Of a DNA stretch of 64,000 nt, positions 1 through 64,000 are shown piece by piece (positions within the stretch are counted from its first letter, which is position 1; each line of letters opens with the position of its first letter). Source of the stretch: Marinitoga lauensis (GTDB lineage: Bacteria; Thermotogota; Thermotogae; Petrotogales; Petrotogaceae). The notes below the pieces were generated by a model that saw only the letters and a list, made by a program, of their open reading frames with translations, had not been told where the DNA came from and searched no databases. Made by a program: the position numbers and the translations under genes. The stretch lies in assembly GCF_004135675.1 (NCBI RefSeq), contig NZ_QHLX01000003.1, positions 62,001 to 126,000 of the forward strand, in the 5' to 3' direction.

Positions 1-1354
1 GTCTGTATTTTGAAATTAAAGGTATGAGAAATACTGTAAAAAATATAAACAACTTAAAAGAAGAAATGAGAAAAATTATAAATGAAAATATACTTTTTGA
101 GAAAATCACATTGAGCAAATTTGATGCTATAAGGTATTTTGAAGAGGTTGAAGAACATGATAAGGCATTACTATTTAAGTATAGAAAAAAAACAACAGTA
201 AAAGTTTATAAATGTGGAGAGTATATAAATTATTTTTATGAATATATGCCACCATCGACAGGGTATATTGATAAATTTGATATTATTTCATACGATAAAG
301 GATTTATACTATTACACCCAACCAATATAAATCCAGATGAAATACCTGAATTTAAGCCATTACCCAAGTTGTCAGCAACGTTTATAGAATACAAAAAATG
401 GCTTGATATATTAAATATAAAAAGCGTTGGAGAATTAAATTCATTAATAGCTAAAGGTGTAAAAAAAAGTGGGGAATTAATTAGAATTTCAGAAGCTTTA
501 CACGAAAAAAATATGCAAACATTGCAGATGAAATAATTAAAAGAAAACATGTCAGGTTAATATGTTTAGCGGGTCCTTCTTCTTCAGGAAAAACTACAAG
601 TGCCAAAAGAATAGCTCTGGAATTAAAAGTTCATGGAAAGGAACCATTGCAAATATCGTTGGATAATTATTATATGGATTATGAAAAAATACCATTAACT
701 CCTGAAGGCAAAAAGGATCTTGAATCATTGAGAGCTTTAGATCTTGATTTACTAAATAGAAATTTAAAAGATTTAATAGAGGGAAAGGAAGTTGAATTAC
801 CATATTATAACTTTATTACTGGAAAAAGAGAATGGACTGGAAAAAAGGTGAAAGTGGGCAAAAATCAGCCTATTATAATAGAAGGTATTCATGGGTTAAA
901 TGAAAAATTGACAGAAAGTATTCCCAGAGATCAAAAGTTTAAAGTATATGTAAGCGCATTAATTCAAATGAATCTTGATGAAATGAATAGAATTCCAACT
1001 ACAGATACAAGATTAATTAGAAGGATAGTTAGAGATTATAATTTTAGGGGTGCAACAGCATTAAGGACTCTACAATTGTGGCCAGAAGTAAGAAAGGGTG
1101 AAGAAGAAAATATTTTCCCATATCAGGAAGAAGCAGATATAATGTTTAATTCATATTTAATATATGAGCTTCCTATATTAAAATTGTTTGCAGAGCCATT
1201 GCTATTGGAAATTGACAATACTTTATCTGAATATACAGAAGCAAAACGATTGCTGAGATTTTTAGACTATTTCTTGCCATTACCTGCAATTAATGAAGTG
1301 CCAAGAATATCTGTTTTAAGAGAGTTTATTGGAGACAGTGCATTTGAATATTAA
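1..1354 (+). CDS. Uridine-kinase-like nucleoside kinase, 5' end cut by window, frameshifted
   Basis: The reading frame is open to base 1, so the N-terminus lies outside the window. The first ~170 visible residues resemble the ThrRS-like N-terminal region found in Thermotogota uridine-kinase-related proteins. The second part carries a P-loop (GPSSSGKTTSAKR, about bases 570-610) and a phosphoribulokinase/uridine kinase core (SLDNYYMD, IEGIHGLN, and RLIRRIVRDYNFRG). The two parts are in different frames. One extra A in the A-run at about 504-510 restores a single protein reading HEKKYANIADEI. The enzyme family phosphorylates nucleosides with NTP in the cytosol; the exact substrate of this subfamily is not clear from sequence. 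No terminator hairpin is obvious after the stop. Confidence 0.8.
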
Positions 1355-1465
1355 GTTTGTCTAATGTACAAGATATTTTTATATATGTATGATATAATTG
1401 AAATATAAGACAAAAATTGTTTTAATTATTTGTAAAAAATTTAAAAGGATTTTGGAGGGTTATAT

Positions 1466-1822
1466 ATGCCGGGTTATGGAAGAGGACAGGGAAGATTTAG
1501 AAGAGGGTGGATTGAATCTTTTGTTCTTTTGATAATAGCAGAAGAACCTGCACATGGTTATGAAATAGCCAATAAATTATCTGATTTTGGGGTTATATTA
1601 AGTGGTATAGGTCAAATGGGTAATTTATATAGAACGCTGGCTAAGTTAGAAGATATGGGCTTGTTGTTACTGATTGGGACACAACTGATTCTGGGCCATC
1701 AAAGAAAATATACAAGATTACAGAAGATGGAATGAAGTTTTTAAAGAATTCAAAAAAGAGTTTGAAGAGTTTAAAAAATTATTGATATATATATTCAAAG
1801 AGTTGAGAAATTTGAAAAATAA
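1466..1822 (+). CDS. PadR-family transcriptional regulator, frameshifted
   Basis: An N-terminal winged helix is clear: ESFVLLIIAEEPAHGYEIANKL, then a loop and NLYRTLAKLEDMGL, as in PadR repressors. A good ribosome site (GGAGGG) lies six bases before the ATG. The frame is lost at about 1660-1672. The next frame continues with the PadR wing (VTDWDTTDSGPSKKIYKIT, then EDGMKFLK), and a further shift at about 1745 gives a charged helix (FKKEFEEFKKLL). The most natural stop is the TAA at 1820-1822, inside the terminator stem, which is common in this genome. The glycine/arginine-rich start (PGYGRGQGRFRRG) is typical of some PadR proteins. The target is unknown; no adjacent transporter is visible. 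Confidence 0.75.
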
Positions 1823-1842
1823 GTGCCGAAAGGCACTTATTT
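1816..1842 (+). terminator. Intrinsic terminator, copy 1 of a 27-bp direct repeat
   Basis: The stem is AATAAGTGCC / GGCACTTATT with a GAAA loop, followed by TTCAC. It ends the PadR gene. The same 27 bases occur again at 2046-2072 on the other side of repeat element A. Confidence 0.85.
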
Positions 1843-2045
1843 CACTTTGTAGACAAACTTATCTACTTATAAAGTATTTAAAAATAATATTCGCTCAGGC
1901 GGTGAAAATTCTTAAACTCTTCGCTTCGCGAAGGGTTTTAGGAAAAATATTTTTATTATAAAATAAAAAAACAACCTTAAACCTTTCGCTCCGCGAAATG
2001 TTTAGGATTCACTCATATTATTATTTCTTATTTTATTGATAGTTT
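1843..2045. repeat. Inverted-repeat element A (MITE-like), flanked by duplicated terminators
   Basis: This 203-bp stretch has no coding potential. Its left end (TGTAGACAA, then AATAATATTCGCTCAGG and GGTGAAAATTC) and right end (GGATTCACTCATATTATT, then TTCTTATTTTATTGAT) are imperfect inverted repeats of each other. They match the ends of the elements at 5312-5655, 14529-14759 and 30326-30556. Inside are two short palindromes of the TTCGC-GCGAA type (1914-1938 and 1978-2004). It may be a non-autonomous mobile element or a structured RNA. Confidence 0.7.
1914..2004. repeat. Two REP-like palindromes inside element A
   Basis: Hairpin 1 (1914-1938) pairs AAACTCTTCGC with GCGAAGGGTTT around TTC. 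Hairpin 2 (1978-2004) pairs TAAACCTTTCGC with GCGAAATGTTTA around TCC. Similar palindromes occur at 5423-5449, 5493-5522 and 52321-52347. Confidence 0.65.
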
Positions 2046-2073
2046 AAAATAAGTGCCGAAAGGCACTTATTTT
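2046..2073 (+). terminator. Intrinsic terminator, copy 2 of the 27-bp direct repeat
   Basis: It has the same stem and GAAA loop as the hairpin at 1816-1842, here followed by a better U-tract (TTTTTG). It lies directly upstream of the promoter of the next operon. Confidence 0.85.
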
Positions 2074-2075
2074 TG

Positions 2076-2104
2076 TTGACATAAAGGATAATATATGTTA
2101 TAAT
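2076..2104 (+). promoter_or_regulatory. Sigma-A promoter of the nucleotide-sugar operon
   Basis: TTGACA (2076-2081) and TATAAT (2099-2104) are separated by exactly 17 bases, a full consensus match. It is placed just after the second terminator copy and about 50 bases before the ATG at 2153. Confidence 0.9.
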
Positions 2105-2152
2105 TCACTCAGTGAATGAAAAATAAAAACTTCAATATTTGGAGGGGTTTAA

Positions 2153-3456
2153 ATGACTTTAATGGAAAAATTCAAAACAAAACGGCAAAAATTGGGGTTA
2201 TTGGACTTGGTTATGTAGGATTACCTCTGGCAGTGGAAAAAGCAAAAGCAGGTTATACTGTTATTGGTTTTGATGTGCAGGAAAAGAAAGTTGAAATGGT
2301 TAACAAGGGAATTAATTATATTGGAGATGTTGTTAATGAAGAGTTGGAAGTTTTAGTGAAAGAAGGGAAAATTACTGCAACAACAAATTTTGATGAATTA
2401 GCGAATTGTGATGCTGTAATGATATGTGTCCCCACACCGCTTGATAAATTTAAACAGCCAGATTTACAATATGTTGTTGCTTCAACCAGAGAATTGGCTA
2501 AAAGATTACACAAAGATATGTTAATTACCCTGGAAAGTACAACATATCCAGGAACAACAGAAGAAGTAATGCTGCCTATTTTAGAAGAAACAGGATTAAA
2601 GGTAGGAAAAGATTTTTATTTAGCCTTTTCACCAGAAAGGGTGGATCCAGGAAATTTAAGATTTAAAACTAAAAATACACCAAAAGTTGTTGGAGGAGTA
2701 ACTGAAGAATGTACAAAACATGCGAAGGCATTATATGAAAATGTACTTGAAGCAGAAGTTTTTGCAGTATCGTCTCCTAAAGAAGCAGAAATGGCAAAAA
2801 TATTGGAAAATACATTTAGAATAGTAAATATTGCTTTAATTAATGAAATGGCAGTAGTTGCAAAGAAATTAGGCATAAATATATGGGAAGTTATTGATGC
2901 AGCTGCTACCAAACCTTTTGGATTCATGCCTTTCTATCCAGGTCCTGGTGTTGGAGGTCATTGTATCCCAATTGATCCATTTTATTTAACTTATAAAGCA
3001 AGGGCTGTAGACTATCATACACGATTAATTGAAATGGCTGGAGAAATTAATGACGCAATGCCAGAATATGTTGTTTCCAGACTTCAGGATATTCTTAATG
3101 ATAGAAAGAAATGTTTAAATGGAGCTAAGGTTTTATTGCTTGGTGTAGCATATAAAAATGATATTGATGATTTAAGAGAATCTCCAGCGCTAAAGGTTAT
3201 AGAACACCTTGAAAAGAAACATGCGGATATTATTATTCATGATCCATATATTCCAGAATTTAAACATGATGGAAAAGAATATAAAAGTGTGGAATTGACA
3301 AAGGAGTTATTGGAAAGTGTTGATGCAGTTGTTTTAACAACAGCACACTCAAATGTTGATTATGAATTTGTGTTAGAACATGCTCCATTTTTATTTGATA
3401 CAAAAAATAAAACTAAGAATATTGAGAAGAATAAAGAAAAAGTTATATTGTTATAA
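2153..3456 (+). CDS. wbpA: UDP-N-acetyl-hexosamine 6-dehydrogenase (WbpA/WecC type)
   Basis: This is a nucleotide-sugar dehydrogenase that oxidises a UDP-HexNAc to the uronic acid with NAD+. It shows a Rossmann glycine motif (IGVIGLGYVGLPLAVEKA), the catalytic region of the family (PGPGVGGHCIPIDPFYL, with the catalytic Cys) and the C-terminal UDP-binding domain (LLLGVAYKNDIDDLRESP). The best start is ATG 2153, seven bases after GGAGGGG. A longer start at 2116 would read through that ribosome site. One A is missing at about 2174-2177, which shifts the first eight codons out of frame. It is the first gene of an operon with the next two. The likely product is an acetamido-uronic acid for surface polysaccharide. 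Confidence 0.88.
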
Positions 3457-3477
3457 TAATAAAAAGGAGATGCGGTT

Positions 3478-4563
3478 ATGATTAGATTAGCTTTAATTGG
3501 TTGTGGAAGAATAGCAACTAAAAAACATACAGAAGCTATAATAGCAAATAAAGAGCTATTTGAGCTTGTAGCAGTTGTAGATCCTGTAAAAGAAAAAGCA
3601 GAAAATGTTGCAAATATTATAGAAAACGCTGGATTAAACAGACCAGAAGTATATAAAGATTATAAAGAAGTGTTAAAAAGAGAAGATATTGATATGGTGT
3701 CTATTGCTACAGAAAGTGGATATCATTATCAAATATCAATAGATGCGATGAATAGCGGAAAACATGTCTTGGTAGAAAAACCAATGGCATTGTCTACTAA
3801 AGAAATAGATCATATGATTCAAGTATCAAAAGAAAAAGCTTTAAAATTGGGTGTTTGTTTTCAAAATAGATTTAATCCACCAATTCAAGAATTGAGAAAA
3901 AAACTTGAAAATGGTGAATTTGGTAAGTTATTACATGGACAAATTTCAATAAGGTGGAATAGGAACAAATCATATTATGAACAGGCACCATGGAGAGGAA
4001 CATGGGAATTAGATGGTGGAACTTTAATGAATCAATGTACACACGGTATCGATTTATTACAATGGACTTTTGGAGATATTGAAGAAATATCTGGAAGAAT
4101 TGAGAATTTTAATCATCCATATATAGAAGCAGAAGATTTTGGAAGCGCTATAATAAAATTTAAAAATGGTGCAGTTGGAATTATTGAAGGAACAGCAAAT
4201 GTTTATCCTAAAAATTTAGAGGAAACATTATCTGTATTTGGAGAGAAGGGAACTGTTGTAATTGGAGGTCTTGCAGTTAATAAAATAGAAACATGGAGAT
4301 TTGAAAATGAAGATTCACATCCATTTCAGAATTTACCTGATCCAGATACTGTATATGGTGCAGGCCATGTTCCTTTATATAAAGATTTTTACGAAGCAAT
4401 TGTAAAAGACAGAAAGCCATATATTTCTGGAGAAGATGGAAAAAGAGCAGTTGAAATTGTTTTAGCTATATATAAATCGGCAAAAGAAGGTAAACCTGTT
4501 AAATTCCCATTTGAATTTTCTACAGAAGAAATGAAAGGATATTTTAAGAAGGTGAAAAAATGA
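3478..4563 (+). CDS. wbpB: Gfo/Idh/MocA-family oxidoreductase (WbpB-like)
   Basis: A 361-residue NAD-dependent sugar oxidoreductase. The N-terminal Rossmann fold (LALIGCGRIATKKH) and the conserved EKP motif (HVLVEKPMAL) are present, as is the C-terminal sheet domain with WRGTWELDGGTLMNQCTHGIDL. The closest named family is WbpB/WlbA, which oxidises the 3-position of UDP-GlcNAcA before transamination. It follows the dehydrogenase by 21 bases with an AAGGAG site. It overlaps the acyltransferase start by four bases (ATGA), so the three are co-transcribed. The aminotransferase (WbpE) expected between these steps is not in the window. Confidence 0.85.
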   Translation: MIRLALIGCGRIATKKHTEAIIANKELFELVAVVDPVKEKAENVANIIENAGLNRPEVYKDYKEVLKREDIDMVSIATESGYHYQISIDAMNSGKHVLVEKPMALSTKEIDHMIQVSKEKALKLGVCFQNRFNPPIQELRKKLENGEFGKLLHGQISIRWNRNKSYYEQAPWRGTWELDGGTLMNQCTHGIDLLQWTFGDIEEISGRIENFNHPYIEAEDFGSAIIKFKNGAVGIIEGTANVYPKNLEETLSVFGEKGTVVIGGLAVNKIETWRFENEDSHPFQNLPDPDTVYGAGHVPLYKDFYEAIVKDRKPYISGEDGKRAVEIVLAIYKSAKEGKPVKFPFEFSTEEMKGYFKKVKK

Positions 4564-5304
4564 TTTCTGAATATGCTCAAATTCATGATACTGTGAAATT
4601 AGGTCATAATATAGAGATTGAAGAAAATGTAATAATTGAAGAGAATGTAAGATTAGGAAATAATGTGGTTATTAAAAAAGATACTATTATAAAAAAAGGT
4701 AGTGTAATTGCAGATAATACTGTTTTAGGTAAAAAACCATTTAAGGCATCAAATTCTGCTGTAACTAAAGAAAAGGAATTAGATCCTTTAATAATTGGTG
4801 AATATGTAACAATAGGTGCAAATTGTGTGATATACAGAGGAGCAAAATTAAATAATTTCGTTTTTGTTGGAGATTTAGCAAGTATTAGAGAAGATGTTGA
4901 AATAGGGGAGTATACCATTATTGGTAGAGGGTTGCAGTAGAAAATCAGACGAAAATTGGGAAAAAAGTAAAGATTGAAACCAATGCATATATTACAGCAT
5001 TATCAACAATTGAGGATTATTGTTTTGTTGCACCTGAAGTTACATTTACAAACGATAATTTTTTAGGAAGAACAGAAGATAGAAAAAAATATTTTAAAGG
5101 TGCAACGTTGAAAAGAGGCGCGAGGATTGGAGCGAATTCCACTATTTTACCCGGGATTGAAATAGGGGAAGATGCTCTTGTTGCAGCTGGATCAGTAGTT
5201 ACAAAAGTGTTCCTGCAAGAAAAATTGTAATGGGAAGTCCTGCGAAGGTTTATAAGGATGTACCTGAAGAACAATTGTTGGAAAATCAGAGTTATTATAA
5301 GTAA
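4560..5304 (+). CDS. wbpD: Left-handed beta-helix N-acetyltransferase (WbpD-like), frameshifted
   Basis: Repeated hexapeptides ([19 protein letters not shown], then [37 protein letters not shown]) mark a trimeric acyltransferase. After a frame change at about 4930 it continues with [17 protein letters not shown] and [28 protein letters not shown] second shift at about 5208 leads to the typical end [14 protein letters not shown]. The family transfers acetyl from acetyl-CoA to the 3-amino group of a UDP-diamino-uronic acid. With the two genes before it, this suggests synthesis of a GlcNAc(3NAc)A-type sugar. The stop (5302-5304) lies eight bases before repeat element B, with no separate terminator. 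Confidence 0.83.
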
Positions 5305-5311
5305 AGCCAAA

Positions 5312-5655
5312 CCTCAGACTGTTGACAAAAAAATAAGAAAAAATAATATGAGCGAATCTTTAAAAATTCCAAAGATATTTAATAGAATAAAAAATAAAAC
5401 GAATGAAGACTCGCAGATTGCCTTATCATTTCGCTTCGCGAAAGGATAAATATGTTTAAAAATAAGAATTTAATAAAAATTTTCTAAAATCCTTAACCCC
5501 TTCGCTCCGCGAAGAGTTTAAGCAATCAAGCGTCTGAATGAGTTTTATTTTTAGTCTATTTTTGAGGATTAAGAAAATTCACCGGGTAAAAAACATTATT
5601 TTTTATTTTATTCCTTTTTTGATTATTTTATTTTGTACTTTGTCTTCAATCTCAA
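5312..5655. repeat. Inverted-repeat element B, same family as A/C/D in reverse orientation
   Basis: The left end (CAGACTGTTGACAAAA, AATAATATGAGCGAATC) is the reverse complement of the right end of element C. The right end (GAAAATTCACCGGGT, TTATTTTGTACTTTGTC) is the reverse complement of the left end of elements C and D. Two TTCGC-GCGAA palindromes lie inside, at 5423-5449 and 5493-5522. At about 344 bp it is the longest copy. It fills the gap between the convergent acyltransferase and epimerase genes. Unlike A, C and D it has a hairpin on one side only. Confidence 0.65.
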
Positions 5656-6643
5656 ACCTTCTGCTTTGCAGAAGGTTGATTTTTTATCCATGAAATAGTA
5701 TCTTTTATTGCTTCATATAGTGGACGGGGATTGTAATTTAGTTCTTTTTGAGCTTTTTTGTGGGAGAACTTATAAAATCTGTTTAAAGTATATACACTAT
5801 ATGGACTGAGGGAGAGATTTTTCTTTGTATTTGTAAGATAATAAAAAAAAGTAAGGTAAGATATGATATAGGAATTTGATGGTGAAATAAATTTAATCTT
5901 TGTATTTTTTCCTGTTGCTTTTTCTAAATAGTAAAAGATCTTTCTCATAGACAGATTTTCACCGCTTAAAATATACTTTTCATTATCTTTTTTGAAGCTT
6001 CTATTATACCCTCGACGACATTCCTAACGTCTACAAAATCAAAAGCTCCATCAACACAATATTTAATCTTTCCGTCAATATAATCTTTAAAAACTTTAAA
6101 TATTTCAGAATTTTTATAATCATATGGCCCTATTATTCCAGTGGGAAAAACAATAGTAGCGTTTATTTCTTTTCTTCTGATTGCCTCTAAAATCTTTAAT
6201 GTTGCAATAGCTTTTGATTTTCCATAAGCCCCAGTGGTTCTTTTTGGATTAATAGGAGTATCTTCCTCAATTGTAGCTCCTTTTTCTATTTCTGCAAATG
6301 CATGAACAGAACTTACATATAATAATTTTTCTACACGATTATCTTTTACTGCTTTTATTATATTTTCAACACCACCAATATTCACTGAATATACGAGTTT
6401 ATCCTTCCAGGGTAATAATGAGATTATTGCAGCTAGATGGAAAACCTTTTCAACATTTTTACAAGCATTTTTTACGGCATTATAATCTCTTATATCGCCA
6501 TAAATAATATCTAAATTCATTCCATCGAAAATAGATATATCTTCATCTGGTAAAACAAATATACGAATTTTTTCTCCTTGGTCATAAAGCTTTTTAACAA
6601 GAACATTCCCTATATGTCCAGTAGCACCGGTGATTAAAATCAT
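5652..6643 (-). CDS. NAD-dependent epimerase/dehydratase (extended SDR), frameshifted
   Basis: The N-terminus has the Rossmann motif (ILITGATGHIGNVLVKKL) and the active site YGKSK (about residue 150) with an upstream SSVHAF stretch, as in dihydroflavonol-4-reductase-like extended SDRs. A frame change near 5960 joins the second half (ENLSMRKIFYYLEKATGK through ELNYNPRPLYEAIKDTISWI), a typical C-terminus. The start at 6643 is nine bases after AGGAG; an ATG at 6652 overlaps that site and is less likely. The substrate is unknown. It lies 45 bases downstream of a MarR gene and is probably in the same transcript. Confidence 0.78.
5655..5677. terminator. Hairpin at the convergent gene end
   Basis: A perfect stem AACCTTCTGC / GCAGAAGGTT has a TTT loop. 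On the plus strand it is followed by GATTTTTT, a usable U-tract. On the minus strand it overlaps the last codons of the epimerase gene as read here. Confidence 0.6.
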
Positions 6644-6687
6644 ATTAATCATCTCCTGAAGATGAATTATTATAGATTTCCATTATT

Positions 6688-7086
6688 TTATAAAACCCTT
6701 TGAAATAATTTCAAAGTCTTTTTAGAAACTTTAGACATAAAATCATTAAACATTATTTTAAAGTTTTTAAGTGTTTCTTCGAATACCTTTTCGCCTTTTG
6801 ATATGAGCGAAATAAGAATTACTCTTCTATCTTTATTGCTTCGTATTCTTTCAACATATCCCTTTTTTTCCAGACTATCTACAATATTTGTAATATTACT
6901 CTTTGTTGTTGAAAATTTTTTTGCTAAATTGGTCATTTTTTGTGGTCCTTTTAATCCAATATACAATACAACATAAAATTCCAGTGTTTTTAATTTTTCT
7001 GCTTCTGAAAAATCTGATACTATTCTGGTAAAATTAGAAATAAAATCAAAAAGTAATTCAAATGTTTGTTCCGGATTTATTGGCAT
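6688..7086 (-). CDS. MarR-family transcriptional regulator
   Basis: A 132-residue protein with the MarR winged helix: LAKKFSTTKSNITNIVDSLEKKGYVERIRSNKDRRVILISLISKG includes the recognition helix and the DRR wing. The start follows GGAGGGAT. It sits upstream of the SDR gene and may be autoregulated through the inverted repeat in its leader. The C-terminus ends soon after the last helix and could be shortened by an indel near 6690-6700, since a few more residues are readable in another frame. The ligand and other targets are unknown. Confidence 0.85.
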   Translation of the reverse strand: MPINPEQTFELLFDFISNFTRIVSDFSEAEKLKTLEFYVVLYIGLKGPQKMTNLAKKFSTTKSNITNIVDSLEKKGYVERIRSNKDRRVILISLISKGEKVFEETLKNFKIMFNDFMSKVSKKTLKLFQRVL

Positions 7087-7118
7087 ATTATCCCTCCTGC
7101 TTTTAGTTTATTATTTAG

Positions 7119-7139
7119 ACTATTAAAAAAATAAATAGT
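7119..7139. promoter_or_regulatory. Candidate MarR operator
   Basis: An inverted repeat ACTATT-N9-AATAGT sits about 35 bases upstream of the marR start. Its position and symmetry suit an autoregulatory operator, but this is inferred from symmetry only. Confidence 0.35.
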
Positions 7140-7169
7140 TCAAAAAATGAATTAATTTTATTAAAAATA

Positions 7170-7194
7170 AATCGGATGGTGTAACCATCCGATT
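7170..7194 (-). terminator. Terminator of the ammonium transporter gene
   Basis: Stem AATCGGATGG / CCATCCGATT with a 5-base loop. On the minus strand it is followed by TATTTTTAAT. It lies directly after the amt stop codon. Confidence 0.8.
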
Positions 7195-7201
7195 ATTATG
7201 A

Positions 7202-8408
7202 TTAAAAGTAAGCTTCTTCTCCAAATTCTGCTTTATCAAGACCCTCTATTTCGGCTTCTCCGCTAACTCTAATAGGAGTTATTTTATTTATTAACCATAA
7301 TGCTACATATGTAAAGATGAAAGCATAAATTGAAACCGATGTCACAGCAATAAATTCTTTCCAGAAGAAGGTAGCATTACCATAAAATAATCCATTAGCT
7401 CCATTGGCATTTACAGCTTTTGTTGCAAATAATCCTAATAAAAGGATACCAAGGTAACCACCTACACCGTGAACACCCATACATCAAGTGCATCGTCCCA
7501 TCCTTTTTTATTTTTATAAAAAACAGCAGCATAACTGACAATTGAAGCTATTATTCCAATTAGCATTGAAGATTGTATAGTAACGTATCCAGCAGCTGGT
7601 GTAATAGTTGCTAATCCTGCAACAGCACCTGTTAACATACCTAAAATTTTTGGTTTCTTTTCAAAAATTACAGCTAAAATTAACCATGTTATAGCAGCAA
7701 AAGAAGCAGCAACATCAGTATTTAAAAATGCGTTAGCAGTTACAGCATCTACTCTTAATTCGCTACCAGCATTAAAGCCATACCATCCAAACCACAATAA
7801 ACCTGTTCCTAAAGCAACAAGAGGGATACTATGAGGCTTTGTGTTTGCATTTTTCCTTTTACCCACAAAAAATACCGAAGCTAAAGCGGCTGCTCCAGCA
7901 CTTGCGTGAACAACGATTCCTCCTGCAAAATCTAAAACTCCCCATTTTTGGAATAAACCTCCACCCAAACCATATGAACTAAAGGAAAATAAACAAAAAT
8001 CAACCAAACAGTTAAAAATAACATGTATGCTTTAAATTTTACCCTATCGGCAAAAGCACCGGTGATAAGAGCAGGAGTTATAATAGCAAACATCATCTGA
8101 TAGGCTACGAATACAATCATAGGGATACCTGTATTAGCACCGAATGGAGTTGTAACGGAAATTCCATGAAGGAATAAATATTTTGAATTACCAATTATTC
8201 CACCAATATCATTACCAAAACTCATAGTAAAACCGAATATTACCCATAAAATGGTAGTCCATCCCATAGAGACAAAACTTTGCATCATAATAGTCAAAAC
8301 GTTCTTTCGACTAACCAATCCTCCATAAAAAAATGCAAGACCTGGAGTCATAAGCATTACCAAGCTTGTGGCAAGTAACATGAAAGCTGTGTTGCCGGTA
8401 TCAAACAT
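7202..8408 (-). CDS. amtB: Ammonium transporter (AmtB family), two frameshifts
   Basis: Three consecutive minus-strand pieces make one Amt channel of about 400 residues. The N-terminus (FMLLATSLVMLMTPGLAFFY) holds the first helix signature and is followed by GGLVSRKNVL and the gate region (QMMFAIITPALITGAFADR). After a shift at about 7990 come DFAGGIVVHASAGAAALAS and WFGWYGFNAGSEL, and the third piece begins HGVGGYLGILLLGLFAT. The pore histidines are in VVHASAG and VHGVGG, and about 11 helices are expected. It imports NH4+/NH3 at the membrane. No glnK/glnB follows, because the gene ends at a terminator. The shifts are near 7990 and 7470. Confidence 0.9.
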
Positions 8409-8463
8409 TTTTTCACCCCTTTACAAAAAATTTTCCCACCCCCTGAAAAATTTATGCAGAAAA

Positions 8464-8492
8464 ATTATAGCTCTAATATATGAACAAATCAA
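8464..8492 (-). promoter_or_regulatory. Promoter of amtB, in a 367-bp AT-rich intergenic region
   Basis: On the minus strand TTGATT (8487-8492) and TATAAT (8464-8469) are 17 bases apart. The rest of 8409-8775 is very AT-rich and divergently flanked; I see no other clear element there. Confidence 0.65.
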
Positions 8493-8775
8493 ATTTGAAT
8501 TTATAAGAATTCAAAAAATTATTTTGTTTAATAACTGAAAATTGATTGTCATTACTTGAAATATAAGTTTTTAACTGATTTTATTGATTTTAGTAAATTG
8601 TTGGAATTTTATTAAATTCAACATTGAGAATTTATATTGTTTATGTTAAAATATATATAAATACACATATAAATATTAATATTAAAATTAAAGAAAAGAA
8701 AATTATATTCGATAAATATATAGATAAATTAGATATATTATAATAACAGTATATTTATAAATCGGAGGTGGGATT

Positions 8776-10861
8776 GTGAAAAGTAAAGGTGTTATAATTT
8801 TAATATTTTTAATTTCAGTTATTATTTTTGGAGTGAATACTCCTAAGCAACCAGTGCTGTTTTTTAGAGTAGAAGATTCATTATCTGATTATCCTTCCAA
8901 TGTTTTGAATTTATTAAAAATAGGATTATATGAGAACATTGATTCTGAGAATAATTTTTCCTCATTAGATAATCGTTTTTCATATGAATTATATCCAGAT
9001 GAAGAAGTATATGCTGTAGAACTTGCAGTTTCAGCGGCAAGAATATTGGGTTTAGAAAAAGAAATATTAAAAAAATATCCCCTTTCATCTCCTACTTTTA
9101 ATGATATAAAAACAAAAATGGAAAATTCTTATTCAAATGACGGTTATGATTTTTCCAGAAATTATGGATATATAGAATATTTAAATAATTATTTTCTAAA
9201 AAAAATAAATACTCCTCTTATTGAATATTCCCCTTTAACAAAATTGAAAAAAGTGGATGTTATTAAAGCAGTTGTTAAAATATTTACAGTATTAAATATG
9301 AATAATAATTGGGGATATTCACCTGCTGAAGGTAATTTTGTTTCATATGCTGAATATTTGAATTCTATTTTAGATAAAGGAATGTATTCTTTTAAAGAGT
9401 CAGGGTATGTAAGTGTTTTTGAGAGATACTTTTTAACTAAATTTGATGGAAAAATAATACCCGTAATTAAATTACCAATCTTTGAAGGAGATAATGTGTT
9501 AGATGGTAATAAATATGTTAACAGAGCATACTTTTATTCTTTAATGGCATATATATTTGGGAATAAACCGTTAAAATTAAATGGAGATGATTTGATTCCA
9601 GTTAGAACATTAAATAATATGATTACATATTTGCCAAAATCTACATTTAAAGATGAACCTGTATTATTTGAAGTAAGAAAACCAATAGTATCAAAAATCT
9701 CAAAAATCATTCCATATACATTCTCAAATGATATAGTATTATTTAATACAGATAAAGAAGATTTAATTACTCTGGATAATTCAAAAATAACTGTAAAATC
9801 AAATTATTACGTTGAAAATATAGTAGAAAATACCTCTCAAAAGAAAAAAATAATAAGGCAAAAAGAAGAATACTATACAGGGAAAACATTTCCAATGACA
9901 TATAAATACTTAGATGAAAAAGATACAAATAATAAAAAATTTGAATTTTTAAGTTCAGGTACAATTAAAAAGGATGAAAATGGGGTATGGATTGTAAATA
10001 TTAATCATGAATCAATTGATAAAAAAGCAAAGATTCCTTCTAACTTAGAATTAACAAATAAATTTAAGATATCTGGAAATGAAATAAAAGCAAGATGGTA
10101 TTCAGTTGATGTAGAAACTATATCAGAAATGAAAAGATTGGCAAAAAAGGATTTCCTGAGATACCTGAAAAGTATAAAAAATTACATAAAGAGGTAAAAG
10201 CGGAAGATATTCCAAATGATATTGGTGTAGTATTTAAAACAGAAGTTGAATATAGTTATAGAACGAAAACTATAAAAAGTGATTATGTAAATAGTAAAGT
10301 AGAATATTATAAGGTTATTGATAGATTAAATGTGAATAGAGAATATGCAACTAAAAATCTTTAGATAACTTCCTTGCATTATATAATAATTCGGAAAATG
10401 TTGATATTAATGAAAAAAGTGATTTTATATCTTATTGGAAAGACATTGATGGAAAATTAGAAGATTTAAAAGCAAGTGAAAATGCTTATTTTGTACCTGA
10501 GATGAAAATCAATCTGGATATTATTGAAGAAAAATTTATACAAAAACCTCAAGATATGACAATGTTCTTCTGGACATTCTATGGAGGTAAATTAGTATCT
10601 TTTGAACCTGCAACATATAGATTATTTACACAAAAATTTGTTGAGCCGTTCAAATTTAGTCCAGAAGCATTATTATTTGTAAAATATAAAGATGGTACAG
10701 TAAAAAATGGTATGATGAGAACAGATGGTAAAAAATTGTTGTATAATAATACAGGGGAATATTTAAGAGATTTATTACTATGGTTCCAGGTTGCATTAAA
10801 ATTTGATAAGTATGGAAATAATTATTTAGAAATAGTATATGTTATAGCTGAAGAATTATAA
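8776..10861 (+). CDS. Large exported protein of unknown function, two frameshifts
   Basis: A GTG start follows CGGAGGTGG. The N-terminus (MKSKGVIILIFLISVIIFGVNT) is a signal peptide or membrane anchor. No family is recognised. The visible protein (about 690 residues) is rich in Asn, Lys, Tyr and Phe, with two stretches loosely like S-layer-homology helices (EVYAVELAVSAARILGLEKE and KVDVIKAVVKIFTVLNMNNN). Frame changes at about 10150 and 10363 join the rest, which ends FQVALKFDKYGNNYLEIVYV. It is followed after 20 bases by another exported protein and then manC, so a cell-envelope or sheath role is plausible. That is inference from context only. Confidence 0.6.
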
Positions 10862-10881
10862 AACTCCAACGGAGGTAAAAT

Positions 10882-13493
10882 ATGAAAAAAACTGTTTTTG
10901 TAATTCTATTAACTCTTATAATTTTCCTTGGATTATGGTTTAAACCAACTAAAGTAAAAGTAAATATAATTTTTCCAGAAGAATTAAAAGGTATAAATTT
11001 TGTTATTAAAATAGATAAAAAAGATAAAAGTTGGTTGATTCCAGGAAAACATAAATTAGAAATTATTTTTGGAAAGAATAAATTGGTGAGGGAACTATAT
11101 GTTCCCCGCTTTTTCTTTTCATTAAAAGAATATGATATTTATATTGAAAAACCGGAAATAAATGTGGATTATGATAGAGTTGATTATGATCAAATAATAT
11201 TACATTTGAATTCAAAAAATTACAAAATGGATTACTGGAAAATAAAATATAAAAATTATGAATACAAAACATCGTTAAAGGAGTATAAGATATTTATTTC
11301 TCCTTTTGAAAGGTATATATTAAAAGCAGAAGGATATATTGGAAATAAAAAAATATATGAAAAATCTTTTGAAATAACAGCACCCCTTTCTAAAATTAAA
11401 GATTATAAAATTGAAATCAGAGACTATATTGAAATAATATTAAATTTAGAAAATAATATGATAACTCCTGTGAAATATGAGATATATAAAAACGGTAAAT
11501 TTGTAGAAACAATAGATAATAATATATACAAAGACACAATCTCATACGATGAGATTACATATGAAATAATACCTGTTTATCCTACAGGATATAAAGGGGA
11601 TAAAATAAAAATAGTTAAACCAAAAATGACAGAAATTCCGAATAAAATTAACAAAGCATTGAATTTGAAATATAAAAAAGTATTTTTAAACGGAAAAGAG
11701 TATTTACCAGAAGATTTTAAAGAAGGAGAAAATGAGTTAAAAATATTTTTAAATGACTATACAGTGTGGTATAAAAAAATATATTTTGATTCAACTCCCC
11801 AAAGTTAGAGGAATATAAATTAAGATATAATAATAAATACAGGTTGGAATTAAAATCAAATGAGAAATCATCATTTGAATTAATAACAGAAGAAAGCACA
11901 TATTTATTTGATAATTCATATATTGAGTTTTTATCTTTTGGTAAAAGTGCAACGTTAACCTTATTTGATGAGCTTGGTAATAACTCCATATATACAATTG
12001 ATTTAAATCCATATCCAGAATATAAAATCGAAGAATCCAAAAATGGGATCTCATTTCATTTTAATGAAAAGTTTCCAGCTGATTTTTGTGAGTTAAAAAT
12101 AATAAATGAAGAAGGAAAAATTATTTCACAGATAAATGTAAGAAGTATAAGCAACTTTACATTTTCTAATTTTTTACCTGGTAAAGAGTATAAGTTTTTG
12201 TTATATATAGATGGTAATTTTCAGAAAGAGATATATAATAAAATAACCCCACCGGAACTTCCTAAAGTAAAAAAATTTGATAATATAAATGTGGGAGAGT
12301 TCAAATTAGAATTATATGATAAATATAAATACAATTATTATAAAATAGAATTAGATAATTATGTAAATGAAGGTGTTTTTGAAGGAGACAATAAAACATT
12401 TGATCTTCCTTTAGAAAAATTAACTAAAGAAGGTACTTTAAGTATATGGCGAGAATTTAAAGGGTATAAAACAGAGATTATAAAACTAAAAATAAAAGAC
12501 AACTTTTTATTCTCACAAAAGTTATATAAAAACTTACCAGAAAATTTAAATAAAAAATATTATATTATTTCAGATGATATTGTAATAGATTCGCTAAACT
12601 CAAAAGACTTAGTTGAATTTTATGTATTTCCTGATAAAAAGATAATAATCAATGGAAATATCAATAATAATTCTAAGTTGATTTTTAAAGCGATTAAAGG
12701 GCAATTTTATGGAATAGTATTAAATACAGGTGTTTTAAGAAATGTTGAAATATATAATGCAAATATAGGAATTTCAGTAAAAAATAACTTTGATTTATAT
12801 AATTTAGTTATTAAAAATTGTAATACAGGAATATATGGAAAAAAATATTCTGGTACTGCATATAATATAATACTATACGATAATAAAAAAGGTATAGAGA
12901 TGCTGGGAGGGAATATTGAAATCAAAAATTCCCTATTTTTTGATAATGAAACAACGTTTACATTTTATATTTCTGATGTAAATTTATATAATCTATCAAT
13001 TGCAGAATCTATATTGGATTTAGATATATATGGATCAAAATTGAAAATCAAAAATTCTTCATTTTTAAATAGTATTGAATCTATAAATTCATCAAAAAGT
13101 GATATGTATATAACTGATAGTAAATTTAAAAATAACAATAAGACAATCAAGTCTATAGAAGATAATAATTTAACTATAGAAAATTGTGAATTCATAAATA
13201 ATAAAATATCATTAGACATTTTTAAATCATCGCTTTTAATTGACTCTTCAAAGTTCATAAAAAACGATAAATCAATTTATGTATATAATTCTCAAAATGA
13301 TAAAGAAATAAAAATTAAAAATACAAAATTTGAGGATAATAAAATAGATATATATATTGATGGAAGTAATGATGTATATTTAGAAAATACAGAAATAAAT
13401 AACTTTTTTGATGGTAATATTGAGCCCACATGGGTAAATGAAAGAGGAAAAATATTAAAAAGAGGTAAAATAATTAAAGGAGGAAAAGAATGA
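10882..13493 (+). CDS. Exported protein with C-terminal right-handed beta-helix, frameshifted
   Basis: It starts with one hydrophobic helix (VFVILLTLIIFLGLWF), a signal or anchor, and has a GGAGG site. The next ~600 residues look like stacked small beta-domains. The last ~300 residues carry parallel beta-helix turns (repeated IKNSxFxxN and LYNLVIKNCNTGI units), as in pectate-lyase-like or surface-adhesin folds, without recognisable catalytic residues. A C-run (CCCC at about 11798) has one base too many; removing it joins the two frames through STPKLEEYKLRYNN. It overlaps the manC start by four bases, so the two are translationally coupled. It is probably an envelope or sheath component. Confidence 0.65.
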
Positions 13494-14500
13494 AAGCAAT
13501 AATATTAGCAGGTGGATCTGGTGAAAGGTTCTGGCCTTTAAGTACATCTAAAAAACCAAAACAGTTTTTAAAAATATTCTCTGACAAATCTTTGATCAGA
13601 GAAACCTTTGAAAGGTTAGTTTATAAATTAAAACCAGAAGATATATATATTGTTACTGCGGAAAAATATAAAAATGATACCTTAAAAGAATTATCGGAGT
13701 TGCCAGAAAATAATGTTTTGTTAGAGCCAATAGCGAGAAATACCGCTCCTGCATGTTTCCTGGGAACATTAGTAGCGGATAATGATGAAGTTGTTTTTAT
13801 TTTACCTGCAGATCATTATATACCAGATAAAGAAAAATTCTGGAAAACAGTAGAAAAAGGTATATATGCAGCAGAAAAATATAACGGATTAATTACAATG
13901 GGAATTAACCCAACAAGACCAGAGACAGGATATGGATATATAGAAGCAGGTAATGATTTAGAAGATAATATTATGAAAGTAAAAAGTTTTAAAGAAAAGC
14001 CAGATTATAATACAGCATTAAAATACTTACAAGAAGGTAATTATTATTGGAACAGCGGTATGTTTTTCTGGAAAAAAGATATTTTTTTAGAAGAAATGAA
14101 AAAATATAATGAAGATATATATAATGATATGAACGAGTTAAACCCAAATAATATTGATCAATTACATGAAATATATCCAAAAATTAGACGAATTAGTATA
14201 GATTATGCATTAATGGAGAAGTCAGATAAGGTATATACAGTTAAAGCAGAATATGAGTGGTCAGATGTAGGGAATTGGGTTTCGGTTAGAGAAATGGAAG
14301 GGTATTCAGATAATAATGAGAATGTACACTTAGTTGATAGTAAAAATGTATTTGTTAAAGCAAATAAAAATGTAGGTATTGTGGGATTGGAAAATATAAT
14401 TGTGATAGATACAGAAAATGGAATATTGATAGCGAAAGAAGATAAAATAAATGATATAAGAGAAATAGTAAAACAATTAAAAAAGAAAGAAGAGTTTTAA
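13490..14500 (+). CDS. manC: Mannose-1-phosphate guanylyltransferase
   Basis: A 336-residue nucleotidyltransferase making GDP-mannose from GTP and mannose-1-phosphate. It has the signature IILAGGSGERFWPLSTSKKPKQ, the EPIARNTAPA motif, the FILPADHY loop, FKEKP and the GMFFWKK region typical of GMPs. It lacks the C-terminal phosphomannose isomerase domain of fused enzymes; a separate manA lies at 26815. The gene starts within the stop of the exported beta-helix protein, linking GDP-mannose supply with envelope biogenesis. Its TAA stop is inside the following terminator stem. Confidence 0.93.
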   Translation: MKAIILAGGSGERFWPLSTSKKPKQFLKIFSDKSLIRETFERLVYKLKPEDIYIVTAEKYKNDTLKELSELPENNVLLEPIARNTAPACFLGTLVADNDEVVFILPADHYIPDKEKFWKTVEKGIYAAEKYNGLITMGINPTRPETGYGYIEAGNDLEDNIMKVKSFKEKPDYNTALKYLQEGNYYWNSGMFFWKKDIFLEEMKKYNEDIYNDMNELNPNNIDQLHEIYPKIRRISIDYALMEKSDKVYTVKAEYEWSDVGNWVSVREMEGYSDNNENVHLVDSKNVFVKANKNVGIVGLENIIVIDTENGILIAKEDKINDIREIVKQLKKKEEF

Positions 14501-14527
14501 AGCACGGGTTTTGGAAACCCGTGCTTT
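14499..14527 (+). terminator. manC terminator, copy 1 of a duplicated hairpin
   Basis: A 13-bp stem, AAAGCACGGGTTT / AAACCCGTGCTTT, with loop TGG. It overlaps the manC stop codon. Confidence 0.88.
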
Positions 14528-14528
14528 T

Positions 14529-14759
14529 AGTTTTTAGTCAAAGTACAAAATAAAATACTCAAATAATATTCGCTCATCCGGTGAAAATTCATATTCCTCA
14601 AAAATGTTCATTCCCACCGGTCGCTCAAACTCACATCCTTGTTCGGTTTCGCTCAATTTTGCATCCGTGCAAAATTGACCGGTTCCATTCACATTTTTTC
14701 GGGAATTTTCAAGGATTCGCTCATATTATTTTTTCTTATTTTATTTTGTCAACAGTCTG
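14529..14759. repeat. Inverted-repeat element C, flanked by duplicated terminators
   Basis: The left end (AGTCAAAGTACAAAATAAAA, AATAATATTCGCTCATCCGG) and right end (GGATTCGCTCATATTATT, TTATTTTGTCAACAGTCTGA) are long imperfect inverted repeats. The interior is a further nested palindrome: CAATTTTGCA-TCCG-TGCAAAATTG at the tip and ACCGGTC / GACCGGT lower down. The whole unit can therefore fold into one long hairpin. It closely matches element D at 30326-30556. There is no ORF inside. Confidence 0.75.
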
Positions 14760-14760
14760 A

Positions 14761-14789
14761 GCACGGGTTTTAAAAAACCGTGCTTTTTT
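14761..14789 (+). terminator. Copy 2 of the manC-type terminator hairpin
   Basis: GCACGGGTTTT, then AAAACCGTGC and TTTTTT. The first 11 bases are identical to the hairpin at 14502-14512, and the 3' arm has diverged slightly (one C lost). It is the second terminator copy on the far side of element C. Confidence 0.75.
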
Positions 14790-14899
14790 GATATAATTTT
14801 CTTGTAATATGATATTAAATAAATTATATCTATATTTTTTAGCAAAATTAAATTTTAAATGCTATATAAAACATAGAAATATTGAAAGGGGTAAAAAAA

Positions 14900-16558
14900 A
14901 TGAGAGTAAAAACAAAAATATGGTTATTGGTAGGAATTTTGTTAATATCACAAATCATTATGTTTTTAATAACTAATTACTCCTTTTCTGCAATCTTGAA
15001 TAAAGAAAAACAAATGGATGAAAAATACATTTTGAATATGAAAAATATAGGAATATATGCAACAGATTTTATGGAAGCGCGAAAAATAGTAGCTGAATAT
15101 CTGGCATTTAATGATGAGAATTTAAAATTAAAGGCTGAAAATAAAATGCAAGAAGTGATAGCTAGCATATCAAATATGGATTTAGATAATGATTTAAATG
15201 CAATAAAAGAAAGAGCTATAGAGGATATCTCTGCGTACTTAAATTTGTTGAAAAGCTATAATTCTGTAGAAGACATAAAAAATGATGCAGATAATTTTAG
15301 AAATATTGGAGCTAAAGCTATAGACTCTTTTAATGAACTACAAAAAGAAATAAATGAAAAGACAGATGTAATTATTAATGATAACTTTATATTAATAACT
15401 AAATCTAAAATATATGGAATCATAGTTATTATTTCATCTTTAATTGTTGGAATACTTATTTCGATAATAGTGATAAATACTATTATGCGAACATTAAGTA
15501 TATTGATGAAATATGCTGAAAATTTATCAGAAAAAGATTATACTGTTAAAATTCCTGAAATAAAATCAAAGGATGAATTTGGCCAATTAATAAAAATATT
15601 TAAAGAAATGCATATGCAGTTAGTTAAAGATATGAATCACATAAAAAATGAAAGTATAACATTAACCACATCAATGAAAGAAATAGTTAATGAAATGAAT
15701 ATTTCTGCTGAATCTTTGGAAGAAACTACAAATGCTGTAAATAGTATATCTGAAGAAATAGAAACAATTACAGCGGCAGTAGAAGAAACAACAGCATCTG
15801 TGCAGGAAATTTCTTCTGCTACAAAATTAATAGCTGATAACGCCACGGAAGCAGCAGAGTTTGGTCATCTTTCCACTGAGGAAGCAGAATTTGCAGGAAA
15901 TACAGTAAAAAAATCTATAGATAAAATGAAAGAAATAACAGAGGTAACTAAAGAAATAGAAAAAGTAGTTAAGGAATTTAATGAAAGTGCAGTAAAAATA
16001 AGTGATTTTGTCGATACCGTGGCAAATATAGCAGAACAAACAAATCTTCTCGCATTAAATGCTGCAATAGAAGCAGCAAGAGCAGGTGAGGCAGGAAAAG
16101 GATTTGCTGTAGTTGCAGATGAAGTTAGAGTATTAGCTGAAGAAAGTAGAAAAGCAGCCGATGAAATAAGAGAGGTTGTAGAAGGTATTCAAACAGTTTC
16201 TGATGAGGCTATGAATGTGTCAAATATTATCAATGAAAAAGTTAAAGAAGGTTCTGAACTATCAAATGAAGCAGGTGAAAATCTTGAAAAAATATTAAAA
16301 GCTATAAAAGATATTACTACAAGATTAGAAAGCATAGCTGCAAGTGTTGAAGAACAAACAGCAGCTGTTGATGAAATAGCAACGGCAATGACAGAATTAT
16401 CAGAAAATACAACAAGAATAAATGGTTCTATTCAGGAGATAAATGCAGCAACAGAAGAACAAACGGCAAATATTGAAAATGTAACAGCGGAAGCTAATAA
16501 AATGACAGAACTTGCGGATAGGTTGATGAATATTGTAAATCAATTTAAATTAAATTAA
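14900..16558 (+). CDS. Methyl-accepting chemotaxis protein
   Basis: A 552-residue chemoreceptor. The start is ATG 14900, nine bases after AAAGGGG; an upstream TTG at 14882 would include that site. It has a first membrane helix ([18 protein letters not shown]), a short extracytoplasmic four-helix-type sensor of about 150 residues, a second helix ([20 protein letters not shown]), a HAMP linker and a full signalling hairpin. The hairpin tip is [20 protein letters not shown] with [12 protein letters not shown] following. Glu/Gln-rich methylation helices ([16 protein letters not shown] and [15 protein letters not shown]) flank the tip. It should couple to CheA/CheW at the membrane. The signal it senses is unknown. 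Confidence 0.93.
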
Positions 16559-16605
16559 ATTGATTTGTTGAGTTTCCGGAAGTTTATAGAAATGGTGGTG
16601 GAATA

Positions 16606-18507
16606 TTGCTAAAAAAAATAGTCATAATAATAATTTTACTATTAGTAACAATAGGATTTCCAATAAAAATTGGTATATACTACAATCCACCAAAAATAAT
16701 AGATAGTAAAACAGGTATTTTCCCGGAAATACTTAATTATATTTTTGAAAAGGAAAATATTAAATATAATTATATTTTTGACACATTTTCTAATTTGATA
16801 AAAAAGCTTGATAATAGAGAGATTGATGCAATAGCCTGTGTTGGATTTTCTAATGAAAGAGCAAAAAAATATGATTTTAACGATGTATCATTTATGTCTG
16901 ATTGGGCTGTGGTATATGTTAATAAAAATAATAGAGGGATAACAAATATTTTTGATTTAAAAAATAAGAAAATAGGTGTTTTGAAAAAAGATATATACTA
17001 TGAAGATGATGAATATGGTATAAAAAAGAAATTAGAAAATTTTGACATAAAATCAACATTTGTAGAATTTTATACATATGATGGTATTTTTAATGCTCTT
17101 TCAGAAAACAAAATTGATGCTGGAGTTGTGAATAGAACATATGGTTTATTAAATGCAGAAAAATATAATCTTTCTCCTACGGATATAGTCTTTTCTCCGA
17201 TAAAATTATTAATGATGTTTAGAAAAGATTATAAAAGGAAAAATGAAATTATTAGTTTAATAGATGATGATTTAAAACGTTTTAAAGAAGATAAAAATTC
17301 AATATATTATGAAATAATAAATAAATATTTATATGTAGAAAAAATAAATAATATACCTGATTGGGTAAAATGGATAATTTATATATCTATAATAATATTT
17401 ATAGGCTTTTTAGCAGATCATTATTTCTTAAAAAAATTGGTAGAAAAAAGAACAAAAGAATTAAGAGAAATAAATAAAGAACTTAATAGAAAAAATAATG
17501 AACTGGAGTCTTTGAATGAACAAATCGTAGCTCAAAATGAAGAATTGGAAAGTTTATATATTCATAACGAAAAACTTCAAAATTCATTAAAGTTATTGAT
17601 AAAATTAATGGCTGATATGGGTGAAAGTGAATATATTTCTGAAGACTCGTTTATCTTAAAATTAGTTGAAACATTAAGATTTATCATTCCAGGGTTTAAA
17701 TATGATAAAGTAATAAAGGTTGAGAAAAATAAAAAAATAACTATTGTGGAATTTGGAAAAGAAAAAGAAACATTAAGAAAATTAAAAACATCATTAACTC
17801 TTTCTGATGATTTAAGATATGAAATTGTGCATGAGTTAGATGAAAAAGAAATAAATTTAGAATATGTATATGAATTAATGGAATCATTTAGAGTATTAGC
17901 AAAAGCATTCTATAGAATAAAAAATGAAGCGCAAATTGAGGAAAAATTCAGGGAAGATATAATTAAATCATTAATTTCATTTCTGGAATTACATGATGAA
18001 TATACAAAAAACCATTCGAAAAATGTAGCGAAATTGTCTAAAAAAATAGCCAAAAAAATGAATTTAGATGAAGAAACTCAGAAGAAAGTATATTGGGCAG
18101 CATTATTACATGACATTGGGAAATTAATAATTCCTAACGAAATATTAAATAAAACATCAAGACTAACAGAAGAAGAATATAATAAAATAAAAATGCATCC
18201 AGTGTATGGTTTTGAAGCATTAATAAAAGTGGAAAATTTAAAAGAAATAGCGTATGGAATTAAGTATCATCATGAAAGGTGTGATGGAAAAGGATATCCG
18301 GATGGATTGGAATGTAATGAAATACCATTAATAGCTAAAATTATAGCAGTAGCAGATTCATGGGATGCAATGAGATCTAGAAGAGCATATAGGGATCCTC
18401 TAGAATTTAATATTGCATTGAAAGAAATCAAAAAGAATGCTGGAATTCAATTTTCTCCAGAAGTTGTTGAAGCATTTTTGAAAATAATAAAAGAGGAAGG
18501 TGAGTAG
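16606..18507 (+). CDS. Solute-binding-protein / HD-GYP fusion (putative c-di-GMP phosphodiesterase)
   Basis: A TTG start follows GGTGGTGG. Residues 1-18 are a signal helix and about 20-245 form a family-3 solute-binding domain (IGIYYNPPKI, then IFDLKNKKIGVLKKD). A membrane helix lies near 255-275 (WVKWIIYISIIIFIGFLADH), followed by a coiled coil, a divergent linker and an HD-GYP domain in the last ~170 residues. The HD-GYP residues are all visible: LLHDIGK, MHPVYGFE, YHHERCDGKGYPDG. The layout suggests extracellular ligand binding controlling cytosolic cyclic-di-GMP hydrolysis. It lies 47 bases after the chemoreceptor gene, and its stop codon overlaps a bidirectional terminator. Confidence 0.87.
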   Translation: MLKKIVIIIILLLVTIGFPIKIGIYYNPPKIIDSKTGIFPEILNYIFEKENIKYNYIFDTFSNLIKKLDNREIDAIACVGFSNERAKKYDFNDVSFMSDWAVVYVNKNNRGITNIFDLKNKKIGVLKKDIYYEDDEYGIKKKLENFDIKSTFVEFYTYDGIFNALSENKIDAGVVNRTYGLLNAEKYNLSPTDIVFSPIKLLMMFRKDYKRKNEIISLIDDDLKRFKEDKNSIYYEIINKYLYVEKINNIPDWVKWIIYISIIIFIGFLADHYFLKKLVEKRTKELREINKELNRKNNELESLNEQIVAQNEELESLYIHNEKLQNSLKLLIKLMADMGESEYISEDSFILKLVETLRFIIPGFKYDKVIKVEKNKKITIVEFGKEKETLRKLKTSLTLSDDLRYEIVHELDEKEINLEYVYELMESFRVLAKAFYRIKNEAQIEEKFREDIIKSLISFLELHDEYTKNHSKNVAKLSKKIAKKMNLDEETQKKVYWAALLHDIGKLIIPNEILNKTSRLTEEEYNKIKMHPVYGFEALIKVENLKEIAYGIKYHHERCDGKGYPDGLECNEIPLIAKIIAVADSWDAMRSRRAYRDPLEFNIALKEIKKNAGIQFSPEVVEAFLKIIKEEGE

Positions 18508-18520
18508 ACCTTCCTCTTTT
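18491..18520. terminator. Bidirectional terminator between convergent genes
   Basis: Stem AAGAGGAAGGT / ACCTTCCTCTT with a 6-base loop and T-runs on both sides. It overlaps the HD-GYP stop codon and ends at the MATE gene stop. Confidence 0.87.
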
Positions 18521-19878
18521 TATATTATAGCTTTTCTCCAATTACCAAATTTAATAAATAACCATGCAATAATCATTGCTAAAATATTACTAATAATCAT
18601 AGCATAAAAAATTCCCATAAATCCCCAACTTTGTGCCATAACAGCAATTAAAGGAACTCTAATTCCCCATAATCTTGTTATATTAATAATCATGGATTGG
18701 CCAGTTCTTCCAGCTCCAACAAGTGTATTCACAAAGACACTCATTGAGGAGAAAAATGGAAGCGAAAATGAGACATATCTAAAGAATATTTTACCTATTT
18801 GAATAACTTCAGGTTCATTAATAAAAAACTTTGTTAGATGGGCACCAAAAAAGAAAGTCAATGTGCTTAAAAAAGTAACTATTAGAAAATTGGTTATGAA
18901 AGCAGTTTTAACGGTTTTTTCTGCATTTTTAATCTGATTAGCACCCAAAAATTGACCAACCATTGTTGTAACGGCTGCACCAATTCCAAATGAAATCATG
19001 GTTATGAGATTGATTATTCTGTTTCCAATTCCATAGGCACTAACTACTGATGGGCCAAAAGCAGAAACAAATCTCATAATAACAACAAAACCTAAAGAGG
19101 TTATTGTGTAACTCATAGAGCCTGGAAAGCCTATAGACAAAATCTTTTTTATAATAAACCAATCGAGTTTTAGATCTTTTAACTTTACCTTAAATCCTCT
19201 TTCGCCTTTGAAGACAAGATAAGAAGAAACCAGTCCAATAAATATTCGTGCGATTGTTGTGGTCCATGCAGCACCTATAACTCCCATTCTTGGGAATGGG
19301 CCAATTCCGAATATCATTAAAGGGTCTAAAATGGTATTTAATATAGTGGAATAAAACATCATATGCATTGAAAATTTAGAGTCTCCCCAACCTCTTAATA
19401 TAGCGCCAGAAATATTAAATAGAAATGCAAAAGGCATTCCAACCATTATTATATTAAAATATTTAATCGCATATGGGGCAATCTCTTTACTTTTTTCACC
19501 CGCAATAGCAGTAATTACCGGATTAGAAACAAAAATACCCAATAAAGCAAGTGTTAGACCTAGAAGGATTGCAACGGTATAAGCCTGTCCTGCAGTTTTT
19601 TGCGACATTTTTTTATTTTTAGCTCCAGTATATTGAGAAACAAGAGAAACAGTTGCATTTGAAAAACCTATAGTAAATGAAATAAAAACAAAAATTACAG
19701 GCCAGGTAATTGTAGTAGCAGAAAATTCAATTTTTCCTAATTTGCCTAAAAAATAGGCATCAACAATGTTGTACATTGTCTGCATTAGATTAGAAACTAT
19801 CATAGGCCATCCTAAAAGAAACAGTGACATAATAATAGAATTATTAAAAATATCAACTTTAGTATTTTTACTTGCCAT
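18520..19878 (-). CDS. MATE-family efflux transporter
   Basis: A 452-residue protein with about 12 membrane helices. The N-terminus (FLLGWPMIVSNLMQTMYNIVDAYFLGKLG) carries the MATE signature, and internal symmetry is seen in the second half (GFPGSMSYTITSLGFVVIMR and TMVGQFLGANQIKNAEK). The family exports drugs or metabolites in exchange for Na+ or H+; the substrate here is unknown. It is intact and has a consensus promoter upstream that lies within the 3' end of the next gene. Confidence 0.92.
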   Translation of the reverse strand: MASKNTKVDIFNNSIIMSLFLLGWPMIVSNLMQTMYNIVDAYFLGKLGKIEFSATTITWPVIFVFISFTIGFSNATVSLVSQYTGAKNKKMSQKTAGQAYTVAILLGLTLALLGIFVSNPVITAIAGEKSKEIAPYAIKYFNIIMVGMPFAFLFNISGAILRGWGDSKFSMHMMFYSTILNTILDPLMIFGIGPFPRMGVIGAAWTTTIARIFIGLVSSYLVFKGERGFKVKLKDLKLDWFIIKKILSIGFPGSMSYTITSLGFVVIMRFVSAFGPSVVSAYGIGNRIINLITMISFGIGAAVTTMVGQFLGANQIKNAEKTVKTAFITNFLIVTFLSTLTFFFGAHLTKFFINEPEVIQIGKIFFRYVSFSLPFFSSMSVFVNTLVGAGRTGQSMIINITRLWGIRVPLIAVMAQSWGFMGIFYAMIISNILAMIIAWLFIKFGNWRKAII

Positions 19879-19908
19879 AGTTCACCTCTTTGATTCGTTT
19901 TCCTAACT

Positions 19909-19937
19909 ATTATATCATGGATATTATTCTTTGTCAA
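19909..19937 (-). promoter_or_regulatory. Promoter of the MATE gene
   Basis: On the minus strand TTGACA (19932-19937) and TATAAT (19909-19914) have a 17-base spacer, a full consensus match. It overlaps the 3' end of pgeF. Confidence 0.88.
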
Positions 19938-20734
19938 TTAATCCTATTATAGCAGCCATTCTTCCAGTATTTTTTTCTTTCCTGTATGAAAATAACAAAT
20001 CGGTATTTTTATAAGTGTCAATGTTTGAAATAAATATATTTTCTTCTTTTACTCCTGCTTTAATCAATGTATATTTAATTGTTTTCCATATATCAATTAA
20101 ATATTTTTCTTTATTTTTCCTTTTAATGATTTCATTAGAAAATTCAAATGTTTTTCATAAATATTTTTAACATCTTCTCGTACTTCAAAACTTTCTGGTC
20201 CAATTGAAGGTCCAGGGCTACCAGTATATTTTCGGATTTGATCCAAAAACCTCTTGCATTTTATTAACAGTTTTTTCGGATATTTTTTGATTGTTCCTTT
20301 CCACCCAGAATGAGATAGAGCTATAATATTATTTTTGGATCAAAAAAGTAAATAGGTGTACAGTCAGCATATAATGTGACCAGAAATATATTCTTCTTAT
20401 TTGTAATTAATCCATCTGCATTTTTTACTTTTCTGTCAAAAAGGAAATTATTCGATTTATAGGTTTCATCTATAATTAATATATTGTCTTCATGAACTTG
20501 ATCGGATAATACAAGGTTTTGAGGATTAATATTAAATACATTACATAGTTTTAAATAATTTTTATATATATCTTCTATAGGTGTTTCTGTATTAATGCCG
20601 AGATCCAGTGTTTTTCCGTTATATCCAGTTTTTCGTGTAGTAAATAAATGAAATAAATTTTTATACTTTTCAAATATGGGAAAGATAAAATAATAAATGT
20701 CTTCTTTTTTATTTAAGTATTGCATTTTCTTCAC
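19924..20734 (-). CDS. pgeF: Purine-nucleoside phosphorylase/laccase-fold protein (YfiH/PgeF), several frameshifts
   Basis: The N-terminal part reads LFHLFTTRKTGYNGKTLDLG, LSDQVHEDNILIID and LVTLYADCTPIYFFDP, carrying the family His and Cys zinc ligands. Further frames downstream give ALSHSGWKGT (third ligand), ALGPSIGPESFEV and a C-terminus with DLLFSYRKEKNTGRMAAIIG. At least four indels between about 20335 and 20140 break it. The family acts on adenosine/inosine and is linked to peptidoglycan-editing phenotypes in some bacteria. The start follows GAGGTG. Its 3' end overlaps the promoter of the MATE gene. Confidence 0.8.
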
Positions 20735-20855
20735 CTCTTTTTTATCACTTCCTTAATTATATCATTAAAAACAAAAAATTTTAGAATTGTTAATATTACT
20801 AACTATTTTTTGTAGTATAATATTGTTTGTATTACTAACAAAATGGAGTGATAAT

Positions 20856-22045
20856 ATGAGAAATTTGTTGTACTATACTTTTTTTAGTAGTATTGCACAA
20901 TCAATATACAGAATAGTTTTTAATCTCTTTTTAAGAGACATAGGTTTTAACAATACATTTATAAGTCATATTACTTCTCTGGAGATGATAGGTTCTGCAT
21001 TTTTGGGATTATTAATAGGAATAATGGGGATAAGTTTGGAAAGAAATTAATGTTAATAATTTCTTCGGTAATATTTGCAACAATTACCTTTTTAAGGATT
21101 TCATTTCCAACAGAGCAGATGTTGTTATATACAGCATTAATAAATGGTGGAGTATTAACTTCAAGAATGATTTTATTGAATTCATTAATTGTAGATATTA
21201 CAAATCATGAAAATAGAGGTAAGTATTTTGGATATAATTTTGGTTTGTTTATGGGAAGTGGTTTAATTGGTAATTTAATAGGCGGGACATTAGGAGATTT
21301 CCTTGGTTTTGGTACAGCCCTTTTAATAACAGGAATAACACATTTATTATCTAATACTTTTTTGTTTATAGTACATGAAGACAAAAAACATCATAGTGAA
21401 GTCTTATTAAAAGATATTTTTAACTTAAGAGATTTTAACAACTTGCAAACGCATATAATCAAAATTCATTTGATTAGAACATTTTTAATTGGTTTTGGTG
21501 CAGGGTTATTTGTGAATTTTGGAAATGTGATTTTTAAGGATTTATTTAATATGAAACCTACAATTATCGGTGTAGCTCTTGCATTCGCTCAGTTAGGAGC
21601 ATCACTGGGATCAATTTTTTCTTCAAAATTATCAAAAAAATTTGGAGCATATCAATTTACTTTTTTTATGAATATATTGGTTATACCTTTAATTATTTCT
21701 TTTTCTATAGTTAGAGATCCCTATATATTTACTTTATTATATGCTCTCAGATTTTCATTTATGAACATGACAAACCCCGTATCTACTACAATTATAATGA
21801 GTTATATACCACAAAATAAAATAACCACCATAAGCAGTTTTAGAAATTTTCTTAATTTCATTGCCAGATCGCTTGCTGCTTTAATGTTTGGATATATTAC
21901 ATCATTATCAAATGGGTATTCATATTTGTTTTTAATCAGTGCAATTTTTTATTTTATTTCATTATTACTTTTAAAGGTGTTGTTTAAACCTATTTTGAAT
22001 GATGAAATATTTATAAAATTATACAAAAAAACTACTAATGATTAA
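20856..22045 (+). CDS. MFS transporter, frameshifted
   Basis: About 395 residues and 12 predicted helices. The start is ATG 20856 with GGAGTG upstream. An earlier ATG at 20787 has no ribosome site and would precede the TATAAT at 20816-20821. One G is missing at about 21027 (ATGGGG); restoring it gives the MFS loop signature GIMGDKFGKK between helices 2 and 3. The second half is a normal six-helix repeat (IGVALAFAQLGASLGSIFSSKLSKKFG). The substrate is unknown. It converges with the HD-GYP gene and overlaps it by 11 bases. Confidence 0.82.
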
Positions 22046-23393
22046 AATCTTCATTTTTCAATATATCTATAAATACAGAAACAATCTTTCCGTCAAATTG
22101 TTTCATTGACATCTTTTTTAATTCAAAAATAGCGTCCTCTCTGGTTAAAGGATGTTTATATGGTCTTTTGCTAATCATTGCGTCATAACTATCAACAATA
22201 GCTAATATTCTTGATTCTAAAGGTATATCCTCTCCTGAAAGTCCATCGGGATAGCCATTTCCATCATATCTCTCATGATGATGGCGAATAATTTTAGAAA
22301 TCTCTTCCATGCCATCAACTTCTTTTAATAATTCTTCACCTTTTACAGGGTGAAGTTTGATTTTTTCGTATTCTTCTGGAGTTAATTTCCCCGTTTTATT
22401 TAATATTGATTGTGGAACAAATATTTTTCCAATATCATGAAGAACCCCAGCCCAGTATATCTGCTCTATTTTTTGTTTATCAAAATTCATTTTTTCTGCA
22501 ATTAATGAAGCCCAGGTTGCCACTCTTTCAGAATGACCTCGTGTATAATTATCATAGTATTCTAAAGCTTTTACCAGAGTTAAGGCAATATCTTTATGGA
22601 ATTTCCCTTCTTGTTTTATAAATTTTAACATTTTTAAAAAACCAGCGAAGGTTTTTCCAAAATAGTCCATTATTTGTGTATGATAATCTTCAAATCTGTT
22701 CACATGATCGCTATTTAAAATATCCAGAGTTATGATTCCAAAAGATTCATCATTAAATGTTATTGGGGTTATAAGAGTTTCTTTCAAATCTCCTCCAAGT
22801 ATTTCAAATTCTTTGAATTTCTCAGGAGACATCTTTATTTCATTAATTTTATGAATGTTTTTTATTATTTCTGCTTTTTCAGGAATAATTAAATCATTTC
22901 TTTGAAGTTTTAATTCATTAATTTTTTCATAATTATAACCTTTTGCAAAAACCATTTTTGCATTATTTTTTTCGTCAAACAAATAAATAGAACCATTTTC
23001 GGCAGGTTCTATTATTTCTAATGCCAATTCCAGAACTTTCTTTTCGAAATCTTTTTCCATTAACTTTGGTGCAGCAAAAAAAGAAGATAATTCTAAAGTT
23101 TTTAAAATTGAAGAATTTAATTTCTCTATTTGTTTGTAGGATGATTCAAGTTCTTTATTGGTTTCCTTGAGTTCTGTATTAAGATGCTTTAATTCTTTTT
23201 CTTTTTCGAAATATCTTTTTTTTAAAGTTTTTCTATCTATTATAAGGGTAAGAAGTATTGAAATAAAAGTAAAAAGAACTAAAACAACAAACATAGTAGC
23301 ACTATTGATACCTGTGCTATTATTATTTTTAACATCACCATATGTTATTATGACTAATAAAATTGTTATGACTAATAGTATAACTCTTTTCAT
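22035..23393 (-). CDS. Membrane GAF / HD-GYP domain protein
   Basis: 452 residues: two N-terminal membrane helices (about 4-20 and 34-52), a coiled coil (55-95), a GAF-like sensory domain (about 105-265, NGSIYLFDEKN then GIITLDILNS) and an HD-GYP domain (about 270-445). Catalytic motifs are complete: HSERVATWA, VLHDIGK, LHPVKGEELL, HHHERYDGNGYPDG. Cyclic-di-GMP hydrolysis is likely. The gene is intact and lies 40 bases downstream of a small exported-peptide gene, probably in the same transcript. Confidence 0.9.
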   Translation of the reverse strand: MKRVILLVITILLVIITYGDVKNNNSTGINSATMFVVLVLFTFISILLTLIIDRKTLKKRYFEKEKELKHLNTELKETNKELESSYKQIEKLNSSILKTLELSSFFAAPKLMEKDFEKKVLELALEIIEPAENGSIYLFDEKNNAKMVFAKGYNYEKINELKLQRNDLIIPEKAEIIKNIHKINEIKMSPEKFKEFEILGGDLKETLITPITFNDESFGIITLDILNSDHVNRFEDYHTQIMDYFGKTFAGFLKMLKFIKQEGKFHKDIALTLVKALEYYDNYTRGHSERVATWASLIAEKMNFDKQKIEQIYWAGVLHDIGKIFVPQSILNKTGKLTPEEYEKIKLHPVKGEELLKEVDGMEEISKIIRHHHERYDGNGYPDGLSGEDIPLESRILAIVDSYDAMISKRPYKHPLTREDAIFELKKMSMKQFDGKIVSVFIDILKNEDFNH

Positions 23394-23433
23394 TGATTCA
23401 CCAGCCTTTATAAAAAAAGGGGAATGACTTCCC

Positions 23434-23592
23434 TTATTGATTTATATCATAAGCGTTTAATGTAAATACAACAGCATTTTGAGTTATTTCGGTTGAATCC
23501 GAATAAACATCTGGATCACCAAAAGTGACTGATGAAAATAATATTATAAATAAGAAGGTTAAAATAACAATCGTTTTCGCAATTTTTTTCAT
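23434..23592 (-). CDS. Small exported peptide, 52 residues
   Basis: The start (ATG 23592) follows AAAGGAGCG; a longer in-frame start at 23619 lacks a ribosome site. The N-terminus KKIAKTIVILTFLFIILFSSVTFG is a signal peptide with a likely cleavage after FG, leaving a 27-residue acidic/polar tail (DPDVYSDSTEIT, then NAYDINQ). No family is recognised. It is the first gene of the HD-GYP transcript and is divergent from a TPR/HTH regulator. A signalling or surface role is possible but unsupported beyond position. Confidence 0.6.
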   Translation of the reverse strand: MKKIAKTIVILTFLFIILFSSVTFGDPDVYSDSTEITQNAVVFTLNAYDINQ

Positions 23593-23623
23593 ATTTTCAC
23601 GCTCCTTTCGTATTTTCAATTAT

Positions 23624-23651
23624 ATTATACACGATTCCATATGACTTTCAA
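23624..23651 (-). promoter_or_regulatory. Promoter of the peptide/HD-GYP transcript
   Basis: On the minus strand TTGAAA (23646-23651) and TATAAT (23624-23629) are separated by 16 bases, about 30 bases upstream of the peptide start. Confidence 0.65.
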
Positions 23652-23793
23652 GTTTAGCGGTATATAAAGCGCGTATTATAACCAACTTCTAATAGTACTC
23701 AAATATGCTATTTAGTAACATTATAAAAATATATATTATAACTTCTCATTAAATAAAAATATAGTATAATAAAGAAAAAAGAGGTGTTGAAAT

Positions 23794-25351
23794 ATGAAAA
23801 ATAAAAATCAAACAATTTTTGAAATTTTATCAACATATGGATCTTTTTCAAAACCATTTTTAAATCTAATGGTATTAAAAGCAAAACACGATGGTTGGAA
23901 ACATCTGTTTAAAAGTCTGGAATATAGCTGGAAAAATGAAAGAGAAAAGGCATTAGAGGAAGTGGGAAAAGGTTTAAAACATGATAATTCAAAGACATTG
24001 TATTTTTTGTTATTAGCAAAAAATTATATTATTTATACTATTTAAAGAGAAATAATGAATCAATAAATATTTATATTTATCTAAAAGAAAATTTTTCAAG
24101 TATTCCCAAAAAGCAAGAAAAATAGTATCTTCAGTGCTTGTAAATGCGGAAATATTATGGGTTGGAATAAAAATACGAGAATATGGAGTAAAACATATGA
24201 AACAGATCCATCAACAGAAGTTTTTATAACTATAGGTAAGGCTAGAAAAGCAATAAAAGAAAAAGATTATGAAAAAGCATGGAGATATTTTGAAAAATCA
24301 TATGAATTATCAAAAAAAATACCTCATAGGGTTGGAATCACAAGTTCATTAAATAATTGGTCATGGTATTTGAAGGAATTTAATTTAAAAAAATCCATTA
24401 AATTATCAAATGAATTAATGTATTATTCAGGGTATTATTTTGAAGATAATGAAAAACGTTTTGGATATTTGATACATTTTTTGAGGTTAATAAGGGAAGT
24501 ATAGAAAGTTTATATTCATATTCACCAATTATTTATTATTACTGGAAAAAATTGCCAGATAAAGGAAAAAGAAATTCTAAGGAAAGTTATGAATCGATGT
24601 TTAGTTTTTTAAGAAAGTTTATTGTTACTGAAAAATCCACTTATGACAATACAGAGGAATTAAGAAATTATTTAAAAAACTATATTACCAATTTATCTAC
24701 AACATCTAAAAAAATAAATGTTTCACGAAAAAGCTTATCTGCAATTTTAAACGGAAAAGTAAAGGAAGTTAAAGGAGATACAATTAGAAAAATTATTAAA
24801 GGTTTAAATATAATACCAGATATTTATTCGCCAATATCAATAGTAAATGAATATGGAAAATTATATATTAATAATATGTTTGATGAAACCTTAAAAATCT
24901 TGGAAAAAATGAAATATGAGGAAAGAGAAAAACTCTTTATAAGTGCATATTTAAGTTGTTTGGATAAACCTGATGTAAATTTTAATAATTTGAAAATTTT
25001 AAAATTTAGTGATGATTTTTACGTAAAATGGTTTATAATAGAAATGATTAAGGGAATGAATTTTTAGATGCAAGAAAAATTCTGGTGAATCATTTTTTTG
25101 AAAAAATGAAAAAATCAAAATATGAGAATTTTATAACTAAATATTTTGAATTAAATAAAAGACAGAAACAAATGATAGATGAGTTTATCAGAAATTATTC
25201 GAGATATGATATAAAATGGAATGTCAGAATAGAATTGCCTGAATTTTTAAAGGATTTTACAGAAAAATATTCTTTAAAAAAAATGCCAGTTTCTCTGGCA
25301 TATTGGTATTATGAAAAGGGTCAGATAGAAGAAAATTGCTCAGTATATTAA
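23794..25351 (+). CDS. TPR-like protein with internal HTH, several frameshifts
   Basis: Four consecutive plus-strand frames form one protein of about 515 residues. The first part has TPR-like helices (SLEYSWKNEREKALEEVGKG, then KARKAIKEKDYEKAWRYFEK). The middle contains an XRE-like helix-turn-helix (TTSKKINVSRKSLSAILNGK, then GDTIRKIIKGLNI). Further helical repeats follow. Breaks are near 24040-24130, 24500 and 25065. The start follows GAGGTG. It ends 23 bases before the GH4 gene, so it may regulate the glycosidase/manA genes. The domain order TPR-HTH-TPR is unlike the usual N-terminal HTH of peptide-responsive regulators. No named family is recognised. Confidence 0.6.
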
Positions 25352-25362
25352 ATAAATTTTAA

Positions 25363-26804
<1,442 letters not shown>

Positions 26805-26814
26805 GGTGAAAAAG

Positions 26815-27617
26815 GTGATTGATGAAGTATTAAAAACATCTCCTATTTTTGTTGAAAAAGTCTGGGGTGATGAAAAATTAAATAAATTATTCAAAAAAGA
26901 AAATATGAACAAAATAGGGGAAGTATGGTTGTTTTCTGGTATTAAAAATTATGAAACAAGACTTAGAGGGATAAATAGTGGAAAGAATTATGGGAATCCT
27001 TCAGATATGATTGAAGAATTAATTGGGGGAAATTTTCCCAAAATACCATTATTACTAAAATTAATTTCAACAACTCAATGGCTTTCTATTCAGGTGCATC
27101 CTGATGATAAGTTTGCCAGAGAAATGGAGAAAGAACCCTGGGGTAAAACAGAGGCATGGTATTTTTTAAACAAAAAGAATGAAATATTTATTTCTAATAA
27201 TGTTAAAGAAAATATTAAAGCGATTGAGGAGCAAAATTGGGATAAAATATTTAAACCAATAAATTTAAAAAAAGATGATTTATTATTTATACCCGCAGGA
27301 GTTGTACACACATTGGGGCCTAATTCGATGCTGTTAGAAATACAACAAACATCGGATTTGACATATAGGTTATATGATTGGGGAGACCAAGAGAAATTCA
27401 TATAGAAAAAGGTAAAAAGGTTTTAAAAGACAGTCCTTTTGTCATTGCGAATGCGCCAATGGAATTCAAGACACAATATTTTAATATAAAAAGAGTTTTC
27501 AATGAAAAAATAAAAGGTTTTGGTATATATGTAGCGTTAAAAGACTTTAAAACATGCATTATTCCAGCAGGTTTAGAATTTGAAGTGAAAGAAGATGGTT
27601 TGTTATTTTTTCTTTAA
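26815..27617 (+). CDS. manA: Mannose-6-phosphate isomerase (class I, short form), frameshifted
   Basis: It contains the type I PMI zinc-site motif (WLSIQVHPDDKFAREME), the region KTEAWYFL, and the metal/active-site segment IPAGVVHTLGPNSMLLEIQQ with SDLTYRLYDW. One base is missing in the G-run at about 27380, after which the frame continues RPREIHIEKGKK to the stop. It interconverts mannose-6-P and fructose-6-P, feeding the GDP-mannose route through manC at 13490. The preferred start is GTG 26815, six bases after GAGGTG. It directly follows GH4 and ends in a terminator. Confidence 0.87.
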
Positions 27618-27654
27618 ATTTAAAAATTATCGACTAAGAGCGATTAGATATAAA

Positions 27655-27681
27655 GTAAGGCATTAAGGCCTTGCTTTTTTT
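27655..27681 (+). terminator. Terminator after manA
   Basis: Stem GTAAGGC / GCCTTGC (one G-U pair), six-base loop, followed by TTTTTTT. Confidence 0.75.
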
Positions 27682-27714
27682 ACTTTACTTTAATATAATT
27701 ATCCAATATGTTGC

Positions 27715-27743
27715 TTGAATTATTTTCAATAAAGTTTTATAAT
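27715..27743 (+). promoter_or_regulatory. Promoter of the oadB-kor operon
   Basis: TTGAAT (27715-27720) and TATAAT (27738-27743) with a 17-base spacer, about 32 bases before the ATG, which has an AAGGAGG site. Confidence 0.8.
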
Positions 27744-27775
27744 TACTTTGAGAAAACATGCAAGGAGGATAAAAA

Positions 27776-28913
27776 ATGGATTTTTCAAACTTTTTAGCTT
27801 TTTTCGCTAATAGCGGTTTCGCATATTTTACATGGCAAAATCTTCTTATGATGGTTATAGGTTCGCTTTTAATCTATATAGCAATAGTTAAACATGCTGA
27901 ACCTTTACTTTTAATTCCTATTGGATTCGGAATTATTTTGGCTAATATTCCTCCAGAAGTGACAGGTTTGTTAAATCCGCCAACGGCAAATCAAGTAGGT
28001 GGATTATTATGGTATATTCAAAGAGGAATGTTTTTAGGTATTTATCCGCCATTGATTTTTTTAGGTATTGGAGCAATAACTGATTTTTCGTATTTGATTG
28101 CTGATCCAAGATTAATTTTTTTAGGTGCAGCTGCACAGGTTGGAATTTTTGGAACATTTATTGTGGCAAATTTAATGGGATTTGATATACATAGCGCAGC
28201 TTCAATTGCAATTATTGGAGGAGCAGATGGTCCAACATCTATTTATTTAGCTTCTAAATTTTCTCCAGAATTATTAGCTGTTATTGCAATAGCGGCATAC
28301 TCGTATATTGCTTTGATTCCGATATTGCAACCACCGGTTTCAAAAATATTAACAACAAAAGATGAAAGAAAAATAAGAATGAGAAAAATGAGACATGTAA
28401 GTAAGAAAGAAAAAATAATATTCCCTATTGCTACAACAATTGTAGTAGCTCTTTTGGTGCCTAAAGCTGTATCATTAGTTGGATTGTTAATGCTTGGAAA
28501 TTTATTAAAAGAATCTGGAGTTACTAAAAGATTGGCAGAAGCAGCTTCAAGGTTTATCTTAGATTCAGTAACAATATTATTGATGCTTTCTGTTGGTAGT
28601 ACTGCAAGAGCAGATATATTTTTGAAACCACAAAGTTTGAAGATATTTGCTCTGGGTGCTGTAGCATTTATTATTGCTATGACTTCTGGTATATTATTTG
28701 CTAAATTAATGAATGTATTTTCTAAAGATAAAATAAATCCATTAATAGGTGCAGCAGGTGTATCAGCTGTTCCTGATTCTGCAAGGGTTGCTCAAACAGT
28801 AGCTCAATCAGAAGATCCAAGTAATTTTATTTTAATGCATGCTATGGGCCAAATGTTGCAGGGTTATAGGTTCTGCAGTAGCAGCAGGTGTGTTTCTATC
28901 AATACTTTCATAA
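27776..28913 (+). CDS. oadB: Na+-pumping decarboxylase beta subunit (OadB/GcdB/MmdB family)
   Basis: A polytopic membrane protein with the hallmark GGADGPTSIYLASKFSPEL and, near the C-terminus, the GAAGVSAVPDSARVAQ region, both of which line the Na+ path. Two missing bases near 28853 and 28862 scramble the last ~15 residues; corrected, it ends HAMGPNVAGVIGSAVAAGVF and stops at 28913. In known complexes it couples decarboxylation of a biotin-bound carboxyl group to Na+ export. The alpha, gamma and biotin carrier subunits are not here; instead kor genes follow after 15 bases, suggesting a shared transcript. Confidence 0.88.
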
Positions 28914-28928
28914 CGAGGTGGAAGATAT

Positions 28929-29152
28929 ATGGCTAAAAAAAGTTACAGGATAGAAATTAATTATTCTTTTGTAAGAATTGCGGTATATGTTACAACGTTT
29001 GTCCTACAAAAGCATTAGGTGAAGCTGAATTAGGGAAACCAATTGTTGCAGATTCTTCTAAATGTATTGGCTGTTTGATGTGTGAAAGATTGTGTCCGGA
29101 TATTGCAATAAATGTTGAAGAGTTAGAAAAGGTGGTTGAAAATAATGGGTAG
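28929..29152 (+). CDS. korD: 4Fe-4S ferredoxin-like subunit of 2-oxoacid:ferredoxin oxidoreductase, frameshifted
   Basis: ATG 28929 follows CGAGGTGG. After frame disruption in the first 15 codons, the frame reads CKNCGICYNVCPTKAL and CIGCLMCERLCPDIAI, two CxxCxxCxxxCP clusters of a 2[4Fe-4S] ferredoxin. The length (about 73 residues) fits the delta subunit KorD. It overlaps the start of korA by eight bases. In the complex it passes electrons from the thiamine-diphosphate subunit to free ferredoxin. Confidence 0.82.
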
Positions 29153-30303
29153 AATAGTATTTATGCAGGGAAATGAAGCAGTTGCTTTAGCAGCAATAAA
29201 AGCAGGATGTAGATTTTTCGCAGGATATCCAATTACACCTTCAACAGAAGTTGCTGAGGTTATGGCAAGAGAATTACCAAAGGTTGGTGGAAAATTTATA
29301 CAGATGGAAGATGAAATTGCAAGTGCAGCTGCTATAATTGGGGCTTCATTGGCTGGAGTAAAATCTATGACAGCAACAAGTGGTCCGGGTTTTAGTTTGA
29401 TGCAGGAAGCTCTGGATATGCTACTATGACTGAAACACCATGTGTTTTTGTCGATGTAATGAGAGGAGGACCAAGTACAGGATTGCCAACCAAACCTTCT
29501 CAAGGTGATTTAATGCAAATAAGATGGGAAGACATGGTGATCAACAGATTATAGCATTATACCCTTCTACAGTTGAAGAAGCTTATAAATATACAATAAA
29601 GGCATTTAATTATGCCGAAACATATAGAACACCTGTGGTTTTAGTTATGGATGAAACATTAGGTCATATGAGAGAAAGCTTTTATTTAAGTGATGAAGAT
29701 GAAAATCCAGAAATAATAGAAAGGTTGACAGAAGCAGCTATTGAAGAGGAAGATTTATTTCACCCATTTGGTTTTCAGGATGAGAATTATCCAGTTAATC
29801 CATTAATTGAAATGGGTAAAGCAAGATTTCATGTTTCAGGGTTGGTTCATGATGAAACAGGATTCCCTGTAGGATCAACCAAGGTTGCGGATAAAGTTAT
29901 AAAGCATCTTGATTCTAAAATTAGATTGTATGCTGAGGAAATTGCAATATATGATGAATATATGACAGATGATGCTGAAATAATAGTTGTCGCATATGGC
30001 ACTGTTGCAAGAAGTGCAATGAAAGCAGTAAAAATGGCAAGAGAAGATAGAATTCCAGTTGGATTATTTAAACCAATTTCGATATGGCCATTCCCAGTTT
30101 CTAAAATGAAAAATATTTTAAAGAAGTCTCAAGCAGTAATAATAGCGGAAATGAATTTAGGGCAAATGGCATTAGAAATTTCAAGAATTAATAAATTTGG
30201 GAAACATCTTGAATTAGTAAATAAAGTTGATGGAGATTTAATAAGTCCAAGAGAAATTTTGAATTCAATAACAGCTGTTTGGAGAAGAATAATAGAATTT
30301 TAA
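29145..30303 (+). CDS. korA: 2-oxoacid:ferredoxin oxidoreductase alpha subunit, frameshifted
   Basis: The start is ATG 29145 ([18 protein letters not shown]); the frame can be extended to a TTG at 29136 but that lies in korD coding sequence. Typical motifs are [37 protein letters not shown] and [12 protein letters not shown] base is missing near 29418, after which [20 protein letters not shown] follows. A further indel near 29522 precedes [15 protein letters not shown]. The C-terminal domain ends near [11 protein letters not shown]. The family oxidises 2-oxoglutarate or related acids with CoA and ferredoxin. The thiamine-binding beta subunit and gamma subunit do not follow; a terminator and repeat element D come next. 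Confidence 0.88.
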
Positions 30304-30307
30304 TCAA

Positions 30308-30325
30308 AGGCCGCTTATGCGGCTT
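30308..30325 (+). terminator. Terminator after korA, copy 1 of an 18-bp direct repeat
   Basis: AGGCCGC-TTAT-GCGGCTT; core stem GCCGC / GCGGC. The 18 bases are repeated exactly at 30557-30574 beyond element D. This copy has a poor U-tract (TTCAG). Confidence 0.75.
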
Positions 30326-30556
30326 CAGTTTGTAGACAAGTACAAAATAAAATAATCAAAATAATGTTTGCTCATCTGGTGAAAATTCTTAATCCTCAAA
30401 AATGTTCATTCCCGCCAGTCGCGCAAACTCACATCCTTACTCGGTTTCGCTCAATTTTGTATCCATGCAAAATTGACCGGCTTCATTCACATTTTTTCAG
30501 GAATTTTCAATGATTTGCTCATATTATTTTTTCTATTTTATTTTGTCGACAATTTG
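30326..30556. repeat. Inverted-repeat element D, flanked by duplicated terminators
   Basis: The left end (TTTGTAGACAAGTACAAAAT, AAAATAATGTTTGCTCATC) and right end (GATTTGCTCATATTATTT, TATTTTATTTTGTCGACAA) are imperfect inverted repeats over about 50 bases. The interior matches element C, including CAATTTTG and CAAAATTG arms around a short tip. It has no ORF and fills the gap between korA and spoVS together with its two terminators. Confidence 0.75.
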
Positions 30557-30577
30557 AGGCCGCTTATGCGGCTTTTT
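30557..30577 (+). terminator. Copy 2 of the korA-type terminator
   Basis: Same 18 bases as 30308-30325, here followed by TTTTTATT, a better U-tract. Confidence 0.8.
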
Positions 30578-30595
30578 ATTAAAAAAATGAAATAT

Positions 30596-30624
30596 TTGAA
30601 AAAATGAAATATTTATGGTAAAAT
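30596..30624 (+). promoter_or_regulatory. Promoter of the spoVS operon
   Basis: TTGAAA (30596-30601) and TAAAAT (30619-30624), 17-base spacer, 37 bases before the ATG. Confidence 0.7.
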
Positions 30625-30661
30625 TAAAATTAGAAAACGATATAAAGGGGCTGAACTATCC

Positions 30662-30945
30662 ATGGAAGTTTTGAAAGTTGGACATTCTTCATCACCAAAT
30701 AAAGTAGCTGGAGCTATAGCAGGTGTTTTAAGCAAGACAGATGAAGTAGAAATTCAAGCAATAGGGCGGGGGCAGTTAACCAAGCAGTAAAAGCTATTGC
30801 TATTGCCAGAAGATTCGTTGAAACTCGTGGTAAAAAGCTTTTTGTGGTTCCTGGGTTTGTTGAAGTAACGGTAGGAGAAGAAAAGAGAACAGGAATTAAA
30901 TTTAGGGTATTTGCTGAAATAACTGAAGAAGAAACAGAAGCCTAA
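30662..30945 (+). CDS. spoVS: SpoVS-family protein, frameshifted
   Basis: A 94-residue protein reading MEVLKVGHSSSPNKVAGAIA, then AVNQAVKAIAIARRFVETRG and FVEVTVGEEKRTGIKF, the SpoVS (stage V sporulation protein S) family. One G is missing at about 30767-30770 (GGGCGGGGG should read GGGGCGGGGG), which makes a premature stop. SpoVS folds as an Alba-like nucleic-acid-binding dimer and is found in non-sporulating Thermotogota too, so sporulation is not implied. It starts a transcript with the next two genes. Confidence 0.9.
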
Positions 30946-30963
30946 GCAAGGAGAATTTTCTAA

Positions 30964-31218
30964 GTGATAGATGATAAAATCATCAATGAAATAGTTACCG
31001 CGTGTACAAAAGACGCGCGGCTTTTTTCTATAGTTGAAGAAATATCTAAATTAAATAAAGAAAATAGACTAAAAATAAGAAGAAAAGCTTCAATGGTTTT
31101 AAAAAAAGAAAAAACCGTTGATAAAGAAGCTTTAACTTTTTATTTTGTTATAACAGAAGGTAATGTTGCAGAAGAGATTTTGAGGAGGATAAATAATGAA
31201 AAAGCGAGAGATGCCTAA
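30964..31218 (+). CDS. Small conserved-looking cytosolic protein, unknown function
   Basis: 84 residues with a GTG start after AAGGAG. It is mostly helical and highly charged (VEEISKLNKENRLKIRRKAS, VLKKEKTVDKEA), with a C-terminal amphipathic segment. It lacks a signal or membrane segment. It lies 18 bases after spoVS and overlaps the start of the DUF1385 gene by 23 bases, so its translation is likely coupled with that gene. I do not recognise the family. Confidence 0.6.
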   Translation: MIDDKIINEIVTACTKDARLFSIVEEISKLNKENRLKIRRKASMVLKKEKTVDKEALTFYFVITEGNVAEEILRRINNEKARDA

Positions 31219-32080
31219 ATATGTAGGTGGTCAGGCAGTAATAGAAGGCGTTATGATGAAAGGAATTAATACTGTTGTGGCCGTAAGAAGAAATGATGGG
31301 AAAATTCAGGTTAAAAGATTAAGAGAAAGTTCTTTTGGTTGGTTAGAAAAAATCCCCTTTATAAGAGGCTTCTTTGTTTTATTAAAAGCAATGATAATTG
31401 GAATGGAAGCTCTTTCATATTCTGCGAATGTTTCTGGTGAAGAGGAAATTACGAAGAAAGATATGATTGTTTCAATATTATTAGCGTTTTTATTTGCGAT
31501 TGGTGGTTTTGGTTTAGGACCTATGTTTTTAACAAAATTATTTCACATTCAAAATGAATTCTGGTTTTCCTTAGTCGAAGGTGTGATAAGAGCATTTTTT
31601 GTAATATTGTATATATGGGTAATTTCTTTATTTAAAGATATAAAACGAGTTTTTGAATACCATGGAGCAGAACATAAAACGGTTTATACTTATGAAGATG
31701 GTAAAGAATTAGCTGTTCATAATGCCAAAAAGTATACAACTTTGCATCCAAGATGTGGAACTAGTTTTTTAATTATAACAGTTTTTGCTTCCATTATAGT
31801 GTTTTCTATAACAGGTGCATTGGGATACACAACATTGTTAGCAAAAGTTGTTACAAGAATTGTATTATTACCGTTAGTGGCTGGATTTGCTTATGAATTT
31901 CAAAGATTTACAGCCAAAATAATAGATACATGGGTTGGAAAAATTTTGGCCTGGCCAGGGTTGGCATTGCAAAAAATTACTACATCTGAACCTGATGAAA
32001 AACAGCTTGAAGTTGCAATTGTATCATTAAAATATGCTTTGAAAGAAGATTTTGACGGCGAAGAAGTTGTAGAAGTTTAA
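31196..32080 (+). CDS. DUF1385 membrane protein (YqhQ family)
   Basis: 294 residues beginning with the family signature GGQAVIEGVMMKG. Membrane helices at about 95-120, 130-155, 195-220 and 225-245 are seen (IVSILLAFLFAIGGFGLG, FLIITVFASIIVFSITGAL). The conserved cytosolic motifs YHGAEHKTVYTYE and HPRCGTSF are present. Such proteins are common next to prfA/rpmE in other bacteria; the biochemical role is not established. Intact. Confidence 0.9.
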   Translation: MKKREMPKYVGGQAVIEGVMMKGINTVVAVRRNDGKIQVKRLRESSFGWLEKIPFIRGFFVLLKAMIIGMEALSYSANVSGEEEITKKDMIVSILLAFLFAIGGFGLGPMFLTKLFHIQNEFWFSLVEGVIRAFFVILYIWVISLFKDIKRVFEYHGAEHKTVYTYEDGKELAVHNAKKYTTLHPRCGTSFLIITVFASIIVFSITGALGYTTLLAKVVTRIVLLPLVAGFAYEFQRFTAKIIDTWVGKILAWPGLALQKITTSEPDEKQLEVAIVSLKYALKEDFDGEEVVEV

Positions 32081-32091
32081 ATTATTATCAA

Positions 32092-32120
32092 TTGACTTTT
32101 AACATTTTATATAATATAAT
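32092..32120 (+). promoter_or_regulatory. rpsO promoter
   Basis: TTGACT (32092-32097) and TATAAT (32115-32120), 17-base spacer. Confidence 0.82.
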
Positions 32121-32127
32121 ATAAATA

Positions 32128-32169
32128 CCTTAGCTCAGATAATGGAGTAAACCTTATCTTGGCTAAAGG
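32128..32169 (+). promoter_or_regulatory. Candidate S15 autoregulatory leader hairpin
   Basis: CCTTAGCTCAGATAA pairs with TTATCTTGGCTAAAGG around a loop of about 11 bases, giving a long stem with one internal mismatch and one bulge just before the rpsO ribosome site. S15 represses its own mRNA through leader structures in many bacteria; assigning this one to that role is inference. Confidence 0.55.
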
Positions 32170-32194
32170 AATATATATATGGAGGTAGAGAAGT

Positions 32195-32470
32195 ATGTCA
32201 AGAGGATTAGATCCAGAAATTAAAAACAAAGTTATTGAAGAATTTAAAATCAACGAAAAAGACACAGGTTCGGTTGAAGTTCAAATTGCATTATTAACAG
32301 CAAGAATTAGACACTTAACAGAACACTTAAAAGTTCATTCAAAAGATTTCCATTCAAGAAGAGGATTAATGAAAATGGTTGGTAAAAGAAGAAAAATGTT
32401 GAAATACTTGAAAAAAGAAAGACCAGAAGTTTATAAAGAATTAATTTCAAAATTAGGAATTAGAGGATAA
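32195..32470 (+). CDS. rpsO: 30S ribosomal protein S15
   Basis: 91 residues, complete. Family features: [31 protein letters not shown] region with TGSx[23 protein letters not shown] and [12 protein letters not shown]. It binds 16S rRNA helix 22 during 30S assembly. It is transcribed from its own promoter with a structured leader. In many bacteria pnp follows; here a terminator and hsp20 follow instead. Confidence 0.97.
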
Positions 32471-32478
32471 TAAAAGAT

Positions 32479-32500
32479 AACTCCGAAAGGGAGTTGTTTT
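32479..32500 (+). terminator. rpsO terminator
   Basis: Stem AACTCC / GGAGTT with a GAAAG loop and GTTTTTA tail. Confidence 0.75.
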
Positions 32501-32541
32501 TATATGATACTAATTAAAATAAGTAATCTATAAAATAAAAT

Positions 32542-32570
32542 AAAATCTCCAGGATTATCCTGGAGATTTT
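32542..32570 (-). terminator. hsp20 terminator overlapping its stop codon
   Basis: Perfect 13-bp stem AAAATCTCCAGGA / TCCTGGAGATTTT with loop TTA. Confidence 0.85.
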
Positions 32571-33020
32571 AATCAATATTAATTTGTTTGAATTTTTTAG
32601 CTTTTTCAGGTAATTTTGGTATTTCGATTTTTAGAACACCGTCTTTGAATTTTGCTTTTATTTTTTCATAATCAATATAGTCAGGTAATCTGATGGACCT
32701 TTCAAATTTTCCATAATATCTTTCGCGTTTTATATAGTTTCTACCTTTATCTTCTTTATTATCCTTCTTTTCTGCAGAAATTGTCAAAATGTCATCATCT
32801 AATCTTATGTTTATATCTTTTTTATCATATCCGGGACATCAGCTTCGATTACTATGTCTTTTTCTGTCTCATAGATATCTAAATTAGGCATAGCAAAACC
32901 TTTTGAGTTTTCAAAAATGTCAAGAGTTCCAAAATCATCAAATAGCCTTTCAATTTCTCTTCTCAAAGTTTCAAATGGTTCAAAGAAATTTCCTCTTTCA
33001 TATTTTTTGATTTCACTCAT
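32569..33020 (-). CDS. hsp20: Small heat-shock protein (Hsp20/alpha-crystallin), frameshifted
   Basis: The start is ATG 33020 after GGAGGGAT; the longer frame to 33056 includes that site. The N-terminal part FFEPFETLRREIERLFDDFG leads to the alpha-crystallin domain (MPNLDIYETEKDIVIEADVP). A missing base near 32812-32820 breaks the frame, and the second half continues RLDDDILTISAEKK through FERSIRLPDYIDYEKIKAKF to the typical DGVLKIEIPK motif. It is an ATP-independent chaperone, about 150 residues. It ends in a terminator that overlaps the stop. Confidence 0.9.
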
Positions 33021-33343
33021 GATATCCCTCCTTTTCTTTAATTTTTTCTGTTTCATCGACTTCCATTATATATGACGAAAAAATTTTTATTGAGTTCAAA
33101 AAGTTCAAAAGAATTATAAAAATTTTATAATTCTTTATATTAGCTTATTATAATGTATTTAAATATAAAATTAACTAAAAATTATAGCAATCTTTACTAT
33201 TAATTGATAATAGAAATTATTAATTTTATTTTTCATATATAACAATTTTTTGTAAATTACATGATATAATTTATATTGATAAAATATATTTTCAAAAAGT
33301 CAAAATTACTTTTATTATATTATTAAAAACATAAATTTTAAAT

Positions 33344-33372
33344 TTGTAATTAATATAAAAATCTGATATAAT
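33344..33372 (+). promoter_or_regulatory. Promoter of the nqr operon
   Basis: TTGTAA (33344-33349) and TATAAT (33367-33372), 17-base spacer, with TG one base upstream of the -10. The remaining intergenic stretch 33021-33343 is AT-rich; no nqrA or other gene is visible in it. Confidence 0.72.
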
Positions 33373-33403
33373 TTATCTGAAAATGAAATTAGGGGGTGAT
33401 TTA

Positions 33404-34293
33404 GTGAAAAAAAACTTTTTTCTTAAACAGCCTATGATGAGGCGAGTTCTTTACTCCTTAGCTCCTATATATTTATTTGCTTTATATTTTTATGGAGTTA
33501 GATTATTATTGTTAAGTGTTGTTGTCTTTGGTGGTGGATATTAACTGAATATATAATGGAGAAAAGAGTTAAAAAAAATGTATCAGAAGCTGTTCTGGTA
33601 ACATCTATGCTTTTTGTTCTTTCTTTGCCTCCTTTAACTCCATGGTGGATAGCATTAATTGGTATAATATTTGGCGTTTTATTTGGAAAAGAGGTTTTTG
33701 GAGGTTTTGGGAGGAATCCATTTAATCCTGCTATAGTTGGAAGATTGTTTATCTATATAACATTTCCAAATATTATGACGTATGGTTGGATGGAGCCAGG
33801 TAATTTTGGAATAAATGCTATTACTACGGCAACGCCTTTGAAAATTATGAGAAGTGGAGAAGGGGATTTTAATTTATTAAAGTTGTTTTTTGGGATTAGA
33901 TCTGGATCGATGGGAGAAAGTTTTATATTTTTAATTATTATTGCCGCAATTTATTTAATTTATACAAAAACTGCAAGCTGGAAAATAATAATATCAACAT
34001 TTTTAAGTTCGGTTAGTATGATATATGCATTTTATTTTGTAGGTTTAATAAATTATCCGCTTCAATTCTTAATGTCTGGTAGTTTATTATTTGTTACAGT
34101 ATTTATGGCAACAGATCCTATTAGTGGACCAAAAAATCAAAAAGCTCACTGGTATTATGGAATTTTAATTGGGGTTGTAACAATATTGATTAGAACCTTC
34201 TCGTTATTTCCAGAAGGTACAAGTTTTGCAGTTTTATTGGGAAATACATTTGCACCTTTAATGGATGAACTTCTTATTAAGAAAAGAAAATAA
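33404..34293 (+). CDS. nqrB: Na+-NQR subunit B / RnfD-like membrane subunit, frameshifted
   Basis: GTG start after AGGGGGTGA. The first ~46 residues (KQPMMRRVLYSLAPIYLFAL and on) are joined to the main frame by restoring one T near 33540 (GGGYLTEYIMEKR). Motifs: FGRNPFNPAIVGRLF, the flavinylation region TTATPL (covalent FMN on Thr in this family) and FMATDPISGPKNQKAHWYYG. The end reads FAVLLGNTFAPLMDELL. It has about ten helices. It is a core subunit of the Na+-translocating complex and forms one operon with the genes that follow. Confidence 0.87.
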
Positions 34294-34305
34294 GGGGGAA
34301 TATTT

Positions 34306-34422
34306 ATGATTTATATAAAATCTCTTTTGGACCAAGAAAATCAAAAAGTCATGGTTTTTAATATTATTAGGTATTATAATAAATTTTTGACATTTTATGT
34401 CAAAAAAGAAGGTGGAAAAATG
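34306..34422 (+). CDS. Possible small membrane ORF between nqrB and nqrC
   Basis: An ATG at 34306 with a good AGGGGGA site opens a frame that runs into the nqrC start. In another frame the same bases read SFGPRKSKSHGFLILLGIII, which looks more like a basic segment plus one membrane helix. Indels here prevent a firm reading. It may instead be an N-terminal extension of nqrC. Confidence 0.3.
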
Positions 34423-35025
34423 AAGAAAGAAAGTAAATTATATGTAGTTATATTCACCTTTGTTATTTCATTTATTTTGTTTTTATATTGGCATTAGCCA
34501 ATGAATTGACTAAGGAAAAGGTTAAGATAAATGAAGAACTATTTCAGAGAAAAGCCATTTTATCCGCCATGGGAATCGATTTCAAAACTGATAAAGAAGC
34601 ATATGAGTTATTTAATAAAAAATATCTATTGAAAAATAAAAGATATAGATGTATATAAATCAACTGTAAATGGTGAAGATGTCTATGCTGTTGTTTTATT
34701 GGAAATGGATTGTGGAGTACTATTAGGGAGTACTTGCAGTTAATAAAGATTTGACTCGAATTATAGGAGTAGATTTTATTTCACAAAGTGAAACTCCGGA
34801 TTAGGTGGAAGAATTGAGGAAGCCTGGTTTAAAAGCCAATTTAGATTTGAAAAGATAAAAGATGGAAAAATAAAAATGATTATAGGAGGAACTGGCAAAG
34901 GAGACTTTGATCATGAAAATGGTGAATTTGAAGCAATTACAGGTGCTACAAGAACATCTGAAGCTGTTGCGGCCATGTTAAATAAATATCTGGATATTCT
35001 AAAAAACCTCTTAGGGGTGAATTAA
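34420..35025 (+). CDS. nqrC: Na+-NQR subunit C / RnfG-like flavoprotein, several frameshifts
   Basis: ATG 34420 after GGTGG. It has one N-terminal membrane helix (LYVVIFTFVISFI) followed by an extracytoplasmic FMN domain. Pieces in changing frames read LANELTKEKVKINEELFQRK, LLGVLAVNKDLTRIIGVDFI, SQSETPGLGGRIEEAWF and ENGEFEAITGATRTSEAV. TGATRT matches the S/T-GAxxT motif that carries covalent FMN through the last Thr. Breaks are at about 34485, 34635, 34725 and 34798. It ends two bases before nqrD. Confidence 0.8.
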
Positions 35026-35026
35026 A

Positions 35027-35627
35027 ATGAGTGAATACAAAAAAGTATTAAAAGAAAATGTATGGTACAATAATCCGGTTTTTGTTCAAATTTTGGGCAT
35101 ATGTTCTGCATTAGCTGTTACCAATAATTTAACTAACACATTTATTATGACTGTTGCAGTAAGTTTGGTTACAGCATTTTCGAGTTTAACTATTTCAATA
35201 ATAAAAGGATTAATCCCCGAAAAGTAAGAATGATAGTCCAAACATTAATTATAGCTTTTTATGTTATTATTGTGGATATTATTTTAAGAGCATATTTACC
35301 AGGAATAAGTAAAGCGCTGGGCCATATGTTGGATTAATAATAACCAATTGTATTATTATGGGTAGAGCAGAAGGATTTGCGCAATCAAATGGACCTATTA
35401 TATCTTTTTGGGACGGTTTTACTTCTGGACTAGGATATCTTGTGGTATTAATGGTTGTTGCATTTTTTAGAGAATTGTTGGGTTTTGGTACATTATTTGG
35501 TTATAGAGTTTTGCCAGAAGGATTTATATCATGGACGATTATGCTAATGGCACCAAGTGCATTTTTTATGCTTGCTATTTTCATATGGGTTGCAAAAGGT
35601 TTAATGTTGAGAAAGGAGGCTAAATAA
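35027..35627 (+). CDS. nqrD: Na+-NQR subunit D / RnfE-like membrane subunit, frameshifted
   Basis: The N-terminus [20 protein letters not shown] carries the conserved Cys that binds the intramembrane iron-sulphur centre. After frame changes at about 35225 and 35322 it continues [20 protein letters not shown] and [15 protein letters not shown] (second Cys). Six helices are expected. It overlaps nqrE by one base (TAATG). Confidence 0.86.
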
Positions 35628-36223
35628 TGGCTCCAAATATAAATCCTTTCATATTATTTTTTGCATCGATATTTACAAGCAATATATTACTCGCAAATTT
35701 TCTTGGCATGTGTTCATTTATTTCTATATCAAAGGATATTACATCATCAAATGGTTTAGGTATGGCTGTTACAATGGTAATGACAATAACAACAGCTTTA
35801 AATTGGATTGTATATAATAAAATTATTGTGCCTCTGGGTCTGGAGTATTTAAGATATATTATTTTTATTATTGTTATAGCGGCTGTAGTACAAATACTGG
35901 AAATGCTTATTGATAGATTATCTCCAAACTTATATATGAGTCTTGGTATTTTTTTACCATTGATTACAGTTAACTGTGCAATTTTAGGAGTTTCTTTGTT
36001 TATGCAATTGAGATATTATACATTTATACAATCTATATTTTATGGATTAGGATCAGGTCTTGGCTGGTGGCTTGCTATTATGGCATTAGCAGCAATTAGA
36101 AAAAGAGTAGATAAAAGTCCTAATGTTCCTGCAGCATTAAAAGGTCCTGGGGTGACATTGATTATTATAGGGATAATGGCAATGGCATTTATAGGCTTTT
36201 CAGGAATGCTCAATGTACAGTGA
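35627..36223 (+). CDS. nqrE: Na+-NQR subunit E / RnfA-like membrane subunit
   Basis: 198 residues, intact, six helices. FTSNILLANFLGMCSFISIS and LPLITVNCAILGVSLF carry the two conserved Cys that pair with those of NqrD in the membrane 2Fe-2S site. Translation is coupled to nqrD. The end has GLGSGLGWWLAIMALAAIRK, typical of the family. Confidence 0.92.
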   Translation: MAPNINPFILFFASIFTSNILLANFLGMCSFISISKDITSSNGLGMAVTMVMTITTALNWIVYNKIIVPLGLEYLRYIIFIIVIAAVVQILEMLIDRLSPNLYMSLGIFLPLITVNCAILGVSLFMQLRYYTFIQSIFYGLGSGLGWWLAIMALAAIRKRVDKSPNVPAALKGPGVTLIIIGIMAMAFIGFSGMLNVQ

Positions 36224-36232
36224 GGTGATATT

Positions 36233-37347
36233 ATGAGCCCTATTATATTGGCACCTTTAGTAGTCTCGATTATTAGTGGAGTTTTAGCGGCAATAATTGC
36301 TATAGTTGATGGTATTGTCAATAATTATGGAGAAGTTAAAGTGAATATTAATGGAGAAAAGGAATTAACAGTAAAGGGTGGTGCATCTCTTTTAACAACA
36401 TTATCTGAAACAGGTATTTTTGTTCCCTCTGCATGTGGAGGTAGAGGAAGCTGTGGTGCATGTAAAGTAAAGGTTTTATCAGATATTGGATCACATTTGC
36501 CCACTGAAACCCCATGCTTACACCAGAAGAGATAAAAGAAAATATTAGATTATCCTGTCAGGTTAAAGTAAAAAAAGATATAGAAATATGGCTGCCAGAA
36601 GAACTATTTAATGTAAAAAAATATAAAACAGTAGTTGAATCAATAAAAGATGTAACCCATGATATTAAAGAAGTAAAATTTAAGCTTTTAGAACCATCAG
36701 AAGTTAATTTTAAAGCAGGACAATATATGCAAATTATAATTCCGCCTTATGAAAAAATAAAAGAACCAACACAAAGAGCTTATTCTATATCTTCTTTACC
36801 ATCAGAAAAAAATTCATTTGAATTATTAATACGACTTGTTCCAGGTGGAATCGCAACAACATATGTTCATAATTATTTAAAAGAAGGAGATACAATGGAA
36901 GTAATAGGACCATTTGGTGAATTTTATTTAAGAGACACTGAAGCAGATGTAATAGGGGTTGCAGGTGGTTCGGGTATGGCTCCTTTAAAATCAATAATTT
37001 TAGATATGTATGAAAAAGGAATAACCAATAGAAACGTGTGGTATTTTTTTGGTGCCCGTTCTTTAAGAGATTTATATTATGTTGATATGTTTAGAGAGTT
37101 AGAGAAAAAATGGCCAAACTTTCATTTTGTTCCGGCGTTGTCAGAACCCTTACCAGAAGATAATTGGGAAGGTGAAACGGGATTTATTACAGATGTATTG
37201 GATAAATATATTAAAGAAAAGATGGATCAAAATACTCCTAAAGAAGGATATTTATGCGGTAGTCCTGGAATGATAAATGCATGTGTTAATGTTATGACAA
37301 AAAATGGAATTTCAGAGGACAAAATTTACTATGACAAATTTGCTTAG
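36233..37347 (+). CDS. nqrF: Na+-NQR subunit F (NADH dehydrogenase flavoprotein), frameshifted
   Basis: One N-terminal membrane helix (LVVSIISGVLAAIIAIVDGI) leads to a plant-type 2Fe-2S domain (CGGRGSCGACKVKV with a later Cys in RLSCQVKV). An FAD domain (TQRAYSISSLPSE) and NAD domain (IGVAGGSGMAPLKSIILDMY, YLCGSPGMI) follow. A missing base near 36515 splits it after LPTETP. This order is diagnostic of NqrF, not of RnfB or RnfC. It takes electrons from NADH and passes them to the membrane subunits. Confidence 0.93.
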
Positions 37348-37359
37348 GGGGGTGAAATC

Positions 37360-37818
37360 ATGAAGATGACTCCTGAATTTCAGAAAGCTCAGGCCAATAT
37401 GCAACCAGGTGTCATAACTGCAGATGGATTTATGGGGAATGATGATAGAAATTTAATAGATATTATTATAGAAGACGAGGAGATATTATCCAGTTTAAAT
37501 TGTGATATTAAAACAATAATAAACAAATTAAAATACTTAAAAGAAAAAGGGGAAAAAGGATTAGGAGAGCCAATTACAGTTGATGGGAAATGGGAAGTTC
37601 AAGTTGGGGAAGCGAGAGGACATTTGCCATGTCCTTTTGAAGATGGAATATTCAGAAAAGTAGTGACAAAAGTAGTGAATATTGAAAATAATGAAAGCAT
37701 TATATTTAGTGATTTATCATTACATTTAATTGAGAAACATCATTTTTTTCAGGGAAAAGGATCTCCTTTCAGAATAGATCCGGCAAAATTAATAAGAGTA
37801 TTGGAAATATGTAAATAA
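37360..37818 (+). CDS. Unknown 152-residue protein coupled to nqrF
   Basis: It starts 12 bases after nqrF with a GGGGGTGA site. It is soluble, with no signal peptide or helix long enough to span a membrane. Notable segments are FMGNDDRNLIDIIIEDEEIL, GEARGHLPCPFEDGIFRK and HLIEKHHFFQGKGSPFRIDP. The last has two adjacent His and the former a single Cys, which could be ligands. I do not recognise a family. The tight spacing suggests it serves the NQR complex, for example in assembly or regulation, but that is positional inference. Confidence 0.7.
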   Translation: MKMTPEFQKAQANMQPGVITADGFMGNDDRNLIDIIIEDEEILSSLNCDIKTIINKLKYLKEKGEKGLGEPITVDGKWEVQVGEARGHLPCPFEDGIFRKVVTKVVNIENNESIIFSDLSLHLIEKHHFFQGKGSPFRIDPAKLIRVLEICK

Positions 37819-37860
37819 AAATATTACTCATATATATTGTGTTTTTATGGAGGGATAATT

Positions 37861-39315
37861 ATGTATGATATAACAATAATTGGAGCGGGAGTTATTGGTT
37901 GTGCTATAGCACGAGAATTATCTAAATATAATTTGAAAATATTACAGCTGGAAAAAAGCGATGATGTGAGCAATGGAGCATCAAAAGCAAATAGTGGAAT
38001 TGTTCACGGTGGTTATGCGACAAAGTATGGAACTTTGAAAGGTAAGCTGGCTTTTAAAGGTAGTAGATTGTATAAAAAATTAAACGAAGAATTGAATTTT
38101 GGATATAAAAAAACGGGTGCTCTTGTTTTGGGGTTCGATGAAAAAGATGAAGAGAATATAAAAAAATTATATGAAAACGGATTAAAAAATGGTGTTAATG
38201 AAAGTGAAATGGAAATAATTTATAAAGATAAAATTTTAGAATTGGAACCAAATATAAGCAAAAAAGTAAAAGTGGCTTTGCTGGCAGAAGATGTTGGAAT
38301 AGCTTCGCCATACGAAATGACTATAGCTCTGGCCGAGAATGCTGTGAAAAATGGAGTGGAATTAAAACTTGAAAATGAGGTAAAAGATATTATTGAATAT
38401 GTTGATTATTATGTGGTAATAACTAATAAAGAGACATATAACACAAAATATATTATAAATGCTGCAGGTGTTTATAGTGATAAAATTTCCAGTATGGTTG
38501 GAATAAATAATTTTTTTATAAAGCCAAGAAAAGGTCAATATATAATTTTTCATAAAGGTTACGGGGAAATAATAAGCAGAGTAATTTTTCAAACTCCTAC
38601 AGAAAAAAGTAAAGGTATATTGGTAACGCCCACATATCATGGAAATTTGATGATAGGTCCAAATACGGAGGAAATCGTTGAAAAAGAAGATATGAGTACA
38701 GATGTTGAAGCATTAAAATATATAATACATACAGCAAAAAAATCAGTTCCTGATATTGATTTGAGGAAAGTTCTGACATCATTTTCCGGAATACGTCCTA
38801 CTCCCTCAACAGGAGACTTTATTATTGAAGAATCAAAAAAAGGATTTATCAATGTAGCGGGAATTGAGTCACCTGGCTTAACTTCTTCACCGGCTATAGC
38901 AGAAATGGTAATTAATATATTAGAAAAATCAGGAATTAAGCTTGTAAAAAAAACGGATTTTGATCCTTATAGACCACCAATTATTATAAAAAAGGATTTA
39001 ACATATAAAGAAGTAAATAAAATGTTAAATATTAACTCACCTGATCAAATAATTTGTAGATGCGAGCTGGTAAGTAAAAAAGAAATAATAGACGCTTTAA
39101 ATAGAGGAATACCTATAAAATCTATAGATGCAATAAAAAGAAGAACAAGAGCAGGAATGGGATTTTGCCAGGGAGAATTTTGTGGACCGCGTGTAAGAAA
39201 AGTTATAGCTGAAACATTAAAAATTCCAGAAGATGAAGTTCCTCAAAGAGGTAAAGGATCTGGAATAATACCCAAAAAAGTAAATTTAAATTATTTTAAA
39301 AATCTTGGAATATAA
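37861..39315 (+). CDS. FAD-dependent glycerol-3-phosphate dehydrogenase-like protein with BFD-type C-terminus
   Basis: The best start is ATG 37861, seven bases after GGAGGG; the frame extends to 37837 but without need. The N-terminus YDITIIGAGVIGCAIARELS binds FAD. SKANSGIVHGGYATKYGTLK and GIRPTPSTGDF fit the GlpA/LhgO-type DAO fold. The C-terminus has four Cys: IICRCELVSK and GFCQGEFCGPR, a [2Fe-2S] BFD-like domain found in anaerobic GlpA. It is intact, 484 residues. No glpB, glpC or glpK is adjacent. It may deliver electrons from glycerol-3-phosphate; the acceptor is unknown. Confidence 0.85.
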   Translation: MYDITIIGAGVIGCAIARELSKYNLKILQLEKSDDVSNGASKANSGIVHGGYATKYGTLKGKLAFKGSRLYKKLNEELNFGYKKTGALVLGFDEKDEENIKKLYENGLKNGVNESEMEIIYKDKILELEPNISKKVKVALLAEDVGIASPYEMTIALAENAVKNGVELKLENEVKDIIEYVDYYVVITNKETYNTKYIINAAGVYSDKISSMVGINNFFIKPRKGQYIIFHKGYGEIISRVIFQTPTEKSKGILVTPTYHGNLMIGPNTEEIVEKEDMSTDVEALKYIIHTAKKSVPDIDLRKVLTSFSGIRPTPSTGDFIIEESKKGFINVAGIESPGLTSSPAIAEMVINILEKSGIKLVKKTDFDPYRPPIIIKKDLTYKEVNKMLNINSPDQIICRCELVSKKEIIDALNRGIPIKSIDAIKRRTRAGMGFCQGEFCGPRVRKVIAETLKIPEDEVPQRGKGSGIIPKKVNLNYFKNLGI

Positions 39316-39371
39316 TATTCCGTAAATTATTCGTTTAAAGTAATGTGGTAATGATTTATTACTACATAATT

Positions 39372-39408
39372 AAATAAGAACTCTGGCAATTAGCCAGAGT
39401 TCTTATTT
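39372..39408. terminator. Bidirectional terminator between the GlpA-like gene and amylopullulanase
   Basis: A 16-bp perfect stem, AAATAAGAACTCTGGC / GCCAGAGTTCTTATTT, loop AATTA. It overlaps the minus-strand stop codon at 39407-39409. Confidence 0.88.
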
Positions 39409-42400
39409 AAAAGTCTATTTCTACTGGAACTAATGTTGCGTATTTTTCCTGTGATGCATCATAACTTGATAATACTTTATGTTGGTCATATCCTTCTGGA
39501 ACTATTATGTCAAGAACATATGGTCCGTAGTCTCCTGCGTTTGCTGGATAGCCTCCAAGGGTCCATTGTGTATTTTCTGGGTAATTGCTCTATAATGATC
39601 AGCGCCGTATCCATCCTGAGAACCTACTATAAAGTAAGCATATATTTTGTTATTTTCTATATTCAAGAATTTTTTCATTACTATTACAGTTACAATTTTT
39701 TCTCCAGGATCTGCTTCTACCTGTACGCCTTCTGGTAATTCCTGATCATCTGATGTTGCCAATAATTGACCATAACTTGGCCAGCCAGCTACTTTGATAA
39801 AATAATCCCATGGATGGTTTGAGTCAAATTGCACTCTTGCACCATCTTTATATGTCCTTGTTAACCCACCATTTTTGGTATCTAAATAAATGTTTATTAA
39901 TTGATGTGAAAAGCCTTTAGGTGCTCCCCATGGATTTGTCATTTCACCAAATTTGAATTTAAATACCAATGAGTCTTCTGCATCATAAACTTTAACCCAT
40001 TCCATATCCCATAAACCTTTATAAGGTTTGAATGCTCCATCTTTAGGATATGTATAACCTCCTGGGCCATCTTCATCACCAATTGGATCTTCAAATGTTT
40101 TTATCAATTTTCCTCCTATTTCTTTAGGAATCGTAACATGAACAGGTCCAGAATTAGGAGCAAAGTCTACATCACCAGAGTTTCCTTTTTCCGTATAAGC
40201 CATTACTACTGCTAAATTAAATTCATCACCACTTTTTATGCCGATTAAATCAAATGGAATTTTAAATTCAACAACGTTTTCTTTTGAAGCTATATATCCC
40301 GGTTTTTTACCTGCAATCATCCATCTTTCTGTACCACTTGCATTATAGTAATATAAATCACTTTTTTTCGGATATTTTTGAAGGTTAAAGCTAAACCTTT
40401 TTGCCAGAGCAAAACCTAAGTCTGTGATTTGTTCACCACTTTTTGAATAAGCAGTTCTTGTATTTAATTTTTTTGCATTTGGCATATCAGTATAGATTTC
40501 TAATTTATATGGTTTTCCAGCTAATTCATTTATAGATTTTTTAAGTTCTACTGCAACATAAATATTTGAATTGTCTCTTCCGACATAAAAGCCAGAAATT
40601 AAGTCTCCTTCTTTATACATTATTCCTGAATCATCATCAGCAAAATATCCGCTCTTTGACATTTCTTTATCATCTATAATACCATCCAATGTTATTTCAA
40701 CTTTACCAATATTTCCTTTTGAAGCCATAGAAGGCTTTTTATTAGCTATAAATAGATATCCTGGAATCTTGTCTTCTGGAATTTTTGCCATTCTATATAA
40801 TTGAATTAATAGTTTTTTAAATTGCATATCAAATAATACTTCGTTAGGTCCTGCGTCCTGGTCACTTCCATACCACCAGAACCAATCACTTCCCTCGGCA
40901 GCATATAATATATCTAACGCTTTTTTAAATTCTTCATCGGTTAGTTTATCTTTATTTTCCATTAATACTTTTCTTGCCTGGGCTAATCTTTCCCAACCTT
41001 CATTTTCTTCCTTTTCACCATACCATGTGTCTAAACTTCCACCAACCCATGAGCCTTTAGGTAATTGATTTAATTTACCTTTAACTCCATAATTTTCTAT
41101 ATATTCTTCTGGAGTAACTAATTCGATATATGGATCATTTGAAAGAGCTTGATAGAATAATTTTCTGAAATCATTACCATTATTTGGATAATGTTCCCAG
41201 GCATTTTCACCGTCAAGAGCAACAGTAACAATCATATCTCCTTCGTCATTTAATTTTTGTATATTATGAAGAGTTTGTAAAAAGTCTTTTACTGCACCTT
41301 CTTTTGTCATATTTGAATATTTAAAACCAATTCTATCTGATAAATCTGTATCTCTGAAAAATACATATACACTTTTTCCATCGATAGTTACTTTATAAGG
41401 TTTATATAATTTATGTGGATCACCTGTATTAATTCCAGCCTTTTGTAAGATTTGTTTATCTGTAATTATCCATTTTACGCCATTCTCTGCGAACATAGGA
41501 ACAAGTGGAGAGCTAACAGCCTGTTCAGATGGCCACATTCCTACAGGTTTTCTACCAAATATTGATGTGAAATATTCTAATCCTCTTTTAATTTGGGCTT
41601 TAGCATCTTCTGGCCATCCCATGTCAACTAATAATGGTAATATTGGATGATAATATGGTGTTGTTGTTAATTCAACTTTTCCTTCATTCCATAATTTTTT
41701 ATATTTTTCTACAATTTGTGACATTAATTCATAATGTTTTGATATTACATATTCTAAATCTTCTTTTGTATAGTTTCTATCTTTTTCTACCAGAGCTTTT
41801 AATTTTTTATCGCTATTGATATAATCGATGTTTATCCAATATAAATTCCATGCTACTTTTAAATCCAGCCAGTCTTGAGAGGTAAATTCTTCATTTTTAT
41901 CTCTCTTTTCTCTTAATTCTGCATATCTTGGGTGTGAGTCAATAAATTGTGGGTTAATATCAAAGAAGTGCCATTTTACAAATTCTTTTTCTTCATCGGT
42001 TAAATTATTTTTTAATGATAATTCTAAGTATTTGTCTTTAGCTCCATTGTTTACGTAGTCCATTAATTGAATTAATAATACAGGAGTAATATTAAATGTG
42101 ACTTTTCCACTTGTTAAGTAATTTTCAACTAAATCTGCCATATATGGATAGTCATTTACGGCATGAGCTCTTACCCATGGCATTTCAGCATTTAAATCAC
42201 CAGGAATTTTATATGAAGGTTGATGATGATGCCATACTATTGCTACTTTCAAAGGTTCTTTATTATCATCGCCTTTAGGAATTTTGGATAAGAAATTTTC
42301 AATAGCTTCATCAGTAACGTTTTTTATTTCTGGAACTTCGCTTACATTTTCTAAAGAAGCTTCAGGTGGTATGTCTCTCCATGATGCAACTGTATCTTTT

Positions 42401-43206
42401 TGTATTTGATCTATATCCTCAACTATTACAACTCTATTTGATATTTCTTCACCCTTTTCATCTTTTTCAACAGTATCCCAATTTCCTCTGGTATATTTAT
42501 ATTCTAATCTTTTTCCAACTTCGATTTCCAGTTTATATGTAGCTATATTCCCATTTCTATCCATTACAAGCTGCCCTGGATCCCAATTATTGAAATTACC
42601 AACAATATAAATATTGTCAGATGATGGTGTGTTTGAAGGTAATGTTACTTCAAATGTAATGACAGCTTTTTCTCCAGGTTGGGCCTTTGTTTTAATTTCA
42701 GCAGGTATATCTGCCCAGCTTTCAACGGTGTCTTCTATTGTTTTACTTTTATCTGCTACAACTTTTCTGTTAGCAATTTCACCACCTTTTTCGTCTTTTT
42801 CTACGGTTCCCCAGTCACCACGTGTATATTTATATTCAAATTCACTATCTTTTTCTACATTTAAAGTAATAGTTCCAATATTATCTTTTCTTTTCAGAAC
42901 ATAATTTTCATCACCAGGGTTCCAATCATTAAATGACCCGACAATATAAATTTTTTCGTCCTTTGGCGTGTCTGAAGGTAATGTTACTTTAAAGGTTAAG
43001 GTAACAAGATCAGATTGTGTTTCTGTTGAAGTTTGTGTAACAGGTTTTTGGACACTTGTTGCTTCTTTTGTATTTTCTGGTGCAACCTTATTGATTAAAG
43101 GAGCTTCCGGTGTCGGTGAACTTTGTTGAGCACCACAACTAATCAAGAAAATAGATAATACTGATAAAATGAAAACCATAAAAAGTTTTGAAAAATGTTT
43201 CTGCAT
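39407..43206 (-). CDS. GH57 amylopullulanase lipoprotein with two starch-binding domains
   Basis: About 1266 residues. A lipoprotein signal ends LSIFLISC (Cys24). Two tandem CBM20/48-like domains follow (IYIVGSFNDWNPGDENYVL and IYIVGNFNNWDPGQLVMD). The GH57 catalytic domain starts near residue 320 with WHHHQP, has the probable nucleophile Glu in GMWPSEQAV and the probable acid Asp in VALDGENAWEHYP. The C-terminal ~450 residues form glucodextranase-C/DOMON-like beta domains. A frameshift near 39575 garbles the last residues; corrected, the end reads PYVLDIIVPEGYDQHK and stops at 39407. It should hydrolyse alpha-1,4 and alpha-1,6 glucans while anchored to the cell surface. Confidence 0.9.
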
Positions 43207-43276
43207 GAGTTTCTTAACCCCCTTTTAAAAGTTTAAGATTTTTGTGTTTGTAATTATATATATATACTCAGTTAAG

Positions 43277-43306
43277 ATTATACACTAATATATGCTTAAA
43301 TTTCAA
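43277..43306 (-). promoter_or_regulatory. Promoter of the amylopullulanase gene
   Basis: On the minus strand TTGAAA (43301-43306) and TATAAT (43277-43282), spacer 18. Confidence 0.7.
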
Positions 43307-43343
43307 GTTTTTAATAAAAAACATATTTACAATAATAGTGTTT

Positions 43344-43371
43344 TTGAAAAACTTTTAAGATGTGGTAAAAT
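43344..43371 (+). promoter_or_regulatory. panC promoter, divergent from the previous one
   Basis: TTGAAA (43344-43349) and TAAAAT (43366-43371), spacer 16, about 32 bases before the ATG. Confidence 0.62.
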
Positions 43372-43402
43372 TCTTTTAGAAATAAGAGAATGGAGGGATT
43401 AA

Positions 43403-44244
43403 ATGAATTTAATAAATAGTATAGCTGAAATGAAAAAATTAGAAATAAAATGATTAAAGAAGGAAAAAGTATAGGTTTTGTTCCAACTATGGGATATTTA
43501 CATAAAGGTCATTTATCTTTGGTGGAACAGGCGAGAAAAGATAATGATATAGTTGTTGTAAGTATTTTTGTAAATCCAACTCAATTTGGTCCAAATGAAG
43601 ATTTTGATAGATATCCAAGGGATTTAAATAGAGATATGGAATTATTAAAACCATATAATGTTGATTATATTTTTCATCCAGATGTAAACGAGATGTATTC
43701 AAAAGATCATTCAACATATGTGGAAGAGATAAAATTAACAAAAGTTCTCTGTGGTAAATCAAGGCCAGGGCATTTTAGAGGAGTGACAACTATAGTTACA
43801 AAACTATTCAATATAATAAGACCTACAAGAGCTTATTTTGGTCAAAAAGATGCTCAACAATTCAGAGTTCTTAGAAAGATGGTTAATGATTTAAATATGG
43901 ATGTTGAAATGGTTGAAATGCCAATAATAAGAGAAGAAGATGGACTTGCAATGAGTTCAAGAAATATATATTTGAATTCAGAGGAAAGAAAGCAGGCTCT
44001 GGCATTAAGCAAATCATTGAAAAAAGCAAAAGAATTATATGAAAATGGTGAACGTAATGCAAATATTATAAAAGCAGAGATGCGAAAAATATTCAATGAA
44101 AATCCTCTGGTTAAAGTAGATTATATAGAAATAGTGGATGAATATAATCTGGAAAATGTAAATATTATTGAAAATAAAGTATTAGTAGCAGTTGCTGCTT
44201 TTGTAGGTAAGGCACGATTGATAGATAATGTAATTTTAGGATAG
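43403..44244 (+). CDS. panC: Pantothenate synthetase, frameshifted near the start
   Basis: ATG 43403 follows GGAGGG. The first 13 codons ([12 protein letters not shown]) are in another frame; one base is missing near 43440. The rest is complete: [20 protein letters not shown] (HIGH-type motif), [46 protein letters not shown] and AMSSRNIYL (KMSKS-like). It condenses pantoate and beta-alanine with ATP. The rest of the CoA pathway is not here. The next gene starts 11 bases later. Confidence 0.95.
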
Positions 44245-44255
44245 GGGAGATATAA

Positions 44256-46126
44256 ATGTCTAAGATATCTATGAAGGGAATGTTGAATATAGTATCGATT
44301 ATACTTTTGAGTATATCAATGTTTACTATAATATATTTTTTTCAAAACGAATTTGGAGAAACATTTCTGAGCCTATTTCAGAGAGTATAATGAATAATTT
44401 AAATGAAAAAGGAAATTATATATCTCTTTATTTTGAAAATGAAGTAAGAAAATTAGAGATAATGCCAAAGAATTTTTCATATAATTCAACAGAAACAGGT
44501 GAAGTTCTAAAAAACTTAAAAAAGCAATTAAAATCATATCCGGAATTTGAAGAGTTTTTTATAGCAAATTCTGATGGTGAAAGTATTTCAAGTTCAAATA
44601 TTTTCACCAATATATCCAGATACAGATATTTTCAGGAAATTTTTACAAATGATAAAGAATGGGCTATTAGTGATATTTTTACATCTAAAATTTCAGGTGA
44701 TGCTGCAATAATATTGGTAATTAAACATTATATTGATGGAAAAAAGTATATTTTTGGAGGTGCTTTAAACCTTAAAAAATTTTTTCTGGATTCAAATGCA
44801 TTTAAATTTAAAAGAGAAGGAAATATATTTTTATAGACAACCTTGGGACTTATTTTAGTGTTAATAATGACGGAAGTATTAATTCAGGAACATTTGCAAA
44901 AAATTTCAGAGATAATATAATTCGTGATTTAAAAAACTCAAATGGATTTTTGGAAACAAAAAAGAATAAAAAGATTATTTATTATTTGTTAGTCCTATTA
45001 ATTCTATAAATTGGAAAATAGGTTTTTATATTGAAAAAAGATTAATTACCCTGATTTTACCAGATATTATCTTATTGGATTTGTTTTTTTAGCAGTGCTT
45101 ATATTTTTTGAAATTCTTTTTAATCATATAATTATAAGAAAAAGATTCTATAATTCTATTAATTTAATGAAAAACGAAATGAAGAAGCTTAATGAAATGA
45201 ATTTTGATAAGATAGAAATAAATATCAAAGAACCTATGTTTATTGATTTTTCAGATAATTTGCAATTAATGGCTATGAATTTAAAGGAAAACTTCAATTC
45301 ATTTTCTAATCAAATATATAAATTAGAAGGCAATATTAATCAAACCGATAATTTAATTAAAGAAGAAATCTCACGGCTAAATGAAGAAAATGAAACTATC
45401 GAAAAATTATCAAAGACATTTGAGGCAATCTCTCAATCTGTAAATGATTCTCAAAATGTTTCTGAAAATTTTAAAAATAAACTGTCTTCTTATGACAAAG
45501 AGCTTGAAGAGTTACGCCACAATTTATTAAAATCAAAAGCAAAAATTTCATATTTTTCTGAATTAATTTCTAAAATAACAGAAATTTCCGAAAAAGTCAG
45601 TGATTTATCTTTTAGAGCAGAAATATTATCCTTAAATGCAGCGTTAGAAGCTTCAAAAGAAAAAAGTTCCTTAACTTTTGCAGTAATTGCTGCGGATATG
45701 AGAGATATGTCTTATGTTTTAAAAGATTATAATTCTAAAACACATTCACATATATTGCACATAATAGAAAATTTAAATGAATATAAAAGTACGCTTGACG
45801 ATTTATTCAAAGCTATAGACTCTAATATATTTGAAATAAGAAGGGTTTCTTCTAATTACAAAGATATAGAGAACTTTATTAAAGAATATTCAATATCCTC
45901 TGCTCAGGTGAAAAATGCTCTTAATTTATTAAAGTTAATTACTAACAAAAATAAAACAATTATGGAAAATATTGTAGATAATTTTAAAGAAATTGAAAAG
46001 AATTATGAAGAATTAAAAAGAATATTTATGTCAAAAAAAGCACCTAAAAATTTAGAGGAAATATTCAAAAAATTAGAAGAAATTGAAAAAAAAGAGGAAG
46101 CAGGAAGTGAATTAGATGAAGACTAA
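44256..46126 (+). CDS. Divergent chemoreceptor-like membrane protein, frameshifted
   Basis: ATG 44256 after GGGGAGA. It has a first membrane helix (MLNIVSIILLSISMFTII), a Cache-like extracytoplasmic domain (EFFIANSDGESISSSNIF, then YFQEIFTNDKEWAISDIFTS), a second helix near 45080-45120 and a helical cytoplasmic part. The hairpin tip reads AEILSLNAALEASKEKSSLT rather than the usual [14 protein letters not shown]. It keeps N-A-A and one Glu but loses the Arg and the Gly-Glu, so it is a degenerate MCP tip. There is no clear HAMP. Breaks lie at about 44370, 44835 and 44970-45080. It overlaps the cheW-like gene by 11 bases, suggesting a dedicated pair. Confidence 0.72.
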
Positions 46127-46589
46127 TCCATTTAAATCACTAAAAAAAATTATCTTACTTAAAGATAAAATTGATTATTATGTTATATTTAAAGTAGAAA
46201 ATATATTATATGGATTAAAGACAGATATTGTAAAAGAAATTATCCCAAGCTTAGAAAAAAAAGAATTACCCAATACTCCTGATTATATTATAGGGGTTAT
46301 TAACAAAGATAATCAGCCAATTACTTTAATCGATTTGAAAAGATTATTAAAAGATGAATATCAGGATTATAATAAAAACATGTATGTAATAAATTTTGTT
46401 TATGATAAAAAAAATTATGGTTTTTTTACAAGAGAAGTAATAGATATTATTCCTATAGATAAGGGAGCCTTAAATAATGCAGGGGAAGAACTGCAGGATT
46501 TTTATTTTGTTGATAAAATTTTTTCTTTCAATGGTGATATAGTTCTTGTTATCAATGCAGAAAAAATAATAAAAAGTAACGAAGAATAA
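46116..46589 (+). CDS. CheW-like scaffold protein
   Basis: 157 residues, intact. It has the CheW fold pattern: YYVIFKVENILYGLKTDIVK, IIPSLEKKELPNTPDYIIGV, INKDNQPITLIDLKRLL and an end IVLVINAEKII. It overlaps the preceding receptor gene. In chemotaxis arrays CheW links receptors to CheA. This one is divergent (no RG at the usual VINLRG position, which reads VINKDN), matching its divergent receptor. Confidence 0.8.
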   Translation: MKTNPFKSLKKIILLKDKIDYYVIFKVENILYGLKTDIVKEIIPSLEKKELPNTPDYIIGVINKDNQPITLIDLKRLLKDEYQDYNKNMYVINFVYDKKNYGFFTREVIDIIPIDKGALNNAGEELQDFYFVDKIFSFNGDIVLVINAEKIIKSNEE

Positions 46590-46616
46590 AAAATCCGGTC
46601 ATAGACCGGATTTTTT
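46588..46616. terminator. Bidirectional terminator
   Basis: Stem AAAAAATCCGGTC / GACCGGATTTTTT, loop ATA; it overlaps the stop codons of both convergent genes. Confidence 0.9.
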
Positions 46617-47808
46617 ATCTTAAAAGTTGTGTAACCTGTTGAGGTAATTGGTTTGCCTGAGACAACATAGCAGTACCACTTTGAAGTAAAATTTGTTGTT
46701 TAGTATATTCCGCCATCTCTTTTGCCATATCAGCATCTCTGATACGACTTTCAGCAGCTGTTAAGTTTTCTTCAGCAACACCTAAGTTTTTGATTGTATG
46801 TTCCAATCTATTTTGAGAAGCACCTAATTTCGCCCTGAATGCTGAAACTTTATAAATAGCTGCATCTAAAGCGCTAATGGCAAATTCAGCATCGCTTTGT
46901 GAATCGATTTTTACATGAGATGTAATACCTAAATCGTCAGCCTTCATACTTTCGAACCCAAGTGAAATGATCTGCCCTTCATTTGCACCAATATGGAATT
47001 TTATAGGATCAACATTAGAGGTTATATTTCCATATACAGCTATAGAACCACCATCAACTTTTGTTCCTGATGCCAAAGTCCCACCGTAATCAGCTATTTT
47101 TGCAATCTGATTTGAATCCCATTCGATTCTTACTGTAGCTGTTCCACCGCTTAAGGTAACGGCAACAGCTGAGCCTGATAAAGTTACACTTGTAATAGTT
47201 ACCTGAGCAATACCATTTGAATCAATTCTTGATATTTTTACATCGAGTTGTGATGTTGCACCACCTGTAAACTGTCCAACTTCAATGATTATATTTCCAC
47301 TTGCTGTAATATTAGATGAATATGCACCAACTGCAAAGTGGGCAGAGCCTGGTGCTACAATTTTTGCTTCAGCAGTTCTTGTTCCTTTTATTGAACCATC
47401 CAATAAATTTTTTGTATTAAATTGTGTTGTTTTAGCAATTCTGTCAATTTCATCTCTTAATTCTTTAAACTCATTTTGTAGTTGATCCCTATCAGCATCG
47501 GTATTTGTTTCTGTAGACGATTGGACAGCTAATTCTCTCATACGTTTTAAAATAGAATGAACTTCATCTAAAGCACCTTCAGCAGTTTGAATCATCGATA
47601 CTGCATCCTGAGCATTTTTGATGGCTTTATCAAGTCCTTTTATCTGGTTTCTCATTTTTTCTGATATTGCCAATCCCGCAGCATCATCAGCAGCTCTATT
47701 GATTCTTAAACCAGAAGAAAGTTTTTCTAATGTTTTTCCCATACTACCCTTTACATTGGATAGAGTCCTCCACGCATTTAATGCTTCCATGTTGTGGTAA
47801 ATTCTCAT
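46615..47808 (-). CDS. fliC: Flagellin
   Basis: 397 residues, intact. N-terminal D0/D1 signature: LSSGLRINRAADDAAGLAIS with MRNQIKGLDKAIKNAQDAVS. C-terminal signature: GASQNRLEHTIKNLGVAEEN, SRIRDADMAKEMAEYTKQQI and AMLSQANQLPQQVTQLL. The central part (about 150-290) is Thr/Ser/Gly-rich and forms the variable outer domain. GGAGGTG site. It starts 22 bases downstream of the lipoprotein gene stop, so it may share that transcript or have a promoter within it. It builds the flagellar filament. Confidence 0.97.
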   Translation of the reverse strand: MRIYHNMEALNAWRTLSNVKGSMGKTLEKLSSGLRINRAADDAAGLAISEKMRNQIKGLDKAIKNAQDAVSMIQTAEGALDEVHSILKRMRELAVQSSTETNTDADRDQLQNEFKELRDEIDRIAKTTQFNTKNLLDGSIKGTRTAEAKIVAPGSAHFAVGAYSSNITASGNIIIEVGQFTGGATSQLDVKISRIDSNGIAQVTITSVTLSGSAVAVTLSGGTATVRIEWDSNQIAKIADYGGTLASGTKVDGGSIAVYGNITSNVDPIKFHIGANEGQIISLGFESMKADDLGITSHVKIDSQSDAEFAISALDAAIYKVSAFRAKLGASQNRLEHTIKNLGVAEENLTAAESRIRDADMAKEMAEYTKQQILLQSGTAMLSQANQLPQQVTQLLR

Positions 47809-47830
47809 AAACTACACCTCCATGTTTATG

Positions 47831-49942
47831 TTATTTTGTTTTAAAAATAACTGTATATTGTATGTTTTCGAATTCATTTGCATATGTATTTCCAAATTCA
47901 TCAACTATTTGAGAAGGATCTATTTTAAATTCCCATGTTTGTGATGAGTCAAGAGTTATATCCTTTAAAACTCCAAAAAACTTAATATGTTTATTTGTCT
48001 GATTCGATAAAGGGATATTTATTGTTTTATTTGTATTATTTTCAAAAATAGTTAAACTTATATTTATAGCATCTTTTGGAACTATTTCTGATTCATCATA
48101 AAATTCGATGCTTATTGTTGGGTTAACTATAGGAGAACTTATATATAGCTTATAGAAATCCGATGTGCTTTCTGTTGAATATACAGTAGTTCCTTCAATT
48201 GAAACTTTAAATAATTTAGGTGGATTATGTTCTTTTACCAATACTTCAAAATTTTTAGAAACGGAATAATTATTTTCAGTGTCCGTGGCAAAAATTGTAA
48301 TATAATTATGTCCTTTTGGAAATTCAAATGATGTATATTTATAATTTCTTGTTTGAACAGGATTTGATCTAAATAGTTCATTGTCATTTATATTTATTGC
48401 ATATATGTAGGTAGATGGATATGTATAGTTTGCATCGATATTAAAGACCATGTCAAAATCATTCAACTGGGTTGATTCTGGATCTACGTATATTTTTTCA
48501 GGTAAATAATATAAATTAGTACTTTCATCTGAATTTTTTTGAATTAAAGAATAATTAAGGTTAAAATTATTTATAGTTTTTATTACTTTAAATGTTTTAT
48601 AAAGCTTTTTAGTATAATTTGTATCTGGTTTTGTAATTGTAAGAGTTAATTCATAATTACCAGGGTCCAGATACATAGTATTCGTTTCAAGAATAGTGCT
48701 ATTTGTAGTTATATCCAGTTTCTTATAATCAATTCCATCCTTTTTTAGTAAAAATGAGTAATTTAACTCATTTGAAAAATCATATTTTTTGTTTATAACA
48801 GATTTAAAATAAACAGGGTCGCGATTTGTTATTTCACTGTTTACCTCGATTTTTAAATCTCTATCCATATAGTCCTTTTTATATAGTTCCAGATTTGCAA
48901 TGAATTCTTCATATTTTTCCACTTTTAAATCAAAAGATATTTCTGTTGAATCATTTGTAATTAAATTTTTTACGTAGAATTTTAAAGAATTATCTCCATT
49001 ATTCAGATAAATAGGACCATATTTAAAATGAAGCTTATCAGTGTATTCTTTAATTATTTCTCCATCTTTATCTGAGAATATATACAAATACGATGCAGGT
49101 AAGGTATAATTTTCCTTCACATTTGTTATTACATAAATAGGATCGATAGTAGTTAAAGTTGAATCATTAGTTATAGTAGGACCATCATAAGAACCTTTAT
49201 GTAATTCGGAAATCAAATTAAATGACGTGTCTATATTTTTTGGGTTTAATTCTACAGTTGTTCTTCCAAAACCATTATTGGTACCATCATATATTTCTAC
49301 AGAGATAATATGTTTTTTCTTCTGGAAAAAGAGTGGTGTTGATTCGAAAGTTTTATTCTTTATAGTTCCATTTTCTACCAGATTATTATCAAAATAGATT
49401 TTATAAAAAAAATCACTATTATACACAATGTCAGAATCAACATTGACTAGAATGGCATAGTTCCTGTAAGGGTCATAAGTGTTATTTTCCAATACTTTAC
49501 CTGTTTCTATGTTTTTGAATTTCAAGACTGGTTCCAGTTCTTTTTTGTAGTCGTAAACATTAATATATAATTTATTTTTACTTGTATAGTTTTCTCCGCC
49601 TATGGAAAAAATTCCCTGAATTTCATATTTTCCTGGTTCTGTTAATTCGAAATTTCCAGAAAGCGTGTTTTCGTTTATGGCTTTTAATTCAATTGTTCTT
49701 ATATTTTTATTATTATCAGTATTTGCTATATTTAAATAGGCCTGGCCAATATTGGCAAGTGGTGAATCCAATCTTAATATAACTTCACCTTTTGCTTCAT
49801 TAATATCTTTATTCATTATTGTTTTTGTTTGTGATGAAAAAGAGATTTCAACGGTTATTTTGAATCTCGATTCAACAGGTTTTAAACATGAGGATAAAAT
49901 AAATAATAATAAGATAATTATCAAATAGGATATATTTTTCAT
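47831..49942 (-). CDS. Large surface lipoprotein, unknown function
   Basis: 703 residues, intact, with a lipoprotein signal (YLIIILLLFILSSC, lipobox LSSC). The remainder looks like at least five successive Ig-like beta domains of about 100 residues, each with a similar pattern (for example DRDLKIEVNSEITNRDPVYF and KGSYDGPTITNDSTLTTIDP). No catalytic motif is visible. It lies directly upstream of flagellin on the same strand; a role in adhesion or envelope structure is possible. Confidence 0.75.
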   Translation of the reverse strand: MKNISYLIIILLLFILSSCLKPVESRFKITVEISFSSQTKTIMNKDINEAKGEVILRLDSPLANIGQAYLNIANTDNNKNIRTIELKAINENTLSGNFELTEPGKYEIQGIFSIGGENYTSKNKLYINVYDYKKELEPVLKFKNIETGKVLENNTYDPYRNYAILVNVDSDIVYNSDFFYKIYFDNNLVENGTIKNKTFESTPLFFQKKKHIISVEIYDGTNNGFGRTTVELNPKNIDTSFNLISELHKGSYDGPTITNDSTLTTIDPIYVITNVKENYTLPASYLYIFSDKDGEIIKEYTDKLHFKYGPIYLNNGDNSLKFYVKNLITNDSTEISFDLKVEKYEEFIANLELYKKDYMDRDLKIEVNSEITNRDPVYFKSVINKKYDFSNELNYSFLLKKDGIDYKKLDITTNSTILETNTMYLDPGNYELTLTITKPDTNYTKKLYKTFKVIKTINNFNLNYSLIQKNSDESTNLYYLPEKIYVDPESTQLNDFDMVFNIDANYTYPSTYIYAININDNELFRSNPVQTRNYKYTSFEFPKGHNYITIFATDTENNYSVSKNFEVLVKEHNPPKLFKVSIEGTTVYSTESTSDFYKLYISSPIVNPTISIEFYDESEIVPKDAINISLTIFENNTNKTINIPLSNQTNKHIKFFGVLKDITLDSSQTWEFKIDPSQIVDEFGNTYANEFENIQYTVIFKTK

Positions 49943-50212
49943 AAAATCCCTCCATGGAATAATCTTTCAATTTATCATTCTTTGAAAGAAATAAAATTCC
50001 TAAAAGTGTAAAATATTTAAAATATATGAATTGTGAATTTATTTGAATATTTCTGAATTAAGGTATGATTTTTAAATGCAAATGTTAGTATTTCTTTATA
50101 ATCTATTTTGGAATTTTAATCATAAAAGTATATAATTCAAAATGTAGAGAATTTATAATTTTATTGATGAAATAATAGTAAATATTTTTTTAACTAACCA
50201 GGAGGTGCTAAG

Positions 50213-52300
50213 ATGAGCATTAAATCAAAAATTATTTTTGGATTTTCTGTAATAGTGTTAATAGCTGTTATTATAGGAACTTTAGGATTGATATCTACCA
50301 ATAATATAAAAAATTATGTTTTAAATATTGCAAATGATAATTTGCCTAAAGTTCAAGAAATACTATCGTTATATCAATTACAAACATCTATTGAAAAGTC
50401 TGAAATGGCATTATTAGGACTAACAGATCAGCAATTAAGAGATAATGAATATCAAAAAATAAGTGAAACATGGGATTCAATTAATAAATTGATTAAAGAA
50501 TATGAAAAGTTTAATTTAAATACCGAAGAAGCAAAATACTGGAAAGAGTATAAAAATAAATTACATGCCTGGGAAAGTGCACATGCAAGTTTTATGGAAA
50601 TATCCAAAAAATTAGATGAAACCAAAATACTGGACCCTAAAACTTTAAAATTAGATATAAAAACATATGAAAGTGAATTATACAGATTAGCCTGGATTAT
50701 AGAAAAAGCTATTTTAGAAAAAGAACCATTTAATGAGGAATTAAATCCACGAAAAAGTGCTTTTGGTAAATGGCTTGAAAACTATCAAACAGAAAATGAC
50801 TATTTAGCAGATATGTTTGTTGATATGAAAAAGTATAATGAGGGTTTTTTGAAAACAGCTAAAACAATTAATCTTGTTATAAAGAAAAAAAATGAAAAGC
50901 AAATTGTTTTAATGCAGAGAGTATATAATAATTCTCTTATACCATATCTTGAAAATATATTTGACACATTTGAAACAATAAATCAGATTGCTGATGAATC
51001 ATTAAAACTGAAAGAACTGATGGCTGAGCAAAGTTTAAACGTAAATTTACCGCTTTTCGAGGATATGGCCAATGTATTGAAGAAAATAGTTGATTATAAC
51101 AAAGTTGAGGCTATTCAGAAAGGGAATGAAGCAATTTCTAAAGCTCAAAAAGCGTTAATTGTAGTTCTATCTTCAATAGGATTGGGTATTATTATTTCTA
51201 TTATTTTTGGATGGGCAATTATTGCTAATATTGTAAAACCAATTAAGGAATTAATGAAAAAAATTAAAGCATTTGGTAAAGGAGATTTAACCATTAACTT
51301 TTCAATGAAAGGAAAAGATGAAATTTCACAAATGGCGCAGGTTTTAGATAATATGGCGAATGATTTAAGAGATTCAATGAAGTTAATATATGAAGCTTCT
51401 AATAAATTATCATTGTCATCAGATACATTGGCTTCAGTATCAGAAGAGCAAAACGTTATTTCGGATGACCTTGCATCACAATCAAGAATTATTGAGTCTA
51501 ATACAGAAGACGCATCTGCCTCTGTAGAAGAGGTATCTTCAGGAGTAGAAGAAGTTGCAAGTTCTGCTCAAATGATATCAACAAATGCAGAGGAGTTATC
51601 TTATAAGGCAAATGAAACATCTGAAGCAGCTTTAAATGGGGAAAAATCCGTAAATAGAATAGTCGAAATAGTGGAAAATGCAGTAAAGGAATCAAATAAT
51701 ACTCAGGAAAAGGTAAACAGTTTATCAGAAAAAGTTCAAAATATAGGTAGTATTGTTGAAACTATAAATCAAATTACAGAGCAAACAAACTTATTGGCAT
51801 TGAATGCGGCAATAGAAGCAGCAAGAGCTGGTGAAGCTGGAAAAGGATTTGCAGTAGTTGCTGATGAAATAAGAAAATTAGCCGAACAGAGTAAGGCATC
51901 AACAGAAGAAATAGCAAAAATATTAATATCTGTTAAAGAGGGAGCCTTAAGTGCAAATGAAGCAACAAATAAAGTAGTAAATATAATAAAGGATATTGAT
52001 GTTGAATCTGAAAATGTTGTTTCACAATTTAAATTAATTTTGGATAAAGTAGAAGAGATGAACATGAAAGTTCATGAACTCTCATCTGCAGCAGAAGAAC
52101 AGAGTGCTTCAACAGAAGAAATGGCTGCAGCTATGGATAGAATTTCAAAAGTTATTAATGAAATATCAGATCAGGTTAAACATATGGTTTTAGCAATTGA
52201 ACAGCAAACACAAAGTTCGCATCAGGTGAATGAATCTGCAGAGGAAGGAAATAAGTTATCACAATCATTAATGGAGTTAATAAAGAAATTTAAGATATAA
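50213..52300 (+). CDS. Methyl-accepting chemotaxis protein with long sensor domain
   Basis: 695 residues, intact. AGGAGGTG site. First helix [20 protein letters not shown]; a long extracytoplasmic region (about 30-310), second helix [24 protein letters not shown] ([23 protein letters not shown]), then the full signalling hairpin with tip [20 protein letters not shown]. The sensor contains [14 protein letters not shown] and [11 protein letters not shown], spaced like parts of the zinc-binding CZB fold, but the usual Cys and most His are absent, so this similarity is tentative. It is followed by strong hairpins. Confidence 0.93.
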
Positions 52301-52320
52301 TTATAAATAGAGCGGGTTTA

Positions 52321-52347
52321 AAAACGCTTCGCTGCGCGAAGTGTTTT
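52321..52347. repeat. REP-like palindrome
   Basis: AAAACGCTTCGC / GCGAAGTGTTTT around TGC, related to the palindromes inside elements A and B but here outside any such element. Confidence 0.6.
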
Positions 52348-52382
52348 AGGAATAAGAATTATTATAAATAATATTTAGTCCG

Positions 52383-52420
52383 AAAACTTCCGCGAAGTGG
52401 AAATGCTTCGCGGAAGTTTT
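52383..52420 (+). terminator. Strong hairpin between the receptor gene and mrnC
   Basis: Perfect 15-bp stem AAAACTTCCGCGAAG / CTTCGCGGAAGTTTT with an 8-base loop. The U-tract is only the stem's own TTTT. It may terminate the chemoreceptor transcript or shape the mrnC leader. Confidence 0.65.
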
Positions 52421-52435
52421 GAAAGGAGATAAGTA

Positions 52436-52858
52436 ATGAATGAATTTGATGCTTTAGGCAAATTATTTGAGAGCAAAATAATAGATTTAAAAGAAGTTCC
52501 TGTAGATACATTTGCCTATATTGGTGATGCTGTGTTAAATTTATATTTTATAAATTATATAATAGATAGTGGTAGAAAAAAAGCAGGTAAATTGCATAAT
52601 GAGAGTAAAAATTATGTTAGTGCAACAGCACAATCAAAAATAGTAGATAATATTATAAATAACTTTACGGAAGAAGAAAATTCTATTTATAAACGTGGAT
52701 TAAATTCAAAAGGTGCAAAAAAAAGGGGTAATGATATAAATTACCGAAAAGCTACAGCATTTGAAACTGTAATCGGCTATTTATTTTTAAAAAAAGATTA
52801 TACAAGATTAAATGAAATACTGGAATTATCAAAAAATGCATTAAAGGAGAGAGGATAG
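52436..52858 (+). CDS. mrnC: Mini-ribonuclease III
   Basis: 140 residues with the RNase III catalytic fold but no dsRNA-binding domain. DTFAYIGDAVLNLYFINYII has the catalytic Asp, GKLHNESKNYVSATAQSKIV the family core, and RKATAFETVIGYLFLKKDY the second acidic site (FETVIGYL). In Bacillus MrnC matures 23S rRNA. It abuts rlmB with no gap, which suits joint action on 23S rRNA. Confidence 0.93.
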   Translation: MNEFDALGKLFESKIIDLKEVPVDTFAYIGDAVLNLYFINYIIDSGRKKAGKLHNESKNYVSATAQSKIVDNIINNFTEEENSIYKRGLNSKGAKKRGNDINYRKATAFETVIGYLFLKKDYTRLNEILELSKNALKERG

Positions 52859-53577
52859 ATGTATGTTTATGGCAGAAATGTATTAAAGGAAATAATAAAT
52901 GCCAGATATCCAGTGAAAAATATATATTTTACTGATAGCAAAAAAACAGATAAAACATTAAATAATCTAATTGAATTAGCTAAAAAAAATAATTATTCTT
53001 ATTCATTTGCGCCAGATAAAGTGTTGCAGAGAATGGTAAACATATCAAAACATCAAGGTGTGGTAATTGATATTGGTAAAGAATTTCAATATGCAGAGGA
53101 AGATATTATTGATAATTTAAAAGAAAATGCTACAATTATTATTTTAGACCAGCTACAGGATCCCATAATTTTGGAGCAATAATCAGATCTGCTGTTGCGT
53201 CAAATAGCGATTTAATTGTAATTCCAAAAGATAACTCAGTAGAAGTTACTTCTACTGTAATCAAGGTTTCTGTGGGGTTGGCTTTTAGAATTCCTATTTT
53301 AAAGGTTACCAATTTATCAAGATTTATTGATATGATAAAAAAAGAGGGATTCTGGGTATATGGTGCAGATATGAGTCATAATGTTTATTATGAAATGGAT
53401 TTAACAGGAAATGTAGCATTGGTTATGGGAAACGAGGGTAGCGGAATTAGAGAAAAAGTAAAGTCTAAATGCGATGCTTTGATATCAATTCCAATGGCAA
53501 ATAATGTTGATTCTTTAAATGTTTCTGTAAGCGCAGGAATATTGCTTTTTGAAATATTTAAGCAAAAAAGCAGGTGA
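52859..53577 (+). CDS. rlmB: 23S rRNA 2'-O-methyltransferase (TrmH/RlmB family), frameshifted
   Basis: The N-terminal substrate-binding part begins MYVYGRNVLKEIINARYPVK. The SpoU knot motifs are split over frames: LDQLQDPHNFGAIIRSA (one base missing near 53163), VALVMGNEGSGIREKV and ISIPMANNVDSLNVSVSAGI. The second break is near 53265. It uses S-adenosylmethionine to methylate a ribose, probably G2251 of 23S rRNA. It lies between mrnC and mutL with minimal spacing. Confidence 0.9.
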
Positions 53578-53581
53578 AAAA

Positions 53582-55468
53582 ATGGCTATAGTTAAGTTAC
53601 CAGAGTCTGTTATTATGAAAATAGCGGCAGGTGAAGTTGTTACAGGTACTTTTGCTGTTGTAAAAGAATTATTTGAAAATGCACTTGATGCTAGTGCGGA
53701 TAATATTACAATAGAAATAAAAGATGGAGGAAAAACATATATAAGAATTACAGACAATGGTATAGGAATGTCTGAAGAGGATATTCTTTTAGCTGTTCAA
53801 CCACATACAACCAGTAAAATTAAAAATGTTGAAGATTTATATTCAATACATACTTATGGATTTAGGGGAGAAGCTTTAGCTGCTATTTCCAGAGTTTCGA
53901 GAATGAAGATTATTTCAAGAAAAAGTGATGAAGATATCGCTACTTCTATAGAATTTGTAGGTGGAGAACCAATAAATATAAAAAAAGTTGCTGCTTCAAT
54001 GGGAACAACAATTGAAGTAAGGGATTTGTTTTTCAATGTTCCTGCAAGGAGAAAATTCTTAAAGTCAGCTGCAGTTGAAGGAAGAATGATTACTGAAATT
54101 ATAGAAAAGTTTATTTTAGCTACTGATGTTTCAATAAATTATATAAAAGACAATAAATCTATTTACTCAGTAGCAAAAGATATGGATTTGTTGGAGAAGA
54201 TAAACATTATTTTTCCAGAAACTTCAAAAGAAGATTTTTTTGAAATTAATTTTGAAGAAACATGGTTTAAGATTAAAGGATTTATATCTCATCCTAGAGT
54301 AACAAGAAATAATAGAACTGCTCAAATATTTTTTATAAATAATAGATATATTCGTTCAGGTGATTTATTTGCCGTTTTTGAATCGGGTTATGGTGAAATG
54401 CTTGAATCAAGAAGACATCCGTACGGAATTGTCTTTTTTGATATAGATCCCAAAGAGGTTGACGTTAATGTACATCCGCAAAAACTGGAGGTTAAAATTT
54501 CTGAATCAAGAATTATATATAACAAATTTAAGAGGTTAATAAGAGAAACACTTATAAATCAAACAAAATTTAAAATGGCTATTAATATTCAAGAAGATAG
54601 TCAAATAATATCGAAGAATATTTATGAAAAAAATGTGTATAGAAATGATGCTGAAAAATCTAAAAATATACAGGAAACGAATATCCCAAAAGTTTTTGAA
54701 AATGAAGAAAAATATAATACTTTTATGATAAAAGGAAAAAAGGAAAGTGTGGAAAAGAAATCATTACCATTCCAAAATAACCCATCTCAAAAAAGAATGG
54801 AAATTAATAAAATTGCAAAAAATATAATTGATACCAATAAATATGTAAAACCTGAAATAAAAAAAGAAGAAAAAACTTTAGATTTAAGTTATTACAAAAT
54901 ACTTGGATTAGTAGCAAATAGATATATAATACTTGAATTAAAAAATTCTATACAATTTATAGATTTCCACGCTGCTCATGAAAGGGTTATTTATGAAGAT
55001 TTAAAAAGAGAATTCTTCGAAAATGGAAATATTACAACACAGATGATGATGTTACCAATAAAATTGAATCTGGATGCTATAAGAAAAGAAATTTTAGAAA
55101 ACAATATTGATAGAATTAGATCACTTGGTTTTGAGGTTGTTAAAAATAATAATGAATACTATATATCCGGAATGCCGTCAAATATTAGAATCAATGATCC
55201 TCAAAATACTATTATAGAAATACTGGATGAATTAAGATTAGAAGGTATAGAATCTCCTGAAAAAGTGTTTGAACACGCAATTGCTACTATGTCTTGTAGA
55301 GCAGCAGTTAAAACAGGTGATGATCCTGTAGGATTAGAGACGCTAATTTCAAAAATTATAGAATATGAAATTTTAACCTGTCCTCATGGACGCCCTATTT
55401 CAATGGAACTACCCATAAAAAAATCGATGAGTTTTTTGAGAGAACTTGACATATCAAAAAAAATATAG
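53582..55468 (+). CDS. mutL: DNA mismatch repair protein MutL
   Basis: 628 residues from ATG 53582. GHKL ATPase motifs: ELFENALDASA, ITDNGIGM, TYGFRGEALAAIS; FFNVPARRKFL and VDVNVHPQKLEV mark the transducer domain. The C-terminal domain has DFHAAHERVIYEDL, matching the DQHA(X)2E(X)4E endonuclease motif except Phe for Gln, plus SCRAAV and CPHGRP, so an active nicking MutL is expected. Its last codons contain the -35 box of the downstream asparagine attenuator promoter. It overlaps no other gene and is intact. Confidence 0.95.
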   Translation: MAIVKLPESVIMKIAAGEVVTGTFAVVKELFENALDASADNITIEIKDGGKTYIRITDNGIGMSEEDILLAVQPHTTSKIKNVEDLYSIHTYGFRGEALAAISRVSRMKIISRKSDEDIATSIEFVGGEPINIKKVAASMGTTIEVRDLFFNVPARRKFLKSAAVEGRMITEIIEKFILATDVSINYIKDNKSIYSVAKDMDLLEKINIIFPETSKEDFFEINFEETWFKIKGFISHPRVTRNNRTAQIFFINNRYIRSGDLFAVFESGYGEMLESRRHPYGIVFFDIDPKEVDVNVHPQKLEVKISESRIIYNKFKRLIRETLINQTKFKMAINIQEDSQIISKNIYEKNVYRNDAEKSKNIQETNIPKVFENEEKYNTFMIKGKKESVEKKSLPFQNNPSQKRMEINKIAKNIIDTNKYVKPEIKKEEKTLDLSYYKILGLVANRYIILELKNSIQFIDFHAAHERVIYEDLKREFFENGNITTQMMMLPIKLNLDAIRKEILENNIDRIRSLGFEVVKNNNEYYISGMPSNIRINDPQNTIIEILDELRLEGIESPEKVFEHAIATMSCRAAVKTGDDPVGLETLISKIIEYEILTCPHGRPISMELPIKKSMSFLRELDISKKI

Positions 55469-55474
55469 TATAAT
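55446..55474 (+). promoter_or_regulatory. Promoter of the asparagine attenuator/synthetase transcript
   Basis: TTGACA (55446-55451) and TATAAT (55469-55474), exactly 17 bases apart, a perfect sigma-A consensus. The -35 box and spacer lie in the last codons of mutL. Confidence 0.92.
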
Positions 55475-55504
55475 AGAAAAAAATTATTATAGGTGGTGTA
55501 ACTT

Positions 55505-55582
55505 ATGATAAAAATAATTTCAATAAAATTTAATAATTTCAATAATAATAATATCAACCAGCGTTGGTGTAACGCGAGGTAA
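55505..55582 (+). CDS. Asn-rich attenuator leader peptide (25 residues)
   Basis: ATG 55505 is six bases after GGTGGTG, about 30 bases from the promoter. The peptide is MIKIISIKFNNFNNNN followed by INQRWCNAR and a TAA at 55580. Eight of 25 codons are Asn, six of them within eight codons. The coding end overlaps the 5' arm of the antiterminator. Codon content, size and location are those of an amino-acid biosynthetic leader peptide whose translation senses charged tRNA-Asn. It is too short to appear in routine gene calls. Confidence 0.88.
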   Translation: MIKIISIKFNNFNNNNINQRWCNAR

Positions 55583-55610
55583 ATCTTCGTTTACAATTCA
55601 CCGGCGCTGG
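55558..55610 (+). promoter_or_regulatory. Antiterminator pairing of the Asn attenuator
   Basis: CCAGCGTTGGTG (55558-55569) can pair with CACCGGCGCTGG (55599-55610) over 12 bases, using two G-U pairs. This is mutually exclusive with the terminator because both use 55601-55610. The 5' arm lies just after the Asn codon run, so a ribosome stalled at those codons leaves it free, while one reaching the stop codon covers it. Confidence 0.82.
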
Positions 55611-55637
55611 AAGATTTTATACCAGCGCCGGTTTTTT
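55601..55637 (+). terminator. Attenuator terminator
   Basis: Perfect 10-bp GC-rich stem CCGGCGCTGG / CCAGCGCCGG, 11-base loop, followed by TTTTTT. It lies between the leader peptide and the asparagine synthetase gene. Confidence 0.93.
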
Positions 55638-55713
55638 ATTTGAAAATATTAGGGAGAGGGAGAGATTTATATATTATTTTATAAATATATTATTTTTGAA
55701 GGGAGAGGGTATT

Positions 55714-56671
55714 ATGGCTAAAAAATTGGCAGAAGGAAGAAAAGTTGATACTGTAGAATTAGTGAAGGAATATTTGGAAAACTCTGTTTTTAAGGATGCA
55801 ACATTAATTCAACATGAAATTTTAAAAGGTATAAGGAAGATTTTGGATGAAAAAGGTTTTGTAGAGTTGTTACCGGTAACTGTTTCACCTATTACTGATC
55901 CATTAAACCATCCACATTTTGAAGCAGAATTTGAATACTATGGGCAGAAATATTCTGTAACAAAATCCATGATTTTACACAAACAGGTTGCAGTATTGGT
56001 TCATAAAAAAATATATATAGTATCACCAAATGTTAGGCTTGAAACAGAAGATAAAATGGATTCAGGAAGGCATTTATTCGATTTTGTCCAGATTGATATG
56101 GAAATGTTAGAATCAAGCAGAGAAGATGTTTTTGATGTTATGGAAGATGCTATTATATATACAATAAAAACAATAAAAGAAAAATATCCAGAGATTATTA
56201 GTAAATATCATCCAACATTAAAGATCCCACCAAACCATTTAAACGATACACAGTTAAGGAATTAAAAGAAAAATATGGAAATGATTATGAGAAAAAAGCA
56301 TCTTTAGAAGCAGAAGAACCATTCTGGATGATAGATATTCCTCTATTAGAAAGAGAATTTTATGATAAGCAGGATCCAGAAAGACCGGATGTATTACTGG
56401 ATTTTGACCTTATATATCCAGAAGGCTATGAAGAAGCTATTTCTGGTGGAGAAAGAGAACATGAATATGAACAAATATTAAAAAGGATGGAATTAAAGAA
56501 AACACCACCAGAACAATTTAAAGATTATTTAGAAGTGGCAAAAGCTGGAATTTTGAGGCATTCTGCGGGTTGTGGAATAGGTATAGAAAGATTTACACGA
56601 TGGATACTTGCATTGGATCATGTTGAAAAAACAAGGCTATTTGCCAAAACCCAGGAAAACACTCTATATAA
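55714..56671 (+). CDS. asnA: Archaeal-type asparagine synthetase A (AsnRS-like), frameshifted
   Basis: The start is ATG 55714, six bases after GGAGAGGG. The protein is a class II aminoacyl-tRNA-synthetase catalytic core without an anticodon-binding domain. VSPITDPLNHPHFEAEFEYY, the motif-2 like NVRLETEDKM, HLFDFVQIDMEM and the motif-3 GCGIGIERFTRWILALDHV are present. Such stand-alone AsnRS paralogues in archaea make asparagine from aspartate. The Asn-codon leader peptide upstream supports that function over tRNA charging. Missing bases at about 56230 and 56651 break it; corrected, it ends FAKTPGKHSI at 56671, just before a terminator. Confidence 0.85.
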
Positions 56672-56678
56672 ATTATTA

Positions 56679-56707
56679 AAGCGGACTTTTGATTTAAAAG
56701 TCCGCTT
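56679..56707. terminator. Bidirectional terminator after asnA
   Basis: Stem AAGCGGACTTTT / AAAAGTCCGCTT, loop GATTT; it overlaps the stop of the minus-strand response regulator. Confidence 0.87.
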
Positions 56708-57356
56708 ATTCTATAGTGCACGTTCCACCAGCATTTTTAATTTTCACTACTATATCATTTAATGATTTTTTTATTATTTCCTTTTTTTCATTTTCATCAA
56801 AATATGAAAATACTATTTTTAATGGTTTGATAATCAACAAGCTATCTATAATGTTATTTAATTTTTCTATAGTTCTCCCATTTAGTTTTTTCTTTATTCG
56901 TATTCTAAGAACACCATTATCATTTATAATATCAACAAAATTTTCTCTTTCATCAGTCTTTTTATAAAGTGACCTGATTTTAGAAATTTTAATTCCTGAA
57001 TTAATAACTTTATTAAGAGCTTTTTTCATTTTTTCCTGAGTTAATGGTTTTATAATAAAATAATCTGCTCCTAACTGCAAAGCATTAAAAATATCTTTCT
57101 TATTGTTTGTCACACTAATTATAATAACTTTTGAATTTGGGAATTTCCTTTTTAAAGCTTTTAATGCAATCATTCCATTTATTTTTTTCAAAGCAAGATC
57201 AAGTGTAACAATATCAGGATTTAGAAACGCAAATTTTTCAAGAACTTCAGAGCCGTCATCTATTTCACCAACAATTGTATGTCCTAAATTTATCAGAATT
57301 TTTTTTATTTCATTACGTATAAGTGCATTATCTTCAACTATTAATATTCTAGACAT
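56706..57356 (-). CDS. Response regulator with receiver and STAS-like output domain
   Basis: 216 residues, intact. The receiver (1-120) begins ILIVEDNALIRNEIKKIL and has the acceptor Asp in PDIVTLDLAL, a T/S in VIIISVT and the Lys in YFIIKPLTQEKM. The C-terminal ~80 residues (GVLRIRIKKKLNGRTIEKLN, then PLKIVFSYF and NAGGTCTIE) follow the strand-helix pattern of a STAS domain, not a DNA-binding domain. It is the last gene of the Sia-like operon and is preceded after 33 bases by the Hpt/HATPase kinase, its likely partner. It may switch protein partners rather than bind DNA. Confidence 0.78.
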   Translation of the reverse strand: MSRILIVEDNALIRNEIKKILINLGHTIVGEIDDGSEVLEKFAFLNPDIVTLDLALKKINGMIALKALKRKFPNSKVIIISVTNNKKDIFNALQLGADYFIIKPLTQEKMKKALNKVINSGIKISKIRSLYKKTDERENFVDIINDNGVLRIRIKKKLNGRTIEKLNNIIDSLLIIKPLKIVFSYFDENEKKEIIKKSLNDIVVKIKNAGGTCTIE

Positions 57357-57389
57357 ATTAAAATCACCTCGCTGAAGGTAGTAATTGTT

Positions 57390-58959
57390 TTAATTCTTAT
57401 TATGAAAATATTTAGGTAAAAGGATTTCTACAGTAGTACCTTGATTTTCTTCAGAAGATAAAAGAATTTTTCCGCCATATTTCTCTATATTATCTTTTAT
57501 TGCAGATAATCCTAAACCTTTTCCTGCATATTCATTTGAATTGCTGACAGTTGAAAATCCCTCATTAAATACAGTATAGATATCATTGTTTGAATTATTA
57601 TTTTGGATTTTTATACCTTTTCCATCATCAGAAATAGTTATGTGTAAATAATCATTATCTTCATACACCTTACATTTTATATTTCCACCTTCGCTTTTAT
57701 TAAGTCTTAATCTTTCATCAGGCGTTTCAATACCATGAATAACGATATTTCTAAATATATGGATAAGATTTTTATTAAAATCATAATAAAATTCAGCATC
57801 AATACTTATTTTTGAATCAACATCTATAATAAAAGATGATATTTCTTTTCCAAATTTTTTTGCTAATTTAATAGTATATTTTTTATACAATTCAAATATC
57901 TTTTTGAAATCATCAAGATATAATTTTCTAATCTCGCTAATAATAAGTTGAGAGTATTTTTGAGGTACATATTCTTTTATCTTTTTTTCAAGTTCTAAAA
58001 GTTGTTTTTTAGAAATAGAATAAATTTCTTCTGAAAAGAAATTTTTACCAAGTCTTTTTTTTATATAATTTAATTCAACATCTGCATAATGTTCCATTTT
58101 TTTATTTTTTAAAAAAGCAATCAGAAAATTTTTATTTAATTCGGGATTGTTTTTTAAACTTTCCACTTCATTTTCAAGCTTATCTAACTTATGACCCAGA
58201 TTTATCATATTCCATTGCAAAAATACGCCTTTATATGTATGTATATTTTTTAAAAAGGTAGAAATAAAATCTTTGATAGACATATTTTTAATATCATTAT
58301 AAATGTCTATTGAAACATAGTTTAAATAATCATCAATATATCGTTTTATAAGATTTCTATTGATAAGTATATTTAATAACATAAGATTATTATTTTTCTC
58401 AATTTCAAGTTTTTCTTCAAGCTGTTTTTTTTCGGTAATATCTTTAATAATACACATAATTTTTTTTCTGATTTAAGATAAATTATTTTGTATCTGATTT
58501 TCAAATATTTATTATTTATTTTTATTTCATCTGGTAGTAAGTCTAAATATACATCTTCTTTATCAGAATTTTTAAAAATATGTTCTAATATTCTCTTTTC
58601 GATCTCGAAATTGGAATCGTATAAAACGGTCAAAACATTTTTTCTGGATAAATTATCAATATCAAACAACTTTAAACACTCTTTACTGTATTCAGGATCT
58701 ATAAGAAAATTAGATCCAAAAGATAAAAATCCCTCACCAGAATTATCCAATAGAAGTTTAATATTTTTTTTCGCTTCATTAAGCATTTTATGATTTATAT
58801 CACTTATTTTTTCGATTTTTTTGTTTGTTTTATTAATTGCTTATATTCTTTGAATAAATTCATATATTCTTTTTTAAGTGAATCAAATGAGATATTCTTT
58901 TTTAAATTTGATTCATATTTTTCTAAAATATAATTTTCATTTTGAAAAGAATCATTCAT
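57390..58959 (-). CDS. PAS / Hpt-like / CheA-type HATPase sensor kinase, frameshifted
   Basis: ATG 58959 follows GGAAAGGG. It has an N-terminal coiled coil, then a PAS-like region (LLLDNSGEGFLSFGSNFLID), an Hpt-like helix with the probable phospho-His (NIHTYKGVFLQWNMINLGHK) and a CheA-like ATPase domain. The ATPase motifs are IVIHGIETPDERLRL, ISDDGKGI, AGKGLGLSAIKDNIEKYGG and GTTVEILLP. Breaks at about 58835 and 58458 split it; joined, it is about 520 residues. It lacks membrane helices and a CheW domain, so it is not a chemotaxis CheA. It sits between siaC and the receiver-STAS gene, so phosphotransfer to the latter is expected. Confidence 0.75.
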
Positions 58960-58978
58960 CGAAATCCCTTTCCAATAC

Positions 58979-59355
58979 TTATTTTTTAATCATATTAAAT
59001 GGAAGTTCTAAATCTTCCATAAAACTTTCAGCTATTTCATATGAAAATTCATTATCTTCATCATAATACCAATTAATTTTTATATTTTTATTTCTTTTAT
59101 AAAATCCTCTAATAAATCTAAGATGAACATAATAGATTTTGTACTACTTGTATTTAAATAATTTATTTCAAATTCAAAAGTTACTTCCTCTTCAAAATTA
59201 TTAGAAAGAAATCTTTCTAACCATTCAAATACTGGATTGTAAAATTCAAAGGAATTTTCAGGATATGATTCACCTTTTATTGATAGTAATTTTTTTTCTG
59301 GATCAAAATTTATTTCTGGAGTTGATTTTGTTGGTTTAATATAAAGTTTTTCCAT
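58979..59355 (-). CDS. siaC: SiaC-family regulatory phosphoprotein (DUF1987), frameshifted
   Basis: About 125 residues. KPTKSTPEINFDPEKKLLSI, GESYPENSFEFYNPVFEWLE and INYLNTSSTKSIMFILDLLE match SiaC/DUF1987. The Thr of LNTSS (residue 69) corresponds to the phosphorylated Thr of Pseudomonas SiaC. A missing base near 59090 ends the frame early; corrected, it continues INWYYDEDNEFSYEIAESFM to a stop at 58979. GGAGGT site. In Pseudomonas SiaC is phosphorylated by SiaB, dephosphorylated by SiaA and activates the cyclase SiaD when unphosphorylated. Confidence 0.88.
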
Positions 59356-59367
59356 TTTATGACCTCC

Positions 59368-59913
59368 TTAAACCCTTACTATTAATACGAAGTAATAATA
59401 ATCATTTTCTAATTGAATAAAATCATATTCAAATTTACTTGTTGAACGTTTTGCCATTTCTAAAAATCCCATACCAGCTCCACCAGTTTTACTAATTATG
59501 GACTCTCTTAATTTTTTCTTATAAATTTTTTGTATTTCTGATTTATCAAGAGAATTTATTTCTTCCAATTTATATTTTAAATCAGAAATATGTTCTTTTT
59601 TTATTATATTACCTGAACAAATGATATATTTATTCTGTTCTTTCCCGATTAAGAGAATAGAATTAGAATGTACTTTTTCAATATCGGATTCTTTCAAGAT
59701 GCGTTCATAATTTTTAATATTCTGACTTTGCTCAATAAATACAGAGAAAATACTATTTGAACTTGAATTCAAAGACTTGTCCTTTTTTAAGTGTTCTCTT
59801 AAAGCATTACCAATCTCTTCTATTATTCCCTGAGAGAAAGGGCCAATAAAACTTATAATTACATTGTTTTCCATTATTTTATTTTTTAGTTCTAAAACCA
59901 TTTCTGGATACAA
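59368..59913 (-). CDS. siaB: SiaB-family protein kinase (DUF6272)
   Basis: 181 residues, intact, TTG start after AGGGGGA. The N-terminus VIISFIGPFSQGIIEEIGNA and the C-terminal GGAGMGFLEMAKRS motif followed by a YFVLIVRV strand fit the SiaB kinase, a small GHKL-related Ser/Thr kinase acting on SiaC. It lies between siaA (29 bases upstream) and siaC (12 bases downstream), the same order as in siaABCD loci. Confidence 0.83.
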   Translation of the reverse strand: MYPEMVLELKNKIMENNVIISFIGPFSQGIIEEIGNALREHLKKDKSLNSSSNSIFSVFIEQSQNIKNYERILKESDIEKVHSNSILLIGKEQNKYIICSGNIIKKEHISDLKYKLEEINSLDKSEIQKIYKKKLRESIISKTGGAGMGFLEMAKRSTSKFEYDFIQLENDYYYFVLIVRV

Positions 59914-59942
59914 TGGAATCCCCCTATGTAAAAAAATACGCG

Positions 59943-61673
59943 TTAAAAAGGTCTCTTTAACTTAAATCCTAAAATAGTTATATCATCTCTTTGGTCTTCA
60001 TCATCCATATGTTTTTTTAATTCATCTTGAATTATTTCTTTTTGTTTATTCATAGGTAAATTGTGAATTGTTTGAAGTAATTGTATTAATTTTTTTCTTC
60101 CAAATCGTTTATTTTGAGAATTATTCTGATCTTCAAAGCCATCTGTGGTAAGATAAAAATTCATATTTTCCTTTATATTTATTTCATATTCTTCAAATTT
60201 ATAGTGAGTTTTGGACCTTTTATACCCAATACCAATATTTTTGCCTTTTATTCTTACTATTTCATTATCATCGTTGTTATAATATAGTGATATTCCAGCA
60301 CCAGAATAGATTAATTTATTTTTTTCGGGTATTATATGGCAAATGCCAATTTCTAAACCATCGTCCATCCTGAAATCAGCATTATGTGAATTTAAAGTAT
60401 TTTTAAACATAATATTTAATTGGTTGAGAATGTCTGATAAATTCGATAAATTGTAATCTTCAATTATTCTATTAAGAATAGAATTTACAGTCATTGTCAT
60501 TAAAGCACCAGGAACTCCATGGCCTGTACAATCAATTACTGCTAAATAATAAGAGTTATCGTCAGATTTTTTAAACCAATAAAAATCTCCACCAACGATA
60601 TTAGCAGGTTTCCAGAAAACAAAAATATCTTTAAAATAAGTTTTTAAAGTTTCTTCAGAAAGTAATATGGAATTTTGTATATGCTTGGCATAAGTTATGC
60701 TATCAGTTAATTTCCTGTTGGTTTCTTCGAGTATTTTGTTTTTCTCTTCCAGCGTTTTTTTAAGTTTTAAATTAGTATATAAAATACTTTGAATATATAA
60801 AAAGGCAACTAATAAGGCTGACAAAACTACTGAATATAAAATAACACTTTTGACAACTGGTGCCAGTATTTCAGCAGATTCAACCATCGTAATAACATAC
60901 CATCCAGTTGAAGCTAATTTTGTATAAGCAATATAATATTTTTTTGAATTGAAATTTGATTTAATAATTCCGCTTTTACCTTTAAAAATATCAAGATCAG
61001 TAAATAATTTTTTGTTTATATAATCAAGATCTTTATGAAGTATGACAATTCCATCTTTATTTATAACAAAAGACTGTCCGGTTTTATAACTTATGTCACT
61101 ATTTATAAGATTTACAAAATCTTTTATAGAACAATCAGCCGAAAGAACACCAACAACTTCTCCATCTTTTATCAAAGCTTTTCCGGTGGATATTAACCAT
61201 TGTTTGCTGGTATATTCTCTGTAAGGAGTTCCAATATATACTTTTTCAGGATTTTTAAGTCCTTCTAAATACCATGGCCGTATAGTTGGGTCGTATTCAG
61301 GCGGTACTTCCCAATTATCAATAATAATTTTTTTGTTTTTATAACCTGTATAAATAAATTCGATATTTTTGTTGGCGTTTCTATAATTTTTTAAAGTTTC
61401 TAACACCTTTTTTTCGCTTTCTTTTGAAAAACCACCGTTAATAAAATCATTATCATTTGAAAATGTTTCTATAACATGTATTAATTCAGTGAAATAATCA
61501 TCAATAAATGTAGCTATTACAGAATTTTCACTTTTTATATAGTCTTGTGATTTATTTAAATTTGTATTATAATAATAAACAACAGAGAAAATACTAATTG
61601 CGGTGATTAAAAGAAAAGAAAATAATAATGATAAACTTAATAATTTATTTTTTCTTAAAATTTTTACAGACAT
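59943..61673 (-). CDS. siaA: SiaA-like membrane phosphatase: dCache sensor plus PP2C/SpoIIE domain
   Basis: 576 residues, intact, GAGGTGA site. Membrane helices at about 10-33 and 275-298 flank a double Cache domain with DPTIRPWYLEGL and SKQWLISTGKAL. A coiled coil leads to a PP2C domain; the metal-binding acids are in NIVGGDFYW, DCTGHGVPGA, TTDGFED and QRDDITI. There is no obvious HAMP, unlike Pseudomonas SiaA. It probably dephosphorylates SiaC in response to an extracellular small molecule. It heads the minus-strand operon 61673-56706. Confidence 0.87.
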   Translation of the reverse strand: MSVKILRKNKLLSLSLLFSFLLITAISIFSVVYYYNTNLNKSQDYIKSENSVIATFIDDYFTELIHVIETFSNDNDFINGGFSKESEKKVLETLKNYRNANKNIEFIYTGYKNKKIIIDNWEVPPEYDPTIRPWYLEGLKNPEKVYIGTPYREYTSKQWLISTGKALIKDGEVVGVLSADCSIKDFVNLINSDISYKTGQSFVINKDGIVILHKDLDYINKKLFTDLDIFKGKSGIIKSNFNSKKYYIAYTKLASTGWYVITMVESAEILAPVVKSVILYSVVLSALLVAFLYIQSILYTNLKLKKTLEEKNKILEETNRKLTDSITYAKHIQNSILLSEETLKTYFKDIFVFWKPANIVGGDFYWFKKSDDNSYYLAVIDCTGHGVPGALMTMTVNSILNRIIEDYNLSNLSDILNQLNIMFKNTLNSHNADFRMDDGLEIGICHIIPEKNKLIYSGAGISLYYNNDDNEIVRIKGKNIGIGYKRSKTHYKFEEYEINIKENMNFYLTTDGFEDQNNSQNKRFGRKKLIQLLQTIHNLPMNKQKEIIQDELKKHMDDEDQRDDITILGFKLKRPF

Positions 61674-61752
61674 AGTTCACCTCAAAATAATAAAATATTA
61701 TAATAAAATTATATCAAAAAAAAACGGAAAATCAAATTCTGGAGGAGATAAA

Positions 61753-62684
61753 GTGAATAGAAAAAGAGATGTATATTACTGGCAGGAAAGAAGTGTTTTG
61801 AAATATTTAAAAAAGGAATGGATAGAACATGCTGTTTTTAAAATTGATTCAAATGGTGTTGAAGGTATAGGTGCTGGAACTCCCAATCCCGACTTTGGTG
61901 AAACATATAAAACAACTATGGCAATAATAGAGAAAATGAGAAAGTTGACAGAGGAATGGGATAATTTAAATGATTATGCAGAATTTGAGAAAGAAATGGG
62001 TAATATAGTAAAATTTGATATGTCTTCTAAAACTGCTGTTGAAATTGCTGTTGCTGATTACATATTAAATGCTAAAAATTTAGATCTATCCAGAATATTA
62101 TTTTCAAAATCAGAAGAAAATTTTGAAATGAAAAAGTTATATTTATACAAAGATATGGATTATACAATATATGATGAATTAAAAGATGAAGGCGTTTTAA
62201 AAGTGGAATTTTTAGAAAAAATGAATTTAAAAGAGTTAAGCAAAATAATACCAAATATTGCTAAATATAAATTGTGGATAGATTTCAGGGGTTATTTAAT
62301 CATTACGAAGTCAGGAAAATATTGGAAATATTTGATGGAGTAAATATAATAGCTCTTGAACAACCGTTGCCCGTTGGAAGTGAATTTGTAGTAAAAGATT
62401 TATTGATAAAATATCCTGTATTCTGGGATGAATCATTTAAAGGTATTCAGGATATTATGAGATTAAAAGATATTTCTACAGGGCTTGTTTTTGAAATAAC
62501 TAAATTTGGTGGATTATTAAGAACATCGGAGTATTTAAAAGTAGCAGAAAGTTTTGGGCTTGAAACAATGATATCTTCAAGAATAGAGCATCCTATAACA
62601 TTAAGATGGGCAAAAAAGATAATGAAGTCTTTTGATTATATTGATCTTGATTATGAGCATTATATAGAAAAAACTTCTAAATAA
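61753..62684 (+). CDS. Enolase-superfamily protein (dipeptide epimerase/OSBS-like), frameshifted
   Basis: GTG 61753 with GGAGGAG. The capping domain holds GVEGIGAGTPNPDFGET. The barrel shows metal-ligand positions KLWIDFRG (Asp), IIALEQPLP (Glu) and PVFWDESF (Asp) and the Lys strand EITKFGGLLRTSEYL. The usual KxK of the second strand reads KVE (GVLKVEFLEK), so the expected catalytic Lys is Glu if the alignment is right. A base too many near 62289 splits the gene; joined, it has 310 residues, shorter than most relatives. It is divergent from siaA and ends in a terminator. The reaction cannot be assigned. Confidence 0.72.
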
Positions 62685-62712
62685 GGAATCCTACGGATTC
62701 CTTATTTTTTTT
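62679..62712 (+). terminator. Terminator of the enolase-superfamily gene
   Basis: Stem AAATAAGGAATCC / GGATTCCTTATTT, loop TAC, then TTTTT; it overlaps the stop codon. Confidence 0.88.
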
Positions 62713-62788
62713 ACGATTTTTAAGATTAATAACAAATAAATAATAATAATCAATATTAATAATTTATAATAATATAAAATCATTTTTC

Positions 62789-62818
62789 TTGCAAAAGAAT
62801 GAAATAGTATAATATAAT
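62789..62818 (+). promoter_or_regulatory. Probable promoter of the starch-binding lipoprotein gene
   Basis: TTGCAA (62789-62794) and TATAAT (62813-62818), spacer 18; a second TATAAT overlaps at 62808-62813. Confidence 0.5.
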
Positions 62819-62864
62819 TGCAACAAAAATATAACAATTAAAATTCAAACAGGAGGGGAGATTT

Positions 62865-63601
62865 ATGAAGAAGATTTTTGTATTCGTTTTAATGATTGTT
62901 TTGATGTCTATTGTTTTAGTCAGTTGTGTTAAGCCGAAGATTGAAGAACAACCAGAACCCATTATGTTAAACGTAGAACTACCAGATAGTTTGCCTTCAA
63001 CTATAACGAGTATTTATTTAGCAGGAACTTTTAATAATTGGACATTTTCTGAGGATTACAAATATGATGTAGTTACTGAAAACGGGAAAAAGATGATTAA
63101 GATTGAGTTGAATTGGGATAATTTAGAATATCCAATTCAGTTTAAATTTTCTGATCAAATGGATTGGACGGGAGTAGAAAAAGGCCCCAATGGTGAGGAA
63201 TTAGACAATAGAGTTATTTTTGAAAAACCAGTTGTATCAAAGGATTTAAGAATTTGGAATTTTGCTGATTTATCTATAGATTATACATCATTATCCACAC
63301 CGGTAACAGTAAAATTTATTGTTGAAGTACCAGATATCACACCTTCAGCTTCGGGAGTATATATTAGAGGAGATTTAATAAGTTCTTCCTGGATGGAACG
63401 CCTTTAACGCTAAATAATGGGAAATATGAGGTTACATTAACACTTAATTCTTATCAATTATATAAATATAAGTATGTTTTAGATAATGATTGGGCACATG
63501 TAGAATTAATGCCTGATGGGACAACTGATATACCAAATAGGTGGATTGTTGTAACAGGCAATGAAACTATTGGAATAAGGTTTATGTTTGGAAATAATTA
63601 A
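62865..63601 (+). CDS. Lipoprotein with two CBM20/48-like starch-binding domains, frameshifted
   Basis: Lipoprotein signal VLMIVLMSIVLVSC (lipobox LVSC), GGAGGGG site. Domain 1 (about 35-140) has SIYLAGTFNNWTFSEDYKYD and an end IWNFADL. Domain 2 begins VEVPDITPSASGVYIRGDLI and, after restoring one missing G near 63394, continues SSSWDGTPLTLNNGKYEVTL to the stop at 63601. Both resemble the tandem domains of the amylopullulanase at 39407-43206, but there is no catalytic domain. It is probably a surface glycan-binding protein. Confidence 0.78.
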
Positions 63602-63603
63602 GT

Positions 63604-63622
63604 AGCCCTTTTGGGCTTTTTT
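63604..63622 (+). terminator. Terminator between the two lipoprotein genes
   Basis: Stem AGCCC / GGGCT with TTTT loop and TTTTT tail. Confidence 0.75.
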
Positions 63623-63639
63623 AATAGGAGGTGATATTT

Positions 63640-64000
63640 TTGAAAAAATATCTATTAATGATAATACTATTATCCATTATTTTTTATTCTCAGGATGTTT
63701 AATGAAAGTGTTGAACCTTTCTGTTCCTGAAGGGTTATATGTTGGATATGACGGCAACAATTGGTTGCAGGGAAATAAAACATTAATTGAAAATAGCAAA
63801 TTTATATATGATGATAGTTTAAAATTATATAAAGCAACAATAGATGCTTCTGAAATAGTATTTAATGAAATAGATAATGGAGGAGAAAAATTTAATATAG
63901 GATATTATAAAGTTTATTATGTAAAAAGTGATGGAAATGTAGTATCGGATTCTATACCAATATTGAAGTCCGCCCTTAGTCAGAATAATATTAAAATTTA
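63640..64000 (+). CDS. Lipoprotein, 3' end cut by window, frameshifted
   Basis: TTG start after AGGAGGTG. The signal KKYLLMIILLSIIFYS reaches a lipobox YSGC once an extra base near 63694 is removed. The mature part starts LMKVLNLSVPEGLYVGYDGN and continues NWLQGNKTLIENSKFIYDDS with a beta-rich look. It runs to the window end without a stop. It resembles the starch-binding domains only weakly (GYDGNNW), and no family is assigned. Confidence 0.6.

Follow-up and report, generated by a model that had tools for sequence, protein, structure and literature searches.

A putative attenuator reading asparagine codons upstream of AsnRS-derived asparagine synthetase genes in Marinitoga and other Thermotogota

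What would a short reading frame rich in asparagine codons control when it lies just upstream of a gene related to AsnRS? This question is raised by a locus of Marinitoga lauensis, located in a stretch of 64,000 nucleotides (the window) from a draft genome of about 2.6 Mb in 18 contigs (G000). An initial annotation of the window proposed a ribosome-mediated attenuator with Asn control codons. The analysis of the locus and of its relatives indicates that the region is very probably a transcription attenuator in which the ribosome senses charged tRNA-Asn, upstream of AS-AR, the gene of an AsnRS-derived asparagine synthetase.

Leader, alternative stems and gene at the Marinitoga locus

The promoter, ribosome site, 25-codon ORF with eight Asn codons, terminator and 12-bp alternative pairing of the initial annotation were all found where it had placed them. 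The sigma-70-type promoter (55446..55474, + strand) combines TTGACA (55446-55451) and TATAAT (55469-55474) at a spacing of 17, with 12/12 matches. It is the sole perfect match in 54800-57200, where 17 promoter-like sites were scanned, and overlaps the 3'-terminal bases of mutL (the upstream gene, named by reading), which ends at 55468. A Shine-Dalgarno-like AGGTGG (55491..55496, +), read in the sequence, lies 8 nt before the ATG of the leader ORF (55505..55582, +; ATG at 55505, TAA at 55580-55582), which encodes MIKIISIKFNNFNNNNINQRWCNAR*. Six of its eight Asn codons are held by codons 10-17, and the control region read in the sequence (55532..55558, +) comprises Asn codons 10, 11, 13-16 and 18. 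This leader is predicted to be translated, given the ORF and AGGTGG of the window and the frame kept in relatives.

Three arms were defined from folds and pair counts. Arm A (55558..55569, +), the 5' arm of the antiterminator, lies within the final leader codons. Arm B (55599..55610, +) is the antiterminator 3' arm, of which 55600-55610 doubles as the 5' arm of the terminator, and arm C (55622..55632, +) is the terminator 3' arm. The terminator stem (55600-55610/55622-55632) has 11 bp and an 11-nt loop. Its T-tract consists of six T at 55632-55637, the first of which (55632) is paired, leaving an unpaired T-tract at 55633..55637 (+; read in the sequence). The antiterminator helix (55558-55569/55599-55610) has 12 bp and is mutually exclusive with the terminator, the 55600-55610 arm being common to both. 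A simple terminator scan returned 0 sites at the locus, its loop limit being 8 vs the 11-nt loop found here.

Folding recovered both of the alternative structures put forward in the initial annotation, one for each modelled ribosome position. At 37 °C, the predicted energies are -22.2 kcal/mol for the terminator alone and -27.1 kcal/mol for the antiterminator region (55556-55611). With a modelled ribosome on the stop codon (55562-55592 blocked), the terminator alone is predicted to form; with a modelled ribosome at the Asn codons and a transcript ending at 55611, the antiterminator is predicted instead. The minimum-energy fold of the full transcript has the terminator, whether the Asn region is blocked as by a stalled ribosome or the RNA is ribosome-free. 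Since this equilibrium fold is the same in both cases, the switch must be kinetic, i.e. depend on timing, as in known attenuators. At 65 °C, both structures are predicted to be nearly equal (-13.5 vs -13.3).

The AS-AR gene is in two pieces in the window: a 5' part (55714..56265, +), whose frame is broken near 56240, and a 3' part in another frame (56205..56654, +; PF00152 match G000:C12:118205-118654). The frame is intact in relatives and other genes of this draft are also broken, so the break is likely an assembly error. An AsnRS-like asparagine synthetase had been proposed here, and this assignment to the AS-AR family is borne out by two similarities. The NCBIfam model NF005054 ('asparagine synthetase A') is matched by all 7 A2 proteins; the intact relative L010 scores 470.7 bits vs a cut-off of 309, and the window's own 173-aa N-terminal piece, being a fragment, scores below it (188.2). 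The nearest solved relative is the archaeal asparagine synthetase A of PDB 3p8t (phmmer E 2.5e-59 with L010), presumably from Pyrococcus abyssi. From its family, AS-AR would make Asn from Asp, ammonia and ATP, a reaction that we take to be that of the archaeal enzyme.

All 7 genomes of the genus share four kinds of PF00152 place, including AsnRS and AS-AR (each of these two split in two in G000), and one of them, G039, carries separate AspRS and AsnRS genes (NCBIfam). With AsnRS encoded in the genus, free Asn can be loaded onto tRNA-Asn, and charged tRNA-Asn should report free Asn. A contig of another genome of the genus (G042) is identical to the Marinitoga piezophila KA3 plasmid over the 6,000 bases tested.

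Conservation and covariation in Thermotogota

A search with the first 173 aa of AS-AR against 103 Thermotogota genomes (cut-off E < 1e-30) found 49 AS-AR places in 48 genomes. The upstream regions of all 49 were fetched and inspected; 48 are testable, L035 being left out of the count because it starts too near a contig end. The comparison proposed in the initial annotation supports its reading: an Asn-codon leader is found upstream of AS-AR at 48/48 testable places, 47 of which were measured. The remaining one, L012 (genome G035), has no leader within 420 nt, and the covariance model R1 (see below) places its leader about 560 nt upstream of the gene. In the class A and class B loci of Thermotogota (defined below), an intrinsic terminator precedes the structural gene.

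Near arm A, the 47 leaders have 2-9 Asn codons (median 6); nine have only 2-3 (L032, L042-L047, L049, L050), eight of which belong to genus g12. The reading frame is kept across the 47 loci with synonymous changes. Within the runs, the AAN codons are AAT (192), AAC (62), AAA (1) and AAG (0). This retention of AAT and AAC, with AAA and AAG near absent, indicates that Asn is conserved and not a base repeat. Of the 290 run codons, 254 are Asn, with 35 non-AAN codons lying between them, a proportion to be read with the fact that each run begins and ends with Asn by construction.

The enrichment of such leaders was tested by a search for ORFs (10-60 aa) in which one amino acid takes up four or more of eight codons and which precede a hairpin and a T-tract. 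The Asn type was found in 38/48 AS-AR upstream regions, the next being Ile (11/48). It occurred in 1/724 tiles of 420 nt from 44 other loci, an imperfect control as these tiles are mostly coding DNA. Automatic picking chose the wrong ORF or hairpin at several loci (e.g. L016, L027, L044-L047, L049, L050), and the arms analysed here were set by hand or by motif.

The spacing of the parts is constrained. In 47/47 leaders, the run's final Asn codon begins 2-13 nt upstream of arm A and the stop codon begins at -2 to +26 nt from the arm A start. A ribosome covers about 15 nt on either side. With the measured spacing, arm A would stay free while a ribosome is early in the Asn run and would be masked, wholly or partly, once it reaches the stop codon. 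The geometry deduced from the window sequence, in which stalling at Asn codons frees arm A and arrival at the stop codon covers it, is thus in agreement with both the spacing and the blocked folds.

Covariation was analysed in two sets of loci: class A, i.e. Marinitoga and relatives (19 loci, alignment A3), and class B (alignment A4; 28 rows of the 30 collected, L043 and L050 being dropped as near-duplicates), two rows of which come from Caldisericum-titled genomes. The cells paired are 98.0% for the class A terminator, 90.4% for the class A antiterminator, 95.9% for the class B terminator and 87.9% for the class B antiterminator, values that are favoured by the writing of each structure from a single sequence (L001, L042); slid controls give 9-53% vs 88-98% in the actual stems. 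Compensatory changes, which the initial annotation had proposed to look for in both stems, are found in both classes, where double-change cells exceed shuffled alignments. They number 22 vs a shuffled mean of 6.8 in the class A terminator (0/500 as high), 9 vs 2.9 in the class A antiterminator (1/500), 14 vs 4.2 in the class B terminator (0/500) and 63 vs 24.0 in the class B antiterminator (0/500). One of five measures of antiterminator covariation, the number of class B pairs changed on both sides, failed to exceed shuffles (6 vs 6.2; 412/500 as high). For further pair types, three structures are weakly above shuffles (as high in 28, 56 and 102 of 500) and the fourth is not (475/500). For class B arms picked by eye (29 rows, without L023), pairing reaches 91.4% vs 88.9% shuffled for A:B and 98.7% vs 94.0% for B:C (0/500 as high in both cases). 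Compensatory changes therefore support both the predicted terminator and the predicted antiterminator stems.

No asparagine synthetase other than AS-AR was found in 28 of the 48 genomes that carry it, some of which are incomplete drafts. A strong PF00733 (AsnB-type) match (E <= 1e-30) is present in 19/48, and an AsnA (PF03590) match in 2/103 genomes, G006 and G018, the latter being an AS-AR genome beyond these 19. Among the 30 AsnB-type loci listed (L062-L091, weak PF00733 matches included), none has an upstream Asn leader with a terminator; two flagged places are on the opposite strand (L089) or downstream of the match (L077), and neither is an upstream leader.

Other targets, other phyla and alternative explanations

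The device extends beyond what the initial annotation had claimed, being found throughout AS-AR-bearing Thermotogota and also before glnA and amtB-PII in some genomes. Covariance models built from class A (R1) and class B (R2) were each run on the 103 genomes. R1 has matches in 21 genomes at E <= 0.001, 20 of which are at AS-AR; in G054, which has no close AS-AR match, there is a single weak match. Five of the six g6 (Petrotoga-like) genomes, which we take to be Petrotoga, have a second R1 match between gltD and amtB-PII. In one of them, G048, GltD has 506 aa and is covered by TIGR01317 at residues 3-493, followed by NNNNN at 494-498, and the genes after gltD match Ammonium_transp and P-II. 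As NNNNN lies past the end of TIGR01317, the putative control codons are the 3' tail of gltD itself. This tail, ...EYLISSNNNNNKQRRLKTL, is common to all five genomes with the second match; the sixth, G051, has no amtB match.

R2 has matches in 32/103 genomes at E <= 0.05 and 28 at E <= 0.001. Beyond AS-AR, it matches upstream of glnA (glutamine synthetase) in G008, G010 and G100 and at the gene of an uncharacterised 589-aa protein in G019. Two other matches have leaders of different composition. In G005, the leader has His codons and lies upstream of a gene that resembles hisZ, scoring below its cut-off, and of hisG; in G021, it contains aromatic residues and lies upstream of a gene resembling a branched-chain amino acid transporter (below its cut-off). 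Matches to glnA and amtB occur in 96 and 27 genomes, respectively. Among the matches listed, 58 glnA/amtB loci (L208-L265) were scanned and an Asn leader was flagged at seven, six of which are real by reading: L219 (glnA of G100) and L245-L249 (amtB of the five g6 genomes). The seventh, L210 (NINININ, without attenuator), was dismissed as chance. No Asn leader was flagged at the glnA/amtB loci of the window genome itself (L208, L263, L265).

Outside the phylum, named genomes were scanned with A2 and the best 80 of 366 relatives were considered, their titles being mostly those of metagenome bins, which may be wrong. With a threshold of at least four Asn in eight codons, a leader is found at 7/8 Aminicenantes-titled AS-AR loci, the eighth (L139) having three Asn by reading; within the same best 80, further Asn leaders precede AS-AR at one Acidobacteriota-titled, one Clostridiales-titled and one 'uncultured bacterium' locus. 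These 11 loci have in common a hairpin GTCC(C/A)C...GGGGAC directly after the Asn codons, which spans the stop codon in 10/11, the ORF continuing in L127; it is weak in L171 (-5.9). The terminator filter found none at the ten flagged loci of this set. Two Caldisericum-titled loci (L151, L158) have the full class B device, and R2 run on nine non-Thermotogota genomes matched two, solely the Caldisericum-titled ones. In the best 80, no leader was flagged at the Caldisericaceae/Caldisericales loci L096, L097 and L115 or at the 10 Bipolaricaulota/Acetothermia loci (L114 has just 90 nt upstream), and 1/32 archaeal-titled AS-AR loci (L148) reached the Asn threshold, without a terminator.

Three other explanations of the locus were weighed. 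There might be no regulation at all, the AAT run being a microsatellite of AT-rich DNA and the hairpin only the mutL terminator; the region is indeed AT-rich and mutL ends shortly upstream of the hairpin. The third bases of the AAN codons (AAC 62 vs AAA 1 and AAG 0) led us to reject a simple AAT repeat plus an upstream terminator, and the perfect promoter between the gene end and the hairpin, the covariation of the alternative stems and the same leader-attenuator unit at other genes make this explanation exceedingly improbable. Almost as improbable is direct sensing of tRNA-Asn or Asn by the RNA, through a T-box or otherwise, to which the ORF would be incidental. T-boxes for Asn genes exist in Firmicutes, and the T-box covariance model is presumably in Rfam. 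Against this, none of the 4227 families of Rfam 15, including leader families for other amino acids, matches the locus at gathering score (the three sub-threshold matches are all to microRNA families, E 0.38-0.87), and the leader reading frame and Asn codons are conserved.

A leader-peptide attenuator could also report general nitrogen starvation or ribosome slowing, Asn-tRNA being a mere proxy. This would fit the copies of the device that some genomes carry ahead of glnA or between gltD and amtB-PII; nevertheless, it is unlikely, given the predominance of Asn among the run codons, even with run ends that are Asn by construction, and the constancy of AS-AR as a target.

The preferred explanation therefore remains an attenuator sensing charged tRNA-Asn. 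From the parts, their geometry, their conservation and their covariation, we infer stalling, termination and a response to Asn, which would proceed as follows. A ribosome would follow RNA polymerase closely along the leader. Under Asn limitation, Asn-tRNA would become scarce and this ribosome would stall within the run of Asn codons, immediately before arm A. The free arm A would then pair with arm B, blocking the terminator and allowing the AS-AR gene to be transcribed. In some lineages, the same device would also control nitrogen assimilation through glnA and amtB-PII.

Judging from the copies at glnA and gltD/amtB-PII, nitrogen assimilation may be run in part by a gauge of asparagine based on translation, and the best reading is that in some lineages the device may be part of a small nitrogen regulon. 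A broader proposal, which we hold to be somewhat probable, is that Asn-tRNA charging is a nitrogen-status signal of Thermotogota. One family of ribosome-read switches would act on AS-AR throughout the AS-AR lineages and would have been recruited to glutamine synthetase and to ammonium transport/PII. In Petrotoga-like genomes, the sensing codons would have been added to gltD at its 3' end, leaving the fate of the next genes to ribosomes that complete the full-length enzyme, and in Aminicenantes, Asn would be sensed before AS-AR without a terminator. It would be unusual for the tail of a gene for a full-length enzyme to serve as the sensor. The device would also extend leader-peptide attenuation to asparagine, provide regulatory support for bacterial AS-AR making asparagine, and represent a mechanism conserved in a deep-branching, largely thermophilic phylum, where the stems must work at high temperature.

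Comparison with known attenuators

Attenuator specificities in Rfam are His, Leu, Thr and Trp, besides which Ile/Val and Phe are known, according to the portion consulted of a paper in which 11 Thermotogales genomes are listed (PMC3766115). Thermotogae are mentioned just in passing in the available part of PMC4833913. The initial annotation considered an asparagine attenuator undescribed in Thermotogota, and none specific for asparagine was found among the matches listed in the literature searched. The Asn attenuator would work like known attenuators, its asparagine specificity being new so far as this literature goes.

Leader-peptide attenuators of enteric bacteria control the trp, his, leu, thr, ilv and pheA operons (PMC1183508, as far as its accessible text goes). 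The same text supports several likenesses with the Asn device: control codons for the pathway's own product, an intrinsic terminator, a mutually exclusive antiterminator and a stop codon that lets a finishing ribosome block the antiterminator arm (PMC1183508). The Asn device differs in that it would read asparagine, has an AsnRS-derived synthetase as target, has its antiterminator arm at the very end of the leader ORF, occurs in Thermotogota and two Caldisericum-titled genomes and has no Rfam match. The archaeal AS-AR (PDB 3p8t) is related by sequence to the enzyme studied here, which is bacterial and lies behind a putative attenuator.

The Aminicenantes-type Asn leaders resemble the Cys leader peptides of Mycobacterium cys operons, described without evident terminator in the part consulted of PMC1262725. 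Both have a codon run for one amino acid near the stop codon and no evident terminator hairpin (PMC1262725, same part). They differ in amino acid, gene and phylum, and in the Aminicenantes set the leader ORF ends in a conserved hairpin.

Asn-codon leaders at genes of nitrogen metabolism

Glutamine synthetase (glnA) is preceded by an Asn-codon leader and an attenuator at three loci (L203, L204 and L205). In four other genomes (G045, G052, G101 and G018), a glnA match lies at most about 2 kb downstream of the AsnRS-derived asparagine synthetase gene (AS-AR) and on the same strand; therefore, the Asn leader of AS-AR may control both genes. A second Asn attenuator is present between gltD and the ammonium transporter and P-II genes (amtB-PII) in five genomes of the Petrotoga-like group (L184-L188), its control codons being supplied by the 3' tail of gltD. 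The full length of a gltD carrying this Asn-codon tail was verified in G048 (L191). Genome G019 carries the Asn leader DNNNNNRPGSVG with a class B attenuator (L202, about 990-1082), followed by a gene encoding an uncharacterised 589-aa protein whose sole match, a weak one, is PEP carboxykinase-like.

AS-AR leaders outside Thermotogota

Eleven AS-AR loci, mostly Aminicenantes-titled (L103, L127, L129, L139, L143, L145, L147, L154, L162, L168 and L171), have Asn-codon leaders about 110-170 nt upstream of the gene. Most of these leaders end in NVPF, and a conserved hairpin, GTCCCC...GGGGAC, lies at their end. No terminator is visible at these 11 leaders, which are possibly Rho-dependent.

Broken frames and an Rfam match in the window

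Three genes are each split into two frames: amtB (7477-8387), an rRNA methyltransferase-like gene named by reading (52859-53577) and AS-AR (55714-56654). The draft assembly seems to contain indel errors. A TwoAYGGAY RNA was matched by Rfam at 14578-14725 on the minus strand (45 bits versus a gathering score of 43).

Leaders of other codon content

A weak match (45 bits) to R1, the covariance model of class A attenuators, precedes an ABC transporter ATPase gene in G054 (L189), where the leader is not Asn-rich. A branched-chain amino acid transporter-like gene of G021 (L207) is preceded by an attenuator-like hairpin and a leader with several aromatic codons, judged by reading. In G005 (L206), a hisZ-like gene and hisG follow a His-codon leader (WHHHH) with a terminator, which is, as predicted from its sequence, a His attenuator within Thermotogota.
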